This document shows positions 1 to 64,000 of a stretch of 64,000 nucleotides of DNA, piece by piece. Where the stretch lies: assembly GCF_017161445.1 (NCBI RefSeq), contig NZ_CP071060.1, positions 4,712,001 through 4,776,000 of the forward strand, written 5' to 3'. The stretch is from Niveibacterium microcysteis. GTDB lineage: Bacteria > Pseudomonadota > Gammaproteobacteria > Burkholderiales > Rhodocyclaceae. The notes under the pieces were generated by a model that worked only from the letters and a program-made list of their open reading frames with translations, was not told the DNA's origin and did no database searches. The translations under genes were made by a program, and so were the position numbers. Position 1 is the stretch's first letter; each line of letters begins with the position of its first letter.

Positions 1-451
1 CGCCCTCGCCAAGCATGACGATGTCGCCCGGCACGAGTTCGGCGGCCTCGACGGTTTGCTCGACCCCGTCGCGCAGGCGACGAACGCGTTGCGGCAGCAG
101 CTCGCGCAGGGCCGCAAGCGCGCGCTCTGCGCGCCAGCTCTGCCAGAACGAGAACACGCCGTTGACCGCGATGACGCCGAGAATCGCAAAGGCAAGCGGC
201 CGCATACCGCTACCCGGCTGGTAGTAATCGGCCATCAGCGCGAGGCCCGCTGCGAGCCACAGGATCAGCGCGAAGAAGTGGGTGAACTCGCGCAGGAACG
301 AGAGCCAGGGCGAGACCCGCCTGGCCGCTTCAACGCGATTGGGGCCGAACTCGACACGACGGCGCGCAGCCTCGGCGCTGCTCAAGCCCTGCAGCGAACT
401 GCGCAGGCTGGTGAGCGCCTGATCCGGCGGTAGATATGCAATGTGGGCCAT
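1..451 (-). CDS. Cation-transporting P-type ATPase, N-terminal part (cut by window edge)
   Basis: Reading leftward from the ATG at 451, 150 codons are visible before the edge. The protein opens with a short cation-ATPase N-terminal domain, followed by two hydrophobic segments (around residues 45-80) and the start of the actuator domain with the family motif LVPGDIV near residue 140. P-type ATPases of this class move cations such as Ca, Mg, Na or K across the inner membrane using ATP. The phosphorylation site DKTGT lies beyond the edge, so the ion cannot be guessed. The initiator MAHIAY follows the usual pattern of these proteins. Confidence 0.85.
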   Translation of the reverse strand, partial: MAHIAYLPPDQALTSLRSSLQGLSSAEAARRRVEFGPNRVEAARRVSPWLSFLREFTHFFALILWLAAGLALMADYYQPGSGMRPLAFAILGVIAVNGVFSFWQSWRAERALAALRELLPQRVRRLRDGVEQTVEAAELVPGDIVMLGEG

Positions 452-572
452 CGGCTGCCCTCGCGCCCGCGGCACGCAGCCAATGCGCGCACCCGGCGGG
501 CAGCCCCATTGTGCGCGCTGGTGGCGCGCCGGATGCGACTCAGGTCAAAGCCGATCGGCCCTGCTACGCCAC

Positions 573-1229
573 TCAGGCCGCCTTGATCGTCTGCGCAGCC
601 TGGACGGTGGCGAGGCGGTCGGCGAAGGCAGGCGTCAGTTCCGGCATGGGCACGAAGCCGGGCAGCGCCGCCACGCGGGCGAGCCAGTCGCGTACACGTG
701 GGAAGGGGCTCAGATCGATCAGGCCATGGTGGGCGACCGAGAGGTAGGGGAAGACCGCGACATCGGCGATCGTCGGCTGGTCACCCGCCAGCCATTCGCC
801 CAGCGCGAGGGTGCGCGACATCGCCTGCAACAGGCGGGTGGTGCGGGTGCGAGCATCGTCCGAGGGTGCTTCGCCGCGGAAGATCACCGCCACGCGCGCG
901 GCCGCAGGCCCGTATTGCACTTCGCCGGCCGCCGCCGCAAGCCAGCGGGTCACCTTGGCGAGGCCTTCGGGGTCGAGCGGCAACCAGTGATCGGCGCCAT
1001 AACGACGTGCGAGGTAGACCAGAATCGCCTGCGAATCCGAGAAGGTCTTCTCGCCATCGGAGAGCACAGGCACCTGGCCAAACGGATTGAGCGCGAGCAT
1101 CTCTTCGGTCTTGTGCTCGCCCTGTGCGAGGTTCAGTTCGCGCGCCTCGAAGGCCAGACCAAGCAGGCCAAGGAAGAGGCGAACCTTGTGACAGTTGCCG
1201 GACTGGGCGTAGGTGTAGAGCGTGATCAT
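573..1229 (-). CDS. Glutathione S-transferase family protein
   Basis: 218 residues, the usual GST length. The N-terminal thioredoxin-like half starts MITLYTYAQSGNCHKV and carries the conserved FGQVPVL and DSQAILVYLA stretches that hold glutathione. The C-terminal helical half contains GDQPTIADVAVFPYL, the GST N-capping region. I chose the ATG at 1229 because the GST fold begins there; the frame stays open upstream but that extension runs antisense through the LysR gene. It probably conjugates or reduces electrophiles in the cytoplasm. It is divergent from a LysR regulator that shares its 172-bp intergenic region, so that regulator is the likely controller. Confidence 0.93.
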   Translation of the reverse strand: MITLYTYAQSGNCHKVRLFLGLLGLAFEARELNLAQGEHKTEEMLALNPFGQVPVLSDGEKTFSDSQAILVYLARRYGADHWLPLDPEGLAKVTRWLAAAAGEVQYGPAAARVAVIFRGEAPSDDARTRTTRLLQAMSRTLALGEWLAGDQPTIADVAVFPYLSVAHHGLIDLSPFPRVRDWLARVAALPGFVPMPELTPAFADRLATVQAAQTIKAA

Positions 1230-1339
1230 CTCGGGCCTCCGGAAGTCGAGGGGCGCAGCATGCGCGACGCAACATGTCAGGACGATGACGCGGCGTGCGA
1301 CTGGGCTGCGGGGAAGGCGCGCATGATCGATCGATTCGT

Positions 1340-1395
1340 CCGCCGGATAAATGCGTAATTCCGGAATGGATTGTTCCGCAATTCGGATAAATAAT
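1340..1395. promoter_or_regulatory. Candidate LysR operator between GST and LysR genes
   Basis: The divergent intergenic region holds the perfect palindrome ATTCCGGAAT (1358-1367), followed by a partly repeated TTCCGCAATTCGGAT. It also contains GGATAAAT twice, once on each side of the palindrome. LysR proteins usually bind such partial dyads next to their own start and control the divergent gene. The assignment is by position and symmetry only. Confidence 0.4.
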
Positions 1396-1401
1396 CGGCC
1401 C

Positions 1402-2304
1402 ATGGACAAACTGCGCGAGATGGAAGCCTTCGTACGCATCGTGGAGGCCGGCAGCTTGACGGCAGCGGCCGAGGCGATGCAACTGTCGACCCCATCGATG
1501 GTGCGTCTGCTCGCCGGGCTGGAGCAACGCGTCGGCGTGCGCTTGCTCAACCGCACCACGCGGCGCATGGCGCTGACGCCGGAGGGGCGCGAATTCCATG
1601 CGCGCTGCCAGCGCATCCTGGCCGAAATCAGCGATGCCGAGGCCCTGCTCGGGCAACCGGGGGAGGTGGCGCGCGGCCCGTTGCGCTTTACCGCGCCAGC
1701 GCTCTTCGGCCGCATGCACGTGGTGCCGCTGGCGAGTGCGTTCACGCGCCAGCACCCCGAGGTGCGCGTCGAGGCCCTGCTGTTCGACCGCATCGTGGAC
1801 ATGGTCGAGGAAGGCGTGGATGTCGGCATCCGTATCGCCCACCTGCCCGACTCCGGCCTGATCGCGCATCCGGTCGGCGAGGTGCGCCGCATGTGGTGTG
1901 CAAGCCCCGACTACCTCGCGCGCGCCGGCACACCGCGCCATCCGCGCGAACTGGCCCGGCACGCCTGCCTGCGCTTTACCGTTGTTACGCCGCGCGCGGA
2001 GTGGCAGTACCTCGAAGATGGCGTGCGGCATGAGGTGGTGGTCAGCGGCCCGCTTGCTGCCAGCCAGGCCGCGCCGCTGATCGATGCCTGCGTCGACGGC
2101 CTTGGCATCGGCATGTTCCTCTCCTACCAGGTGAGCGATCTGCTCGCCGCCGGACGGCTGCAACTGGTGTTGCCGGAATACTGCCTGCCACCGGTGCCGG
2201 TCAGCGTGGTGTATCCGCAAGCACGCTTGCTGCCAGCACGTACCCGGTTGTTTGTCGACTGGCTGCGGCGCGAACTGCCAGCACGCATCGGCACACCGCC
2301 GTGA
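1402..2304 (+). CDS. LysR-family transcriptional regulator
   Basis: 300 residues from the ATG at 1402 (MDKLREMEAFVRIVEAG); the frame is open further up, but the HTH begins here. The winged HTH covers residues 1-60 and includes SLTAAAEAMQLSTPSMVRLLAGLEQ in two parts. The effector domain (about 90-295) follows, with the typical VDVGIRIAHLPDSGL motif of the CrgA/PecT-like subgroup. It is transcribed away from the GST gene, so it most likely controls that gene and itself. The inducer is unknown. Confidence 0.93.
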   Translation: MDKLREMEAFVRIVEAGSLTAAAEAMQLSTPSMVRLLAGLEQRVGVRLLNRTTRRMALTPEGREFHARCQRILAEISDAEALLGQPGEVARGPLRFTAPALFGRMHVVPLASAFTRQHPEVRVEALLFDRIVDMVEEGVDVGIRIAHLPDSGLIAHPVGEVRRMWCASPDYLARAGTPRHPRELARHACLRFTVVTPRAEWQYLEDGVRHEVVVSGPLAASQAAPLIDACVDGLGIGMFLSYQVSDLLAAGRLQLVLPEYCLPPVPVSVVYPQARLLPARTRLFVDWLRRELPARIGTPP

Positions 2305-2360
2305 GGCATGGCTGCGCCCGATCAGTACGCACGTCATCCAAGTGGGCTAGCGTGCGGCCC

Positions 2361-3122
2361 ATGTCGATACTGAAGTCACCGCTCCGCGCCCTGCTTGCCG
2401 CCTTGCTCGCCGGCGCCGTCCTCGCCGGGCCGGCCATCGCGGCCGAGTCGATGACGGTTCGCATCGCATCACTCGAATGGCCGCCTTACACCGGCGAGAC
2501 GCTGCCCGACGGCGGCTCCGCAGTCGCTCGCCTGCGCGACGCCTATGCGGCGGTCGGCGTGCAACTGCAGGTTGAATACTTGCCGTGGTCCCGCGCAGTG
2601 ATGGCGGCGCGTACCGACCCGGCGGTGATCGGTTACTTTCCCGAATACGATGCCGCTACGGTACGAAAGCACTGGCTGCTGTCGGAGCCGGTCGGCAACA
2701 GCGAGCTGGGCTTTGCCGAACCCTACGACCGGCCGATCGTGTGGCGCGGCCCGGACACGCTCGCGCCACTGCACGTGGGCGTCGTGCAGGACTATGTGAA
2801 CACTGACGCGCTGGACGCCCGCATCGCAAGCGGCGATCAGCCGTTCGAGCGCTCGGTGTCGGACCGGATCAACCTGCTGAAACTCGCCCATCACCGCGTG
2901 GATGTCGCGGTGGTGGACCGTATGGTCTTCGCTTGGCTGATGGCCAACGATCCGATGCTGCATCCGTATCTCGGCGAGCTGGTGATCAATCCGCACCTGC
3001 TTGAACGCAAGACGCTGCATGTTGCGTTCCGCCCCGACAGCGCCGGGCGGCGCGCCGGAAAACTGCTCGCCGAAGGCTTGCGCCGGCTGGAAGCCGCCGC
3101 GCCCGCAAGCCCGCGGCGCTGA
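2361..3122 (+). CDS. Periplasmic solute-binding family 3-like protein (orphan)
   Basis: 253 residues with a Sec signal peptide (ALLAGAVLAGPAIAAES, cleavage near residue 28). The mature part follows the SBP_bac_3 pattern: TVRIASLEWPPYTGETLPDGG at the start, then a second lobe with VVQDYVN and a VAVVDRMVF stretch. Such proteins bind amino acids or similar small polar solutes. There is no ABC permease or ATPase next to it, so it may feed a distant transporter or have a sensory role. The start at 2361 is chosen because it gives a proper signal peptide; the ribosome binding site is poor. Confidence 0.8.
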   Translation: MSILKSPLRALLAALLAGAVLAGPAIAAESMTVRIASLEWPPYTGETLPDGGSAVARLRDAYAAVGVQLQVEYLPWSRAVMAARTDPAVIGYFPEYDAATVRKHWLLSEPVGNSELGFAEPYDRPIVWRGPDTLAPLHVGVVQDYVNTDALDARIASGDQPFERSVSDRINLLKLAHHRVDVAVVDRMVFAWLMANDPMLHPYLGELVINPHLLERKTLHVAFRPDSAGRRAGKLLAEGLRRLEAAAPASPRR

Positions 3123-3142
3123 CACGCCAGAGGGCTTGCCGA

Positions 3143-3823
3143 TCAGGCAGCCTGTGCCGTGTTATGCGGCTGCAGCAGATCGGCCGTCGCGTGCAGGCCT
3201 TGCTGCAGCGCCCGCGCCTGCGCGGTCAGCCCTTTTCGATCGACCAGCGAGACGTCCGCCCCGGCATCGAGCAGACACTGCACAACGGCATCGCGCCCGT
3301 ACATCGCGGCCTCGTGCAGTGGCGTCCAGCCATTCACGCAGGCCACGTTCACCTTGGCGCCGTCCGCCAGCAAGAGCGCGACCACCTGGGTCCAGCCGTT
3401 ACGCGCCGCCCAGTTGAGCGGGCTGGACTGATACACGTTGCGTGCATTGACGTTCGCACCCGCCGCGATAAGTACGGTCACCAGCGCGGCGTGACCATCA
3501 CCCGCCGCCCAGAACAAAGCGGTGCTGCGTTCCGAGTCGGTTGCGTCGGGCATTGCGCCGGCGGCCAGCAGGCGCTGCGCAATGCGCAAATGGCCGTGAC
3601 AGGCGGCGCCGTGAAGCGCGCGCCGGCCAAAGCGGTCGGCCGAATTGACGTCGGCGCCGGCGGCCAACAGCAAACCTACCAGCGCCTCGTTGCCCGACTG
3701 GGCCGCGAGCTGCAGCGCGCTCTGGCGGAATTCGTCGAGCAGGTTGACGTCCTCCCCCGCGGCCAGCAGACGTTGGACTTCCTCGGTGTTGCCGCGTTCG
3801 GCTGCGCTGTGCAAGGCGGTCAT
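3143..3823 (-). CDS. Ankyrin repeat protein
   Basis: 226 residues starting MTALHSAAERGNTEEV. Six or so ankyrin repeats of about 33 residues fill the protein, each with the G-(H/N)-x-x-(L/I)-V-x-x-LLxAGA-(D/N)-VN signature, for example NEALVGLLLAAGADVNS and DAVVQCLLDAGADVSL. There is no signal peptide, membrane segment or catalytic domain, so it is probably a cytosolic protein-binding scaffold. It converges with the upstream binding-protein gene (20 bp between stops). The partner is not indicated by the neighbourhood. Confidence 0.88.
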   Translation of the reverse strand: MTALHSAAERGNTEEVQRLLAAGEDVNLLDEFRQSALQLAAQSGNEALVGLLLAAGADVNSADRFGRRALHGAACHGHLRIAQRLLAAGAMPDATDSERSTALFWAAGDGHAALVTVLIAAGANVNARNVYQSSPLNWAARNGWTQVVALLLADGAKVNVACVNGWTPLHEAAMYGRDAVVQCLLDAGADVSLVDRKGLTAQARALQQGLHATADLLQPHNTAQAA

Positions 3824-3970
3824 GATGCCCTCGCTCGGGTTGCGTGGTTGCGAACGGCCAAGGGCGTACCACCATGGCCCCCCCAAGCCCTGATCCGACA
3901 TTACCGATCGTGGAGCGAATTGCCGCCTTGTCATGCCGCAATGTTTTCAAATCGAGTTGCGTGCAGGCAC

Positions 3971-4002
3971 AAACAAAAAGCCCGGCACGAGGCCGGGCTT
4001 TG
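3971..4002 (-). terminator. Rho-independent terminator of fpr
   Basis: Read on the minus strand, AAAGCCCGGC and GCCGGGCTTT pair around a short loop and are followed by TTTTTGTTTG. It lies 25 bp past the fpr stop. Confidence 0.85.
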
Positions 4003-4025
4003 GGTACGGCAAGCAGTCGGGGCGC

Positions 4026-4802
4026 TTATTTTTCGACGAAGGCGTGTTCGATCACGTAGTCGCCGGGCTCGCCGATCCGCTTGGACATCTTGAAGCCGCG
4101 ACGGTCGAGCAGCTCGCGCGAATCCTTCAGCATCGCCGAGCTGCCGCAGATCATGACGCGATCGACAGCCGGATCGAGCGGCGGCAAACCGATGTCCTCG
4201 AACAGCTTGCCGGACTCGATCAGATCGGTCAGGCGGCCCTGGTTGCGGAAGGGCTCGCGCGTCACCGTCGGGTAGTAGATCAGCTTCTCGCTGACCAGCT
4301 CGCCGAGAAACTCGTGGTGCGGCAGCTCATGCTCGATGTAGTGCTGGTACGCCAGCTCGGACACCGTGCGCACGCCGTGGATCAGCACGATCTTCTCAAA
4401 CTTGTCATACACATCCAGATCGCGGATCACGCTCATGAACGGTGCGAGGCCGGTGCCGGTGGAAAACAGGTAGAGGTGCTTGCCCGGCAGCAGATCGTGC
4501 AGCACCAGCGTGCCAGTGGGCTTGCGCGACACCAGGATGTCGTCGCCGGGCTGGATCTGCTGCAAGCGCGAGGTCAGCGGGCCATTCGGTACCTTGATGC
4601 TGAAGAACTCGAGGCTTTCCTCGTAGTTGGCGCTGGCGATCGAGTAGGCGCGCGTCAGCGGGCGACCCTCCACCTCCAGCCCCATCATCACGAACTGGCC
4701 GTTCTCGTAGCGCAGCGCACGATCGCGGGTGGTGGTGAACGAGAACAGCGTGTCGTTCCAGTGGTGCACGCTGAGTACTTTTTCGGTGATGTAGGCCGCC
4801 AT
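4026..4802 (-). CDS. fpr: Ferredoxin--NADP(+) reductase
   Basis: 258 residues, exactly the size of bacterial FPR. The N-terminal FAD barrel contains RAYSIASANYEE (FAD binding), and the NADP domain contains FSTGTGLAPFMSVIRD and MICGSSAML. The C-terminus ends VEK as in Azotobacter-type FPRs, which favour reducing NADP+ or supplying electrons to ferredoxin/flavodoxin in oxidative-stress and Fe-S roles. Start at 4802 (MAAYITEKVLS) matches the family; the long upstream extension runs into the AT-rich promoter region. The gene is monocistronic, with its own terminator. Confidence 0.96.
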   Translation of the reverse strand: MAAYITEKVLSVHHWNDTLFSFTTTRDRALRYENGQFVMMGLEVEGRPLTRAYSIASANYEESLEFFSIKVPNGPLTSRLQQIQPGDDILVSRKPTGTLVLHDLLPGKHLYLFSTGTGLAPFMSVIRDLDVYDKFEKIVLIHGVRTVSELAYQHYIEHELPHHEFLGELVSEKLIYYPTVTREPFRNQGRLTDLIESGKLFEDIGLPPLDPAVDRVMICGSSAMLKDSRELLDRRGFKMSKRIGEPGDYVIEHAFVEK

Positions 4803-4871
4803 GGTCGCAACTGGGCAAAATATTCGGAAGGCGTGCATTGTACGAACGCACTGCAGCATCGGCGCGACCAG

Positions 4872-4900
4872 TTGGGTATAAGTGACGACAAAAAAGTAAT
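4872..4900 (+). promoter_or_regulatory. Possible sigma-70 promoter for the ABM protein
   Basis: The 158 bp between fpr and the ABM gene is unusually AT-rich for this window. On the plus strand TTGGGT and AGTAAT stand 17 bp apart, about 60 bp before the start codon. The match is modest (AGTAAT fits 4 of 6 positions), and the same stretch must also serve the divergent fpr gene. Confidence 0.3.
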
Positions 4901-4960
4901 AAAACAAGGCCTTATTAGCCGCATGGGTAATAAAGCACCCCACCCGAGACGAGGGAAAGC

Positions 4961-5305
4961 ATGAATGAAGCGCGTTTTGCGAAGACCCCGCAGCCGCCCT
5001 ATTGGGCGGTGATCTTCACCAATCAGCGCAGCGCAGCCGACACCGGCTATGCCGACATGGCGGCACGCATGGTTGAGCTGGCGGCACAGCAACCCGGATT
5101 TCTGGGCGTGGAGAGCACGCGTGACGCCGACGGCCTGGGCATCACGGTGTCGTACTGGGAAAGCGAGCAGGCGATCGCCGACTGGAAGGCGAACGCCGAA
5201 CACCAGATCGCCCGCAGCATGGGGCGATCGGCGTGGTACGCCGGCTTCGAGGTGCGAGTGGCACGCGTCGAGCGTGCCTATTCGATGCGACGCGACGACA
5301 CCTGA
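4961..5305 (+). CDS. Antibiotic biosynthesis monooxygenase (ABM) domain protein
   Basis: 114 residues, single ABM/dimeric alpha-beta barrel domain: PYWAVIFTNQRS at the first strand, AAQQPGFLGVES in the middle and the late ITVSYWESEQAIADWKA signature. Proteins like this act as small cofactor-free oxygenases or stress proteins, often of unknown substrate. The ribosome binding site GAGGGAAAGC sits directly before the ATG. It is divergent from fpr and converges on srkA with only 6 bp between stops. Confidence 0.88.
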   Translation: MNEARFAKTPQPPYWAVIFTNQRSAADTGYADMAARMVELAAQQPGFLGVESTRDADGLGITVSYWESEQAIADWKANAEHQIARSMGRSAWYAGFEVRVARVERAYSMRRDDT

Positions 5306-5311
5306 GCCGCG

Positions 5312-6298
5312 TCAGACCACCAGCGGCGCCTCGTCCATCAGCGCGATCTGCTCGCGCAGGCCGAGGATCTGGTCCTGCCACCAGCGCTGCGTGGCAAACC
5401 ACGGGAAGGCAGCCGGGAAGGCGGGGTCGTCCCAACGGCTGGCGATCCACGCGGCGTAGTGCAGCAGGCGCAGGGTTCGCAGCGCCTCGATCAGGTTGAG
5501 CTCGCGCGGATCGAAGTCGGCGAAGTCCTCGTAGCCAGCGAGTACATCGCACAGCTGCCGCTGCTGATCGGCGCGCTCGCCGGACAGCAACATCCACAGA
5601 TCCTGAATCGCCGGCCCGCTTCGCGCGTCGTCGAAGTCAACGAAATGCGGCCCCTCGTCGGTCCACAGGATATTGCCAGCGTGGCAGTCGCCATGCAGGC
5701 GAATCGTGGCGACATCGCCGGCGCGCTCGTAGCAACGGCGTACCCCGGCGAGGGCGTGGTCCACCGTAGTCGTCCAGCTCTCCAGCAGATCGCGTGGCAC
5801 GCAGTCATGCGCGGCGATCCAGTCGCGCGGGCCTTCGCCAAAGCTGGCGATGGTCAGCGCCGGCCGATGCGCGAACGCACGCGTCGCACCGCGGGCATGG
5901 ATGCGGCCGAGAAAACGACCAATCCATTCCAGCACCTTCGGGTCATCGAACTCGGGCGCGCGGCCCCCGCGGCGCGGGAACAGCGCGAAGCGAAAGCCCC
6001 CGTGTTCATGCAGCGTGCGGCCCGCGTAGGCGAGCGGCGCGACCACCGGAATCTCGGCCTCCGCCAGCTCGATCGCGAAGGCGTGTTCTTCGAGGATCTG
6101 TTCGTCGCTCCAGCGTTCAGGCCGATAGAACTTGGCGACCAGGGGCGCCTCGTCCTCGATCCACACCTGCCAGACACGGTTTTCGTAGCTGTTGAGCGCA
6201 AGCAGGCGGCCGTCTGCGCGCAAGCCGACGGACTCCACCGCATCGAGCAGCGTATCGGGCGTGAGGCGGGAATACGGGTGCGCGGCGTCGGGCGTCAT
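5312..6298 (-). CDS. srkA: Stress response serine/threonine kinase SrkA (YihE/RdoA family)
   Basis: 328 residues, matching the E. coli protein length. It is a choline-kinase-fold enzyme: the N-lobe has LALNSYENRVWQVW and VAKFYRPERWSDEQI, the catalytic loop is LHGDCHAGNILW and the metal site is VDFDDARSGP. SrkA phosphorylates Ser/Thr and dampens stress-triggered cell death in E. coli (family knowledge). Start at 6298 (MTPDAAHPYS) removes twelve non-conserved residues of the longer frame. It stands alone here; in enterobacteria dsbA often follows, but no such gene is present. Confidence 0.94.
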   Translation of the reverse strand: MTPDAAHPYSRLTPDTLLDAVESVGLRADGRLLALNSYENRVWQVWIEDEAPLVAKFYRPERWSDEQILEEHAFAIELAEAEIPVVAPLAYAGRTLHEHGGFRFALFPRRGGRAPEFDDPKVLEWIGRFLGRIHARGATRAFAHRPALTIASFGEGPRDWIAAHDCVPRDLLESWTTTVDHALAGVRRCYERAGDVATIRLHGDCHAGNILWTDEGPHFVDFDDARSGPAIQDLWMLLSGERADQQRQLCDVLAGYEDFADFDPRELNLIEALRTLRLLHYAAWIASRWDDPAFPAAFPWFATQRWWQDQILGLREQIALMDEAPLVV

Positions 6299-6527
6299 GG
6301 TGAATCCGGTTGCTGTGAGCTCACACCTTACCACCCGGCTTGCTGCACACCAGCATCCAGGCGTGTTTGGGTTCGGCTGCGAGAAGCGTCTCCTGCCTCC
6401 TCTCGCGCGGACTCCCGGCGTTCATGTCCAACCCACGCCCGGCCGGACTACCGCGGCGGGCGCGGCTGGGGGTAAGCTGTTTCCCCAGCAGACCGTGCCG
6501 GCGCGCACGGCAAGGGGGGCGACACGA

Positions 6528-7418
6528 ATGAAACGGCGACTTTTCGGCATCCTGTTCTGCCTTGGTCTCGGTGCGGCGCCCGCACTCGCCGCGACGACAC
6601 CGCTACCCCTGATCCGCTGGCAGATCCTCGACTTCCCGCCCTACCACATCGTCAGCGGCCCGAATCGCGGCGAGGGTTTGCGCGACCAGTTTCTGCAGAC
6701 CCTGATCGCCGAATTGCCCGGCTTTCGCCATGAGATCGAGGTCAGCGGGGCGGAACGCCAGACGGCGCTGATGAGAGCCGCGCAGCCGGTGTGCACGCTG
6801 TCAATGCTGCGCACTCCGGAACGCGAGAGCTTCATGCACTTCGCGCAGCAACCGATCCAGCTGCAGTTGCCAGTGGTGCTGATCGTGCCGCGCGCAGTGG
6901 CGCAAGACAACGCCTTGCCGGTGGAGCGAAACGGCTCGGTTTCGCTCGGCGGCACGCTGGCGCTCGGCAAGCTCCATCTCGGGGTGGTGCCGAAACGCAG
7001 CTTCGGCCCGAGCATCGATGAAGTCATCGCCGCGGCGCGTCGTCAGCATCCGGATTCGGTGCTCGAATTTGCTGAACAAGGCGTCGTCGCCGGTCTGCTC
7101 AAGCTGATGCAGCGAGGGCGCTTCGAACTGGCACTCGGCTACTCGCTGGAGGTTGAGCAGTTGCGGCTCAGCGACCCCAGCATCGAGGAACTGCGTTACT
7201 TCCCGCTAACCGAGGCACCCGCGCTGGTGCCGGCGCAGATCGGCTGCAGCCGCCACCCGGACGCCCTCCGCGCGCTGCGCGCCATCGATGCCGCGCAGCC
7301 ACGACTCGCCGATGCCCGCCGGCGACTGCGGGACGCCTATGCAGCGCTCCTGCCGGAATCGGAGCGCACCCGCTACCGCACCCTGCTGACCGCACTCGGC
7401 GACAGCCCCGCGCCATGA
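6528..7418 (+). CDS. TIGR02285-like periplasmic protein
   Basis: 296 residues with a signal peptide (FGILFCLGLGAAPALAA). The mature start IRWQILDFPPYHIVSG and the later LGVVPKRSFG resemble TIGR02285, a proteobacterial offshoot of the family 3 solute-binding proteins whose function is unknown. The start at 6528 is chosen for the signal peptide and follows the purine-rich CAAGGGGGG. No transporter gene is adjacent. A DFPPY motif near the N-terminus is also seen in the orphan binding proteins at 2361 (EWPPY) and 25019 (KYPPL). Confidence 0.8.
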   Translation: MKRRLFGILFCLGLGAAPALAATTPLPLIRWQILDFPPYHIVSGPNRGEGLRDQFLQTLIAELPGFRHEIEVSGAERQTALMRAAQPVCTLSMLRTPERESFMHFAQQPIQLQLPVVLIVPRAVAQDNALPVERNGSVSLGGTLALGKLHLGVVPKRSFGPSIDEVIAAARRQHPDSVLEFAEQGVVAGLLKLMQRGRFELALGYSLEVEQLRLSDPSIEELRYFPLTEAPALVPAQIGCSRHPDALRALRAIDAAQPRLADARRRLRDAYAALLPESERTRYRTLLTALGDSPAP

Positions 7419-7444
7419 AAAAGGCCGCCCACAGGCGGCCTTCA
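7418..7444. terminator. Bidirectional terminator between convergent genes
   Basis: AAAAAGGCCGCC and GGCGGCCTT pair around CACA. Read on the minus strand the stem is followed by TTTTTC, so it best serves the peptidase gene, but it also lies just behind the plus-strand stop. Confidence 0.8.
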
Positions 7445-7461
7445 CATTGCAACGGGCAGAC

Positions 7462-9477
7462 TTACCAGATGCGGATACGATCCGCGTCCGCCTTGTACAT
7501 GCCATCGCCCGGCTTGGTGCCGAAGGCCGCATGGAACCCATCGTGGTTCACCGCTGCGCCGTTGGCGCGGAATTGCGGCGGCGAGTGCGGATCAATCGTC
7601 AGCAACTGCAGCGCGCGCTCTTCGCGCACCTTGTTCCGCCACGCCTGCGACCAGCCGAGGAAGAAGCGCTGGGCGCCGGTGTAGCCGTCGATCACCGGTG
7701 CTTCCTTGCCACCGAGCGACAGCGTGTAGGCCTTGTAGGCGATCTGCAGCCCAGAGAGGTCAGCAATGTTCTCGCCCAGCGTCAGCTTGCCGTTGAGCTT
7801 GTGGCCCGGAATCGGCTCATAGGTTTCGTACTGCGCGACGAGTTTGGCGCCCAGTGCGTCGAAGGCCTTGCGGTCATCGTCGGTCCACCAGTTCTGCAAC
7901 TTGCCGTCGCCGTCGAACTGGCTGCCCTGGTCATCAAAGCCGTGGCTGATCTCGTGGCCGATCACCGCACCGATCGCACCGTAGTTCACCGCATCGTCGG
8001 CGCCCATGTCGAAGAAGGGCGGCTGCAGGATCGCAGCGGGGAACACGATCTCGTTCAGCGAGGGGTTGTAGTACGCGTTCACCGTCTGCGGCGTCATCTC
8101 CCATTCGGCGCGGTCGACCGGCTTCCCGGCCTTGGCGGCGAGGCGCTCCCACTCAAAGCGGGTGGAGCGCTGGCGGTTGCCGAGCGCGTCGCCCTCCTTC
8201 ACCACGAGCTTGCTGTAGTCGCGCCACTTGTCGGGGTACCCGATCTTGGTCATGTACTTCGACAGCTTGTCCTTGGCCTGCGCCTTGGTCGTCGGCGACA
8301 TCCATGCGAGGCCGTCGATCGAATCGCTGTACGCCTTCATCAGGTTGGCGACCAGTTCCTGCATGCGTGCCTTGTAGGCCGGCGGGAAGTGGCGTGCCAC
8401 GTAGACCTGGCCGACCGCCTCGCCGAGCGCGCCGTTCACTTCGGCGATGCCTTTTTGCCAGCGCGGCTTGTCTTCCTTCGCCCCGGTCAGCGCGGCACCA
8501 CGGAAGGCGAACCGTGCGTCACGGAATGCCTTCGGCAGGACGTCCGCAGATTCATCGAGCGCACGCAGCTTCAGATAGGTCTTCACTTCGGGCAGCGGCG
8601 TCTCCGCCAGCAGCTTTGCGATCGCAACCGTGGCGCTGGGTTGCGACACGGACAGGCGATCGATGCCTTCGAGCTTGGCCGACTTGAGGAAAGCATCCCA
8701 GTCGAGCTCCGGCGCGCTCTTCTTCAGCTCGGCCGGTGTCATCGGGTTGTAGATCTTCACCGGATTGCGGTTTTCCACCTTGTCCCAATGCACGTCGGCG
8801 ATGCGCCGTTCCAGCGCCAGCACCTGCTTTGCCGTGGCGTCCGGATGCTTGTCGCCGGAAAGGCGTGCCAGCGTCGCAAGGTATTGCTCGTAGGCGCCAC
8901 GGGCCTTGGCGATGCGCTCGTCGTCCTTCAGGTAGTAATCGCGATCGGGCATGCCCAGCCCGCCCTGCCAGGTCATCACGCGGTTGACCGTCGGCTCCTT
9001 GAAGTCCGCCGTCACCCACAGGTTCACCGGGGTATCCATGGCGCCCTGCACCGTGCCCATCCAGACGGCGAGATCCTGGCGCGTCTTGATCGCGTCGATC
9101 GTGGCCAGCATCGTCTTGACCGGCTTCATGCCAGCCTTGTCGATCGCAGCGGTGTCGATGTACGAGCCGTAGAAGGCGGAGATCTTCTGCTCGACACTGC
9201 CCGCCTTCTGCTTCTTCGCGGCCAGTTCCTCGACGATCGCACGGACCTCCTTGTCCGACTTGTCGCGCAACTGGATGAAGGTGCCGAAGTCGGCCTTGTC
9301 GGCGGGGATCTCGGTGGTGTCGACCCAACGGCCGTTGGCAGCGCGGAACAGGTCGTCCTGAGCACGCGAGGCGGGATCAAAACCTGCCGAATCGAGACCG
9401 GCATTGAGTGGGGCGGCAGCGGCGACGCCAGCCGCGAGCAGGAGCGCAGCAAGCGGCGCCAGGCGGAATGCTTTCAT
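7462..9477 (-). CDS. M13 family zinc metallopeptidase (PepO/neprilysin-like), secreted
   Basis: 671 residues from the ATG at 9477, with a signal peptide ending near AAAA at residue 22. The M13 N-terminal lid domain fills most of the protein (ending around residue 430), followed by the catalytic domain: VNAYYNPSLNEIVFPA, the zinc motif HEISH (about residues 508-512), the third ligand in GENIAD (about 569) and the closing family pattern ending in RIW. It should cleave short peptides in the periplasm or outside. All catalytic residues are present. The gene is monocistronic, ending at a shared terminator. Confidence 0.96.
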   Translation of the reverse strand: MKAFRLAPLAALLLAAGVAAAAPLNAGLDSAGFDPASRAQDDLFRAANGRWVDTTEIPADKADFGTFIQLRDKSDKEVRAIVEELAAKKQKAGSVEQKISAFYGSYIDTAAIDKAGMKPVKTMLATIDAIKTRQDLAVWMGTVQGAMDTPVNLWVTADFKEPTVNRVMTWQGGLGMPDRDYYLKDDERIAKARGAYEQYLATLARLSGDKHPDATAKQVLALERRIADVHWDKVENRNPVKIYNPMTPAELKKSAPELDWDAFLKSAKLEGIDRLSVSQPSATVAIAKLLAETPLPEVKTYLKLRALDESADVLPKAFRDARFAFRGAALTGAKEDKPRWQKGIAEVNGALGEAVGQVYVARHFPPAYKARMQELVANLMKAYSDSIDGLAWMSPTTKAQAKDKLSKYMTKIGYPDKWRDYSKLVVKEGDALGNRQRSTRFEWERLAAKAGKPVDRAEWEMTPQTVNAYYNPSLNEIVFPAAILQPPFFDMGADDAVNYGAIGAVIGHEISHGFDDQGSQFDGDGKLQNWWTDDDRKAFDALGAKLVAQYETYEPIPGHKLNGKLTLGENIADLSGLQIAYKAYTLSLGGKEAPVIDGYTGAQRFFLGWSQAWRNKVREERALQLLTIDPHSPPQFRANGAAVNHDGFHAAFGTKPGDGMYKADADRIRIW

Positions 9478-9606
9478 GCAATGTCCTCGTGGGAGCAAAA
9501 ACGACAGGCGAGACCGATCGGGCCACGCCAGACTGAGGGCGCAGATTAACGGAGAGCAGCGCGGCTGCGTATCCGTTTCGTATCGTTTTGTAGCAGCGGT
9601 GAAAAC

Positions 9607-10065
9607 TCAATGTGCTTCGGGCTCACAGCTGTTCTCACCCTTGTCGAACACGATGCGCCAGACACCCGGCGCCTCGCGCCGCCAGATCGACGAAAAGCTG
9701 CCGATACGCTTGCCCTGTGGATCATGGACCGGGCCACTGCTCAGCGCGAGCGAACCGGTCGCCAGCACCTCCACCCGCTCCGGCGCCCACGAGAACGGTG
9801 CCTGCGGCGCGCTGTACCAGCGCCGCCAGGCATCCACCACCGCCGCCCGCCCGCGCAAGCTTGTCGCTCCGTTGAAGAACACAGCGTCTTCCGCGATGAA
9901 TGTGGCGAAAGCCGGGTGGTCGCGCCGCGCCATCGTCTGCGCAAACACGGTCTCGGTCTCGATCACTTCAGCACGCAGCTGAGCGAGATCGACGGGCGCG
10001 GGTGCGCTAGCGCAAGCAGCCAGCAACGGAACCAGGACCAGCGCGAAACGATGCCGTCGGGCCAT
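9607..10065 (-). CDS. Small lipoprotein with NTF2/DUF4440-like domain
   Basis: 152 residues. A lipobox (LLAAC, Cys 18) predicts an N-terminally lipidated periplasmic or outer membrane protein. The rest is an NTF2-like fold of the SnoaL/DUF4440 type: a helix with ETVFAQTMARRD, the FIAEDAVFFNGAT strand, AAVVDAWRRWYS, and a C-terminal WRIVFDKG. Such domains either bind small molecules or act as isomerase-like enzymes; no catalytic residue can be named. It precedes the M13 peptidase on the same strand with 129 bp between them. Confidence 0.8.
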   Translation of the reverse strand: MARRHRFALVLVPLLAACASAPAPVDLAQLRAEVIETETVFAQTMARRDHPAFATFIAEDAVFFNGATSLRGRAAVVDAWRRWYSAPQAPFSWAPERVEVLATGSLALSSGPVHDPQGKRIGSFSSIWRREAPGVWRIVFDKGENSCEPEAH

Positions 10066-10122
10066 GACGTACTCCCAGGCGAGGGCGCCCGAGGTCGGGC
10101 GCCGATGGCTTCAGCCTAGTCG

Positions 10123-10220
10123 TGTCGCCACCGGGCGACAAGTTGCTTCCTTGCATCGTTCGCCATGAGCACTGCGCAGCCTGCTGCAGCGCAAACATCC
10201 CTCTGTCGAAAAAGCTGACA
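10123..10220. promoter_or_regulatory. Two TGTC...GACA dyads upstream of the PEP-CTERM gene
   Basis: The 359-bp gap 10066-10424 carries no gene. It holds a perfect inverted repeat TGTCGCC-ACCG-GGCGACA (10123-10140) and a second TGTC-N9-GACA (10204-10220). They lie about 245 and 163 bp upstream of the predicted start site of the sigma-54-type promoter, where enhancer-binding sites for an activator would be expected. The first could instead be an operator of the lipoprotein gene that begins at 10065. Confidence 0.4.
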
Positions 10221-10349
10221 TGGCGATGGCATTTTGCTGCGCCGCCGCATTGATCCGTCACCCGCACATGGTCAGCGGCACCGAAAAGGCCTTACGAATC
10301 AGTGTGCTATGCAGCATTTCATGCCCGTCATGCAAGATTCATCGTGCAC

Positions 10350-10365
10350 TGGTGTGCAAATTGCA
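10350..10365 (+). promoter_or_regulatory. Sigma-54 (RpoN) -24/-12 type promoter of PEP-CTERM gene
   Basis: TGGTGTGCAAATTGCA matches the TGGCACG-N4-TTGCA consensus at TGG, the following G and all of TTGCA, with the diagnostic GG and GC exactly 10 nt apart. The predicted start site is about 10376, leaving a 49-nt leader with CAGGAGAG before the ATG at 10425. Confidence 0.6.
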
Positions 10366-10424
10366 TACTCCTGAAGCGGCCGCGTACCCCGCGGTCGCAC
10401 ACGTGTGTTTTTCAGGAGAGTTAG

Positions 10425-11216
10425 ATGCTTACCAAAAAAATGTCCCCCCTGGTCGTAGCGCTGGTCGCCACCGTGACCGCGTCGAGCGCCTGGGCGTTGC
10501 CGGCAGCCACCGGCTCCAGCTCTGCCTCGGGCAACTATACGTACACCCTTGGCGGCAAGTCCGGCAGCGGCGTTGGGTCTGATTCCGATGCAACCGGCGC
10601 CGAGTCCTCTGTCAGCGGCAGCAGCAAGGGTTTCGGCTTCGAAGCCAGCGGTGAAGCGGTTGGCGGCGCGTTGAAGGCTTACGCCGCAACCTCGTTCGCA
10701 CCGGGCGCAGCAATCGGCTCGGCCAGCAACGCCGTTGGCACCGCCAGCTTCACCGATTACGTCACCTTCACCGGTGGCTCGGGTTCAGCCGACGGCCTGT
10801 TCCTGTCGACCCTGGAAGGCAGCCTGAAGGGCGGCGCCAAGGGCTCCGCGACGTACGAGTACAACATCTCGCTGTTCGACGTCGCTGCAGGCACCTCGCA
10901 GCTGCTCGTGTCCGATAGCCACACCTACGGCAAGGGCAAGCTGACTGTCGGCAACGAGTACGAAAGCGACTTCAGCTTCACGTTCGGCAAGACCTACGCG
11001 CTGGTCGCCACGCTGAGCGCAAGCGCCAAGAACGGCGGCATCGCCGACTTCAAGGACACCGCCACGCTGAACTTCTCGCTCGGCAGCGGCGTTGGCCTGA
11101 CCTCGGCGTCGGGTTACAGCTACGGCGTGCCGGCCGTGCCGGAACCCCAGACCTACGCGATGCTGCTGGCTGGCCTCGGCATGGTCGGCGCAATGGCCCG
11201 TCGCCGCATGAAGTAA
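10425..11216 (+). CDS. PEP-CTERM sorting domain protein
   Basis: 263 residues. A signal peptide (VALVATVTASSAWAL) is followed by a Ser/Gly/Ala-rich beta-structured body with long low-complexity stretches (residues 28-75) and the C-terminal sorting signal: VPEPQTYAMLLAG, a short hydrophobic helix and the basic tail ARRRMK. The exosortase system (EpsH/XrtA type) recognises this tail and hands the protein to the surface or exopolysaccharide. No exosortase lies in this window. It has its own sigma-54-type promoter and its own terminator, so it is a single-gene unit. The body matches no catalytic family I recognise. Confidence 0.93.
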   Translation: MLTKKMSPLVVALVATVTASSAWALPAATGSSSASGNYTYTLGGKSGSGVGSDSDATGAESSVSGSSKGFGFEASGEAVGGALKAYAATSFAPGAAIGSASNAVGTASFTDYVTFTGGSGSADGLFLSTLEGSLKGGAKGSATYEYNISLFDVAAGTSQLLVSDSHTYGKGKLTVGNEYESDFSFTFGKTYALVATLSASAKNGGIADFKDTATLNFSLGSGVGLTSASGYSYGVPAVPEPQTYAMLLAGLGMVGAMARRRMK

Positions 11217-11241
11217 ACCTTCGCACTTCGGTGTGAATGAA

Positions 11242-11268
11242 CAAGGGGCCGAAAGGCCCCTTGTTTTT
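11242..11268 (+). terminator. Terminator of PEP-CTERM gene
   Basis: AAGGGGCC and GGCCCCTT pair around GAAA, followed by GTTTTTTG, 25 bp past the stop. Confidence 0.9.
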
Positions 11269-11292
11269 TGATCCGCCGAAGGCTGTGTCGCC

Positions 11293-14200
11293 TTACAGCA
11301 ACACGCGCTCAATGCCGCCCTTGTTGGCGGTTTCGACGAAGCGTTCGAGCCAGTCTTCACCCAGCAGGTGGCGCGCCATTTCAATGACAATGTAATCGGC
11401 GTCGAGGCCGGCGATATCGTCCTTGTAGCGATGCAGCCCCTGCAGACAGGCCGGGCAGGAAGTCAGGATCTTGAGATCGCCTTCGAAGCCATCGGCACGC
11501 AGTGCGCTGGCGTTCTTCTGCATCTCTTCTTCCTTGCGGAAGCGCACCTGTGTCGCAATTTCCGGACGCGCGATCGCGAAGGTGCCGGCCTCGCCGCAGC
11601 AACGGTCGTTCTTCGTGATCTTCGTGCCGTCGGCGGTCTGCACCAGTGCGTTCACCGTCTTCACCGAATCCTGCTGCTTCATCGGGTTGTGGCAGGGCTC
11701 GTGGTACATGTAGCGCACGCCCTTCACGCCTTCGAGCTTGACGCCCTTCTCGAGCAGGAACTCGTGGATGTCGATCAGCCGGCAGCCGGGGAAGATCTTC
11801 TCGAATTCGTACATCGTGAGCTGGTCGTAGCAGGTGCCGCAGCTGACCACCACAGTCTTGATGTCGAGGTAGTTGAGCGTGTTCGCCACGCGGTGGAAGA
11901 GCACCCGGTTGTCGGTGGTGATCTTGTCGGCCTTGTCGTAGTCGCCCGAGCCGCGCTGCGGGTAGCCGCAGCACAGGTAGCCCGGCGGCAGCACCGTCTG
12001 CACGCCGACGTTGTAGAGCATCGCCTGGGTCGCGAGCCCGACCTGTGAGAACAGGCGCTCCGAGCCGCACCCGGGGAAGTAGAACACCGCCTCGGAATCC
12101 GGCCGCGTCTTCTGTGGATCGCGAATCACCGGCACCACGGCCGCGTCTTCGATGTCCAGCAGCGCGCGTGCCGTCTTGTTCGGCAGCTTGCCCGGCATCT
12201 TCTTGTTCACGAAGTGGATCACCTGCGCCTTGAGCGGCGCCTTGCCGACGGTGGACGGCGGCTGCTTGGTGGTTTCCTTCGACAAGGGCTTGAGCAGGTC
12301 GACGCCGAGGCGCTGCGCCTTGTAGGCCCACTCGATGCTGGTCTTGCGCAGGAACTTGATGGTTTCCGGATTCTTCGTGTTGAGGAAGGCCATGCCCAGC
12401 TTCTTCGCCGGGTTGAAGCTCTGCTTGCCCATCTTGCGCAGCAGGTTGCGCATGTTCATCGACACGTCGCCGAAGTCGATGTCGACCGGGCAAGGCGTGA
12501 CGCACTTGTGGCACACGGTGCAATGGTCGGCCACATCCTCGAACTCTTCCCAGTGGCGGATCGAGATGCCGCGCCGCGTCTGCTCCTCGTACAGGAAGGC
12601 TTCGATCAGCAGCGAGGTCGCGAGGATCTTGTTGCGCGGCGAGTAGAGCAGGTTCGCGCGCGGCACATGGGTGGTACAGACCGGCTTGCACTTGCCGCAG
12701 CGCAGGCAATCGGACACCGAGTCGGCGATCGAGCCGATGTCGCTCTGCTGCATGATCAGCGACTCATGCCCCATCAGGTTGAAGCTGGGCGTGTAGGCAT
12801 GCGTCAGGTCGCCGCCGGGCATCAGCTTGCCCTTGTTGAAGCGGCCCTCCGGGTCCACCTTCTGCTTGTAGGCGCGGAACGGCGCCATCTCGGCGTCGGT
12901 GAGGAATTCGAGCTTGGTGATGCCGATGCCGTGCTCGCCGGAAATCACGCCGTTGAGGCTGCGTGCGAGTTCCATGATGCGGGCGACGGTGGCGTTGGCC
13001 TCCTGCAGCATCTCGTAGTGATCGGAGTTCACCGGCAGGTTGGTGTGCACATTGCCGTCGCCGGCGTGCATGTGCAGCGCCACGAACACGCGGCCGCGCA
13101 GCACTTCTTTGTGGATCGCAACGATGCGCTCGCGCAGCGGATCGAAGACCTTACCCTCGAAGATGTCTTCGAGCTGCGGCTGCAGTTCAGCCTTCCACGA
13201 AATGCGCACCGAATAATCCTGCACGCGGTGGAAGAGCCGCGGCTGCGCCGCCTTGTTGGTCAGTTCGCCAGCGACGACGCCCAGCTCGGCGAAGCGCGCT
13301 TCGGCGTCGGCCAATGGCGTATCGAGGTGATCGAAGATCCACTGCCAGCGGTTGCGCACGTTGGACAGCAGTTCGAGCGCTTGCGCGCGGCGATCGCCGA
13401 TCAGTTCCTCGGCATCCACGGTGGCTTCGCCGCGATGCAGCGGCAGCTCGCCGTGCAGGAATTCGGTCAGCGCGTCAGCCAGCCGCAGCTTGTTGCGGAT
13501 CGAGAGTTCGATGTTGAGGCGTTCGATACCGTCGCAGTAGTCGCCCATGCGATCGAGCGGGATCACGACGTCCTCGTTCACCTTGAACGCGTTGGTGTGC
13601 TTCGCAATCGCAGCGGTGCGCGAGCGGTCGAGCCAGAACTTCTTGCGCGTTTCCGGCGTCACCGCGATGAAGCCCTCGGCGCCGCGCGCGTTGCACATCC
13701 GCACGACTTCGGAGGTCGCTAGCATCACCGCGTTTTCATCGTCACCAACGATGTCGCCGATCAGCACCATCTTCGGCCGGCCATGGCGCTTGGCTTTCGG
13801 CGCGTAGCCGACGGCCTTCACATAGCGCTCGTCGAGGTGTTCGAGGCCGGCAAGCTGCACGCCGCCCGGCTGCTGGTCGAGGTAGTCCTTGATCTCGACG
13901 ATCGCCGGCACCGCTTCGCGCACCTGGCCGTAGAACTCCAGACACACGGTGCGGGTGTGCGTTGGCAGGCGATGCAGGATCCAGCAGGCCGAGGTGATGA
14001 TGCCGTCGGTGCCTTCCTTCTGCACCCCCGGCACACCGCCGAGGAACTTGTCAGTGACGTCCTTGCCCAGCCCGACCTTGCGGAAGGCGGCGCCCGGCAT
14101 CTCGATGATCTCTTCGCCGAGCGGACGCTTGCCGGATTCGTCGAACTTCTTGAGGCGGAACTGGACGGTTTCCTGATCGTGGATCTTGCCGAGGTTGTGG

Positions 14201-15201
14201 TTTAGGCGTTCGACAACGAGCCAGTTGCCGTCCGGCGTAACCATCTTCCACCAGGCCAGGTTGTCGAGCGCAGTGCCCCACAGCACCGCCTTCTTGCCGC
14301 CGGCGTTCATCGCGATGTTGCCACCGATACAGGAGGCATCCGCCGAGGTCGGGTCGCAGGCGAATACGAGGCCAACACCCTCTGCCGCATCCATGACCCT
14401 GCGGGTGACGACGCCCGCGCCGGTGGTGATGGTCGCGTAGGGTCGGTCAACGCCCGGCAGCATCTGCTGTTCGACCTTGCCCAGATCGATCAGCTTCTCG
14501 GTGTTGATCACGGCCGAATACGGCGACAGCGGCACGGCGCCGCCGGTGTAGCCGGTGCCGCCGCCACGCGGGATGATGGTCAGGCCCAGCTCGATACAGC
14601 CGCGCACCAGATGGCCGATCTCTTCCTCGGTGTCCGGGTACAGCACGACGAAGGGGTACTCGACGCGCCAGTCGGTTGCGTCGGTGACATGCGAGACGCG
14701 CGCCATGCCATCAAAAGCGATGTTGTCGCGGCGCGTGTGCTTGGAAAGCAGCTTCTCGGTGCGCTTGCGCAGGTCGTAGGTGGTCTCGAAGTGGCGCTGG
14801 AAGGCGTCGACCGCCTTGTTCGCGGCGGCCACCAGCTGCGCGACGATGCCGGCGCGCACCGGGTCTTCACTCTCGGCCGCGGCACGGCGCTTTTCCACTT
14901 CGTCAAGGCGGTGGCGCAGCGCGCTCAGCAGCGCACCACGGCGCTCGCGGCTGGCGACGAGGTCGTCTTCCAGGTAGGGGTTGCGCTGCACGACCCAGAT
15001 GTCGCCCAACACTTCGTAGAGCATCCGGGCGGAGCGGCCGGTCACGCGCTCGGCGCGCAACGATTCGAGCACCGACCACATCTCCTCGCCGAGCAGGCGG
15101 ATCACGATCTCGCGGTCGGAAAAGGAGGTGTAGTTGTACGGAATCTCGCGCAGGCGGGTCGACGCGGGGGTCTCGCGGACAAACTCGGGGGCGGCTTGCA
15201 T
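11293..15201 (-). CDS. DUF3683/FAD-linked oxidase/4Fe-4S/CCG fusion oxidoreductase
   Basis: 1302 residues starting [11 protein letters not shown]. Domains in order: DUF3683-type N-terminus (1-150), PCMH FAD-binding domain with [11 protein letters not shown] (from 211), GlcD/D-lactate-dehydrogenase-like FAD oxidase C-domain with [12 protein letters not shown] and SGEHGIG, two 4Fe-4S motifs [11 protein letters not shown] (about 830) and [12 protein letters not shown] (about 891), then two CCG domains with YLCCGYPQ and DRCCGEAG (about 1050-1210). This joins in one chain what is usually split into separate GlcD, GlcF or LldE-type subunits, so it probably oxidises a 2-hydroxy acid and passes electrons to the quinone pool from the inner face of the membrane. 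The substrate is not settled by sequence. Similar fusions are common in Rhodocyclales and Burkholderiales. Confidence 0.9.
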
Positions 15202-15471
15202 CAGGGTGTCCTGTTTGTGTGCGGCACGGCACGCTTCTGGGGAAGCCGGCCATTTTATCCCGCCGGACCCGCCCATGCACCCGAAAATTCAAGACCTTAC
15301 GGGCTGTGGGGGCAAGAAAATTGCGGGAATTGGGGGTTGGACACCGGGTCACGAACACAGTTCGGATGCTGCAGTGCAGCGGCCGCCCGGCCTTTGGCAC
15401 GCCCCAAACCGGCCGACCGCCGCCGCAATCGGCTCAGCACCTTGCGTGGCGCCGCCGCGACAGCTGGCGCC

Positions 15472-16206
15472 TCAGTCGCGCGACCAATCCGGGTTGGGCA
15501 GCGCGTTGAAGGCGTCGCGCAGCGCCTGGCCCCATTCGCTGCGCACGATGCTGAAGTACGGGTCTTGCGACTCGATCGAGCGGTGGCGCGCGATGCGGCA
15601 TTCGTCGGTGCGGATCAGCGCGAGATCGAGCGGCAGGCCGACCGACAGGTTCGAGCGGATCGTCGAATCCATCGAGATCAACGCGCACTTCGTTGCTTCG
15701 TCGAGCGAGGTGCCGCGCGTGATGACGCGGTCGATGATCGGTTTGCCGTACTTCGATTCGCCGATCTGGAAGTACGGCGTCTCGGGCGTCGCCTCGATGA
15801 AGTTGCCGGCGGCGTAGATGTTGAACAAGCGCGGGCGTTCGCCGCGAATCTGCCCGGCGAGGATCAGGCTGGCGGAAAAATCGATGCCGAAGGCCTGCAG
15901 CGATTCGGCGTCGCGCCGGTGCACGTCGCGAATCGTGTCGCCAACATGGCGCGCCGCCTCGAACAGGTTGGGCACGCTCCACAGGCTGGTGCCCTCGGTG
16001 CTGCTGAGGCGTTCGTTGAGCATCGTCACGATCGCCTGCGTGATCGCGAGGTTGCCGGCCGTCATCAATACCATCACCCGCTCGCCCGGGCGCTCGAAGA
16101 CATTGAGTTTGCGGAAGGAGTTGATGTGATCAACGCCGGCATTGGTGCGCGAGTCGGACAGGCACACGATGCCGGCGTCGAGGAGCATGCCGACGCAGTA
16201 GGTCAT
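15472..16206 (-). CDS. Anbu proteasome-type protease (COG3484)
   Basis: 244 residues of the Ntn-hydrolase fold. The start MTYCVGMLLDAGIVCLSDSR places the catalytic Thr at position 2, as in other Anbu proteins where Met removal exposes it; SDSRTNAGVDHI and VMVLMTAGNLAITQ are family landmarks. Anbu is the bacterial 'ancestral beta-subunit' relative of HslV and the 20S proteasome and forms an open helical or ring-like assembly; its substrate is unknown (family knowledge). It is the last gene of an operon with alpha-E and ATP-grasp proteins. The ribosome binding site is weak and two hairpins lie just upstream, so its level may be set separately from the genes before it. Confidence 0.94.
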   Translation of the reverse strand: MTYCVGMLLDAGIVCLSDSRTNAGVDHINSFRKLNVFERPGERVMVLMTAGNLAITQAIVTMLNERLSSTEGTSLWSVPNLFEAARHVGDTIRDVHRRDAESLQAFGIDFSASLILAGQIRGERPRLFNIYAAGNFIEATPETPYFQIGESKYGKPIIDRVITRGTSLDEATKCALISMDSTIRSNLSVGLPLDLALIRTDECRIARHRSIESQDPYFSIVRSEWGQALRDAFNALPNPDWSRD

Positions 16207-16242
16207 GGGAAAAGGCTTGGTCGCAGAAAGGCGGGATTGTCG

Positions 16243-16301
16243 CCGCCCTTGCGGGGCGGGGCCAGCGCTTGTTCGCGGCGACCGTGCGGGCCGCCGCGAA
16301 C
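16243..16301. repeat. Two GC-rich hairpins between the 60-codon ORF and Anbu
   Basis: GTTCGCGGCG (16271-16280) pairs perfectly with CGCCGCGAAC (16292-16301) around 11 nt, and CCGCCC (16243-16248) with GGGCGG (16254-16259) around 5 nt. Neither has a T-run, so they look like mRNA processing or stability structures rather than terminators. Confidence 0.5.
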
Positions 16302-16307
16302 CATGGA

Positions 16308-16490
16308 TCAGCCGGGCGGCGCGCCGCGCTCGGCCGGTGTCAGTTGCCAGGGCTCAGGCGCAAAGCGCCCGGCTTCGGGCTGCAGTGTGTAGGGCGTGTC
16401 TTCCAGCGGATTGGTCCACAACGCAAGCATCGCAGCGGGCGGCGTGGCAGGCGCGTCGGGCGTTGGCTGATTCGGGTGCGAACGGGTCAT
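16308..16490 (-). CDS. Small hypothetical protein in the Anbu operon
   Basis: A 60-codon frame (MTRSHPNQPTPDAP... ending ERGAPPG) lies 11 nt after the alpha-E stop. A perfect Shine-Dalgarno GAGGAGG stands 6 nt before its ATG. The peptide is proline-rich (about a fifth Pro), with no membrane segment, signal or recognisable domain, and a central LWTNPLEDTPYTL that looks like a linear motif. It occupies the position where Anbu operons in other proteobacteria usually encode a transglutaminase-like protein. It could be a substrate, an adaptor or the leftover of that gene. Its reality rests on the strong ribosome binding site and operon position. Confidence 0.6.
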   Translation of the reverse strand: MTRSHPNQPTPDAPATPPAAMLALWTNPLEDTPYTLQPEAGRFAPEPWQLTPAERGAPPG

Positions 16491-16501
16491 GGCAAGCCTC
16501 C

Positions 16502-17449
16502 TCAGGTGGTAACGGGAACCAGGAAGTCGTCGGAGATGCGCTGGCCGAGATCGAGGATGCGTTCCAGCGCGCTGTCGAGGTAGGGATGCAAACCGTCGCG
16601 CATCAGTTCCTCGATGCGGCCGAACCGCAGGCTCGCCTCGAACTCGCCGGCGCGGCGCTGGGTCTCGGCCGAACGGCCGTTCGCCACCGCCTGCAGCAGG
16701 CCGTACACCTCGCGCATGCAGTAGGCGAGCGAACGCGGCATGTCCGGGCGCAGCAGCAGCAGCTCGGCAACGCGGCTCGGCGTGATCTGATCGCGATACA
16801 CGCGGCGGTAGATTTCGAAGGCCGACACCGAGTGCAGCAGCGCGCTCCACTGGTAGTAGTCGACCGCGGCATCGTTCGGTGTGTGGGCGCCGCGCAGCAG
16901 GTGGTACTTCACGTCGAGGATGCGCAGGGTGTTGTCCGCGCGCTCGATGAAGGTGCCCAGCCGGGTGAAGTGGAAGGCCTCGTCGCGCAGCATGGTGCCG
17001 ACGGTGACGCCGCGCGACAGGTGTGAGCGGTACTTCACCCAGTCGAAGAACTCGGTCGGGCCGGTTTCGGCGAGGCGCGAAGGGGCGAAGTCATTCACCT
17101 TCAGCCAGGTCGCGTTGATGGCCTCCCACAGCTCGGAGGTCAGCGTGCCACGCACGGTGTGCGCGTTTTCGCGCGCCGCGCGCAGGCAGGAGACGATGCT
17201 CGACGGGTTGTCGCGGTCGAACATCAGGAAGTGCATCACCGTGTCGGTGTCGATCACGTCATGTTGTGCGCGGTAGGCGCCCAGCATGCCCATGATGTCG
17301 AGCGTGGCGGTCCACTGCCGTTCGATCTCGCCGGCGCTCTGCGGCAACAGCGACATGCGGTGGTGCACATCGAGGATGCGCGCGAGGTTTTCGGCGCGCT
17401 CCATGTAGCGCGCCATCCAGTAAACGTGGTCTGCGGTACGGGACAACAT
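16502..17449 (-). CDS. Alpha-E domain protein (DUF403)
   Basis: 315 residues, all-helical. The start MLSRTADHVYWMARYMERAENLARILD is the alpha-E signature, and a second copy-like stretch GTFIERADNTLRILD follows mid-protein. Alpha-E proteins always travel with circularly permuted ATP-grasp enzymes and are thought to assist peptide-like ligation (comparative-genomics proposal for this family). Here it begins 4 bp after the ATP-grasp stop and is followed by the 60-codon ORF and Anbu, so the genes are surely co-transcribed. No catalytic residue is known for the family. Confidence 0.95.
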   Translation of the reverse strand: MLSRTADHVYWMARYMERAENLARILDVHHRMSLLPQSAGEIERQWTATLDIMGMLGAYRAQHDVIDTDTVMHFLMFDRDNPSSIVSCLRAARENAHTVRGTLTSELWEAINATWLKVNDFAPSRLAETGPTEFFDWVKYRSHLSRGVTVGTMLRDEAFHFTRLGTFIERADNTLRILDVKYHLLRGAHTPNDAAVDYYQWSALLHSVSAFEIYRRVYRDQITPSRVAELLLLRPDMPRSLAYCMREVYGLLQAVANGRSAETQRRAGEFEASLRFGRIEELMRDGLHPYLDSALERILDLGQRISDDFLVPVTT

Positions 17450-17453
17450 GTTT

Positions 17454-18875
17454 TCAGGCCTCCAGTACCCAGGTGTCCTTGGTGCCCCCGCCCTGCGAGG
17501 AATTCACCACCAGCGAGCCTTCCTTCAGCGCGACGCGCGTGAGGCCGCCGGGTACGAAACGGATCTCGCTGCCCGAAAGGACAAAGGGCCGCAGGTCGAT
17601 ATGGCGCGGCGCGATGCCGGATTCGACGAAGGTCGGGCAGGTGGACAGCGCGAGCGTTGGCTGGGCGATGTATTTCTCCGGCGCGGCGATGATGCGCTGG
17701 CGGAAGGCTTCAATCTCCGCCTTGGTCGATGCCGGCCCGACCAGCATGCCGTAGCCGCCGGCGCCGTGCACTTCCTTCACCACCAGTTCGGCCAGGTGAT
17801 CGAGCGTGTAGGCCAGATCGTCGGGCTTTCTCAGCATGTAGGTCGGCACGTTGTTGAGCAGCGGTTTCTCGCCAAGGTAGAAGCGCACCATGTCCGGCAC
17901 ATACGGGTAGATCGACTTGTCGTCCGCCACGCCCGTGCCGATCGCGTTGGCGAGCGTGACCTTGCCGGCGCGATACGCGGCAAACAGGCCCGGCACGCCG
18001 AGCATCGAATCCTTGCGGAAGGCCTGCGGATCGAGGAAGTCGTCGTCGATGCGGCGGTAGATCACGTCCACCTTGCGGCGGCCGCGGGTGGTGCTCATGA
18101 ACACGCCTTCGTGGGTGACGAAGAGATCGCGCCCTTCGACCAGTTCGATGCCCATCTGCTGCGCGAGGAAGGCGTGCTCGAAGTAGGCGCTGTTGTAGCT
18201 GCCGGGCGTGAGCAGCACCACGGTCGGGTCCGACACCCCGTTTGGCGCGACGGTGCGCAGCGTATCGAGCAGCAGGTCCGGGTAGTGCTCCACCGGCGCG
18301 ATGCGGTGGGTGGCGAAGAGGTCGGGGAAGAGCCGCATCATCATGCGGCGGTCTTCGATCATGTACGAGACGCCGGACGGCACGCGCAGGTTGTCTTCCA
18401 GCACGTAGAACTCGCCGGCGCCGGCACGCACGATGTCGACGCCGGAGATGTGCGAATAGATGCCGCCAGCGACGTCCACGCCCTTCATCTCGGGCCGGTA
18501 CTGCGCGTTCTGCAGCACCTGCTCGTAGGGAATCACGCCGGCCTTGAGGATCTCCTGGTCATGGTAGATGTCATGCAGGAAGGCGTTGAGCGTGCGGATC
18601 CGCTGCGACAGGCCGGCGGAAAGCTGCTGCCATTCGGCAGCCGGAATGATGCGGGGAATCAGGTCGAACGGAATCAACCGCTCTGTCCCCGCCGCCTCGC
18701 CATACACGGCGAAGGTAATGCCGACGCGCCGGAACAGCGCATCGGCCTGCACCCGCTTGCGCTCGATGCGTGAAGACGCGGTCGCCTCCAGCCAGCGCTC
18801 AAAGGCTTCGTAATGCGGCCGTGTCTCGCCAGCCGCGCCGTTCATCTCATCGAAGAACGCCCCGTTTGCTCCCAT
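17454..18875 (-). CDS. Circularly permuted ATP-grasp protein (type 2)
   Basis: 473 residues from the ATG at 18875, which has GGAGG six nt upstream. The protein carries the DUF404/DUF407 landmarks: RRVGITFAVYG, EQVLQNAQYRPEM, FYVLEDNLRVPSGVSYMI, then VDVIYRRIDDDFLDP, LANAIGTGVADDKSIYPYVP and KEVHGAGGYGML. These form the ATP-binding site of an amide-bond ligase whose N- and C-terminal halves are swapped relative to normal ATP-grasp enzymes. The family is proposed to make or tag peptides together with alpha-E, transglutaminase and Anbu proteins. It is the first gene of the operon, behind a sigma-54-type promoter. Confidence 0.95.
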   Translation of the reverse strand: MGANGAFFDEMNGAAGETRPHYEAFERWLEATASSRIERKRVQADALFRRVGITFAVYGEAAGTERLIPFDLIPRIIPAAEWQQLSAGLSQRIRTLNAFLHDIYHDQEILKAGVIPYEQVLQNAQYRPEMKGVDVAGGIYSHISGVDIVRAGAGEFYVLEDNLRVPSGVSYMIEDRRMMMRLFPDLFATHRIAPVEHYPDLLLDTLRTVAPNGVSDPTVVLLTPGSYNSAYFEHAFLAQQMGIELVEGRDLFVTHEGVFMSTTRGRRKVDVIYRRIDDDFLDPQAFRKDSMLGVPGLFAAYRAGKVTLANAIGTGVADDKSIYPYVPDMVRFYLGEKPLLNNVPTYMLRKPDDLAYTLDHLAELVVKEVHGAGGYGMLVGPASTKAEIEAFRQRIIAAPEKYIAQPTLALSTCPTFVESGIAPRHIDLRPFVLSGSEIRFVPGGLTRVALKEGSLVVNSSQGGGTKDTWVLEA

Positions 18876-18891
18876 GCTCGCCTCCGCGTAC

Positions 18892-18911
18892 GGCTCGCTG
18901 CGTTGCGAGCC
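18892..18911 (-). promoter_or_regulatory. 5'-end hairpin of the Anbu operon mRNA
   Basis: GGCTCGC and GCGAGCC pair perfectly around a 6-nt loop. If the sigma-54-type promoter is right (start near 18915), the transcript would begin 4 nt before this stem-loop, leaving GGAGG free for ribosomes. A 5' stem of this kind could protect the message. Confidence 0.5.
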
Positions 18912-18925
18912 GGCAGCAGGGGCTT

Positions 18926-18941
18926 TGCGAGAACTGTGCCA
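18926..18941 (-). promoter_or_regulatory. Sigma-54 (RpoN) -24/-12 type promoter of the Anbu operon
   Basis: On the minus strand the sequence reads TGGCACAGTTCTCGCA: the -24 block TGGCAC is perfect, the -12 block reads TCGCA against TTGCA, and GG and GC are exactly 10 nt apart. The predicted start site (about 18915) gives a 40-nt leader to the ATP-grasp start. The region is upstream of this operon only; the neighbouring ABC permease gene ends here. Confidence 0.6.
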
Positions 18942-19025
18942 ACCGGAAAACATGGGCTTTCCGGGTCTTCCAGGGCCGCTCATGCACGCTTACGGCGCGC
19001 GAAAACGATGGGGCGACGCGGCGGC

Positions 19026-19040
19026 GCACCAATCCGGCGC
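19026..19040. promoter_or_regulatory. NtrC-like enhancer dyad upstream of the Anbu operon
   Basis: GCACC-AATCC-GGCGC differs by one base from the NtrC half-site arrangement GCACC-N5-GGTGC seen at glnA promoters. Its centre is about 118 bp upstream of the predicted start site, a normal enhancer distance for sigma-54 activators. Confidence 0.45.
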
Positions 19041-19076
19041 ATCGCCCGGACGCGCCCCGTCGTGGTGCGTGCCCGC

Positions 19077-20222
19077 TCAGTCCAGCGTCTTGCGGAAGCG
19101 TTTGAGCCCGATGGCCAGCACGACGGTGATGAACAACAGCAGCGGCCACAGGTGTGGCCAGATCTCGACGAAACCGTTGCCCTTGAGCATCACCCCACGC
19201 GCCAGCCGCAGGAAATGGGTCAGTGGCAGCGCCTCACCGATGAACTGCGCCCAGCCCGGCATGCCACGGAAGGGGAACATGAAGCCGGACAGCAGGATCG
19301 ACGGCAGGAAGAAGAAGAAGGTCATCTGCATCGCCTGCATCTGGTTGCGCGCCACGCTCGAGATCGTGATGCCGACGACCAGGTTGGCGGCGATGAAGAC
19401 CAGCACGCCGAGCAGCAGTACCGGCTTGGTGCCGATGAACGGCACGTTGAACAGCAATCGCGCGGCAATCAGGATCAGCACCACCTGCACGAAGCCGATC
19501 AGGATGAAGGGCAGGATCTTGCCGACCATCACCTCTACCGGCCGCACCGGCGTGGCGAGCAGGTTCTCCATCGTGCCGCGTTCGACTTCGCGCGTCAGCG
19601 CGAGCCCGGTCATCATGATCATCGTCATCGTCAGGATCACGCCCATCAGGCCGGGGACGACGTTCCACGCGGTGAGCCCGTCCGGGTTGTAGCGGCGCTG
19701 CACCACCACGTCGAACGGCGGTGGCGCGGCGGCGTGGGAAGCCAGCGGGCCACCCAGGTCTCGCGCGAGCGCGCCGGGCGCCAGCTGGTTGAGCGCGGCG
19801 ATGGCGTTGCCGGTGGCCGTTGGGTCGGTCGCATCGGCGTCGAGCAGCACCTGAGCGCGTTCGCCGCGGATCAGCTTGCGCGAGAAATCTGGCGGGATCA
19901 CCAGCGCGAACTGTGCGCTGCCCTCGGCGAGCATGCGGTCAGCGTCGGCCTGCGTGGCAGAGGTGCTGAGGATGTCGAAGTAGTCTGACACCGTCAGCGC
20001 GGCGGTCAGGCTGCGCGCAAATGCGCTCTGCTCCTCGGCCACGACCACGGTCGGCAGATGCTTGGGGTCGCCGTTGATTGCGTAGCCGAACAGCGTCAGC
20101 TGGATGATCGGTATGCCGACCATCATCGCGAAGGTCAGCCGGTCGCGGCGCAGCTGGATGAATTCCTTGCGCATCACGGTGATCAGGCGCGCAAACGACA
20201 AGCCGCGCAGCAGGGCGAACAT
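19077..20222 (-). CDS. ABC-2 type transporter permease (YbhR/YhhJ-like)
   Basis: 381 residues. One N-terminal membrane segment (FAMMVGIPIIQLTLFGYAI) is followed by a large periplasmic loop (about 50-180) and five more membrane segments, including the ABC-2 signature region RGTMENLLATPVRPVEVMVGK. It forms the membrane part of an efflux pump with the ATPase at 20224 and the membrane-fusion lipoprotein at 21186. E. coli ybhGFSR has two permeases; here only one is present, which implies a homodimer. The gene starts one base after the ATPase stop. Confidence 0.93.
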   Translation of the reverse strand: MFALLRGLSFARLITVMRKEFIQLRRDRLTFAMMVGIPIIQLTLFGYAINGDPKHLPTVVVAEEQSAFARSLTAALTVSDYFDILSTSATQADADRMLAEGSAQFALVIPPDFSRKLIRGERAQVLLDADATDPTATGNAIAALNQLAPGALARDLGGPLASHAAAPPPFDVVVQRRYNPDGLTAWNVVPGLMGVILTMTMIMMTGLALTREVERGTMENLLATPVRPVEVMVGKILPFILIGFVQVVLILIAARLLFNVPFIGTKPVLLLGVLVFIAANLVVGITISSVARNQMQAMQMTFFFFLPSILLSGFMFPFRGMPGWAQFIGEALPLTHFLRLARGVMLKGNGFVEIWPHLWPLLLFITVVLAIGLKRFRKTLD

Positions 20223-20223
20223 G

Positions 20224-21189
20224 TCAGTGCGCCTCCTGGAAGTTGTCGCGCGTCTGCCCCATCAGATGGATGAACACATCCTCCAGCTGCGGCGCCGCCG
20301 CCGACCATTCGAGCGCCGGCTCGTCGCGCCACGGCGCGATCGCGGCGACCAGCGCCGCCGCATCACTGCCGCTGACATGCAGGGTGTTGCCAAAGCGGGT
20401 CAGCATGTCGACACCGGGTGCGCCGCGCAGCTGTGCCGCCAGCGGCGACACATCGTTGCCACGCACATGCCAGGTCGCAAACCCGCTGCGTTCCACAAGC
20501 TGTGCCGGCGTGCCCAGCGCCAGTAGCTGACCGTAGGCGATGTAGCCGAGACGGTGGCAACGCTCCGCCTCATCCATGTAGTGGGTGGACACCAGCACGG
20601 TGATGCCTTCGGCGGCGAGTGCGTGGATCTCTTCCCAGAAGTCGCGTCGCGCCTTGGGGTCGACGCCGGCGGTGGGCTCGTCGAGCAGCAGCAGTTTAGG
20701 TTCGTGCAGCATGCACGCCGCCAGCGCCATGCGCTGCTTCCAACCGCCGGAAAGCCCGCCGGCAAGCTGGTTCGCACGGCCACCGAGGCCGAGGCGCTCA
20801 ATCGCGGTATCCACCCGCTGGCGGCGGCGGTCCATCTGGTACACGCCGGCCACGAAGTCGAGGTTCTCGCGGATCGTCAGGTCTTCGTAGAGCCCGAAGC
20901 GCTGGGTCATGTAGCCGACTTCGCGCTTGATCGCCGCCGCCTCGCGCAGGATGTCGTAGCCCAGCGTGTGGCCACTGCCAGCGTCGGGTGTCAGCAGGCC
21001 GCACATCATGCGGATCGAGGTCGTCTTGCCGCTGCCGTTGGGGCCGAGAAAGCCGAACACCTCACCCCGGCGCACCCGCATCGACAGTTGGTCGACCACC
21101 GTCTTGTCGCCGAAGCGCTTGGTGAGGCCAACCACGTCCACCGCACGCTGTTCGGGCGGAATGTCGAGCGGCGCGATCAGATCGTTCAT
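20224..21189 (-). CDS. ABC transporter ATP-binding protein (YbhF-like)
   Basis: 321 residues. Walker A is GPNGSGKTTS, the signature motif is LSGGWKQRMALA, Walker B is LLLLDEPTAGVD and the H-loop is VSTHYMDEA, all intact. A C-terminal domain of about 80 residues follows, as in drug-type ABC-2 ATPases. It is a single ATPase rather than the tandem one of E. coli YbhF. The start overlaps the stop of the HlyD gene by 4 bp, so the two are translationally coupled. Confidence 0.94.
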   Translation of the reverse strand: MNDLIAPLDIPPEQRAVDVVGLTKRFGDKTVVDQLSMRVRRGEVFGFLGPNGSGKTTSIRMMCGLLTPDAGSGHTLGYDILREAAAIKREVGYMTQRFGLYEDLTIRENLDFVAGVYQMDRRRQRVDTAIERLGLGGRANQLAGGLSGGWKQRMALAACMLHEPKLLLLDEPTAGVDPKARRDFWEEIHALAAEGITVLVSTHYMDEAERCHRLGYIAYGQLLALGTPAQLVERSGFATWHVRGNDVSPLAAQLRGAPGVDMLTRFGNTLHVSGSDAAALVAAIAPWRDEPALEWSAAAPQLEDVFIHLMGQTRDNFQEAH

Positions 21190-22142
21190 TGGCCCGCCTC
21201 GGGCAACACGTCGACCGGCAGCCCAGGCGCCAGGGCTACTGCGCGTTCGGGTTGCGCCTCGGCCTTGAAGACCAGCTTGGCGCGGTTGTCCTTCGAGTAG
21301 ATCACCGGCGGTGTGTATTCCGCGCTGCTGGCGACCCAGGTGACGCGCGCGGTGAAGCCCTCGCCACAACCATCGCAGAGAACGCGGATGCGCTGGCCCG
21401 GCCGCATCGCCGCGAGCCTGGCTTGCGGAATGTAGAAACGCAGCTTGGTGCTGCCCGCCGGCAACAGGCTGACAACTGGGCTGCCGGCCGGCACCCATTC
21501 ACCGATGCGGTAGTAGGTGTCCTCAACATGTGCGGCAACCGGTGCTACGAGCTGCTTCTGCGCCAAGCGTGTCTGTGCCTGCGCGCGCTGGGCTTCGGCC
21601 ACTTTCACCGCCGCCGTTGCCGCGGCGCGCTGTGCCTCGCGCCCGGCAAGTTCGGCCGCGCGCAAGTCGGCCGCAGCCTGGTCGAGCTGCGCGCGCGCAC
21701 TACGGACCCGCTCGCGCAGGCTGTCGAGGCTCATCGGGCTGACGAAGCCCTCGGCAGAGAGCGATTGCTGGCGGGCAAGGTCGCTCTCAGCCAGCGATAG
21801 CGCAGAACGCGCGGCGGCCTCGCGAGCGCGGAAGGAATCGAGCTCGGCCGGCCGCTTTCCGCTCGCCAGATCCTGCGCCTGCGCGTCGCTTTGCGCGCGG
21901 CGCGCTTCGGCCTCGTCGAGGGCCGGGCGCTCGAGTTCGGTATCCAGCGCAAACAGCGGTGCACCGGCGGCCACTTCGCCACCACGCTGCACCGACAGGC
22001 TGACCAGGCGACCGGCCTGCTGCGCGGCAACGCGCGTCGGTTCGATCTCGACATAGCCGAGCAATGGCCTCTCGCCGCTTGGCCCACAGGCGCAGAGCAA
22101 GACAGACGAAACCAGGACAAGCAGGGCGGCGCGGGCGCTCAT
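21186..22142 (-). CDS. HlyD-family periplasmic adaptor, lipoprotein (YbhG-like)
   Basis: 318 residues. The N-terminus has a lipoprotein-like signal ending LLCACG, so Cys 19 may be lipidated. After the biotinyl-lipoyl part (YVEIEPTRVAAQQAGRLVSL) a long alpha-helical hairpin rich in Ala, Arg and Gln (75-185) is followed by the second lipoyl half (LVAPVAAHVEDTYYRIGEWV) and a beta-barrel. Such adaptors bridge an inner-membrane pump to an outer-membrane channel. No TolC-like gene is nearby. It overlaps the TetR stop and the ATPase start by 4 bp each. Confidence 0.93.
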   Translation of the reverse strand: MSARAALLVLVSSVLLCACGPSGERPLLGYVEIEPTRVAAQQAGRLVSLSVQRGGEVAAGAPLFALDTELERPALDEAEARRAQSDAQAQDLASGKRPAELDSFRAREAAARSALSLAESDLARQQSLSAEGFVSPMSLDSLRERVRSARAQLDQAAADLRAAELAGREAQRAAATAAVKVAEAQRAQAQTRLAQKQLVAPVAAHVEDTYYRIGEWVPAGSPVVSLLPAGSTKLRFYIPQARLAAMRPGQRIRVLCDGCGEGFTARVTWVASSAEYTPPVIYSKDNRAKLVFKAEAQPERAVALAPGLPVDVLPEAGQ

Positions 22143-22804
22143 TCGGCGGACTCCAGTTCGGCGCGCAGCGCGTTGAGCCCGCCCCAGCTGAAGGCGGTGA
22201 CATGCTGCGCAACCCGTTCGACGAGGTCATCGCCGTTCAGCGCGACCGGCATGACCTGCAGGATCAGGGGACGCGCGCTGATGTAGACCATGCATTGGCT
22301 CAGCACACTGAGCATTGCGCGCGACAGCTGTTCGTCGCTCGCACGCGGCCCAAGCACCGCCGCGATGATTGGCCGCAGCATCTGCGCCTGCGGGCGGGTG
22401 AAGCGCTCGATCATCATCGCCAGCGCCTCGGTCGGGTTCACCAGCTCGCGCATCAACAGTGCCGCGATGCGGCTCTCGCCCGCCGGGTCGAGGAAGCGGC
22501 GGACCAGGGTTCGCACCGCAGCCTCAAACGCTGCACGCGGATGGGCCGGGTCAGGTGCCGGCAACGGTGTGCGGCTCAAGGCGAGCTCCGCATGGTGCTG
22601 CAACACCGCGCGGTAAAGCCCTTCCTTCCCGCCAAAGTGATAGTTGATCGCCGACAGCCGCACCCCGGCGCGCTGCGCGATGTCTTGCACCCGCGCGGCG
22701 CGGAAGCCCTCGTCGATGAAGATTTCGGTGGCGGCGAGGATCAGCGCGGTCCGGGTTTCGTCGCCCGGAGGCAGGCGGAGTGACGCGTTTTGGGCTGGTT
22801 TCAT
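22139..22804 (-). CDS. TetR-family regulator, CecR-like (DUF1956)
   Basis: 221 residues. The HTH covers residues 18-65 (TALILAATEIFIDEG, then AGVRLSAINYHFGGKEGLY). The C-terminal domain matches the CecR/YbiH group, with LMRELVNPTEAL as landmark. In E. coli CecR controls ybhGFSR and rhlE; here the regulator is the first gene of the very pump operon. A near-perfect operator lies 5 bp upstream of its ATG, so it should repress itself and the pump until a ligand (such as an antibiotic or aromatic compound) releases it. No Shine-Dalgarno is visible because that space is taken by the operator. Confidence 0.92.
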   Translation of the reverse strand: MKPAQNASLRLPPGDETRTALILAATEIFIDEGFRAARVQDIAQRAGVRLSAINYHFGGKEGLYRAVLQHHAELALSRTPLPAPDPAHPRAAFEAAVRTLVRRFLDPAGESRIAALLMRELVNPTEALAMMIERFTRPQAQMLRPIIAAVLGPRASDEQLSRAMLSVLSQCMVYISARPLILQVMPVALNGDDLVERVAQHVTAFSWGGLNALRAELESAE

Positions 22805-22809
22805 GGCGA

Positions 22810-22827
22810 TTGGAAATAGTTTTCCAA
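22810..22827. promoter_or_regulatory. TetR operator at the start of the CecR-like gene
   Basis: TTGGAAA-TAGT-TTTCCAA is an inverted repeat with 7-bp arms. A looser copy (TTTAGAAAACTTTTTCCA) follows within 10 bp. The region is conspicuously AT-rich against its surroundings. Confidence 0.6.
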
Positions 22828-23007
22828 TTCACTTTAGAAAACTTTTTCCACAGGGTCAAGCGCCAACTGGAACGCGCGGACGCGACCGCCTGAGTATGGC
22901 GGCGCGGATTGTCCGGCACGCCTGCGGATCAGGCGCCGTGCGGCCGGAACGAGGCGGCGTGAGGGATCGCGTTCAGCGAAGACGCGTGTGGCAGGCCGCC
23001 AAGCGCA

Positions 23008-24108
23008 TCAGCGGCCCCGCTGCGGGTCGCGCGCGCCGCGTACCGCGTGGCTGAGCCGCTTCTGCGCGTACATCAGCGCATCGGCCTCTGCGACCAGCGC
23101 GGCCAGCGGCTGCTCGCTGCCAGACGGGCTATGCACGATGCCGAGACTCATCGAGACCGGATACGGGCGCGGGTGCTCGGCGACGAACCGTGCCACCCGC
23201 TGCTGCACGCGCTCGCGCACTCCGTCGGGGAGTTCGTCGTCGATGCTGAAGACCGCAAACTCGTCGCCGCCCAGCCTCGCGACGACGTCGCTCTTGCGGA
23301 AGGCCTCGCGCAGGATGCCGGCACAATCCTGGATCAGCTCATCGCCCTGCTCGTGCCCGAGTTCGTCGTTCACCTGCTTGAGGCCATTGATGTCGGCAAA
23401 CAGCAGCAGGCCCGGCAGACACTGCTGACGCGCCAGCACAAGACTTTGCTGCGCGTAGAAATCGAAGCCCCGGCGGTTCAGCAGACCGGTCATCACATCG
23501 GTCACCGACAACCTGTGCAGCAGGCGCTCGGATTGGTTGCGCCGCGTCAGCTCAGCTTCGTGGGCGCGATCCAAGCGATCGGCGCTCTCCGAGCCCTCGC
23601 GGATGCGGCATTCGAGCTGGTCCCGCAAGGTAGCGTTGATGAGGGCGGCGGTCGCAAGCTCGCCGATGTGGCGCAGGGCGGCAAGCTCCTTGCTGCGCCC
23701 GATGCGCCGCCGACGCCACAGCAGGCAGATCACGCCACTGGGTTCGATCGCCGGGAAAGGCACCGCGCAAAGCTGGAACGGTGCGTCGAGTGCCGCGCGG
23801 GCGCGCACATCGTCGGGCACCGGCGGGTCGAGCTGGGCGCGGCCTTGTTCAATCGCCCGCTGGGCGCAAAAGTGCAGCAGCGGATCGCCATCCTTGATGC
23901 GCGGCACGCCGCTTGTGTCGAACTCGCGCGCCAGCACTGCATCGCCCACCGGCGCCATCATCAGCGCGCGGTCCGGTTCGAAGAGCTCGCGCATCGCGGC
24001 GCCGACCAGTTCGAATACGCCCTCCTGCCCGGCCGCCTGCATCAGTTCTCGCGCCAGGCGCAGCAGGCGTTCGAGTTTGTACAGAGCGGGGGACTGTAGC
24101 GCGGTCAT
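23008..24108 (-). CDS. GAF-GGDEF diguanylate cyclase
   Basis: 366 residues from the ATG at 24108 (MTALQSPALYKLERLL); an ATG at 24138 is also possible. A GAF-like sensor domain covers about 10-190, then a linker coil (around LECRIREGSESADRL) leads to the cyclase domain: DVMTGLLNRRGFDFYA, DINGLKQVNDELGHEQGDEL and the active site [11 protein letters not shown] (GGDEF at 280-284), intact. It should make c-di-GMP in response to a signal read by the GAF domain, in the cytoplasm. No I-site RxxD is evident immediately before GGDEF. It stands alone. Confidence 0.9.
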   Translation of the reverse strand: MTALQSPALYKLERLLRLARELMQAAGQEGVFELVGAAMRELFEPDRALMMAPVGDAVLAREFDTSGVPRIKDGDPLLHFCAQRAIEQGRAQLDPPVPDDVRARAALDAPFQLCAVPFPAIEPSGVICLLWRRRRIGRSKELAALRHIGELATAALINATLRDQLECRIREGSESADRLDRAHEAELTRRNQSERLLHRLSVTDVMTGLLNRRGFDFYAQQSLVLARQQCLPGLLLFADINGLKQVNDELGHEQGDELIQDCAGILREAFRKSDVVARLGGDEFAVFSIDDELPDGVRERVQQRVARFVAEHPRPYPVSMSLGIVHSPSGSEQPLAALVAEADALMYAQKRLSHAVRGARDPQRGR

Positions 24109-24212
24109 GGCGAGCTCACGGCGCAAACGATCAGCCATTCTGCGCGCCAGCGCCGGACTGCGCCAGACCGGCCGCGGCCTCGCCGCCGCGTACGGAATCG
24201 TTACCCGAGGGC

Positions 24213-24935
24213 CTAGGTGATGACCATCAGCATGTCGGCGTACCACGCACAATTGAGGCCCAGCGCTTCATCCTCGACGCGGTCGCGTCCGCCCATGTCG
24301 AGCCGCGAGGAGTGGATGCCCAAGAGCTGCCACGGCAGCGCCGCCTGCTCGGGCGAGGGGTGTTCGATGCGCATCACGACCGGCGCGCCGCTCGCGCCGC
24401 GATGCGTGCGCGCATCGGTCAGGAAATAGCCAACACCCTGAAAACGAAGGCCGAAGGACGACGCGATGACGCCTTGTCGAACAATCGGCAGGTGATGCAG
24501 CGTGTCGTGAAAGCCCAGCGGATAACCAACGATCAACACCGAGGCGCCGACTTCGATCGGCGCACTTTGCGCCAGATGCTGCGGGCCGAAGGCCGCGCGC
24601 CGGCAACCAGGCGGCCAGCAGGCTGGGTCGAGCGGTATCGCTGCCATGTCCACCGCGCCGCCCGCGTCGTCGCCGACATGCCAGACCGAGAGGCCATCGC
24701 GGTATAGCCACAGGCTGATCACGTGCACCGCGGCCACGTTGCTGTCATCAACATGGACTTCGAACTCGATGCGGTCGGGCCGATGCCCGGTGGCATCGTC
24801 GAGCAGCACATGCTGGCTGGTGACGAGATAGCTGCAACCGTTACGTTCAAAGAAGAAGCCGGTTGCGCCGGTGAGCCGCTGGTTGCCGAAGAAGGTGGCA
24901 ATCGGCGTGGTGCTGAGCAACAGGGATTCGATCAT
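24213..24935 (-). CDS. Trypsin-like serine protease without signal peptide
   Basis: 240 residues. The fold shows the catalytic His in VTSQHVLLDD, a probable Asp in GAVDMAAIPLD and the nucleophile in HRGASGAPVVM (GxSGxP type). There is no signal sequence or membrane segment, so unlike most trypsin-like proteins it probably stays in the cytoplasm. The beginning IATFFGNQRLTGATGFFFER looks like the S1/HtrA-like N-terminal barrel entry. No PDZ domain follows. An alternative start 12 codons upstream exists (24971); neither has a good ribosome binding site. Confidence 0.82.
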   Translation of the reverse strand: MIESLLLSTTPIATFFGNQRLTGATGFFFERNGCSYLVTSQHVLLDDATGHRPDRIEFEVHVDDSNVAAVHVISLWLYRDGLSVWHVGDDAGGAVDMAAIPLDPACWPPGCRRAAFGPQHLAQSAPIEVGASVLIVGYPLGFHDTLHHLPIVRQGVIASSFGLRFQGVGYFLTDARTHRGASGAPVVMRIEHPSPEQAALPWQLLGIHSSRLDMGGRDRVEDEALGLNCAWYADMLMVIT

Positions 24936-25018
24936 GGTGCGGCCGGTTTGCTGGGCATGGTCGACCAGCATGCACCGATTGGCACCGCAGCGCCCGCCTT
25001 TGTCGAACCCGGCGTCGA

Positions 25019-25849
25019 TCAGCCCTCCGGCAGCGCCGGGTTCTGGCGCCAGCGCTCGAGGTTGCGATCGACAATCTGCTTGATCTCGCCACGTGCAGCC
25101 ATCTCCGACAACACACGGTTGGCCGCCGGCACGAGCGCACGGCATGGGCTGTGACGTACGAAGCCGATTGCGTTGCCGGTCTCGGCGACATACGGCGCCA
25201 GCGCAACGATGCGGCCTTCGAGCCCGGCCTCGATCAGCGTTGCGCGCCCAGCGTGCAGCCCGGTCATGAAATAGTCGATACGCCCCGCCATCAACATGCG
25301 GAAGCCGGTGAGCGGATCGTTGAGCTCCTCCACATCGAGACGCTCGCGAATGAAACGGTCGGCTTCCTCACCGAAGCGGTTGCCGCGCGTCAGGCCGCCT
25401 TTGCGGCCGATCAGCGAATCACGGCCAAAGTAGTTGATCGGGTAATCCACTTTCACAAACACCGCGATCGGGTTGTTCAGCACCGGCTGTGTGAACTCGA
25501 GGAAGGCACGCCGCTCAGGCGTGTCCTTCAAGGTCGTCACGACGTCCACATCGCCATGCTCCGCAGCGCTCAGCACGCGCGGCCACGGGCCCAGGTATTG
25601 CAGCTCCCAGCGCACGCCGAGGCGAGTGAACACCCGCGTCGCGATCTCGACGCTGGCGCCGGTCAGCGTCGTGCCGTCGTACCAGTGCAACGGCGGGTAC
25701 TTCGGATCAGCGGAAATGACGACCTTGCGACAAGCAGGCCCCGCCGCCGCGGCCAGAATCGGCATCGCGGCCAGCAGCGCACAGACCAGCGCACGGCTAG
25801 GCCAGCGCCCGCGCCTTGCGTCATCCGTGTGACCTGCTTGCAGCAACAT
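25019..25849 (-). CDS. Periplasmic solute-binding family 3 protein (orphan)
   Basis: 276 residues with a signal peptide (LVCALLAAMPILAAAAG, cleavage near residue 36). The mature SBP_bac_3 core is complete: KVVISADPKYPPLHWYD, TLTGASVEIATRVF, DVDVVTTLKDTPERRAFLEFTQPVLN and the second lobe DPLTGFRMLMAGRIDYFMT. It would bind an amino acid or small organic solute. As with the proteins at 2361 and 6528 there is no permease or ATPase nearby, so it may supply a sensor or distant transporter. Confidence 0.88.
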   Translation of the reverse strand: MLLQAGHTDDARRGRWPSRALVCALLAAMPILAAAAGPACRKVVISADPKYPPLHWYDGTTLTGASVEIATRVFTRLGVRWELQYLGPWPRVLSAAEHGDVDVVTTLKDTPERRAFLEFTQPVLNNPIAVFVKVDYPINYFGRDSLIGRKGGLTRGNRFGEEADRFIRERLDVEELNDPLTGFRMLMAGRIDYFMTGLHAGRATLIEAGLEGRIVALAPYVAETGNAIGFVRHSPCRALVPAANRVLSEMAARGEIKQIVDRNLERWRQNPALPEG

Positions 25850-25950
25850 CCCGAGCCCCCCGATCGTGCAGCGGCGAATTGAAACCGGGCTGCAGCGCAG
25901 CCCAAGGCTTCAACGACGCAGTGATGCAAGGTCTTGAGTGCGGACCGGGC

Positions 25951-26757
25951 TCAGGGATAGAGCTCGGCGATCGCGCGACGAAACGACGGTATCACCATGC
26001 CGGAATGCGTCGTCGGGAATGCCTCGTAGCTATACACGAGGTTCTGGTAGTTGCGTGCGACGAAGAGATCGCGGAACGGTTCAACCGTGGACAGGTTACC
26101 GTCACCCTGCGACGCGGAAAAGATGAAAAGTCGCGCGGGCACGGATTGGGTGCGCTGCGCCAGGGCCGCCTCCAGGCCGGCGACGACATCCTCTTGCACC
26201 CAGAAGCTGCCGTCCTGGGAAATGTAGTTCGCGAAATACCGGTGCGCCGGGTCTTCCAGCAGCAGCACCAGGCCGGCAAAGAGCCCACCCATCGAATGGC
26301 CGATCAGCGTGCGTCGCGTGGGGTCGATGCGGTAGCGCGCCTCGACGTATGGAATCACCTGCTGCGTCAGGAAGCGGTAGTGCGCCGCAGCGCCCGGCAT
26401 CTGATAGTCGATCCAGCGCTGGCCGGTGGCTTGGCCATCGGAGTTGCCGATCGAAATCACGATCACCTCTTTATGCTGCTCGAAGAGCTCGGTGCTCAGC
26501 GGCAGGAACGACCACTCCGCATCCATCGTGTAGAGCACCGGGTAGTCTTTGGTGCTCGTCGCATAGCCGGGCGGCAGGTAGACGTGAATCGGGTAGTTAA
26601 CCTGGTTGCCGGTCGACTGGATCCGTAGGCTGGTATCACGCGTCGGCTGGGTCGCCGGATCCACCGGCGTAGAATCACCGCCGCCGCCACATGCGGCCAA
26701 CAGCGAAACGGTGAGGACAAGGCAAAGCTGGCGCAGCGCGCGGCGGAAAGCGATCAT
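25951..26757 (-). CDS. Secreted lipoprotein esterase (alpha/beta hydrolase, COG2819-like)
   Basis: 268 residues. A lipobox LLAACGGGG predicts lipidation at Cys 23 and anchoring to a membrane. The alpha/beta fold contains IHVYLPPGY, the nucleophile elbow IGHSMGGLFAGL (GxSxG), and a late His in PTTHSGM. The family includes enterochelin-esterase-like and other carboxylesterases; the substrate cannot be deduced. It is preceded by a 386-bp gap that belongs to the opposite-strand metNIQ leader. Confidence 0.87.
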   Translation of the reverse strand: MIAFRRALRQLCLVLTVSLLAACGGGGDSTPVDPATQPTRDTSLRIQSTGNQVNYPIHVYLPPGYATSTKDYPVLYTMDAEWSFLPLSTELFEQHKEVIVISIGNSDGQATGQRWIDYQMPGAAAHYRFLTQQVIPYVEARYRIDPTRRTLIGHSMGGLFAGLVLLLEDPAHRYFANYISQDGSFWVQEDVVAGLEAALAQRTQSVPARLFIFSASQGDGNLSTVEPFRDLFVARNYQNLVYSYEAFPTTHSGMVIPSFRRAIAELYP

Positions 26758-26955
26758 CGGTCGTGACCCGGCGAGTTGGGGGGAGGCGCCACACCTTGCA
26801 GGCAGACGGCGCCCCGGCACTCTAGGTTCGACCGATGAACTTGTCATCCTGCATCGTTCGCAGGCATGACTTGGGTCAGAACGACACCGCCGCGCCCGGG
26901 CGAATCCGGGCCCGGAGTTGGTCGCCCTTGGGCGCCGGCTCGGCCTGCGCGAACT

Positions 26956-27143
26956 TGGTATACTTGCGCTTTGCCGTGGCGCGGCAGGCCTGCCAGCCTC
27001 AACGCCGGATCCGTCAGACGTCTGCCGGGCAATCCACCGCGAAGAGGTAGTTCCCGCCTCGCCCACGAAGCTACCGGCCGCCCGCACAGCCTTGCTCTGC
27101 GGGTTTTTCGTTTTGGCGCCGGGGCAAGCCAAGCGAGGAGCGC
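26956..27143 (+). ncRNA. Candidate metNIQ leader RNA with attenuator
   Basis: An extended -10 (TGGTATACT, 26956-26964) predicts a start near 26971, giving a leader of about 170 nt before metN. The leader holds the self-complementary GGCAGGCCTGCC and CAGACGTCTG, a long-range pair GGTAG (27046-27050) with CTACC (27071-27075), and then an intrinsic terminator. It has no ATG, and its longest GTG frame is not Met-rich. It does not match the SAM-I or SAM-II consensus as far as I can judge. The rest of the 386-bp gap (26758-26955) shows nothing I recognise. Confidence 0.45.
27081..27108 (+). terminator. Intrinsic terminator inside the metN leader
   Basis: CCCGCA and TGCGGG pair with an inner AG/CT extension, followed at once by TTTTT. 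Placed 35 bp before the metN ATG and downstream of a promoter-like element, it suggests transcription attenuation. Confidence 0.6.
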
Positions 27144-28184
27144 ATGATCCAACTGCAAGCGGTCGGCAAGATCTATCGGGCCGGCAATCGCGACATCCAC
27201 GCCCTGCGCGACGTGAACCTGAGTATCGCCGCAGGCGAAATCTTCGGCATCATCGGTCATTCGGGCGCGGGCAAATCCACACTGATCCGGCTGCTGAACC
27301 GGCTCGAATCGCCGAGCAGCGGCCGCATCGAACTGGCCGGCGACGACATCACGGCGCTCGACGATGCGGGCCTTCGCCAGCTACGCCAGCGTGTCGGCAT
27401 GATCTTCCAGCACTTCAACCTGCTCGGCTCGCGCACCGTTGCGCAGAACGTCGCGATGCCCTTGCGCATCGCAGGCGTGCGCGACAAGGCAAAGATCGCC
27501 GCACGCGTCGCCGAACTGCTTGATCTGGTGGGCCTCGCCGACCAGGGCGACAAATACCCCTCGCAGCTCTCGGGCGGGCAGAAGCAGCGCGTTGGCATTG
27601 CGCGCGCGCTCGCCAACGAACCGAAGCTGCTGCTGTGCGACGAGGCCACCAGCGCGCTTGACCCGCAGACCACCCGTTCGGTGCTGGACCTGCTCCTGCA
27701 GATCAACGAACGCCTCGGGCTCACCATCGTGCTGATCACCCACGAGATGGACGTGGTGCGCGCGATCTGTGACCACGTAGCGGTTCTCGACGGCGGCGAA
27801 GTTGTCGAGCAAGGGCCGGTGACCGACGTTTTCCTGCATCCGAAGCACCCGACAACGCGCCGCTTCGTGCAGGAATCCGAGCACCTCGACGCGGACGAGG
27901 AACACGACAACTTCGCCCATGTGGGCGGGCGCATCGTGCGCCTGAGTTTCGTCGGCGAACAGGTCTACGCGCCGCTGCTCGCCAGCGTCGCGCGCGAGCA
28001 CGGCGTGGATTTCTCGATCCTTTTCGGCCGCGTTGAACGCATCAAACACACCCCCTGCGGCCAGCTGACGCTCGCGCTAGACGGCGATCCCGCCGCGGTC
28101 GATGCGGCGCTCGCTCAACTCGCCGGGCGCGGCGTCCATGTGGAAACCCTGCGCGCTACGGCAACGACCGAAGGAGGCCAATGA
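27144..28184 (+). CDS. metN: Methionine ABC transporter ATP-binding protein MetN
   Basis: 346 residues, standard MetN length. Walker A is [11 protein letters not shown], signature [15 protein letters not shown], Walker [14 protein letters not shown] and H-loop LITHEMDVV. The C-terminal 90 residues form the NIL (ACT-like) domain, with [16 protein letters not shown], which senses L-methionine and shuts the transporter when the cell is full (family knowledge). The ribosome binding site GCGAGGAGCGC precedes the ATG at 27144. It overlaps metI by 4 bp. Confidence 0.97.
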
Positions 28185-28858
28185 TGCAGGCCCTGCTTGA
28201 AATCATCCTGGCGATCGACTGGCCCGAGATCGGCACCGCCTCGCTCGATACGCTGATCATGCTTGGCGCGTCGCTGCTGTTCACCGCGCTGGCCGGCCTG
28301 CCGCTGGGCGTGCTGCTGTTCCTCACCGGTCCGCGCCAGCTGCTGCGTCAACCGGCGGTCTACGGTGCGCTGTCCTTCGCGGTGAACGTGCTGCGCTCGC
28401 TGCCCTTCATCATCCTGCTGATCCTGATGATCCCGATCACGGTGAAGATCACCGGCACCTCCTTAGGTGTTGCCGGGGCCATTCCGCCGCTCGTCGTCGC
28501 AACCACGCCCTTCTTCGCGCGTCTGGTCGAAACATCGCTGCGCGAGGTGGACCGCGGCATTGTCGAGGCGATGCTCGCCAGCGGTGCCAGTACTCGGCAG
28601 ATCGTGCTGTGGGCGCTGCTCCCGGAAGCCCTGCCGGGCATCATCGCTGCGCTGACGGTCACCGCGATCACGCTGGTCGCCTACACCGCGATGTCCGGCG
28701 TCATCGGCGGCGGTGGTCTTGGCGACCTCGCGGTGCGCTTCGGCTATCAGCGCTTCCGCACCGACGTGATGGTGGTCACCGTCTTGCTGCTGTTGATCCT
28801 CGTGCAAGTGCTGCAAATGGCCGGCGACCGGCTGGTGCACCACTTCAGCCGCAAGTGA
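28181..28858 (+). CDS. metI: Methionine ABC transporter permease MetI
   Basis: 225 residues with five hydrophobic segments. The EAA-type loop [25 protein letters not shown] in two parts contacts MetN, and the region [21 protein letters not shown] is characteristic of MetI. It transports D/L-methionine across the inner membrane. The start ATGATG overlaps the metN stop and is preceded by GGAGG, so translation is coupled. Confidence 0.97.
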
Positions 28859-28952
28859 GCCGATATCGCTTCGTCCTAATCACGAATTCTGATTTCCTCA
28901 TTCCAAGCTGACCATTGACCCTGCCTGCCACGGCAAGGATCATCAACACACC

Positions 28953-28982
28953 GGCCCGGCACTGCCCGGGCCTTCTTATTTC
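28953..28982 (+). terminator. Hairpin between metI and metQ
   Basis: GGCCCGG (28953-28959) pairs with CCGGGCC (28966-28972), followed by TTCTTATTT. A stem this strong, 25 bp before the metQ start, may work as a partial terminator or as an RNA-stability barrier that lets metQ mRNA outlast metNI. Confidence 0.5.
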
Positions 28983-29004
28983 GTCCGAATTGCAGGAACG
29001 CGTA

Positions 29005-29790
29005 ATGAAGAAAATCATCCCCTCCCTCGCCGCCGGCCTGCTCGCCGCGCTTGCCCTGAACGCCTCCGCCGCCGACAAGCTCACCGTCGCCGCGACGCCG
29101 GTACCGCACGCCGAAATCCTCCAGTTCATCAAGCCCGAACTGGCCAAGCAAGGTGTCGAGCTCGATATCAAGGTATTCACCGACTACGTGCAACCGAACG
29201 TGCAGGTCGAGGAAAAGCGCCTCGACGCCAACTTCTTCCAGCATCAGCCCTATCTGAACAGCTTCAACAAGGAGAAAGGCACGCACCTCGTATCGATCGC
29301 CGCGGTGCATGTCGAGCCCTTCGGCGTTTACAGCCGCAAGGTGAAGTCTCTGCAAGAGGTCAAGGAAGGCGCCACGGTGGCGATTCCGAACGATCCGACC
29401 AACGGCGGGCGCGCCCTGCTGCTGCTAGAGAAGGCCGGCCTGATCAAGCTCAAAGATCCGAAGAACCTGCAAGCCACTGCGAAGGACATCGCGAGCAACC
29501 CGAAGAAGCTCAAGTTCCGCGAACTCGAAGCCGCGACGCTGCCGCGCGTGATCGACCAGGTGGACCTCGCCGCGATCAACACCAACTACGCCCTGGAAGC
29601 CGGCCTCCTACCGACCCGCGACGCGCTCGCAATTGAAGGCGGCGAATCGGCCTACGCCAACATCCTCGTCGTACGTGCCGGCAACGAGAACAATGCAGCC
29701 TTGAAGAAGCTCGTCGCCGCGTTGCGCACGCCGGCGGTGAAGAAGTTCATCGAAGAGAGGTACAAGGGCGCGGTGGTGCCAGCCTTCTGA
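29005..29790 (+). CDS. metQ: Methionine-binding protein MetQ
   Basis: 261 residues starting MKKIIPSLAAG. The signal peptide ends at ALNASAADK, a plain signal-peptidase-I site instead of the lipobox found in E. coli MetQ, so the protein may be soluble in the periplasm. The NlpA family core follows: LTVAATPVPHAEIL, VFTDYVQPNVQVEEKRLDAN and FFQHQPYLNSFN (methionine site), IPNDPTNGGRALLLL. The last gene of metNIQ, followed by a good terminator. Confidence 0.96.
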   Translation: MKKIIPSLAAGLLAALALNASAADKLTVAATPVPHAEILQFIKPELAKQGVELDIKVFTDYVQPNVQVEEKRLDANFFQHQPYLNSFNKEKGTHLVSIAAVHVEPFGVYSRKVKSLQEVKEGATVAIPNDPTNGGRALLLLEKAGLIKLKDPKNLQATAKDIASNPKKLKFRELEAATLPRVIDQVDLAAINTNYALEAGLLPTRDALAIEGGESAYANILVVRAGNENNAALKKLVAALRTPAVKKFIEERYKGAVVPAF

Positions 29791-29817
29791 ACGCCGGCTT
29801 CTCGCGCAGTACCGTCG

Positions 29818-29840
29818 ACGGCCGCGCAAGCGGCCGTTTT
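29818..29840 (+). terminator. Terminator of metNIQ
   Basis: ACGGCCGC and GCGGCCGT pair perfectly around GCAA, followed by TTTCG. Confidence 0.85.
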
Positions 29841-29913
29841 CGTTCGCACGTCGGCAGGACGCGCCCGTCTTGTACGACACTGCACGACGACGCGCACCTG
29901 CCCTGACTAAGCC

Positions 29914-31137
29914 CTAAGCCGTCGGCAGATTACGCGCGAAGATGCTTCGGCAGAGCCCCTCGATCTCCGAATTCTCGAGCGCCCAGCTTTGGCGAAAGCA
30001 CGCAGGCCACATCCCGGCCTCGTAGCGGAATATCACCGAATCCCAGCCCCATGCTTCGAAAAGGCTGTAAACGTCGGTCGTCCACGCAAGCCGCGTCTCA
30101 GCGGGTGCCGTCTTGCTGCATCCGAATTCGGTGACCGCGATTCTCACGCCATGCGCAGCCTGGTAATCCAGCGCCGGTTTCAGCGCAGCCTCCAGCGTCG
30201 CCTTGTTGAGGGCCGTCTCGAATTGGCCACCGGATGTCGGATAGTGGACTGTCCCGGCGGTTGACGGGTCCGCGATCCCTTGGTGGGTCACCGAGCTTGG
30301 CGTGTAGAAGTGGACGGCGTATAGCAGTCGCGGATCGGCAATGGGCGCAAGTTCGTCGAGATAGTCGGCGAAGTTCCACTCTGGCCCGATGGCGACCCAG
30401 CGCTCAGGATCGACCGCTCGGATCGCCTCGATGACCGGAGGATAGAGCTTGTTCAAGGCCCCCGCGGACAGACGCTCGTCACCGTTCGGGCTGCCAGGGT
30501 AATGCGGTTGAGGCTCGTTGAGGATCTCGAAGATCAGACCGGGGCGACCTTTGAAACGCTCGGCCAATGCGGCCCACGCGGCTATCAGTTCGGACTGCGC
30601 GCTGGCGTCTCGCCACAGCGAACGGCCGTCGTCTTCGGGCCAGTTCCGGGATACCGGCCAAATCAGGAAACTGCTGAAGCACAGCATCACATGGACATTG
30701 TTCGAAAGACACCATTCGATGACCGGCTGACGTGACGCGAGCGACGCAGCAAGCCGGTCCTTCAACGGGCTACCTGGCAAATACGGCGCGCCGGTCTGGT
30801 CGAAGGGGCAGAGAAACACACGAAGCACGTTCGCGCCCCATGCAGGCAATTGGGGAAGCTGAATCCAGCCTGAGTAATGCGGATCGGTCCAGTCGGCGTA
30901 TTCATTCAGGTGCGCGCCGCGCAACCGTGGCAGGGCGGTATTCGAGATCGCCGGCAGCGCCGGCCCGCTCGGCAGCTGGGGCGGCTTACTGCTTGGAACT
31001 CCTGTCACCGTGCATTCCCGTGCATTGCTCACGGGCTCGCCGCCACCGCCCCCACCGCCGCATGCGCCAAGAAGCGGTGCTGCGCCAAGGGCCGCGCTGA
31101 CAGACTTCAAGAACTTCCTGCGACGAATGGACGGCAT
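29914..31137 (-). CDS. GH5-like secreted glycoside hydrolase (Tat lipoprotein)
   Basis: 407 residues. The N-terminus has a twin-arginine-type signal (RRRKFLKSVSA) that ends in a lipobox (LLGACGGG), so the enzyme is probably exported folded and lipid-anchored. The catalytic barrel shows the cellulase family 5 pattern: LRGAHLNEYADW early, LIFEILNEPQPHYPG with the acid/base Glu, and IAVTEFGCSKT with the nucleophile Glu. It should cleave beta-glucans or beta-mannans. The ribosome binding site GGAG lies ahead of MPSIRRRKF. Divergent from the second PEP-CTERM gene. Confidence 0.9.
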   Translation of the reverse strand: MPSIRRRKFLKSVSAALGAAPLLGACGGGGGGGEPVSNARECTVTGVPSSKPPQLPSGPALPAISNTALPRLRGAHLNEYADWTDPHYSGWIQLPQLPAWGANVLRVFLCPFDQTGAPYLPGSPLKDRLAASLASRQPVIEWCLSNNVHVMLCFSSFLIWPVSRNWPEDDGRSLWRDASAQSELIAAWAALAERFKGRPGLIFEILNEPQPHYPGSPNGDERLSAGALNKLYPPVIEAIRAVDPERWVAIGPEWNFADYLDELAPIADPRLLYAVHFYTPSSVTHQGIADPSTAGTVHYPTSGGQFETALNKATLEAALKPALDYQAAHGVRIAVTEFGCSKTAPAETRLAWTTDVYSLFEAWGWDSVIFRYEAGMWPACFRQSWALENSEIEGLCRSIFARNLPTA

Positions 31138-31509
31138 CGCGTCACTCCAACGATTGGGGGACCACAAGTATGCCAATGCGATTTGCGCGAAGGTTAAGAC
31201 TTCATGCCAACGCTGCGTAGTTGTTCCAGTTTGCGTGTCGGGCGCGCTGATCGACTGCCTCACCGCATCGCCGAGGAACCGAATACCACCGGTAGCCCGC
31301 CGTCGGCGGCGAAGTCGACGACGTTTATCGCGTGCAAAGTCGCCTGGATAGACAACCGGGCACACTGCGGAGGCGGTACCTCAGACGTGGTGTCGACCCA
31401 ATTTACAGCGCGCCCGGCGTGTTCTTGCGCCGACCGTAGCGGAAGTGCCCGCTTTCGCAGCCATCACCGCGCCAGGTTAGATCACCCGAAAACCGCGCCA
31501 ATGCTTGAT

Positions 31510-31532
31510 TTGATCGTCCGACGCCCGATCAA
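31510..31532. promoter_or_regulatory. Inverted repeat upstream of second PEP-CTERM gene
   Basis: TTGATCG and CGATCAA flank 9 bp. The centre is about 81 bp upstream of the predicted sigma-54 start site, within the range of an activator site. The remainder of the 557-bp gap (31138-31694) holds no gene I can support. Confidence 0.4.
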
Positions 31533-31575
31533 TCACCGCATCGTCGGCGGCCCGTCGGCCCACCATGCAGCGCAT

Positions 31576-31591
31576 TGGCACTGTTTCTGCT
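31576..31591 (+). promoter_or_regulatory. Sigma-54 (RpoN) -24/-12 type promoter of second PEP-CTERM gene
   Basis: TGGCACTGTTTCTGCT: perfect TGGCAC, then CTGC in place of TTGC, with GG and GC 10 nt apart. The predicted start is near 31602, leaving a leader of about 93 nt. Confidence 0.55.
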
Positions 31592-31694
31592 TGTGCAGCG
31601 CAGCGTCGCCGCGGGCCACAAACCCCGGCGACACCCAGTCTGAATCCGGCATGCGCAGCAAACCCTGTCCGCATGCCCTCTCCGGGAGTCATGC

Positions 31695-32303
31695 ATGCGT
31701 TTGAAGCCGATCGTTCTCTCCATGGCCTTGTCCCTGGCCACCCTAGCGGCGGGCAATGCGCACGCCTTTGCTGCCGCAAGCAAACCCTCTGCGCTGCCCG
31801 CGTCGCTGGCGCTTGATCTGACGCCGACGGTGATCACCGACACCGCGACCGATCTGAAAGTACAGTGGACCTGGGATCTGCTCAACGCGAGTTCGACGCT
31901 GAATCTGTTCTCCACACCCAAGCTGGTGAACTGGAATGTCAGCCTCGCCTCCTACACCAAATCGGTATCGGTGCCAGATCTGGGGTCGTTTGCGATGCTC
32001 GCCGCCACGCTGGATGCGCAGCACGTGAGCGCCCCGCACAGCGGCGACGCGGGTACCGGCGATGCCTTCCATTACGTCTGGGTGCAAAGCAACGTATCGA
32101 GCTTCAGCGGCAGCACCACGTCGCTGCTCGCGCATGCGGGTGCGCATTCCGACACCTACACCTTTGATGCCGTGCGCACCGGTGGCGACGTGCAGTTCAC
32201 GCTGACCGCGGTGCATGCGGTGCCGGAACCCGAGACCTATGCGATGCTGCTCGCCGGCTTGGGCTTGGTCGGAGCGGCCGCACGGCGCCGTCGCATGCGC
32301 TGA
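31695..32303 (+). CDS. PEP-CTERM sorting domain protein
   Basis: 202 residues. A signal peptide (LSMALSLATLAAGNAHAFA) precedes a beta-rich body, and the protein ends with VPEPETYAMLLAGLGLVG, a short helix and the basic tail RRRRMR. The tail is almost identical to that of the other PEP-CTERM protein at 10425, although the bodies differ. Export and cleavage by an exosortase are expected. It is a single-gene unit between its own promoter and a terminator. Confidence 0.93.
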   Translation: MRLKPIVLSMALSLATLAAGNAHAFAAASKPSALPASLALDLTPTVITDTATDLKVQWTWDLLNASSTLNLFSTPKLVNWNVSLASYTKSVSVPDLGSFAMLAATLDAQHVSAPHSGDAGTGDAFHYVWVQSNVSSFSGSTTSLLAHAGAHSDTYTFDAVRTGGDVQFTLTAVHAVPEPETYAMLLAGLGLVGAAARRRRMR

Positions 32304-32323
32304 AGCGCTACGCGCAGACGACA

Positions 32324-32352
32324 AAAGAGCACCGATCAGCGGTGCTCTTTTT
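32324..32352. terminator. Bidirectional terminator after PEP-CTERM gene
   Basis: AAAGAGCACC and GGTGCTCTTT pair around a short loop, followed by TTTTCTT on the plus strand and preceded by AAAA, so it can also serve the convergent trypsin-like gene. Confidence 0.85.
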
Positions 32353-32420
32353 CTTGGCAGGTACCGCAGCAGCGCCGCGAGGGGGCTTCCGCTCTGCTGG
32401 CGCCGCCACCGCACGGCATG

Positions 32421-33296
32421 TCAACGCGCCGCGTCGATTACGCCGCGAATCCACGCGGCATAGGGCGCGATCAGCATGCCTCCGCCGCCTGAACCGAAGT
32501 GAGGCGGGGGCACCGAGATCTTCGGCGGCTTCGCGGGCAGCTGGATCTGGAAGGTGTTGATGCCGACCAATGACCAGTGCTCGCCGTCGCGCACGAAGGC
32601 CGGGCTGCCGGAGTCGCCGCTCGCCACCGTGGCCTCGCGGCGGTTACCGAGGCTGGGGCCTCCGAGCAGGCTGCTGGCCGGGTCGGGGCCATCGAAGTCC
32701 CACACGTAGGCGGCAGGGCCTTGGCCCGGGCGGCTCACCCAATCGTCCAGCACATTCTCGCCAACGCGTTTGGTGTCGGCGCGCGCGCCGACCGTGACAC
32801 CATCGCGCGGGTTGCCGCCACCACCGTAGCCAACCAGCGTCAGCACAATGCCGCGCGCCGGCGGGCGATCGAACAGCGGATAGCGCGGCACGGCCTCGGG
32901 GAGCGGCTCGCGCAGCCTCAGCAAGGCCAGATCATCGAGGTTGATGCGGTCGGACTTGTAGCCCGCGAATCCGGGATGCGGCACGACTTCAAGCACGCCC
33001 GCGGTGAGCGGGCCGCAGGGCACCCGCACACGCACGTCACCGGGGCTCAGGCGCCGCCCAGCGGCCACATGACCCGCGGTGAGCACCCAACGATCGCCCA
33101 CGACGACGCCGGAGAACACGCCGTTGCCGATCAGCACGCTCACCACACCGGCCCAGGGCGATTCGCAACCATCGGGATCGACCCGACGCTCCGGCGAGTC
33201 CGGCGCATCGCCATCGGGCAAGCCGCCGAGAATCGCGCTCGCCGGCAGCGACACCGAGATGAACAGCGCCACCAAGGCGCAACGCCATGCGCTCAT
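32421..33296 (-). CDS. Secreted trypsin-like serine protease
   Basis: 291 residues with a signal peptide (LVALFISVSLPASAI). The S1 catalytic triad is visible: His in WVLTAGHVAAG, Asp in NLDDLALLRLREPL and Ser in VASGDSGSPAFVRD. Unusual features are a long loop before the Ser and a Gly-rich C-terminal stretch (FGSGGGGM). Its start overlaps the stop of the anion transporter gene by 4 bp, so it depends on that gene's translation. Substrate unknown; probably periplasmic or secreted. Confidence 0.9.
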   Translation of the reverse strand: MSAWRCALVALFISVSLPASAILGGLPDGDAPDSPERRVDPDGCESPWAGVVSVLIGNGVFSGVVVGDRWVLTAGHVAAGRRLSPGDVRVRVPCGPLTAGVLEVVPHPGFAGYKSDRINLDDLALLRLREPLPEAVPRYPLFDRPPARGIVLTLVGYGGGGNPRDGVTVGARADTKRVGENVLDDWVSRPGQGPAAYVWDFDGPDPASSLLGGPSLGNRREATVASGDSGSPAFVRDGEHWSLVGINTFQIQLPAKPPKISVPPPHFGSGGGGMLIAPYAAWIRGVIDAAR

Positions 33297-34432
33297 GCCC
33301 CGCCCCGTGCGACGAACAGCCACAGCCAAACCAGGGTGGCGACCACGGCCAGAAAGGGCAGCGACCAGAAGTGGAAGCCCAGCCAGGCGCGACGGTCGCC
33401 CAGCAGGCGCAAGGCGATCAGGTTCGCGAGCGAACCGATCAGGAAACCGAAACCGCCGACATTTACCGCCCAGGCGATCACGCGCCACTGATCCGAATGC
33501 TCGGCGAGCAGGATCGCTGCCGGCACGTTGCTGATCAGCTGTGAGGCCAGCACGCCGGCCGCGTACAGCCGCTGCGGGTCGTGCAGGCCGATCGCGGCGA
33601 CCGCGTCGCGGACCGCTGGCAATTCGGCAACCAGGCGCAGATCGATGAACATCAACATGAACACCACGATCAGGGCCCAGTCGACTTCGCGCACCACGGC
33701 GCGAAACGCAACGAGGAACACCGCGCTCACCAGGGCGAGACCAAGCCAGGGCTGGTGCGCATCGAGCAGCAGCAGAAACACCGGGTACAGCGCGAGACTC
33801 ACCCACAGCAAGCGGCGCCCGAGCGGCGGAGGTGCGATGTCTTCGTGCGTGTCGATGCGGCGGGCCGGGAATGCGACGCAGGTAAACAGCGCCAAGGTGC
33901 CGAGCAGGATCGCAGCCAGGGGCGCCATTTCGGCGACAAAGCGCCCGAACGACTCGCCGGAACGATGCCAGAGGAACAGGTTCTGCGGGTTGCCCATGGG
34001 AGTCAGCACCGAGCCGGCGTTCACCGCGAGCGCTTCGAAGATCACCAGCCGTGCGGTGGGTAGCTGGGCCATGCCATGCAGGCCCAGGGTCAGCGGCACC
34101 ACAATGAAGAGCGCAATATCGTTCGTCAGCACCGTGGCGAGCAGCGCCGACACGCCCACCAGCAGCAGCGCGAGGTGGCGCTCGGTGTGCATGCGGGTCA
34201 CCACATGGAACGCGGCATGCTGTAGGAAGCCGCTCTCTTCCAGTCCGGTGGTCAGCAGCAGCAGGCCCGCAAGGGCAGCAATGGTCGGCCAATCCACCAG
34301 CTGCGGATAGCTGGTGACCGCGGAAGGGTGAAGCAGCGTAAAACCGACACACAAGAGCAGCAGGATCAGCAACAACTCATCCTGGCGCAGGCGTGCGGCG
34401 ATACGGGCGGGAATCAGTAGCAGGCGGTGCAT
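33293..34432 (-). CDS. SLC13/CitMHS-like anion transporter (YbiR-type)
   Basis: 379 residues with about ten membrane segments. Landmarks of the citrate/arsenite-type ion transporter superfamily: [16 protein letters not shown] (first hairpin loop), [18 protein letters not shown], and the mirrored [17 protein letters not shown]. These are the ion/substrate-binding hairpins. The substrate may be a carboxylate, sulfate or similar anion; sequence alone does not decide. It is first in a two-gene unit with a secreted protease. Confidence 0.9.
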
Positions 34433-34600
34433 AAACGGGCCAGCGGGTTACATGGGGCGATTCTACGTGCCTGCCAGCACGGCACGGCCGTTCCGCCCGA
34501 GCCGCAATCCTTGATCTGAACGATGCACGCGCAAGGGGCTGTGTCGGCGATAATCGCCAGCGGTGCGGCAGCAGCCGCGAAAAGACTTGGGGAAACCACC

Positions 34601-35347
34601 TTGAAGATCCTGGGAGTGGATGTCGGCGGATCCGGCATCAAGGGCGCCATCGTCGACACCGAAACCGGTGAATTGCTGACCGAACGAATCCGTATCCAGA
34701 CACCGCAGCCGGCCACGCCCGAAGCGGTGGGCCTGACGCTGCGCGAGCTGGTCCAGCAGCATGGGTGGGCCGGGCCGGTCGGCATCGGCTTCCCGGCCGC
34801 GATCCAGCATGGCATCGCGCGCACCGCCGCGAACATCGACACGGCCTTCATCGGGCTGTCGGTCGCCGATTATTTCTCCGAGCAGACCGGCTGCCCCTGC
34901 TTCGTCGCCAACGATGCCGACGTTGCCGGCATGGCCGAGATGCGCTTTGGCGCCGGCAAGGACCACCGCGGCGTGGTGCTGATCGTGACGATCGGCACGG
35001 GCCTTGGCACCGCCTTCTTCACCAACGGCCAACTGCTTCCGAACACCGAGCTGGGCCACATCTACCTGAAGAACGGCATGGAAGCCGAGCACTACGCGTC
35101 CGAAGCGGTGCGCGACGCCGAGGGCCTGAAGTGGAAGCAATGGGGCGAGCGCTTCAACCGCTACCTGACGACCATGGAAGCGCTGTTCTGGCCTGATCTG
35201 GTGATCCTCGGCGGCGGCGCGAGTGCGAAGCTCGAAAAATACGCCGCACAGATCACCGTGCGGGCGCCAGTGGTGGCCGCGAGCTTTCTCAACCAGGCGG
35301 GCATCGTGGGCGCGGCGCTGTATGCCGAATCCCAACTGCCGCGCTGA
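34601..35347 (+). CDS. ppgK: Polyphosphate glucokinase (ROK family)
   Basis: 248 residues from a TTG at 34601, behind GGGGAAACCACC; the frame is open 26 codons higher from an ATG at 34523, but family length and alignment favour the TTG. The phosphate loop [14 protein letters not shown] opens the protein; [15 protein letters not shown] and [13 protein letters not shown] are ROK landmarks, and the N-terminal Gly-rich motif fits polyphosphate use. PPGK phosphorylates glucose with inorganic polyphosphate. It is followed by a phosphatidylserine synthase gene only 18 bp away. Confidence 0.88.
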
Positions 35348-35365
35348 GCGGCGCAAGGCTCTGCG

Positions 35366-35983
35366 ATGAACAAACCCAAACCGTTCTCGATGATCCGCGA
35401 GTTCCACCTCGCGGACTGGTTCACGCTCGGCAACGCCTTCTGCGGTGTCGGTGCGCTGTTTGCGGTGATGAGCTTCCTGCAGTTGCAGGACGTGAAGCAC
35501 TTCTACTTTGCCTGCGCGCTGATCCCGCTTGCGCTGGTATTCGACGTGCTCGACGGCCGCATCGCGCGCTGGCGCCAGAAGAGTTCGGCAATGGGGCGCG
35601 AGCTCGATTCGCTGGCGGATGTGATCTCGTTCGGCGTTGCGCCCGCCGCGATCGCCTACGCCGCCGGCATGCAAGGGCTCTACGACCGGATCATCCTGGT
35701 CTTCTTCGTCGCCTGCGGCGTGTCGCGCCTCGCACGCTACAACGTCACCGCGGAAGAGCTGGCCGACGATTCGGGCAAGGTGAAGTACTTCGAAGGCACG
35801 CCGATCCCGACTTCATTTGCTCTCGTCGCAGTGCTGGCCATTGCCGCCGCCAACGACGCGCTGGGCGACGCAATGTGGGGCGGTGTGGTCAAGATCGCCG
35901 GCTTTCAGTTGCATCCGCTGGTGCTGATGTTCGCGATCTCCGGTTCGCTGATGATCAGCCGGATCCGGATTCCGAAGCTCTGA
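35366..35983 (+). CDS. pssA: CDP-diacylglycerol--serine O-phosphatidyltransferase
   Basis: 205 residues with several membrane segments. The CDP-alcohol phosphotransferase motif DGRIARWRQKSSAMGRELD-SLAD has all expected residues (D-G-x2-A-R-x8-G-x3-D-x3-D). FGVAPAAIAYAAG following it is typical of PssA-type enzymes rather than PgsA. It would make phosphatidylserine for phosphatidylethanolamine at the inner membrane. Short for the family (many are 230-280 residues), but complete. Confidence 0.85.
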   Translation: MNKPKPFSMIREFHLADWFTLGNAFCGVGALFAVMSFLQLQDVKHFYFACALIPLALVFDVLDGRIARWRQKSSAMGRELDSLADVISFGVAPAAIAYAAGMQGLYDRIILVFFVACGVSRLARYNVTAEELADDSGKVKYFEGTPIPTSFALVAVLAIAAANDALGDAMWGGVVKIAGFQLHPLVLMFAISGSLMISRIRIPKL

Positions 35984-35997
35984 ACCAACCACGCAGA

Positions 35998-36024
35998 AGA
36001 GAAAGGCCGCTCACGCGGCCTTTC
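35998..36024. terminator. Bidirectional terminator
   Basis: AGAAAGGCCGC and GCGGCCTTTCT pair around TCAC, followed by CATTT. It separates pssA from the convergent small periplasmic gene. Confidence 0.85.
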
Positions 36025-36372
36025 TCATTTGGTGATCGCTGTGTTGCGACCCGAATACTGATCGCTCATGCGCTGGGCGGCCTCGGCGAAGTTGCCGCGC
36101 GCCTTCTCGCTGCAGTAGCGATTCACGAAGGTCTCCACCGTGCCATTCGAGACTTCAGACACCTGCTGGCTCTGCCGCGCGTAGTTGTGGCCGCTCAGGA
36201 AACCGCGCACCCAGGCCAGCTGCTGGGCGCGGACGTCGGCGTCGCCCTTGGCGGCATTCCATGCAGCGCAACTCATATCGTCGAAGCCCAGGATCTTGAG
36301 CGGCGCAGCGTCCGCCGCGGCGGTCACGCAGGCGAAGAGCAAGGCAGGTATCGGACAAAGGCGGCGCGGCAT
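36025..36372 (-). CDS. Small secreted hypothetical protein (HdeA-like size)
   Basis: 115 residues with a signal peptide (PALLFACVTAAADAAP). The mature 90 residues hold two Cys (one in DDMSCAAW, one in VNRYCSEK), which likely form a disulfide, and end with EAAQRMSDQYSG. The size, signal and disulfide resemble HdeA/HdeB-type acid chaperones or Rap1a-like proteins, but I cannot assign a family with confidence. It stands alone between a terminator and the Liv-type gene. Confidence 0.75.
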   Translation of the reverse strand: MPRRLCPIPALLFACVTAAADAAPLKILGFDDMSCAAWNAAKGDADVRAQQLAWVRGFLSGHNYARQSQQVSEVSNGTVETFVNRYCSEKARGNFAEAAQRMSDQYSGRNTAITK

Positions 36373-36464
36373 CGGTGCATCCTGGAGAAAGTGGCGGCGG
36401 CCTTTTGCGACCGCCTTGTGGCGCCGGATTATCCGCCAAAGCCCGGCGCCCGCGTTGGCAACGC

Positions 36465-37607
36465 TCAATGGATGAAGCCGCCCTTCCCGATCATGGTCAG
36501 ATCCACATAGCGCGAGCCCTTGTGGTCCGTCGGCGAGAACTGCACCGCGAAGCCGCCAACGTCCAGCTTACCGGCGCTGGCGAGTGCTTGCACCAGGCCG
36601 TCGCGAGTCGGATTCTTGCCGGCGCGTTTGAGGCCTTCGACCAGCACCTTGGCGTCGATGTAGCCCTCCAGCGTCGCGAACGAAACTGCATCGGCCGGTA
36701 GCGCCTTGGCGTGCTCGCGCACCACCGGCAGCACATCGCCCCACGGGAAGGGCACGACTTGCGACACCGCCACGCCACGGCCATCCGCGCCCAGCTCGCT
36801 CGCGAGCGCCTTGCCGCCGACGAAGGAGACCGCCCAGAACTGCGTGAAGGATTGCGGATCGCGGCGGCGCAGTTCGCGCACGAAGGCAGCACTGGATTTG
36901 TAGGCGCTCATCATGATCACGCCGTCGGCGTTGGCCTTGTTGATCGCGTCCACCGCCGCGGCGACGTCGGTCGAGTTACGCTCCACCGGTGCCTTGGCAA
37001 CCAGCGCCACATTGAGCCGCTTGAGCTCGCGCTCCACATCGGCGAGACCGGATTTTCCGAAGGCATCGTTCTGGTACAGCACTGCAAGGCGCCGCCCAGC
37101 CGGATTCGCAATCGACTTGATGATCGCCTGCGCTTCATCCGAATAGCTGGCACGCACATGGAAGATCAGCCCGCTGTCCGGGCCGCGCAGTGATTCGGCA
37201 CCCGAGTAGGGGCCAACCAGCGGCACCTTGGCTTCGTTCATCACCGGCAGCACCGCCAGCCCGGTGGCGGTACCAACGTTGCCGAGCATCGCAAAGACCT
37301 TGTCCTTTTCGATCAGCTGCTTCGCGTTGTTGGCGGCGCGTTCCGGGTCGTAACCGTCGTCCAGCGACACAAGGCGCAACTGCCGCCCGTGCACGCCACC
37401 CTTCGCATTGACCTCCTTGAAGTAGGCCTCGATGCCAAGACGCACGTCGTGACCCAGATCTGCGGCGGGGCCGGTCTGTGCAGCGGTCTGACCGATCACG
37501 ATTTCCTTGTCGGTGATGCCGGGGGCTTCGGCGGCCTGCACGGTGCCGGCGAGCACGGCAAGGCTGAACGAGGTGGCGAACAGCAGATGTCGAACGGGGG
37601 GCAGCAT
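36465..37607 (-). CDS. Branched-chain amino acid-type ABC substrate-binding protein
   Basis: 380 residues from ATG 37607 (ribosome binding site GAGGAG). Signal peptide AVLAGTVQAAEAPG. The mature protein is a Peripla_BP_6 fold: ITDKEIVIGQTAAQTGPAADLG, VNAKGGVHGRQLRLVSLDDGYDP, KVFAMLGNVGTATGLAV, then the second domain with AVLYQNDAFGKSGL and TLEGYIDAKVLVEGLKRAGK. It should bind amino acids or related organic anions (LivJ/LivK relatives). No liv permease genes are adjacent, so this too is an orphan. Confidence 0.9.
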   Translation of the reverse strand: MLPPVRHLLFATSFSLAVLAGTVQAAEAPGITDKEIVIGQTAAQTGPAADLGHDVRLGIEAYFKEVNAKGGVHGRQLRLVSLDDGYDPERAANNAKQLIEKDKVFAMLGNVGTATGLAVLPVMNEAKVPLVGPYSGAESLRGPDSGLIFHVRASYSDEAQAIIKSIANPAGRRLAVLYQNDAFGKSGLADVERELKRLNVALVAKAPVERNSTDVAAAVDAINKANADGVIMMSAYKSSAAFVRELRRRDPQSFTQFWAVSFVGGKALASELGADGRGVAVSQVVPFPWGDVLPVVREHAKALPADAVSFATLEGYIDAKVLVEGLKRAGKNPTRDGLVQALASAGKLDVGGFAVQFSPTDHKGSRYVDLTMIGKGGFIH

Positions 37608-37856
37608 TGGGGGGCTCCTCGTAGGGTGGGTGCCGCATTGGCGCAGCACAAAACGTGTGATAGTCGCCACCGTACCGGTCGCCAGGTCACCTGCAATTGA
37701 GCCAGCGCAGGTCGTCGATGCGGACGTCATTTGTTTAGCAATCGCACTAATGCTCGCCTCGCGCCGCGAAGTGCAAGATCCCCCGCCCGGCCCCCGTCAC
37801 GTCGCGGGCTTTCAACACTGCAGCGATAGAATCGGGCTGACTTCGGAGGCGCCCGC

Positions 37857-38693
37857 GTGCATCGCTACTTCGTCATCCCCCGCCCCGCCTTGCAGCCCTA
37901 CGTTGACCGACTGTGGGGCTGGGAGAGCGCGTGCGCGCCGACGATGCCGCTGCTGTTGCCGGGCACCGGGGCAGAGCTGATGTTCCATTACCGCGCGCCG
38001 ATGGCGATCGACGGCGTGCGCGGCCGGCGCGATCTCGGCGCAGCCTACCTGCTGTGTGCGCGGCGTGCGCCGCATCAGCCGGTGGCGCAAGGCGAAGTGG
38101 GTTTTGTATCGGTACGCCTGCGCTCCGGCGCGCTGCGGCATTTCTGCCCGCTGCCGGCACTGGCGCTTGGCGACGACGCGATCCCGGCCGCCGACATCTG
38201 GGGCGCCGAGGGCGCCGCAATCGCCGAGCGCGTGGCGCTGGCGCCGGATACCGGCACACGCATCGCGCTGCTGCAGGATTGGCTGCTCACCTGCCTGACC
38301 CGCTACGGCAAGCGGCAGCCGGCGATCGAACTGGCGGTGCGTGCGCTGTACTACCGCCACCGCGAGGTCCGCATCGACGCGCTCGCCGAGCAGCTGGGCA
38401 TGAGCCGGCGTCACTTCGAGCGCGTGTTCCGCGAGCAGATCGGACTGACGCCCAAGGCCTTCCATCGCACCGCGCGCTTCCATCTTACGGTGCGCGATCT
38501 GCTGCTAGGCGGCGACGGCGATTACCTCGCCGCGGCGCTCGACCACGGCTACTACGACCAGGCGCACTTCATCCACGATTTCCAGGGCTTCGTCGGCCGT
38601 GCACCGGCGCGCTTCCTGCAAACGGCGACACCGGCGGCGCATTTTTACAATCCGCCGATCTTCGCGCCCGATAAGGTGCCCCTGCCGCGTTGA
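37857..38693 (+). CDS. AraC-family transcriptional regulator (DUF6597 N-domain)
   Basis: 278 residues from a GTG at 37857 that has GGAGG seven nt upstream. The N-terminal domain (FVIPRPALQPYVDRLWGWES) belongs to the DUF6597 group. The AraC HTH pair covers about 180-260: IDALAEQLGMSRRHFERVFRE, then YDQAHFIHDFQGFVGRAP. It might control the two small genes that follow (ABM and YciI) 42 bp downstream, since all three run in the same direction. Confidence 0.9.
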   Translation: MHRYFVIPRPALQPYVDRLWGWESACAPTMPLLLPGTGAELMFHYRAPMAIDGVRGRRDLGAAYLLCARRAPHQPVAQGEVGFVSVRLRSGALRHFCPLPALALGDDAIPAADIWGAEGAAIAERVALAPDTGTRIALLQDWLLTCLTRYGKRQPAIELAVRALYYRHREVRIDALAEQLGMSRRHFERVFREQIGLTPKAFHRTARFHLTVRDLLLGGDGDYLAAALDHGYYDQAHFIHDFQGFVGRAPARFLQTATPAAHFYNPPIFAPDKVPLPR

Positions 38694-38734
38694 GACGGAG
38701 CGCCCCGCTCCTGCGCCGGCATCGAGGAGCACGC

Positions 38735-39043
38735 ATGACCGTCGTCACCGCCCTGTTCGAAGCACGCCCCGGCCGCGAGGCCGAACTTGAAACCGCGCTG
38801 CGCGAACTCGTCAGCCAGGTCGCGCAGGAAACCAGCGCGATCGAATACACGCTGCACCGCAGCCCTACGTCACCCGGACGCTTCTACTTCTACGAGCGCT
38901 ATGCGGATCAGGGCGCCGTTGACGCACACATGGCCACGCCGTACCTGAAGCGCCTGCTCGAACGCGTGCCGGAACTCTGCGCCGTGGCGCCCGAGGTCGA
39001 CTTCTTCGAGCCACTGGTCTCGATCAATCAGCTGAGGACCTGA
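38735..39043 (+). CDS. Putative quinol monooxygenase (ABM domain)
   Basis: 102 residues, one ABM/YgiN-type domain: VVTALFEARPGREAELETALR, EYTLHRSPTSPGRFYFYERYAD, AVDAHMATPYLKRLLERV. This group includes quinol monooxygenases and LsrG-like isomerases. The ribosome binding site is GAGGAGCACGC. It is 42 bp after the AraC gene and 4 bp before the YciI gene, forming a small unit. Confidence 0.9.
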   Translation: MTVVTALFEARPGREAELETALRELVSQVAQETSAIEYTLHRSPTSPGRFYFYERYADQGAVDAHMATPYLKRLLERVPELCAVAPEVDFFEPLVSINQLRT

Positions 39044-39047
39044 GGCG

Positions 39048-39347
39048 ATGTTCCTGATCCTGCTCGACTACATCGCACCGGCCGCAGAGATCGACCGCCA
39101 TGTCGACGCGCACCGCACGCATCTGGCGGAACAGTACGCCGCCGGGCGGCTGTTGTTGTCCGGCCCGCAAGTGCCGCGCGAGGGCGGTGTCATCGTCGCC
39201 TGCGTGCGAACCCACGCCGAGGTGGATGTGATGATGGAGCGCGACCCCTTCGTGCTGGCCGGCGTGGTGCGCTACCGCGTGATCGAGTTCGTCGCACGCG
39301 CCACCCACCCAGCCCTGGCGGCCTTCGCGGAACCGGTCGCGGCCTGA
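39048..39347 (+). CDS. YciI-family protein
   Basis: 99 residues. The YCII fold is clear: FLILLDYIAPAAEIDRHVDAHR with the conserved His-Asp-x-H type pattern, AAGRLLLSGPQVP and VMMERDPFVLAGV. YciI-like proteins share the ferredoxin-like dimeric fold with ABM enzymes and may be hydrolases or dehydrochlorinases; the actual reaction is unknown. It starts 4 bp after the ABM stop, so the two are probably one functional pair. Confidence 0.88.
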   Translation: MFLILLDYIAPAAEIDRHVDAHRTHLAEQYAAGRLLLSGPQVPREGGVIVACVRTHAEVDVMMERDPFVLAGVVRYRVIEFVARATHPALAAFAEPVAA

Positions 39348-39455
39348 TCCACACCCCCACGGCTGCGCGGCAGCCAGGCGCCGATTTGATCTGCCCGGCC
39401 TCGCCCGTGCGACGCGGCGTTATGCTGGCCGCCAACGCGTCTTGGAGGTACCGGT

Positions 39456-42122
39456 ATGCCCGCGCCGTTCAACTACTCGATCATCGGTGGGCGCATCAGC
39501 GTTCGCGCGGTGGCCGCAAACATCGTGTGCGTCAGCATCGCACCCGATGGCCATGCGCTCGCAGAGTCGCTGTTCGTGCTGCCGCAAGCCGATGCCCGAG
39601 AGGCCAACGTTGACGCCGCAGGCCTGCGCACCGCCGCGCTACGCATCGCACGCGTCGGTGGTGGTCTACAGTTCGCCGACGCTGGCGGCGCCGTGTTTCT
39701 GACGCAGGCGGCAAGCAGTTGGTCGCCCGCCGACGAAGCCCTGCAGGTCGTGCAGCACTTTCGCGCAGACCCCGCACACGCGCTCTACGGCCTCGGTCAG
39801 TACCCCGGCGGCGCATGGGACTGGCGCGGGCGCGAGGTGCTGCTGGCGCAGTCAAACCAGGGCGTCGCCGTGCCCTGCCTGGTCTCCACCGCCGGCTACG
39901 GCATCCTGTGGGATTCAATGGCGCTGACGCGCTTCGCGAGCAAGGGCCAGGGCTTCCGTTTCGAAACCGACTGCGCCGACGGCATCCGCTACTACGTCGT
40001 GTGGGGGCCGGACTTCGACCGCATCGTCGCCGGCTTCCGCCAGCTCACCGGCGCCGCCCCCTTGTTCCCGCGCTGGGCCTACGGCTTCTGGCAATCGAAG
40101 GAACGCTATGTCGACCGCGCCGAGTTGCTCGACACCGCATGCCGCTTCCGCGAGTTGGGGTTCCCGATCGACGCGCTGATCCAGGACTGGAAGTACTGGG
40201 GCGACAAGCCCTGGAGCTGCATGGAATGGGACGACAAGGTCTTCCCCGACCCCGAGGGCATGATCCGCGAACTGCATGAGCCGCACCACCTGCGCCTGAT
40301 GACGACGCTGTGGCCGGTGGTCGGCGAGGGCTGCGCGCTGTTCGAGGAACTCAAAGCTGCCGGCGAGCTGTTCGAGTATCCGCACTGGGCCCAGGGCCAC
40401 ATCTATGACGCCTTCAGCGAGCGGGGCCGCGCAATCTACTGGAAGCATGTCCAGCGCGGGCTCATCGACAAGGGGGTCGACGCCTTGTGGATGGACGGCA
40501 CCGAGCCGGAATTCGTCTCCACCCACGACCCGATGGACGGCGTGCGCGCCTGCTACGCGCAGCGCGACACCGCGTTGGGCAGCTGGCGCCGGGTGCTCAA
40601 CGGCTACTCGATGTTCACCGCACGCGGCGTCTATGAAGGCCAGCGCACACTGAACAACGGCAAACGGGTGTTCACGCTGTCGCGCTCCGGCTTTGCCGGG
40701 CAGCAGCGCTATGCGGCGGCGAGCTGGTCGGGCGACATCGCCGCGACCTGGAATGTGCTGCGCGAGCAGGTGGCGGCGGGGCTGAACTTCGCGGCAGCCG
40801 GCATGCCGTACTGGACCACCGACATCGGCGGCTTCTTCACGACTGGCCTGGGGGCGCGCTTCCCCGACGGCAATCGCGACCCGGCCTACCGCGAGCTCTA
40901 TGTGCGCTGGTTCCAGTACGGCGCGTTCTGCCCGCTGTTCCGCTCGCACGGCACCAATACTGCACGCGAGCCCTGGCACTTCGGCGAGCCCGGCAGCTGG
41001 GCCTACGACGCGCTACTCGCCGCCGCACAGCTGCGCTACCGGCTGCTGCCGTATATCTATTCGCTGGCGTGGGACGTCACCTCGCAAGGGGGCACGATCA
41101 TGCGCCCGCTGGCGATGGACTTCCGCGACGATCCGGTCACCTACGGCATCGCCGACCAGTTCATGTTCGGCCCGGCGATCATGGTCTGCCCGGTGCTCGC
41201 GCCGATGTTCCATGAGCCGCGCCGCGAAGCGGAGATCGTCGCGGCCGACTTCCTGCGCACGCCCGCGGGCGAACCGGGCCTGATCTGGCGCGGCTATGCC
41301 GATGAAGCATCCGACGATGCCGTGTTCGCCAAGCCGGTCGGGGAACTCAACGGCAGCTGGGCCGGCGGCCCGCCGCCGGGCTTGCCCTTCGCCGGCTACC
41401 GCCTGCGTTGGGATGCCGAACTGACCGTGCGCGACAGCGGCGACTACGAATTCCTGCTCTACGGCAACGACGGCCGCCGCATGTGGTTCGACGACGAACC
41501 AGTGATCGACGCATGGCAGGCGCAGGGCATGCAGACCACCACGCTGCGCCGCACGCTCGCTGCCGGCACGAAAATCCGCCTGCGCGTCGAGCACCTGCAC
41601 CGCCACGGCGCCGCGCAGATGAGTCTGTCGTGGCGCCGCCCCGGCCATGCGCCCAAATCCGAGCTGGTGCCGGCCGAGCGCCGCGTCTACCTGCCTGCCG
41701 GCTGCGACTGGTACGACTTCCACAGCGGCGAGCGCCACACCGGTGGCCAGACGCTGACGGTGCCGACGCCGATCTCGCACATCCCGCTGTTCGTGCGCGC
41801 CGGCAGCGTCCTGCCTTTGGGGCCGGTCGTCACGCAGAGCGACGCGCAACGCGGCGCGCCAATCGAGTTGCTGGTCTATCCCGGCGCCGACGCCGCGTTC
41901 GCGCTGTACGAAGACGATGGCGACGGCTACGCGTACGAGCGCGGCGCCTACACCACTCGCGCCATCCGTTGGTCTGACGCCACCCGCACGCTATCGATCC
42001 ACACGCCGCACCAGGGCCTGCAAGGCCCCTCGGCGACGATCGGGGTGCGGCTCGCGGGCCGGCTGCACACCGAAACGCTGCCGCTCGATGCCAACGGTGC
42101 GGGAGCCGTGACGCTGCGGTAA
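39456..42122 (+). CDS. GH31 alpha-glucosidase/alpha-xylosidase with PA14 domain
   Basis: 888 residues, no signal peptide. The N-terminal beta-sandwich and (beta/alpha)8 barrel contain the GH31 nucleophile ALWMDGTEPEF (Asp about 347) and the acid/base in SWSGDIAATW (Asp about 427). TTDIGGFF and FCPLFRSHG are family landmarks. A PA14 insert (about 640-760; YEFLLYGNDGRRMWFDD) is followed by the C-terminal sandwich with LYEDDGDGYAYERGAY. PA14 often binds carbohydrate. The enzyme should release glucose or xylose from alpha-linked sugars in the cytoplasm, since no export signal is seen. Confidence 0.95.
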   Translation: MPAPFNYSIIGGRISVRAVAANIVCVSIAPDGHALAESLFVLPQADAREANVDAAGLRTAALRIARVGGGLQFADAGGAVFLTQAASSWSPADEALQVVQHFRADPAHALYGLGQYPGGAWDWRGREVLLAQSNQGVAVPCLVSTAGYGILWDSMALTRFASKGQGFRFETDCADGIRYYVVWGPDFDRIVAGFRQLTGAAPLFPRWAYGFWQSKERYVDRAELLDTACRFRELGFPIDALIQDWKYWGDKPWSCMEWDDKVFPDPEGMIRELHEPHHLRLMTTLWPVVGEGCALFEELKAAGELFEYPHWAQGHIYDAFSERGRAIYWKHVQRGLIDKGVDALWMDGTEPEFVSTHDPMDGVRACYAQRDTALGSWRRVLNGYSMFTARGVYEGQRTLNNGKRVFTLSRSGFAGQQRYAAASWSGDIAATWNVLREQVAAGLNFAAAGMPYWTTDIGGFFTTGLGARFPDGNRDPAYRELYVRWFQYGAFCPLFRSHGTNTAREPWHFGEPGSWAYDALLAAAQLRYRLLPYIYSLAWDVTSQGGTIMRPLAMDFRDDPVTYGIADQFMFGPAIMVCPVLAPMFHEPRREAEIVAADFLRTPAGEPGLIWRGYADEASDDAVFAKPVGELNGSWAGGPPPGLPFAGYRLRWDAELTVRDSGDYEFLLYGNDGRRMWFDDEPVIDAWQAQGMQTTTLRRTLAAGTKIRLRVEHLHRHGAAQMSLSWRRPGHAPKSELVPAERRVYLPAGCDWYDFHSGERHTGGQTLTVPTPISHIPLFVRAGSVLPLGPVVTQSDAQRGAPIELLVYPGADAAFALYEDDGDGYAYERGAYTTRAIRWSDATRTLSIHTPHQGLQGPSATIGVRLAGRLHTETLPLDANGAGAVTLR

Positions 42123-42290
42123 ATGGGTCAGAGCAGTCTGCTGCCCAGACAACCCCGGGAATTTTTCACATTTTCTCGGGATCGCCCATGGACGACGCAG
42201 CGCAGCGATCACTAGGCTGGGTCCTTTCACCGGGCTGGTGCCCATCCGGTGCCGGCACACCGCTTCACGTCCACAGAGAGGATCCTCACG

Positions 42291-44489
42291 ATGACAAGAA
42301 ACGCCTTCCGCATGGCGGCGATGGCTGCCGCAATCGCCGCCCTTGGCCTGGGTGCGCTGAGCGTACCAGCGGTGGCCGGGCAGAACAGCGACAACACCGC
42401 CGCGCGCCCCACGCAGGACACCAGCGTCGCGCTGGTGGTGCTCAACGGCGATCCGCTCTCGACCTACGTGAAGACCAAGCCCGCCAAGGGCAAGAAGATC
42501 GACTTCGGCAACACCAACGTGAAGGCGTACCGTGCCCAACTCTCCGCGCTGCGCAACGACTACAAGGCCTGGCTGCGCGCGAACGTGCCCGGCGCCAAGG
42601 TCACCGGCGAATTCGATATTGCCCTGAATGCGGTGGCGGTACAGCTCAATGGCGCCAGCCTGGCGCAGGTGTCCGGCACCAGCATGGTGAAGTCCGCGCA
42701 GTATCAGGCGCTCTACTACCCGAGCGCGGCAGACCCCGATCTCGCGCTGATCTCGGCGCCAGCCGCATGGGCCACGGCGGGCGGCAGCGCCACGGCAGGT
42801 GATGGCATCCGCGTCGCGATCGTCGACAGCGGCATCGACACCACCCACCCGTGTTTTGCCGATACCGGCTACCCGGCGCAAACCCAGGTCGGCGACCGCA
42901 GCTTCACCAACAACAAGGTGATCGCCGCCAAGGTCTTCAGCAACCGCACGCCGCAGCGCGGCTATACCGCCGAAGCGGTGGGCGAACATGGCACCCATGT
43001 GGCCGGCACGGTGGCGTGCAACTTCGCCACGCCGGCCAAGGTTGGCAACGTGACGATCCCGTACGGCATCTCGGGTGTCGCACCGCGCGCACTGCTGGGC
43101 AACTACAACGTGTTCCCGGGCGACCTCGCCAACGCGCGCTCGGAAGACATCCTCAACGCGCTCGAAGCGGCCTACGCCGACGGCTTTGACGTGGCGAACA
43201 TGAGCCTGGGCGGCGGCTCGCATGGCGCGCAGGATCTGCTGACCGTGGCGGTGGACAACCTCGACCAGGCGAACATGGTGGTCGCGGTGGCCAACGGCAA
43301 TTCGGGCCCCGGCTTCTCCACCGTCGAATCACCGGGCATGGCGGCCCGCGCGCTCTCCGCTGGCGCCAGCACGGTGCCGCACTTCGTTGGCGTACCGATC
43401 AGCGCCGCGGGCGGCAGCTACGGCGGCGCGACCGGCGACTTCGGCACCGTTACCGCGCCGCTGACGGCCCCGCTCGCCGTCGTCACCGGCAGCGTCAACG
43501 GCCTCAACACCGCGTGCTCGGCGCTGCCCGCCGGCAGCCTGAGTGGCCAGATCGCACTGATCACACGTGGCACCTGCAGCTTCTCGACCAAGATCCGCAA
43601 TGTGCAGGGCGCGGGCGCTGCCGCCGTGGTGGTGTCGAACAACGTTGCCGGCACGCCGATCGCGATGGGCACCGACGGCACCGCGGGGCAGCCGACGATC
43701 CCCGCCTACATGGTCGCGCTGGAGGACGGCATGTCGCTGAAGGCCGCTGCCGGTGCCGCCACGACAATCAGCAACACCGCCGCCTACTTCCTCACCAGCA
43801 GCGCCAACGCGGACATCATGGCCGGCTTCAGCAGCCAGGGGCCAACCGATGTGGATGTCCGCGTCAAGCCGGATGTCGTCGCGCCCGGCGTCAACGTGCT
43901 CAGTTCGATCCCGCATCAGTTCTGCAGCGCCCCGCCCTGCTTCGCCTTCTTCCAGGGCACCTCGATGGCCACGCCGCACCTCGCCGGCTCGGCGGCGATC
44001 GTGCGCCAGCAGCATCCGGACTGGTCTGCCGCAAACGTGCGTTCGGCCATCGTGAACACCGCCGACTGGGGTGTGCTGAAGGCCGCAAGCAACGGCAGCA
44101 CGATCGTCTACGACGGCAATACCGCCGGCGCCGGCCGCGAGAACCTCGCCGCGGCGGTCAACGCCAAGGTCGCACTTGATCCGGTCAGCGTCTCATTCGG
44201 TGCAGTGCCCTCGGGCAGCGGCCAGACGCGTTCCGCCACCGTCACCCTCACCAACCTCAGCGGCGCGGCGCAGACCTACTCGCTCGCCGTCGGCCCGGTC
44301 AGTGGCAGCGGCGTCGGTTTCAGCGTCTCGACACCAAGCGTGACCCTGGCCGCTGGCGCGAGCACCACTGTCAGCGTCAGCGCCAACGCCGCACAAGGCG
44401 CAACGGCTGGCGGCAAACAGGCGGTGCTGTGGATCAGCAGCGGCGGCGCGCCGGTTGCCCATGCAGTGCTCTACACCCTGGTGAAGTAA
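42291..44489 (+). CDS. Secreted subtilisin-like serine protease (S8) with PA insert
   Basis: 732 residues. Signal peptide (GLGALSVPAVAGQNS), then an I9-like propeptide (about 45-125). The catalytic triad is Asp 179 (IVDSGID), His 233 (GEHGTHVAG) and Ser 558 (GTSMATPHLAGS). A PA domain (about 380-490; GSVNGLNTACSALP, IALITRGTCSFSTKI) sits between His and Ser. The C-terminal 100 residues (LDPVSVSFGAVPSGSG, GFSVSTPSVTLAAG) look like a beta-sandwich of the ASH/Fn type. It should be autoprocessed outside the cell and degrade proteins. Start ATG 42291 with GAGAGGATC. Confidence 0.95.
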   Translation: MTRNAFRMAAMAAAIAALGLGALSVPAVAGQNSDNTAARPTQDTSVALVVLNGDPLSTYVKTKPAKGKKIDFGNTNVKAYRAQLSALRNDYKAWLRANVPGAKVTGEFDIALNAVAVQLNGASLAQVSGTSMVKSAQYQALYYPSAADPDLALISAPAAWATAGGSATAGDGIRVAIVDSGIDTTHPCFADTGYPAQTQVGDRSFTNNKVIAAKVFSNRTPQRGYTAEAVGEHGTHVAGTVACNFATPAKVGNVTIPYGISGVAPRALLGNYNVFPGDLANARSEDILNALEAAYADGFDVANMSLGGGSHGAQDLLTVAVDNLDQANMVVAVANGNSGPGFSTVESPGMAARALSAGASTVPHFVGVPISAAGGSYGGATGDFGTVTAPLTAPLAVVTGSVNGLNTACSALPAGSLSGQIALITRGTCSFSTKIRNVQGAGAAAVVVSNNVAGTPIAMGTDGTAGQPTIPAYMVALEDGMSLKAAAGAATTISNTAAYFLTSSANADIMAGFSSQGPTDVDVRVKPDVVAPGVNVLSSIPHQFCSAPPCFAFFQGTSMATPHLAGSAAIVRQQHPDWSAANVRSAIVNTADWGVLKAASNGSTIVYDGNTAGAGRENLAAAVNAKVALDPVSVSFGAVPSGSGQTRSATVTLTNLSGAAQTYSLAVGPVSGSGVGFSVSTPSVTLAAGASTTVSVSANAAQGATAGGKQAVLWISSGGAPVAHAVLYTLVK

Positions 44490-44494
44490 GCCTC

Positions 44495-44525
44495 ACGGGG
44501 CGCCCTCAGCGGGCGCCCCGTTCTT
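44495..44525 (+). terminator. Terminator of the subtilase gene
   Basis: ACGGGGCGCC and GGCGCCCCGT pair around 7 nt and are followed by TCTT; 6 bp past the stop. Confidence 0.7.
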
Positions 44526-44708
44526 CCTTGGGATTGCGGCCGCGCCGAACGGCCATCATCGCCGTGCACGGCGACGCAGCTCTCAGACGCCATCGTGGTG
44601 TCAGGGATAAACGTTGTGACAGGTGCAACGCAGCACCGCGCGCCAGGCAGTACATGCGCCCTCGTTCGGCTTTAGAGTCGACACGCTTCACGGCACCATA
44701 ATCGCGCG

Positions 44709-45872
44709 ATGCTCCCTCTACGCACACTGACTTGCCTATCCCTGCTTTCGGGACTCTGTTTCGCCAACGCCCAGGCAGCGCCGGACGGCTTGCCTGATTG
44801 TTCGGCAAGCGCTGCCATGCCTTACCTCGCCTGTCTGGCCACCCCCACAACCAAGGCCGAGTCGCCGGCTTACGAGCGTGGCGGGCGAATTGGCCGCCGT
44901 GGCGACACGCTCGACTTCCGCTGGCGCGGCGCCGCCAGCGCGGTGCGTGTTGAGGGCGCGTATGGCAACTACGGCTTCGCGTTGAACCGAATCGGGGCGA
45001 ACGAGTGGGCTGCGAGCGTGCGCGTCCCGAATCTCGCCGCACTCGTTGAACGCTTCGCCTTCGTCGCCACCAACGCAGACGGCAAAGTCGTCCGCGAAAC
45101 GATGCACTTCAACGGCCCGGCGGCCAGTCCGCCGACGCCCGAACGAGGGGCGATTGAGGCGTTTACGCTTGAGAGCCGGCACCTTTCGCAAAGCCGCCAG
45201 GTGAACGTCTGGCTACCGCCGGGACACTCGGCAAGCCAGCGTTACCCGGTGGTCTACATCGCCGACGGCGCCGCGGAATTCGGCAACGAATTGCTCGCCG
45301 CGATGCAGGCGGGCCGCTTGCCTGCCATGGTGGTCGTCGGGATCGAGGCCGATCAGGCGGCGCGCTTTGCCGAGTACGTGGACTTTCCGAAGCGCGAGGG
45401 CATTCCGAGCGACCCGGCACGCTTTGCGGCGCATGAACGCTTCTTCGTGGATGAAGTTCTGCCATGGGCCGAATCGAAGTTCGGCGCTGCCAACGAGCCC
45501 GGCTCGCGCAGCGTCGCCGGCTTTTCGAATGGCGCCGACTGGGCCGCAGCGATGGCCTTGCGGCACCCCGGTCTGTTCGGGCGCGCCATCGTCATGTCGC
45601 CGATCATGGTGGTGGAGTATGCGATTCCGGATGCGCCAAGCACTCGTTTCGAGCTCAGCGGCGGCGCGCTCGAGCCACCGTTCGCACTCGCCACGGCGTG
45701 TTTCGCGCAGCGCCTGCACGCCAAAGGCGGCACTGTGAAGCTGCGCTGGTGGCCCCACACCCACGCACCCGTGCAATGGCGCGCGGCCTTTCTGGCTGCC
45801 CTGCTCGACGAGCCCTCCGCGACGCTGCCCGATGCACATGCCTGCGACCGTTTCCCGGCCGACCCGTTGTAA
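44709..45872 (+). CDS. Secreted enterochelin-esterase-like hydrolase
   Basis: 387 residues with a signal peptide (LSLLSGLCFANAQAAP). An N-terminal domain (about 40-140) shows an E-set/immunoglobulin-like pattern (DTLDFRWRGAASAVRV) as in the Fes/IroD enterobactin esterases. The alpha/beta hydrolase domain follows with VNVWLPPGH, YPVVYIADGAAEF and the nucleophile in SVAGFSNGADWAAAMAL. Without a siderophore cluster nearby, the substrate may be another ester. It is one of three secreted esterases in a 2.3-kb stretch. Confidence 0.85.
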   Translation: MLPLRTLTCLSLLSGLCFANAQAAPDGLPDCSASAAMPYLACLATPTTKAESPAYERGGRIGRRGDTLDFRWRGAASAVRVEGAYGNYGFALNRIGANEWAASVRVPNLAALVERFAFVATNADGKVVRETMHFNGPAASPPTPERGAIEAFTLESRHLSQSRQVNVWLPPGHSASQRYPVVYIADGAAEFGNELLAAMQAGRLPAMVVVGIEADQAARFAEYVDFPKREGIPSDPARFAAHERFFVDEVLPWAESKFGAANEPGSRSVAGFSNGADWAAAMALRHPGLFGRAIVMSPIMVVEYAIPDAPSTRFELSGGALEPPFALATACFAQRLHAKGGTVKLRWWPHTHAPVQWRAAFLAALLDEPSATLPDAHACDRFPADPL

Positions 45873-45992
45873 CGCCGCGAGCAGGCTCATTCATGTCGCA
45901 TGACATCCGCCAGCCGCGCCGATAGCATTCAACGCGATCTCCGCTGGCGCTCACGTCCGCTGGGGAACGACATCTCACCGAGGAGCACCGCG

Positions 45993-46994
45993 ATGCCGCG
46001 ACCGCTGATCCACCATGCCCGTCGCCTTGCAATCGGCTTGATCGCCGTCGCCGGACTCGTCTGCGCCGACGCCCACGCTGACGGCCCCTTGCGCGAGCTT
46101 CTGAAGCAACGCCGAAACCAGTCAGCCCCCGCCGGAGCGAACGCGGAGTTCAGCGTCGACGTCGGCGGCGCGACGCGGCGATATCTGGTGCACATCCCGG
46201 CCAGCTATGACGCGACGCGGCCCGCCCCCTTGGTCCTCGCACTCCATGGCGGCGGCGGGGACATGCAGCACATGGCGAAGGATGAGCACTACGGCATCGT
46301 CAGCAAGAGCGATCGTGCCGGCTTCATCGTGGCCTTCCCAAATGGCACCGGCGCGATGGGCGACAAGTTCGCCACCTGGAATGCCGGCGCGTGCTGCGGC
46401 AAGGCGCGCGACACGCGGGTCGACGACGTCGCCTTCCTGCGCGCAGTGGTGGCCGACCTGCAAGGGCGCTACGCGATCGACGCGGGGCGCATCTTCGCGA
46501 TGGGCATGTCCAACGGCGGCATGATGAGCCATCGCCTGGCCTGCGATGCGGCGGATCTGTTTGCCGGCATCGCCTCGGTTGCGGGCACCGACAACACGCT
46601 CGTCTGCGCGCCCGCGAGGCCGATTCCGGTGCTGCATATCCACGCACGCAACGACGACCATGTGCTGTTCGACGGCGGCGCCGGGCCGGGTGCGTTCCGC
46701 GACGAAAGCAAGGTCACGCAGTTTGTCTCCGTGCCGCAGACGATCTCGAACTGGGTCACCCGCAATGCTTGCAGCAGCGCCGCGCGGGAAGTGCTGGCAG
46801 TGCCCGGTGCGCGCTGCGAAGCGCACGAGGGCTGCCGCGGTGGCGCCACGGTCGAGCTGTGCGTGACCGAAGACGGGAAGCACAGCTGGCCCGGCGGCGG
46901 GGTCACCACGCTGTCGCGTCAGCAGCCGAGCCAGGCGATCAACGCCAACGACGTGATCTGGGACTTCTTCCAGTCAGTGACGACCCGGCGCTAG
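45993..46994 (+). CDS. Secreted LpqC/PHB depolymerase-like esterase
   Basis: 333 residues with a signal peptide (LIAVAGLVCADAHADG). The CE1/LpqC family pattern is visible: LVLALHGGGGDMQHMAK, ATWNAGACCGKARDTRVDDV, AMGMSNGGMMSHRLACDA with the nucleophile Ser, and HSWPGGG with the likely His. Such enzymes cleave short-chain polyhydroxybutyrate or feruloyl esters in the periplasm or outside. The ribosome binding site is GAGGAGC. Cys residues (CC, C...C) suggest disulfides. Confidence 0.9.
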   Translation: MPRPLIHHARRLAIGLIAVAGLVCADAHADGPLRELLKQRRNQSAPAGANAEFSVDVGGATRRYLVHIPASYDATRPAPLVLALHGGGGDMQHMAKDEHYGIVSKSDRAGFIVAFPNGTGAMGDKFATWNAGACCGKARDTRVDDVAFLRAVVADLQGRYAIDAGRIFAMGMSNGGMMSHRLACDAADLFAGIASVAGTDNTLVCAPARPIPVLHIHARNDDHVLFDGGAGPGAFRDESKVTQFVSVPQTISNWVTRNACSSAAREVLAVPGARCEAHEGCRGGATVELCVTEDGKHSWPGGGVTTLSRQQPSQAINANDVIWDFFQSVTTRR

Positions 46995-47185
46995 CTGGAT
47001 GCACATGGTTGGCCCGCCCCCTCGGTGGCACACTCCGATAGCCAGGCTGCGGTGGGCCGTGGCACCCGCCTTAGGCGCCGGTGCAACACCCGCATCACGC
47101 GGGGGAGCGCAGTTGGCACAATCCCCCCTCTGGTCGACCTTTACGGACTCGATGTCTTCCGCCACCCAAGCCGCCGAACGGACGC

Positions 47186-49402
47186 ATGAACGCTGAACGC
47201 CGGCGGCTAAGCCTATCGCTGTTGATCTCGCTGCTCGCGCATGCGCTGCTGCTGAGCCTGAGTTTCGGCGGCCAGGGTTTCGGCCTGCCGGGCCTGGTCT
47301 TCGCGTGGCAGAAGCGCTGGGCCATTGCGCCCGAACTGCGCGTGGTGCTACGGCCAGCCCCGATCGAGAACGGGCAGACCGCGCTACCGCCAATCACCGC
47401 GCCGCAATGGCCCGACTCGCTCGAGCGGACAGGCAACGCCGACCAGCCTGCGCCCGAGGGTGCGCTCGCCGCCCTGAACCTCGCGCGGCAGGCCGTCATC
47501 CCGCGTGCACCGGCCAGCGCCACACCGGACTCCGGCAGCCAGCCAACGGCCGACACGCCGCCACCCGCCGATGCGGCGGCGCCAGCATCCACCGTTGCGC
47601 TGATCGCGGTGGAGCGCTCGGATGACCCGGCCTTCTTCGTCCCGCCACCGCCGGCCGTGTCGAGCCCCGGCGGGGTGCTCGGGGCGCAGTCGCTCAACAC
47701 CGTCGCCAACCCATCGCCACGCCAGCGCGGCAGCGATGCCGCAACGCCGGAAGCCGACGCGGCGCCAACGGAACCCCCCGCCCAGCCGCCGGAGGCCGAC
47801 ACCGCAGCGCGTGAAGCGCAGCGCCTTGCCGACGAGCAGCAAGCGATGCGCGCCGAGGCCGCAAGGCTGGACGCCGAACGTCGTGAGGCAGAACGGCTCG
47901 CCGCCGCGAAGCTGGAAGCCCAGCGCCTGGAGGACGCGCGGCAAGCCGCGGCGCGTGCAGAAGCCGAACGCCTGGCGGCCGCCAGCCTTGAGGCTGCGCG
48001 GAAAGAGGCCGAGCAGCGCGAGGCCGCACGCGTGGCCGCCGCAAAACTGGAAGCGCAGCGCCAGGAGGAAGCCCGCCTGGCCGAAGCCCAACGCGCCGAA
48101 GCCACGCGACGCGAAGCGGAAAGGCTGGCCACCGCAAAGCTCGAGGCACTGCGGCAACAGGAAGCGCGCGAGGCCGCAGTGCGCACCGAAGCCGATCGCC
48201 TGGAAGCCGAGGGCCGCGAAGCCACCCGCCTGGCCGCCGCCAAGGTTGAAGCGCAACGCCTGGAACAAGCCCGCGAGGCGGCAGCCAAGGCGGCGGCGCA
48301 GAAGGAAGCAGAACGCCGGGAAGCCGAGCGGATCGCGGCGGCGAAGCTGGAAACCCAGCGGCAAGAGGAAGCCCGCCTGGCGGCCGCACGCGCGGAAGCC
48401 GATCGACTGGAGGCGGAACGTCGCGAAGCGGCGCGACTGGCCGCCACCAAGGCAGAGGCCCAACGTCAGGAAGAGGCACGGCAAGCCGCCGCCCGCGCCG
48501 AAGCGCAGCGCCAGGAAGCCGCCCGACTCGCCGCCGCGAAGCTCGAGGCCCAGCGCCTTGAAGAAGCGCGCCAGGCTGCCGCGCGCGCCGAGGCCGAACG
48601 GCTGGAAGCGGAACGTCGGGAAGCCGCTCGCGTTGCCGCGGCCAAAGCCGAAGCCCTGCGGGTTGAGGAAGCCCGCCAGGCAGCAGCTCGCACCGAGGCG
48701 GCGCGGCTTGAAGCAGAGCGTCGCGAAGCCGCCCGCGTTGCGGCCGCTCAGGCTGAAGCCAAGCGCATCGAAGACGCCCGCCAGGCCGCTGCGCGCGCCG
48801 AAGCCGATCGGCTGGAGGGTGAGCGTCGTGAGGCGGCGCGCGTCGCTGCCGCGAAGGCGGAGGACGACCGCCAGGAAGCCGCGCGACGCGACGCAGCCCG
48901 TGTTGCCGCCGCCAAGGCGGAGCAGGAAGAGAACGAGCGGCGCGAAGCACGGCGCCGCGCCATGGGGCGCCAGCTCGATGAAGAGGCTGCGCGACGCGAC
49001 GCCGCCAACCCGGCTCGCGCGCCCAACAACCTGCCACTTTCGCTGAGCACTGCGCGGCGGGTAAGGCTCTGGGGGCGTGCCGACCCCAACGCCGAGCTGG
49101 TGCAGTACGCCGAGGCCTGGGCACGCCGCATCCAGCTCAACACGCCGGTCGAAGCCGTGCGCGACATCGCAAAACGGCCGCACACGCAACCGATGGTCAC
49201 GGTCGCGATCCGCAGCGATGGCAGCATCGAGGCGATCACCTTCGCGCTCTCCAGCGGCGTCGCGGAAGTGGACGAAGCGATCCGCCGTATCGTGCAGAGC
49301 CACGCGCCCTACCCCGCCTTCTCGCCGATCCTGGCGCGGCAGTACGACGTGGTCGAGATCCGGCGCACCTGGCAGTTCGATACGGCTGTGCGCTTGTATT
49401 GA
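47186..49402 (+). CDS. TolA/TonB-like protein with giant coiled coil
   Basis: 738 residues. One N-terminal membrane anchor (LSLSLLISLLAHALLLSLSF, 8-27), a Pro/Ala-rich segment (100-210), then about 400 residues of Ala/Arg/Glu/Gln/Lys-rich helix (212-620), and a C-terminal TonB-type domain (MVTVAIRSDGSIEAITFAL, TWQF near the end). The coil is built of 35-residue repeats, equal to five heptads. Like TolA it should span the periplasm from the inner membrane to contact outer-membrane partners. No tolQ, tolR, exbB or exbD genes are adjacent, so any energising partner is elsewhere. Confidence 0.85.
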   Translation: MNAERRRLSLSLLISLLAHALLLSLSFGGQGFGLPGLVFAWQKRWAIAPELRVVLRPAPIENGQTALPPITAPQWPDSLERTGNADQPAPEGALAALNLARQAVIPRAPASATPDSGSQPTADTPPPADAAAPASTVALIAVERSDDPAFFVPPPPAVSSPGGVLGAQSLNTVANPSPRQRGSDAATPEADAAPTEPPAQPPEADTAAREAQRLADEQQAMRAEAARLDAERREAERLAAAKLEAQRLEDARQAAARAEAERLAAASLEAARKEAEQREAARVAAAKLEAQRQEEARLAEAQRAEATRREAERLATAKLEALRQQEAREAAVRTEADRLEAEGREATRLAAAKVEAQRLEQAREAAAKAAAQKEAERREAERIAAAKLETQRQEEARLAAARAEADRLEAERREAARLAATKAEAQRQEEARQAAARAEAQRQEAARLAAAKLEAQRLEEARQAAARAEAERLEAERREAARVAAAKAEALRVEEARQAAARTEAARLEAERREAARVAAAQAEAKRIEDARQAAARAEADRLEGERREAARVAAAKAEDDRQEAARRDAARVAAAKAEQEENERREARRRAMGRQLDEEAARRDAANPARAPNNLPLSLSTARRVRLWGRADPNAELVQYAEAWARRIQLNTPVEAVRDIAKRPHTQPMVTVAIRSDGSIEAITFALSSGVAEVDEAIRRIVQSHAPYPAFSPILARQYDVVEIRRTWQFDTAVRLY
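47820..49015 (+). repeat. 35-codon tandem repeats encoding the coiled coil
   Basis: Successive units of about 105 bp (for example the stretches beginning ARAEAERLEAERREA, ARTEAARLEAERREA and ARAEADRLEGERREA) differ by a few residues; a shorter 30-codon unit is interspersed. The pattern should recombine easily and vary in copy number between strains. It also causes very long false antisense frames. Confidence 0.75.
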
Positions 49403-49655
49403 GCCGATGCCTGCGTCGTGATGCGGCTGCCCAAAGCCCCGGCCTGAAGCACCCATCGAGCGCCTGCCACACAGCAAGCCTGGACTACGACGCAGCATCG
49501 CCGCTCGCCGGCATACGCGGATTCGCCTCGTAAGCCGCTGGTCAAATCGGTTGAACGCCGCGCGCCGGCACAGCTCAGCGCTTGATGTAATGCGCTTGGC
49601 CTTAAGCTACATGCCCGCTCCAACACCATAAGAACCATCAGAGAGACGCTCACGC

Positions 49656-50597
49656 ATGTCTGACCTCAGCGACCTCAGCAATGACAGCGCGGTCTACAAG
49701 ACCCTGCTGGAATCAACCAAGGCAATCCCTTGGAAGATCGACTGGGCGACGATGCAGTTCGCCTACATCGGCCCGCAGATCGAACCCCTGCTTGGCTGGA
49801 GCAGGCAGAGCTGGGTCTCGGCCAACGACTGGGCCGAGCGCATCCACCCGGAAGACCGCGAGTACGTCGTCAACTTCTGCATCTCGCAATCAAAGGCCGG
49901 CGTCGACCACGAAGCCGACTACCGCGCGCTGACCAAACAGAACGGCTATGTGTGGATTCGCGATGTGGTGCACGTGGTGCGCAACGCGCAGGGCGAGGTG
50001 GAATCGCTGATCGGCTTCATGTTCGACATCAGCGAACGCAAGAAGACCGAAGAAAAGCTGCTCGCGCTGCAGAAGGAACTCGAAGCCCTGTCATTCAAGG
50101 ACGGCCTGACGGGCATCGCCAATCGCCGCCGCTTCGATTACACCCTCGAACTCGAGTGGCAAAGCGCGCTCAGCAGCGGCAAACCCCTGTCCTTGATCAT
50201 GCTCGATGTCGACCTCTTCAAGCAGTTCAACGACCTCTACGGCCACACCGCTGGCGACAAGTGCCTGATCGACGTCGCGCAGTCGCTGAACCTTGCGCTG
50301 GTCGGCCAACGCGATCTGGTCGCCCGCTACGGTGGTGAGGAGTTCGTGCTCTTGCTGCCGGAAACCGATGCCGCCGGCGCCCACATCGTCGCCCAACGCT
50401 GCCAGCGCCTGATCGACAAGCTCGCCATCGAGCACAGGCAGAACCCGCACGGCGAGCGCATCACCGTGAGCATCGGTGTCGGCACCGTGACGCCGAGCGC
50501 CGACCTGACGCCGACGCGCTTCATCGAGGCGGTCGACAAACAGCTCTACGCAGCCAAGCAGGGCGGGCGCAACCGCATCGAGGCCCTGCTCGTCTGA
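49656..50597 (+). CDS. PAS-GGDEF diguanylate cyclase
   Basis: 313 residues. A PAS domain (about 15-130) contains KTLLESTKAIPWKIDW, WAERIHPEDREYVVNF and GFMFDISERKKTEEKL. The cyclase domain has DGLTGIANRRRFDYTLE, MLDVDLFKQFNDLYGH and the active site ARYGGEEFVLLLPE (GGEEF at 226-230), which is an active variant. It should make c-di-GMP, with PAS sensing redox, light or a ligand. First of five c-di-GMP genes in this region. A weak ribosome binding site precedes MSDLSDLS. Confidence 0.92.
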   Translation: MSDLSDLSNDSAVYKTLLESTKAIPWKIDWATMQFAYIGPQIEPLLGWSRQSWVSANDWAERIHPEDREYVVNFCISQSKAGVDHEADYRALTKQNGYVWIRDVVHVVRNAQGEVESLIGFMFDISERKKTEEKLLALQKELEALSFKDGLTGIANRRRFDYTLELEWQSALSSGKPLSLIMLDVDLFKQFNDLYGHTAGDKCLIDVAQSLNLALVGQRDLVARYGGEEFVLLLPETDAAGAHIVAQRCQRLIDKLAIEHRQNPHGERITVSIGVGTVTPSADLTPTRFIEAVDKQLYAAKQGGRNRIEALLV

Positions 50598-50616
50598 ACG
50601 CAGGCAGGTGGCCGCG

Positions 50617-52755
50617 TCAGGAGCCGCCGGCGCCCGCCTTGAGCGCTTCGAGCCACTGCGGCACGGCCTCGGCGGGCATCGGCCGCGCAATCAGATAGCC
50701 CTGCAGGATGTCGCAACCAAGGCGCACCAGCGCGGCATGCTGATCGGCGGTTTCGACCCCCTCGGCCACCACCTCCATGCGCAGCGCGTGGGCCAGCCCC
50801 ACCACTGCTTCCAGCACCGCCTGCGCGTCGGCATTGGCGGTGAGGTCGATGACGAAGCTGCGGTCGATCTTCAACTGCCGCGCGGGGATGTTGCGCAAGT
50901 GCGCGAGGCTGGAATAGCCGGTGCCGAAATCGTCGATCGACAGCCGCACACCGAGCGCCGCAATCTGGTCGAGCACGCTGCGTTCGGCATCGAGGTTCTC
51001 CATCATCGCCGTCTCGGTGATCTCGCACACCAGTTGCGAAGGCTGCAGGCGATGCTGTTCCAGCGCAGCGGCTATCCGCTCCGGCAGCGCGGCGTTGCGC
51101 AGCTGGTAAGGCGACAGATTGATCGCGACGCGGCAGCGCAGGCCTTGCTCATGCCAGCGCGCCAGTTGCGCACAGGCTTCGTCGATGACCCAGTTGCCGA
51201 TCTCGCCGATCAACCCGAAACGTTCGGCGAGCGGTACGAATACTGCGGGGCTGACGAGACCGCGTTCCGGGTGGCGCCAGCGCAGCAGGGCCTCAAGCCC
51301 GTGCACCTGGCCGCTGCGCGCGTCGACCTTCGGCTGGTAGTACAGCAGCAGCTCACCGCGCGCGACGGCGTGACGCAGGGCCTGTTGCAGCAGCACCTGC
51401 TCGGCCGCATCGCCCGCCATGCTGGCCTCGTAGACCACGCAGCAACCGCCGCCAGCGCGCTTGGCCGCGCCCTTCGCAGCCTCGGCACGCGCGAGCAGGC
51501 GCGGGGCGTGGTCTTCGTGATCCGGGAACACCGCCACGCCAATCGAGCACGACAGCGAAACGTCCTGCCCCGCCACGCGAATCGGCTGGCGCATCGCGTC
51601 AAGAATGCGTTGCGCCAGTGTCACCGCCGCCGCCTCGGCATCGCGCGACTCGACCATTGCAACGAATTCGTCGCCGCCGAGCCGCGCCACGGTGTCGCTC
51701 TCGCGCAGCGTGAGCTGCAGCCGGCGCGCGAGTTCGCGCAGCACTTCGTCGCCCGCCTCGTGGCCGAAGGAGTCGTTGATCGGCTTGAAACCGTCGAGAT
51801 CGAGGAACAGCACCCCCAGCCGCTCAACAGCCGTCGGCGTTGGGCCACGTCGCGCGATGCGTGCCGCTGCGTGCTGCAGGCGGTCGTTGAACAGGGCACG
51901 GTTCGGCAAGCCGGTCAGCGCATCTTCAAAGGCGCGACGCTGCAGGGTTTCGTTGGCCTCCTGCAGATCCTCGGTCGCACGATGCAGCGAGCGGGCCAGC
52001 TGCGCTTCGCGCGCCCGCGCCATGGCATCGTTGATTGAAAGCACCAGTGCGCCGGCAAGCAGGAACAGCGCCGCCGTCACCACCACCGCGGCGAGCGGCT
52101 GACCGGAAAGGCCGTCGACGCTGCGACAGATCGTGCCCTGCGGCAGTTGCGCCGCGGCCATGCCGGTGTAGTGCATGCCGCCGATCGCCAGGCCCATCAC
52201 TACCGCGGCCAGCCCCTGCAAACGCAGGCGCAGGGCACCGTGCTGTTCACGCAGCGCGAAGAACAGCCTCAGGGCGGCGGCTGACGCGAGCCATGCGATC
52301 GCCACCGAGGCAAGCACCACCGGCCAGCGCCACACGATCGGCGGTACCAGCTCGAGCGCGGCCATGCCCAGGTAATGCATCGCGCAGATGCCCACCGCCA
52401 TGCTGCTGCTGCCACCCAGCAGCACCCACGGTGTCAGCCTGTCGTGCGTCGCGATCCGCAGCGCCACCGCGGCGGCGCCAATGGCAGCCAGCCAACTCAG
52501 CAGGGTCGGGCCGCCGGCATAGCCCAGCGGCACCCCGGCATCGAAACCGAGCATGCCGACAAAGTGCATCGCCCAAATGCCGGTACCCAGTGAAACCGAA
52601 CCACCCGCCAGCCACCACCGCCGCAGCCCGGTCTCTGCCACGCGCACCCGGCGCGCCAGATCCAGCGCAACGTAGGAAGCGAACACCGCAACGACCAGCG
52701 AGGCAACAACGAGCAGCGGGTCGTGGCGGGTTATCAGGAACAGAGCAGAAGCCAT
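50617..52755 (-). CDS. MHYT-GGDEF-EAL membrane c-di-GMP protein
   Basis: 712 residues. The N-terminal MHYT domain (about 1-235) has seven membrane segments and its motifs [18 protein letters not shown] and GGMHYTGM, thought to bind copper and sense oxygen, CO or NO. A coiled linker leads to GGDEF ([11 protein letters not shown], 360-364) and EAL ([15 protein letters not shown] at 488-490) with intact [10 protein letters not shown] and EGVETADQH. Both catalytic sites look complete, so it may make or degrade c-di-GMP depending on the signal. It converges with the PAS-GGDEF gene. Confidence 0.95.
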
Positions 52756-52833
52756 CCCCCTGTTATCGGCCGGCCTGCGGCGCGCTTAAGGAGGCGGCCC
52801 AGCGAGCATGATTGCTTGCGCCTGCGTCGACGC

Positions 52834-53757
52834 CTAGCGTAGCGATTCCCCCAGCGCGGACAGCAACTCGGCCTCCGACAAGCTGTTGGTGTCTTTCCCG
52901 ACCCAGCGCTCGGGCGCCTGGAAGCGGGCAAGCCTGAAGTAGTCGATGTGGGCGCGCAGGTCGCGCTTGCCGTCGCGGACGGTGAGCAAGTTGAATTCGC
53001 GCGCCGCGGGTTCGTCGGACAGGCCCGCGAAGCGCTGCTGCATCGTCGGCAGGAAATCGGTGGTGGCGGTGATCCCGACCTGCAACCGGCTTGGCAAGCC
53101 CGGATGGGTCATGTCGCGCTCGCTCATCTTCTGCCATGTGAAGCGCAGGCTCTGGGTGTCGCGCTGCGTGACTCGCCACGGTTTGCCCTCAACCCGATGC
53201 AGCGCGACGAAGGTACTGCCGATCCGCACCAGCCGCAGCTCGTGCCAAGCCTGCCGCGTCGCATAGACCAGCTGTTGCGAATTGCCACTCACGCTGCGCA
53301 TCACCGAGATCGACGGGCTTTCGGTGCCGTCCGCGCCCATCGCCAGCCACACGTGGTTCTCGTCGCTCGGCTTCCAGTCGGCCGCCTTGGGCGCTGCCTG
53401 GCGGGCCATGATGCCGATATAGGTGTCCGAATAGCTGCGCGGCGCCGAGCCGGGTTTCAGACCCTCCGCCTTCACCCGCGCCGTCATGACGAAATCGCCC
53501 TCGAACTCCTGCATCAGGAAAGGGGCATGGAAGCCGGCGAGCCAGTAGCTGGTGTAGGGCTCGATCAGCAGTTCGCCGCCCGCCACCGAGACCTTTGCCA
53601 CCTGGTCCGCCCAGCCTTCGACATCGCTCAGCCAGCGCCAGTCCTTGAGCGCATCGGGTGAGTCGAAACCTTCATCAATCATGGTGGCCGCGTGCGCGAC
53701 ACCAAGAGACAAACCGAGGAGAAACAGACACTGCGAGATCCTGCCGGCAACGCTCAT
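52834..53757 (-). CDS. Secreted beta-sandwich protein (DUF1349-like)
   Basis: 307 residues with a signal peptide (FLLGLSLGVAHAATM). The body looks like a concanavalin-A-type beta sandwich (DUF1349 or related): DEGFDSPDALKDWRWLSD, LLIEPYTSYWLAGFHAPF, FVMTARVKAEGLKPG, HELRLVRIGSTFVALHRVEGKPW. Such domains often bind or cleave carbohydrate, but I see no proven catalytic pair. It is separated from the MHYT protein by 78 bp and shares its strand. Confidence 0.7.
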   Translation of the reverse strand: MSVAGRISQCLFLLGLSLGVAHAATMIDEGFDSPDALKDWRWLSDVEGWADQVAKVSVAGGELLIEPYTSYWLAGFHAPFLMQEFEGDFVMTARVKAEGLKPGSAPRSYSDTYIGIMARQAAPKAADWKPSDENHVWLAMGADGTESPSISVMRSVSGNSQQLVYATRQAWHELRLVRIGSTFVALHRVEGKPWRVTQRDTQSLRFTWQKMSERDMTHPGLPSRLQVGITATTDFLPTMQQRFAGLSDEPAAREFNLLTVRDGKRDLRAHIDYFRLARFQAPERWVGKDTNSLSEAELLSALGESLR

Positions 53758-53908
53758 TGGGGGGCCTTATACTTTTTGGTTTTGGAGCGCCGCATGCTAC
53801 CGGCATCGCGTGACCGCGAGAAGCTGGGCGCCGCCTCCCCTGCGCGTTGTTGTGCTCCGGCACGGCGTGCAACACTCCCGCTTCCCGACGCTTCGTAGGG
53901 CTCACGTC

Positions 53909-54676
53909 ATGGCGCGCCACCTTCTCGCTACGCTGATCGCGCTCTGCGCCTGCGCGGCGCACGCCGAGGGCAGCCTGCTGAGCGTGCCGACACGCGGCGG
54001 CGTCACCACCACCGTCTTCTGGGAAGCCGCGCCGAACGCCAGGGCCACCGTGCTGCTCTTCCCCGGCGGTGGCGGGGGCTTTGGGCGGGTGGAGGACGGC
54101 AAGCCCACGGGCCAGAACTTCCTCGTGCGTTCGGAGGGGTATTTCATTGCCCAAGGCTTCAATGTTGCAGTCTTCGGGCGACCGAGCGACTCGCAAGATC
54201 TCGACTACGCTGACCGCATCGCCGAACGCCACCTCGCCGACATTGCCAAGGTGATGGCCGTCGTGCGCGAGAAGGCCGACGTACCGATCTGGTTGGTCGG
54301 CACCAGCCGCGGCACTGTGTCAGCCACGGCAGCCGCAATCCGCATGCCCGACCAGATCGCCGGGCTGGTGCTCAGTTCCAGCGTTGTCAGCGCCAAGAAG
54401 CCCGGCGCCGTCCCCACGCAGGACCTCGCCGCCATCACGGTGCCGACGCTCGTCCTCCATCACAGCAAGGACGCCTGCCCGGTCTGCGATCCGCAAGGCG
54501 TGCCCGCCATCCTGCGCGGTCTGAAGAACGCACCGGTGAAGAAGCTGCAGATGGTCAGCGGCGGCGACAATCCCAGCGGCAACGTCTGCGAGGCGCTGCA
54601 CTGGCACGGATACATCGGGATGGAACGGGAGGCGGTAGAGGTGATTGCAGCGTGGATCAGGGCGCCGGCGGACTGA
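53909..54676 (+). CDS. Secreted alpha/beta hydrolase
   Basis: 255 residues with a signal peptide (LATLIALCACAAHAEG). The alpha/beta fold contains ATVLLFPGGGGGFG, the nucleophile LVGTSRGTVSATAAAI (GTSRG, Ser), an acidic residue in HHSKDACPVC and the His in ALHWHGYIGMER. Start 53909 is preceded by AGGG. A decayed copy of its last 30 codons lies at 55751-55839, on the other side of the next gene. Reaction unknown. Confidence 0.85.
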   Translation: MARHLLATLIALCACAAHAEGSLLSVPTRGGVTTTVFWEAAPNARATVLLFPGGGGGFGRVEDGKPTGQNFLVRSEGYFIAQGFNVAVFGRPSDSQDLDYADRIAERHLADIAKVMAVVREKADVPIWLVGTSRGTVSATAAAIRMPDQIAGLVLSSSVVSAKKPGAVPTQDLAAITVPTLVLHHSKDACPVCDPQGVPAILRGLKNAPVKKLQMVSGGDNPSGNVCEALHWHGYIGMEREAVEVIAAWIRAPAD

Positions 54677-54715
54677 GCGACCAGCACCTCTGCGGCAGCT
54701 CGCCCGCCGCGGTTT

Positions 54716-55534
54716 TCAACCACCAGGGAAGGCGGTATCCGGAATTTCCGCGACCGCCCGGAACGCCGGTTTGGCAAACAGATAGCCCTGCATCAGCGCG
54801 ATGCCGGCGTCACGCAGAAAGTCTCGTTCCGCCGGGGTTTCGATGCCTTCTGCCACGACCGTGATGGCCAGCTCTTCGCAAAGCCGGACGAGGCTACGCA
54901 CGATCGCCTGCCGCGGCCGATGGCCCTCGATTCCGCGGATCAGGTCCATGTCGATCTTGACGATGTCGGGCTGGAAATCCGCAAGCAGCTTCATGCCTGC
55001 ATAACCCGCACCGAAATCGTCGATCGCGGTCTTGAACCCGCAGCGCTTGTACTCGCGCAGGATCTTGGCAAACCAGGGGCCATCTTCAATGCGTTCGCCC
55101 TCGGTCACCTCGAAGATGATGCGATCCAGCGGGAAACCATGCACCCGCGCCGCTTCGAGGGTGGTCCGAATGCACAGTTCCGGTTTGTAGATCGCATTCG
55201 GAAGGAAGTTGATCGAGATGTGTTCGCGAATCCCGAGTTCCTTCGCCCCCTTGATCGCCTTGACGCGACAGGCTTGATCAAAACGGTAGCGGTTCTGGTC
55301 ATTGACCTGGGAAAGCACGCTCAACGCGCCCTCGCCGTTCGGCCCGCGAACCAGAGCTTCATGCGCGAAGACGAGCTTCTGATTCACATCGACAATGGGT
55401 TGGTACGCGAACTCGAACTGAAAGCCGACACGCTCGGCTTTCCCGCAGTCCTCACAATCCCGTTGCGTGCCCGCCAGCGGCACAAAACCCTCGGGAAAAG
55501 ATGGGTTGCTCATCGCTTTCTGTATTGTTTTCAT
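54716..55534 (-). CDS. Stand-alone EAL phosphodiesterase
   Basis: 272 residues. The EAL domain fills the protein: FAYQPIVDVNQKLVFAHEALVRG (EAL 59-61), ISINFLPNAIY, IIFEVTEGERIED, AIDDFGAGYAGMKLL, VKIDMDLIRGI, VVAEGIET and MQGYLFAKP. All metal and substrate residues I would expect are present, so it should hydrolyse c-di-GMP to pGpG. The N-terminal tail has Cys 27 and Cys 30 (RDCEDCGK), which resembles a redox or metal pair found in other EAL-only proteins. No sensor domain is attached. Confidence 0.92.
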   Translation of the reverse strand: MKTIQKAMSNPSFPEGFVPLAGTQRDCEDCGKAERVGFQFEFAYQPIVDVNQKLVFAHEALVRGPNGEGALSVLSQVNDQNRYRFDQACRVKAIKGAKELGIREHISINFLPNAIYKPELCIRTTLEAARVHGFPLDRIIFEVTEGERIEDGPWFAKILREYKRCGFKTAIDDFGAGYAGMKLLADFQPDIVKIDMDLIRGIEGHRPRQAIVRSLVRLCEELAITVVAEGIETPAERDFLRDAGIALMQGYLFAKPAFRAVAEIPDTAFPGG

Positions 55535-55750
55535 GGCGTCCTTCAGCGTGAGTGAGTCCGCGGGTCGCCGTCACCAGCGCCGCCGGCCGATTCAGTTTCT
55601 GCCGCTCGCCGCGGCAGCGCAAGTCGCTTGGCAAAGCTGTGCTCGCGGGGACGGCGGGCGTGAACCGCCTGGAAGCTGGCCAATCGACCGCCATGCGGCC
55701 CATTCAGCGGAATACGGCGCAACGACCAGATCGCCACCGGGTACCCCGCG

Positions 55751-55839
55751 GCAAAGCCTGCAAAGCGCTGCACTGGCACGGGCTCATCGGGGTCGAACGC
55801 AAGGCCGTCGGCGTAATCGGCGCCTGAATCAGGGCGCCG
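55751..55839 (+). pseudogene. Decayed copy of the 3' end of the hydrolase at 53909
   Basis: Comparing 27 codons by eye, 62 of 81 bases match the end of the hydrolase gene. The run CKALHWHGLIGVERKAVGVIGA aligns with CEALHWHGYIGMEREAVEVIAAW; the Trp codon TGG has become TGA, after which ATCAGGGCGCCG still matches. The upstream part of the copy is not recognisable. The rest of the gap 55535-55961 shows no gene and only a small dyad TGCGG-ATGCA-CCGCA close to the next start. Confidence 0.7.
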
Positions 55840-55961
55840 AAGGAGCGAACAGCGCGCTCAGCAGGACAGGCGACCCGCGCAGGTCAAGTTACGCCCGGCG
55901 ATGCCGATATGCATGAGTCTTGTGGTGCGGATGCACCGCATGCGGTCACTGAGGGCTGCCG

Positions 55962-58205
55962 ATGGTCGCCAACATCCACCTTTCAATGCTCGCCGACTTC
56001 ATCCTCGGCACCATGCTGATCTTCCTGTGGATCATTCGCCGCAGCGACCGGCATGGGCTCTACTGGGGTGGCGCCCAGATCCTGCTGGCAGTCGCGGCGG
56101 GCATCTGGGGACTGGGGGCGCTAGACCTCTGGGTTTCGGCCCTCATCATCGCCGTGGGCACGCTCGGCCTCGGCGGCTATGTAGCGGGCACGCTTCATTT
56201 CTGCGGCAAACCGATCGTCTGGCGCCACCATGCACTGGGCTGGCTTACCTACGCAATCGTTCAGACCTGCGTCGCCGCAGCCTCGCCGCGACTGAGCCAC
56301 AGCCTGAGCATCGCGATGCTGGGCGTGGTGCTGGCGTGGTGCGGCTGGCAGCTATCGCGCCGCCGCCACCCGTATTTGGTGCTCAGCACCACGCTCTGGC
56401 TGCGGGCGCTGACGAACCTTGGCTTCTCGGTGAACATGTTTACCGGCAGCAATCTCGAAGGGCTCTTCGCAATCGGCTTCTTGCTGAAGATCGTCGCCTC
56501 CTTCGGCCTGATCCACGCCATCCTTGCCGAGAACCAGCGGCGGATCTTCGATGTGCTCAACGGGCTCGGGCACGGCTTCCTGATCCGGGACGCCGAAGGC
56601 ATCGTCCGTTTCGCAAGTGAGAAGCTCGCGGCCTCCATCGCCCGGGGAAGCGCCAAGGAGATGGTCGGCCAGCACATCAACTCGCTTGCTTACGGTCGGA
56701 CAAAGGAAGAAGGCGCCGCGTGGTTCCGCCGTGTTATCGCGCCGGATGCGCCGCGGCCATGCATCGACGAAGTCGTGCATCAGCACCGGGATGGGCGCGA
56801 GGTACCGCTCGAGATCATCAGCGTCCCCTTCGAGGATCGCGGCGAGATGCATGTGCTGAGCCAGGTCATCGACATCAGCGAACGCAAGGCGCTTGAGGCC
56901 ACACGCCAGCGCGCGGCGATGCTCGACGATTCCACCGGCTTGCTCAATCGCTTCGCCTTCAGGCAGATGCTAGGGGATCGGCTGGCGGCCAACCGCGGGC
57001 AAGACGAAGTGACGATCGTGCTGTTGATCGACATCGACCATTTCAAGCGCGTCAACGACACCCTGGGGCATACCGTCGGCGATACCCTGATCAAGCGGGT
57101 GGCGACGCGGCTGCAACAGCTGCAGCTCCCCCAACTGGCGCTGGCGCGATTCGGCGGTGACGAGTTCGCGCTGATGTTCACCGAAGCAGACCCGGCCACC
57201 GCCCACGATGCCGCGGAGCGCTTCGCGCGCGCGATCCTGCTCGCGCTGCACGAGCCGATCCCGCTCTCCTCGTTCCGCATTTCGATCAAGGCCAGCATCG
57301 GCATTGCCTTCGCACCCGCCCACGGGCTCGACCCCGAGAGCGTGCTCAGTGCAGCCGACGCCGCCGTGTACGCCGCCAAGGACAGGGGCCGCAATCGTCA
57401 CGAGTTCTTCGACGAGCAGATGGGCGCGAAGTCGCGCGACGCGCTGCTGATCGAAGAAGCCCTGCAACAGGCGATTGCCAACAACGAGTTCCAACTCGTC
57501 TACCAGCCCATCGTCGATGCCCGCAGCCGTCGGCTGGTGAAAGTCGAAGCCCTGTTGCGCTGGCGCACCCCGACGCTGGGCTTCGTCGGGCCAGACCGTT
57601 TCATCCCGATCGCCGAAGACAACGGGCAGATCATCAGCATCGGCACCTGGGTCGTGCAGGAAGCTGCGCGACAAGCCCGCGCATGGCACTCGCGGCCGGA
57701 AGGGCCGATCCGCATCGCGGTGAACGTGTCCGCCGCGCAGCTTGTCGACCCGGACTTCATCGACGTGGTCGACCGTGCTATCGCCGACGCCGGCGCCGCG
57801 CCGACGGAACTCGAAATCGAAATGACCGAACGGGTGCTGATCAACGAGGCGGACACGGTCGTGCGCGTCATCGACACACTTCACGAGAAGGGGCTCAGCA
57901 CCTCGCTGGACGACTTCGGCACCGGCTACTCCTCGCTCAGCTACCTCACCCGTTTCCACCTGCGCACGCTCAAGATCGACCGCGCTTTCGTCAACGGCAT
58001 CGACCAGGACGAACGCAGCCTCGCGCTGGTGCGCGCCATCATCGCCATGGGCCACAGCCTCGGCATGAGCATCGTCGCCGAGGGCGTCGAGACCGAAAAC
58101 CAGGCCGGCATCCTCGCCGAGCTGGGCTGCGAATACCTCCAGGGCTACCTCTTCTCGCCGCCGGTACCCGCCGAGAAGCTCATCCCCAACGTATCCGCCG
58201 CGTAG
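55962..58205 (+). CDS. Membrane sensor-PAS-GGDEF-EAL protein
   Basis: 747 residues. An N-terminal seven- to eight-helix membrane sensor (about 1-185; ADFILGTMLIFLWIIRR and FAIGFLLKIVASFGLIHAILAE) is followed by a PAS domain (about 195-310, ending VIDISERKALEATR), GGDEF (ARFGGDEFALMF, 398-402, with DIDHFKRVNDTLGH) and EAL (VEALLRWRTP, EAL at 529-531; [36 protein letters not shown]). Both domains look intact. It is read away from the EAL gene and lies 13 bp from the convergent small membrane gene. Confidence 0.94.
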   Translation: MVANIHLSMLADFILGTMLIFLWIIRRSDRHGLYWGGAQILLAVAAGIWGLGALDLWVSALIIAVGTLGLGGYVAGTLHFCGKPIVWRHHALGWLTYAIVQTCVAAASPRLSHSLSIAMLGVVLAWCGWQLSRRRHPYLVLSTTLWLRALTNLGFSVNMFTGSNLEGLFAIGFLLKIVASFGLIHAILAENQRRIFDVLNGLGHGFLIRDAEGIVRFASEKLAASIARGSAKEMVGQHINSLAYGRTKEEGAAWFRRVIAPDAPRPCIDEVVHQHRDGREVPLEIISVPFEDRGEMHVLSQVIDISERKALEATRQRAAMLDDSTGLLNRFAFRQMLGDRLAANRGQDEVTIVLLIDIDHFKRVNDTLGHTVGDTLIKRVATRLQQLQLPQLALARFGGDEFALMFTEADPATAHDAAERFARAILLALHEPIPLSSFRISIKASIGIAFAPAHGLDPESVLSAADAAVYAAKDRGRNRHEFFDEQMGAKSRDALLIEEALQQAIANNEFQLVYQPIVDARSRRLVKVEALLRWRTPTLGFVGPDRFIPIAEDNGQIISIGTWVVQEAARQARAWHSRPEGPIRIAVNVSAAQLVDPDFIDVVDRAIADAGAAPTELEIEMTERVLINEADTVVRVIDTLHEKGLSTSLDDFGTGYSSLSYLTRFHLRTLKIDRAFVNGIDQDERSLALVRAIIAMGHSLGMSIVAEGVETENQAGILAELGCEYLQGYLFSPPVPAEKLIPNVSAA

Positions 58206-58214
58206 CGCGCCCGA

Positions 58215-58523
58215 TCAGCTCAGGCGCACAGGCGAATGCAGCGCCGGCGCTTCAATGCTGCCGTGCGTCGGGGCCGGCTGCTGATGGCCGCGCCGCAGGG
58301 TGCCAAGACCGAAAAAGAAGAAAAATGAGATCAGCAGGCCGAGGATCACCAGGACAACCGAGAGGGTGCTTCGTAAGGCCGCCGATTTGGTGAAGTGCCT
58401 CGCCAGGCCGGTTACGGCAAAGAGGCAAACGAGCGAGATGAGGGCCGGCAGGAAATAATCCAGCAAGAGATGTCCCTTCTTTGGCGCGCGCAATGGCATT
58501 GCGCTGGGCGAGGGACGAATCAT
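58215..58523 (-). CDS. Small two-helix membrane protein
   Basis: 102 residues (or 94 from the ATG at 58499, MPLRAPKK). Two membrane helices are clear: LLDYFLPALISLVCLFAVTG and STLSVVLVILGLLISFFFFF. The ends are basic at the front and Pro/His-rich at the back. No ribosome binding site is convincing, and no family is recognised. The neighbourhood offers no role. Confidence 0.6.
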   Translation of the reverse strand: MIRPSPSAMPLRAPKKGHLLLDYFLPALISLVCLFAVTGLARHFTKSAALRSTLSVVLVILGLLISFFFFFGLGTLRRGHQQPAPTHGSIEAPALHSPVRLS

Positions 58524-58594
58524 AAGCGCACCCGGCGCGGCGTCGGCTGCGCCGGGTCATCGCCTGGCGCACACAGCTAGCGGGCTCGACCAGC

Positions 58595-58613
58595 GCGGGT
58601 CAAAACGACCCGC
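58595..58613. repeat. Intergenic palindrome
   Basis: GCGGGTC-AAAAC-GACCCGC, perfect 7-bp arms, followed by CGCCCTACTGGGTCGC. It sits between two minus-strand genes and may be a REP-like element. Confidence 0.5.
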
Positions 58614-58671
58614 CCTACTGGGTCGCAGGTGGAGCGGGTGGGCGACTCTTCGGTAAGGGTTCGATCACGGG

Positions 58672-59118
58672 TCAGCCCGGGATATCGGGCTCGACGAGCG
58701 TCGCCAGTTGCGCGAGCGACTCCTGCCAGCCGAGGTAGCACATCTCGACCGGAATCGCTTCCGGCACGCCTTCCTGCACCACGCTGATCTCGGTGCCGCA
58801 GGACACGGGCTTCAGCGTCACCGTCGTCTGCATCTCGCCCGGCAGGTTCGGGTCGTCAAACTTGTCGGTGTAGCGAAGTTTCTCGAACGGCACCAGCTCC
58901 AGATACTCGCCGCCGAAGGAATGCCCGTGGCCGGTCGAGAAGTTCGTGAACGTCATCCGGTAAGCGCCGCCCACCTTAGCGTCGAGCTGGTGAACCTTGC
59001 AGGTGAAACCATACGGCGGCAGCCACTTCGCCATCGCATCGGCGTCCAGAAACGCGCGGTAGACGCGCTCGGGCGTCACACGCAGCACACGGTGAAGTCG
59101 GATGGTGCCTGTGGGCAT
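58672..59118 (-). CDS. SRPBCC/AHSA1-family protein
   Basis: 148 residues starting MPTGTIRLHRVLRVTPERVYRAFLD. The START-like helix-grip fold shows AFLDADAMAKWLPPYGFTCKV, GGAYRMTFTNFSTG and the closing GWQESLAQLATLVEPD. AHSA1-type proteins bind small hydrophobic ligands or modulate chaperones. The ATG at 59118 is preceded by GAAAGGCGAACCGATC. It is the only gene between two GGDEF genes here that lacks a signalling domain. Confidence 0.88.
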   Translation of the reverse strand: MPTGTIRLHRVLRVTPERVYRAFLDADAMAKWLPPYGFTCKVHQLDAKVGGAYRMTFTNFSTGHGHSFGGEYLELVPFEKLRYTDKFDDPNLPGEMQTTVTLKPVSCGTEISVVQEGVPEAIPVEMCYLGWQESLAQLATLVEPDIPG

Positions 59119-59288
59119 GATCGGTTCGCCTTTCGATTCTGCGTTGGGATAGAAGTCGGTGTCTGGGTACCCAAGGCGCGTCGTCGCGCCGGCGCGCGCG
59201 ACAACGGGCGCCGCCAAGTATTGCTTAAACTTGGACCACAAAGGGCCTGCTGCTAATCGAGACGACTTGGCGCGCAAGGCTGGCTGCC

Positions 59289-59338
59289 AGGGGGCAGCCA
59301 CGCCCCCTACGGTCGCCAAGACCAGCCCTACAGGGCTG
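59289..59338. repeat. Two adjacent intergenic palindromes
   Basis: AGGGGGC-AGCCAC-GCCCCCT (59289-59308) and CAGCCCT-AC-AGGGCTG (59323-59338) lie back to back in the 418-bp gap 59119-59536. Both carry CCCTAC, also seen after the palindrome at 58595. No gene is visible elsewhere in the gap. Confidence 0.5.
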
Positions 59339-59536
59339 CAGACGCAGGCGTATAGGACCGCGCTGATTCACGCTCGGTCACAACGAGCCACAGAACCTAT
59401 TGAGCCTGAGAACATTCCGATTTGCGCTGGCGCGAACAACCGTATGGCGGCCCCACCATCCCGCTCAGCCCGGATTGGACGAAGTCCTCGACGCCTGTTT
59501 TGATACGCTGGATAGAAACCGACGAAGTTTGACCAG

Positions 59537-60073
59537 ATGTCCAGCCTAGATACCCTGACAAAGACGGGGAGCCGTTCGGCGTTCTCCGCTGAACTCAATC
59601 GTGCGCTTCAGTCCGCACGGGCCGAAGCGACAAGCTTTGCGCTCATCCTTGCCGACATCACCAACTTCAAACGCTTCAACACACACAATCCATCCGCGCT
59701 TGGCGATGTCGCTCTCGTTCGGCTGGCTGATTGCCTGAGAAACGTCGTAGCGAATCGAGGCCCGATCTATCGGGTGGGTGGTGATGTGTTCGCGGTGATT
59801 CTCCAAGGCGCTGGCGAGGCGGAGGCCATCGCCGTCTGCACGGAGATCGAGCGCGCAGCGCACAACAGAATTGCGCCTCCGCAAGCGGTCCACTGTGGGC
59901 ACCACGACTGCTCTGGCCCGGTAACCATCAGTGTCGCGTGTGGCTTTGCCCTAGCATCGCCGGAGCACGATGCCGAAACGCTGATGCGCCTTGCCGATAC
60001 GCACATGTACGAGGCGAGGAAATGTGGGAGCGGCATCGGCGAAAAAAACGAACCCGAACGGGCAGAGCCATGA
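59537..60073 (+). CDS. Degenerate GGDEF domain protein
   Basis: 178 residues, a single GGDEF-like domain with no sensor. Landmarks remain: FALILADITNFKRFNTHNPSALGD and VACGFALASPEHDAETLMRLADTHMYEARKCG. The active site reads YRVGGDVFAVIL, so the catalytic Glu of GGDEF is replaced by Val (residue 84). An extra insertion HCGHHDCSG (about 116-124) could bind a metal. It probably does not make c-di-GMP; it may bind GTP or c-di-GMP, or be on its way to a pseudogene. Length fits an intact reading frame. Confidence 0.85.
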   Translation: MSSLDTLTKTGSRSAFSAELNRALQSARAEATSFALILADITNFKRFNTHNPSALGDVALVRLADCLRNVVANRGPIYRVGGDVFAVILQGAGEAEAIAVCTEIERAAHNRIAPPQAVHCGHHDCSGPVTISVACGFALASPEHDAETLMRLADTHMYEARKCGSGIGEKNEPERAEP

Positions 60074-60219
60074 CACGACGCTCAGCTGCGTGACGAGCCC
60101 CCGGAATCCCGCGCCGAAGGATTTCCGTTCGACGCCTTACCGACGAGAGACACAAGAGCCATCACGCAGGACATCGCAGCTTGTTCCGCGAGCGACCCGG
60201 TCGAACGACTGCCTGAGCG

Positions 60220-63200
60220 TCAGCGCGCTCGACTTGCCAGAAACCCCTTCAACGCCCTCCCCGTATGCGTCTTCGCCTTGACGCACTTCGCCACCGGCCC
60301 GGCGAAGACGATTTCGCCGCCGCCGTCGCCGCCTTCCGGCCCCAGATCCACGATCCAGTCCGCTTCGGCCATGACGTCGAGGTCGTGTTCGATGACGAGC
60401 ACGGTGTTGCCGGCGTCGACGAGGCGGTGGAGGACGTGGATGAGTTTTTCGACGTCGGCCATGTGCAGGCCCACCGTCGGTTCATCCAGCACGTAGAGCG
60501 TGTGCGGCGTTCTGGCACGGGCGCGCGCGGCGGGGTCGGTCTTGACCTTGACCAGCTCGGTGACGAGCTTGATGCGCTGTGCTTCGCCGCCGGAGAGGGT
60601 GGGTGAGGGCTGGCCGAGGGTGAGGTAGCCGAGGCCGACGTCCTGCAAGAGCTTCAGCGGGTGCTGGATGACCGGGTGGGCGGCGAAGAAGTCGACGGCT
60701 TCGTCGATCTCCATGGCGAGCACGTCGGCGATGCTCTTGCCGCGCCAGGTGGCGCTGAGGGTGTCGGTGTTGAAACGCGCGCCGTTGCAGACGTCGCACG
60801 GCACTTTCACATCCGGCAGGAAACTCATCTCGACGGTGCGCTGGCCCTGGCCGTCGCAGGCGTCGCAGCGGCCGCCTGCGGTGTTGAAGGAGAAGCGGCC
60901 CGGCGCCCAGCCGCGCAGACGCGCGGTTTCGGAGTCGGCGTAGAGCTTGCGGATGGCGTCCCAGAAGCCGATGTAGGTGGCCGGGCAGGAGCGCGGCGTC
61001 TTGCCGATCGGGGTCTGGTCGACTTCGAGCACACGGCCCACAGGCTGCCAGCCAGTGATCGCCTCGCAGCCTTCCAGCACCACCTTGGCGCCCTTGGTGC
61101 GGCTGTTGAAGGCCTGCGTGGCGACGAGGCGGCGCAGGTTCTTGTGCAGCACGTCGCGCGCGAGCGTGGACTTGCCCGAGCCGGACACGCCGGTGACGAC
61201 GATGAGGCGGCCGAGCGGGATCTGCGCGGTGACGTTCTTCAGGTTGTGCAGCGCCGCGCCTTCGACGGTGACCATGGGCGTCTCGGCATCTACCTTGCGC
61301 GCCGGTTGCAGCGGGTGTGCCAGCGGCGCGCGCAGCGTGCGGCCGGTGACCGATTCCGGCACCGCCATCAGCGCCGCGGCATCGCCCTCCGCGACGATGT
61401 TGCCGCCGCGCGTGCCGGCGCCGGGGCCCATGTCGATGACGTGGTGGGCGCGGCGGATGGTCTCCTCGTCGTGCTCGACGACGACCACAGTGTTGCCCTT
61501 GGCTTCAAGCGCGTGCAGCGTATCGAGCAGCATGGCGTTGTCGCGCGGGTGCAGGCCGATGGAGGGTTCGTCGAGCACATAGCAGACGCCGCGCAGGTTG
61601 GTGCCCAGCTGCGAGGCGAGGCGGATACGCTGCGCCTCGCCGCCGGAGAGCGTGGGCGCGGCGCGATCGAGCGCGAGGTAGCCGAGGCCTACGTCCTTGA
61701 GGAAGGCGAGGCGTGACTTGAGTTCGGCGACGATGTCGCGGCCGATCTCGGCCTCGCGGCCAGCGAGCTTGAGTGTGCCGACCCAGTGGGCCAGCCCTTC
61801 GACCGACAGGTGCGCATAGTCCGCGATGCTGTTGTCGCGGTAGCGCACCGCCAGCGCGGTGGGGTTGAGGCGCGCGCCTTCGCAGGCGGCGCATTCGGTT
61901 TCGGGCTCGACCTCTTCATCCTCGCCGGCTTCACCTTCGTAGCGCAGGCCGGTGAATTCGGCGGCGGTGGCGTCGCCCTCGGGGTCGCGCATCGCGTCGC
62001 GCAGCCACTTGGGCAGGGTGTTGCCGGTGCCCATGCAGTCAGGGCACCAGCCGTGCTTGGAGTTGTACGAGAACAGGCGCGGGTCGAGTTCCGGGAAGCT
62101 GGTGCCGCAGCTCGGACACGCACGCTTGGTGGAGAACACGACGACCTGTTCGCCGTCGATGAGGTGCAGCACGCCCTTGCCGAACTCCAGCGCCTTGGCG
62201 AGCGCATCGCGCAGCTCGGCCTCGTTGCGGGCGCCGACTTTCAGCGTGGCGACCGGCAACTCGATGATGTGTTCCTTGAAGCGGTCCAGCCGCGGCCAGG
62301 GTTTCGTCGGCAGCAGTTCGCCATCCACCCGCAGCTGGGCGTAGCCCTTGCCGGCGGCCCACTTCGCGAGGTCGGTGTAGAGGCCCTTGCGGTTGATGAC
62401 CAGTGGCGCGGCGAGCGTGACCTCGCGGCCCTTGTAATCGCGCAGCAGGCGCGCGGCGATGGCGTCGGGCGATTGCGGCTCGATCGCGCAGTCGCAGTCC
62501 GGGCAGTGCTGGGTGCCCAGCTTCACGAACATCAGGCGCAGGAAGTGGTGGATTTCGGTGAGCGTGCCCACCGTGCTCTTGCGCCCGCCGCGGCTGGTGC
62601 GTTGCTCGATCGCCACCGTGGGCGGAATGCCGTGGATGGCGTCGACATCCGGCTTGGCGGCCGGCTGCACGAACTGCCGCGCGTAGGCGTTGAGCGATTC
62701 GAGGTAGCGGCGCTGGCCTTCGGCGAAGACGATGTCGAAAGCGAGCGTGGACTTGCCCGAGCCCGACACGCCGGTGACCACGGTGAAGCGGCGGTGCGGA
62801 ATCTCGACCGAAACGTTCTTCAGGTTGTGCTCACGTGCGCGCACCACACCGATGGCGTCGCGGCGCGCGGGCAGGTAGCGGTGCTGCAGTTCCGCGACGA
62901 GGCGGGCGCTGGTGTCGTTGGCCGCCGCAGCGGCCACCACGCGTTTGGTCTTGCCGGCGGCCTTGGCGAGCTGCGCGGGCGCGGTGAGGCGCATCACGTA
63001 ATCGGCCAGCGCGCGGCCGGTGTGGGTGTCGGCATCGAGCAGCGCCGCCGGCGTGCCTTCGAACACGATGGCACCGCCGCCGTCGCCGCCCTCGGGGCCA
63101 AGGTCCACCACCCAGTCGGCGGCGGCGATCACGTCGAGGTTGTGCTCGATCACCAGCACCGAGTGGCCGGCATCGACCAGCTTGGAGAGCGCACGCAGCA

Positions 63201-64000
63201 GCTTGGCGACGTCGTCGAAGTGCAGGCCGGTGGTGGGTTCGTCGAACAGGAACAGCAGGTGTTCCTTGGGCGCCGCCTTCTTCGCCTTGCTGCCCTTGCG
63301 GTGCAGCGCCTCGGCGGTCTGCGCGAGGTGGCCGGCGAGCTTGAGGCGCTGCGCCTCGCCGCCGGAGAGCGTGGGCACCGGCTGGCCGAGCGTGAGGTAA
63401 TCCAGCCCCACGTCGACCAGCGGTTGCAGCGCGCGCGCAAGTTCGCCGTCCTTCGAGAAGAAGTCCAGCGCCTCGGCCACGGTCATGTCGAGCACGTCAG
63501 CGATCGACCTACCTTCGAGCTTCACCTCCATGACCTCGGCGCGGAAGCGGCGGCCGTCGCAGTCCGGGCAGCGGATGTACACGTCGGAGAGGAACTGCAT
63601 CTCGACGTGCTCGAAGCCGTTGCCGCCGCAGGTGGGGCAGCGGCCGTCGCCGGCGTTGAAGGAGAAGGTGCCCGCGGTGTAGCCGCGCTGGGCGGCTTCG
63701 GGCAGCGCGGCGTAGCGCTTGCGGATGCTGTCGAAGGCGCCGACGTAGCTGGCGGGGTTGGAGCGCGTGGTCTTGCCGATCTGCGTCTGGTCAACCATGA
63801 CGACGCCGGTGATTTCGTCCAGCCCGTCGATCGCGTCGAAGGCGCCGGGCGCTTCGGTGGCTTCGCCGAAATGCTTCTGCAGCGCGGGGTAGAGCACGTC
63901 CTGGATCAGCGTGGATTTGCCCGAGCCCGACACGCCGGTGACCGCAACGAAGCGGTGCAGTGGCAGCGCGAGGTCGACGCCACGCAGGTTGTTGGCGCTT
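60220..64000 (-). CDS. uvrA: Tandem-fused (double-length) excinuclease UvrA, C-terminal part
   Basis: 1259 residues are visible and the frame continues past the right edge. Three Walker A motifs [10 protein letters not shown] (near 63937, 62773 and 61192) and three LSGGEAQR signatures (near 63370, 61650 and 60598) are seen, where an ordinary UvrA of about 940 residues has two of each; the whole gene should therefore hold four ABC halves (about 1900 residues). Zn-binding Cys groups are present, such as CPTCGGNG with [14 protein letters not shown] with CPDCMG, and CDACDGQG with CDVCNG. UvrA finds DNA damage for nucleotide-excision repair. Such fused forms occur in betaproteobacteria and xanthomonads alongside the normal uvrA, and their special role is open. 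Confidence 0.93.

Follow-up and report, generated by a model that had tools for sequence, protein, structure and literature searches.

Putative sigma54- and NtrC-type control of the ATP-grasp/alpha-E/Anbu operon of Niveibacterium microcysteis

The operon of Niveibacterium microcysteis that encodes a circularly permuted ATP-grasp protein, an alpha-E protein and the proteasome-like protein Anbu is, judging from its sequence, very probably a member of the Ntr regulon that is read from a sigma54 promoter at 18941..18926 and activated by NtrC. Sigma54/NtrC-type control had been proposed in an earlier note on this DNA, and the proposal is supported here by conservation of the motifs, by helical phasing of NtrC sites, by RpoN and NtrC genes in the genome, and by the architecture of the glnA promoter. 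Under nitrogen limitation, phosphorylated NtrC would bind a dyad centred at -118, reach the promoter by DNA looping over about nine helical turns and drive open-complex formation by RpoN RNA polymerase at 18941..18926. The transcript would carry a 40-nt leader with a stem-loop and GGAGG, followed by the ATP-grasp start, and the products, presumably a peptide ligase and an Anbu particle, may be used in remobilising nitrogen. Positions are those of the window, which is the whole 64,000-nucleotide stretch of DNA analysed.

The operon and its upstream region

The features that bear on this reading are as follows.

19025..19041, minus strand: NtrC-type dyad TGCGCCGGATTGGTGCG, centre 19033, -118 from the predicted +1, score 11/13
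18926..18941, minus strand: sigma54 -24/-12 element TGGCACAGTTCTCGCA, TGGCAC-N7-GCA, 11/12 match
18915, minus strand: predicted transcription start, placed from GG at -25/-24
18891..18912, minus strand: leader hairpin, 8-bp stem (18912-18905 / 18898-18891) and 6-nt loop
18881..18885, minus strand: GGAGG ribosome-binding site, identical in congeners L112 and L113
17454..18875, minus strand: circularly permuted ATP-grasp gene, 473 aa from the ATG at 18875-18873, PF14403 9.4e-168 and PF04174 3.5e-156 (scan run on the longer frame starting at 18983)
16502..17449, minus strand: alpha-E gene, 315 aa, PF04168 1.3e-103
15472..16206, minus strand: Anbu gene, 244 aa, PF00227 1.7e-06

Pfam and PDB sequence matches give the gene order ATP-grasp, alpha-E, Anbu, with the first two genes directly 5' of Anbu on the same strand, and the three are probably co-transcribed. 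The Anbu protein starts MTYC, with Thr directly after the initiator Met; its best PDB sequence match is the designed Anbu 5loy (2.2e-99), and four other sequences of that type in the PDB match it too. We know of no substrate of Anbu, which we take to be COG3484; its folds are already solved structures in the PDB. A transglutaminase gene is absent between alpha-E and Anbu, where 295 nt hold only a 60-aa reading frame (16308-16490, minus strand); many relatives have room for a transglutaminase at that place. Among 102 linked loci, distances from ATP-grasp to Anbu are mostly near 1000 or near 1850 nt, and the common distance of ~1000 nt leaves room for alpha-E alone. An ABC-2 permease gene lies 5' of the operon on the same strand, with its stop at 19077, and the gap of ~200 nt between it and the ATP-grasp gene contains the dyad, the -24/-12 element and the leader.

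Sigma54 sites were scored with TGGCACRNNNNTTGCW, which has 12 specified positions with GG and GC required, and the further letters of which are those that we take to be standard. This string agrees with GGcacg-N4-ttGC as printed in PMC5491218. In the element, GG falls at -25/-24 and GC at -13/-12, so that the exact GG-N10-GC spacing given in the earlier note is borne out, and its 11/12 score was matched in 1 of 200 dinucleotide shuffles of the surrounding 271-bp region. No sigma70-type promoter was found in 18800-19200, which says little because shuffles likewise yielded about none. The 40-nt leader with hairpin and GGAGG, also described before, lies where it had been placed; together with the ATG it folds at -20.2 kcal/mol (z -1.87). 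The hairpin is weak evidence by itself. Of three congeners, L112 and L113 retain it with a T-A pair of the stem changed on both sides to C-G, and L114 lacks it.

NtrC sites were scored over 13 positions against TGCACYNNNNTGGTGCA or its complement, a string that we presume to represent the consensus. On the plus strand, the dyad reads GCACC (19026-19030), AATCC and GGCGC (19036-19040); it is a single site in which one half-site has G for A, and its distance to the first base of TGGCAC is 92 bp. The earlier description of it as GCACC-N5-GGCGC at -118 holds. When the 250 bp above the promoter were shuffled 100 times, no shuffle reached the score of the dyad. Paired NtrC sites serve strong cooperative activation; the candidate for a second site here, at -120 from TGGCAC, has a score of 10/13, a value often reached by chance. 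The dyad lies further up than the minimum of 70 bp upstream of the start that PMC7408454 gives for NtrC sites. A motif scan of L112 and L113 found TGCGCY-N4-TGGTGC at -93 and -91 from TGGCAC, compared with -92 in N. microcysteis.

The dyad begins 36 bp past the ABC permease stop and forms the tip of a predicted GC-rich hairpin of -49.1 kcal/mol that is followed by TTTT. It could, therefore, be part of an intrinsic terminator of the upstream transporter gene, with the promoter served by another activator or by a distant NtrC site. That hairpin is, however, no more strongly folded than shuffled sequences (z -1.22), and a terminator scan gave no match there. L112 and L113, moreover, keep a like dyad at the same promoter distance, with the ABC permease ~770 bp further up in L112 and no such gene found in the examined stretches of L113 and L114, and a terminator gives no reason for the phasing across relatives that is described below. 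The terminator reading is thus weakened and we regard it as improbable.

Conservation among relatives and helical register

Of 150 family genomes in the sample, 65 have Anbu, and 60 family regions were taken for comparison; a collection scan confirmed 581 Anbu places, the best 80 of which were used. This gave 141 loci including N. microcysteis: 102 with a co-directional ATP-grasp gene within 4.5 kb upstream and 39 without, in some of which the contig or sequence stretch ends at that point. The 102 linked loci were reduced to 91 upstream regions by dropping seven with missing upstream or N-terminal sequence and four duplicates; duplicates are those with the last 150 bases identical, and near relatives are therefore still among the 91.

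Conservation of the two motifs in orthologous operons had been named beforehand as a check, and both motifs recur. N. microcysteis and all three congeners share TGGCAC[A/G]NTT[T/C]TCGCA between diverged flanks. The element lies -66, -65, -66 and about -79 from the aligned start in these four genomes, and this shifting distance argues against a coding reason for the conservation. An extended ATP-grasp frame starting at 18983, which would put the promoter inside the coding region, was considered and rejected: similarity to congeners begins near the ATG at 18875, and the promoter-to-start distance differs by 1 and ~13 nt among congeners. Among the 91 Anbu-linked ATP-grasp upstream regions, a sigma54 score of at least 10/12 is found in 62 on the coding strand and in two on the opposite strand; 29 relatives, including several Oxalobacteraceae loci, have no site of that score. 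NtrC scores of at least 11/13 occur in 39 of 66 regions (those in which a sigma54 score of 9 or more lies within 110 nt of the start), where shuffles predict about one. Both motifs together (sigma54 at least 10, NtrC at least 11) occur in 36 of the 91 upstream regions and in none of 1480 control segments from other parts of these loci, where the motifs taken singly occur 24 and 17 times.

The pattern has a phylogenetic limit. In a class-wide sample, Anbu is present in 83 of 323 genomes, and 60 regions taken from these yielded 26 usable ATP-grasp upstream regions on either strand. A sigma54 score of 10 or more is found in five of the 26 and, on the reverse strand, in none; one has both motifs. 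Universal sigma54/NtrC control of Anbu is ruled out by this result, and such control therefore belongs to one lineage type rather than to Anbu as such.

NtrC sites in these promoters are not spaced freely. Their centres cluster at about -48, -60, -70, -81, -92 and -103 from the first base of TGGCAC. Phasing was assessed with the best site per similarity cluster (61 regions, 45 clusters), using sites nearer than 130 bp. For 38 sites scoring at least 10/13, a threshold that admits some chance sites (~8 of 66 expected), the mean vector is 0.76 at 10.8 bp, and for 25 sites scoring at least 11/13 it is 0.77 at 11.0 bp; when the sites were jittered at random by up to 8 bp, none of 10000 trials reached the observed value in either case. 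The 36 best sites without clustering give 0.67. The helical grid accommodates the site of N. microcysteis (-92) as well as those of L112 (-93), L113 (-91) and L114 (-48), the last being a more distant congener. The review PMC7408454 indicates that the face of the helix may be of less importance at the glnA operon and that a two-site NtrC system of another organism depends on it; no published description of NtrC phasing for Anbu operons was found in the open-licence literature. We lean towards the view that the Anbu enhancer moves by whole helical turns only, which points to a short stiff loop and to Anbu as a tightly phased member of the nitrogen-starvation regulon. If true, the activation loop fixes the helix face, unlike the tolerant glnA enhancer, and Anbu would be built into the nitrogen-starvation regulon of beta-type proteobacteria rather than being a housekeeping protease.

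These data bear on whether the GC-rich genome yields both motifs by chance, with the operon read from an unrecognised housekeeping promoter. Anbu has been described as constitutive, moderate in amount and unchanged under several conditions (PMC5666114), and in Pseudomonas putida RNA-seq data PP_2686-2688 rise 11.0- to 14.7-fold in the wild type and still 14.2- to 19.6-fold in an rpoN mutant (PMC7801951). That data set speaks against strict sigma54 dependence in P. putida; urtABCD, assigned there to NtrB/NtrC, is also still induced in the mutant. Chance matches are nonetheless opposed by the shuffle, reverse-strand, control-segment and phasing tests, and we give this explanation hardly any credence.

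Regulators and related promoters in the same genome

RpoN is encoded in the N. microcysteis genome (PF04552 2.2e-66), as is NtrC (TIGR01818, 693.6 bits against a cut-off of 558.6). Ten places in the genome match the ntrC model with at least 250 bits, one of them alone over the curated cut-off, and the promoter could accordingly be sigma54-dependent with another NtrC-like protein as its activator. Promoters of ATP-grasp genes that are not linked to Anbu in the same direction are in line with this. A hand-picked set of 18 loci without a linked co-directional ATP-grasp gene includes 13 that hold such a gene elsewhere or in another orientation. In 12 of these 13 the gene is preceded by a sigma54 score of 10-12, in no case with an NtrC score >9, and therefore another activator may serve the unlinked arrangement. 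For the N. microcysteis operon, however, the conserved dyad fits the NtrC consensus rather than any palindrome, and sites of the same kind precede glnA in its own genome; a different NtrC-like activator is therefore very unlikely here and NtrC itself is the preferred candidate.

Among 37 distinct loci of the 39 without linked ATP-grasp, sigma54 scores of at least 10 lie directly before Anbu in 6 and on the reverse strand in 11, the latter being mostly promoters of divergent ATP-grasp genes; sigma54 control of Anbu itself is not claimed for these loci. At L042, L064, L068, L071, L072, L073, L078 and L083, ATP-grasp diverges from Anbu, sigma54 sites of 11-12/12 point toward ATP-grasp and NtrC scores >9 are absent. 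Several divergent loci have an overlapping, weaker element in facing orientation near TTTGCAAGG or TTGCAAGG. Two-way facing sigma54 promoters were considered for these loci and discarded, as the rightward element is degenerate in several.

Strict patterns, both partly shaped on the Anbu-operon site, are rare in the 4.85-Mb genome: the sigma54 pattern TGGCACRNNNNTYGCW occurs 12 times and the NtrC pattern TGCRCYNNNNTGGTGCR six times, and the two are adjacent only at the Anbu operon. Scored more loosely, the pairing is not unique to it. For the other 11 strict sigma54 matches, NtrC scores within 250 nt are 11 before a TonB-plug protein and an NMT1-like binding protein, 10 for a molybdopterin oxidoreductase and the L192 frame, and 8 or 9 in seven cases. 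Near the other five strict NtrC matches, sigma54 sites score 11/12 at L184 (182 bp downstream), 10/12 at L185 (264 bp away) and at most 9 at the remaining three.

Several of these sites merit mention in their own right. At L184:1501-1702, the dyad and sigma54 site precede a frame that by eye resembles a branched-chain amino-acid binding protein, which is likely a further nitrogen-regulated promoter. At L196, L197 and L198, strict sigma54 sites stand before what appears to be a nitrate-assimilation set, with genes for a molybdopterin oxidoreductase, an NMT1-like binding protein and an ANTAR response regulator. Another lies before a PEP-CTERM protein (L189), and the end of the L192 frame resembles a PEP-CTERM signal by eye, a hint of sigma54 control of exported PEP-CTERM proteins. 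The genome also holds a second amidoligase operon (L200:1710-8737; G000:C1:3085000-3099000) with transglutaminase-DUF2126, an ATP-grasp/alpha-E fusion and a transglutaminase; its likely start is preceded at 64 nt by a possible sigma54 site, TGGTTCGCTCCTTGCT (10/12), and an NtrC match at -71 scores 10/13.

Comparison with known systems

A tie between Anbu and nitrogen limitation, also put forward in the earlier note, stands as a link but not as a new one, as P. putida data already connect the Anbu operon with nitrogen limitation; the conclusion is right but not new for that reason. Increased expression of Anbu on nitrogen limitation is attributed to Hervas 2008 in both PMC5666114 and PMC6376114, the former naming P. 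putida. For nitrate compared with ammonium, PMC8050072 gives log2 changes of 4.44 (proteasome subunit gene) and 3.99 (ATP-grasp gene), together with 3.7-fold reporter induction of the P. putida ATP-grasp promoter at nitrogen depletion and a constitutive, nitrogen-agnostic promoter directly before PP_2685. According to PMC7801951, the P. putida operon is likely under NtrB/NtrC control, and the Anbu gene PP_2685 hardly changed in the wild type (1.12). The main text of a Paraburkholderia nitrogen-starvation study (PMC5748707) contains none of five terms that stand for these genes. What is most original in this analysis is the fixed helical phase of the enhancer. The conserved sigma54/NtrC promoter in dozens of related genomes suggests searching for an Anbu substrate during nitrogen limitation, and a response to ammonium would be expected of the N. 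microcysteis operon.

The nearest architectural parallel within the genome is the glnA promoter (L201, glutamine synthetase by Pfam), which likewise has a -24/-12 element (TGGCACGCTACGTGCT, 11/12) with NtrC-type sites upstream, at -160 (12/13) and -129 (11/13) from TGGCAC. It has two sites 31 bp apart, whereas the Anbu promoter has one good site. In Burkholderia, the targets shared by sigma54 and NtrC in PMC5491218 include a cluster of DUF404/407, DUF403 and transglutaminase genes. The B. cenocepacia H111 genes I35_5080-5083 (BCAM1233-1236) change by -6.0 to -9.4 in its ntrC table and resemble the present operon in DUF404/407 (read as ATP-grasp) and DUF403 (read as alpha-E), with two transglutaminase-like genes in addition. 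The available description of that cluster includes no Anbu gene, and its content is closer to the second amidoligase operon of N. microcysteis. Predicted sigma54 promoters are enriched for the COG3484 proteasome-type protease in PMC12316311, the available text of which covers sigma54 regulons and does not treat NtrC sites, their spacing or the Anbu operon. The closest known system is PP_2688-PP_2685 of P. putida KT2440, which has the same gene families and is induced by nitrogen limitation; it differs from the N. microcysteis operon in having a transglutaminase gene (PP_2686), and the comparison covers gene content and regulation. The present analysis would extend this nitrogen response from P. 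putida to Rhodocyclaceae-type and other beta-type bacteria, in which the enhancer spacing is now defined.
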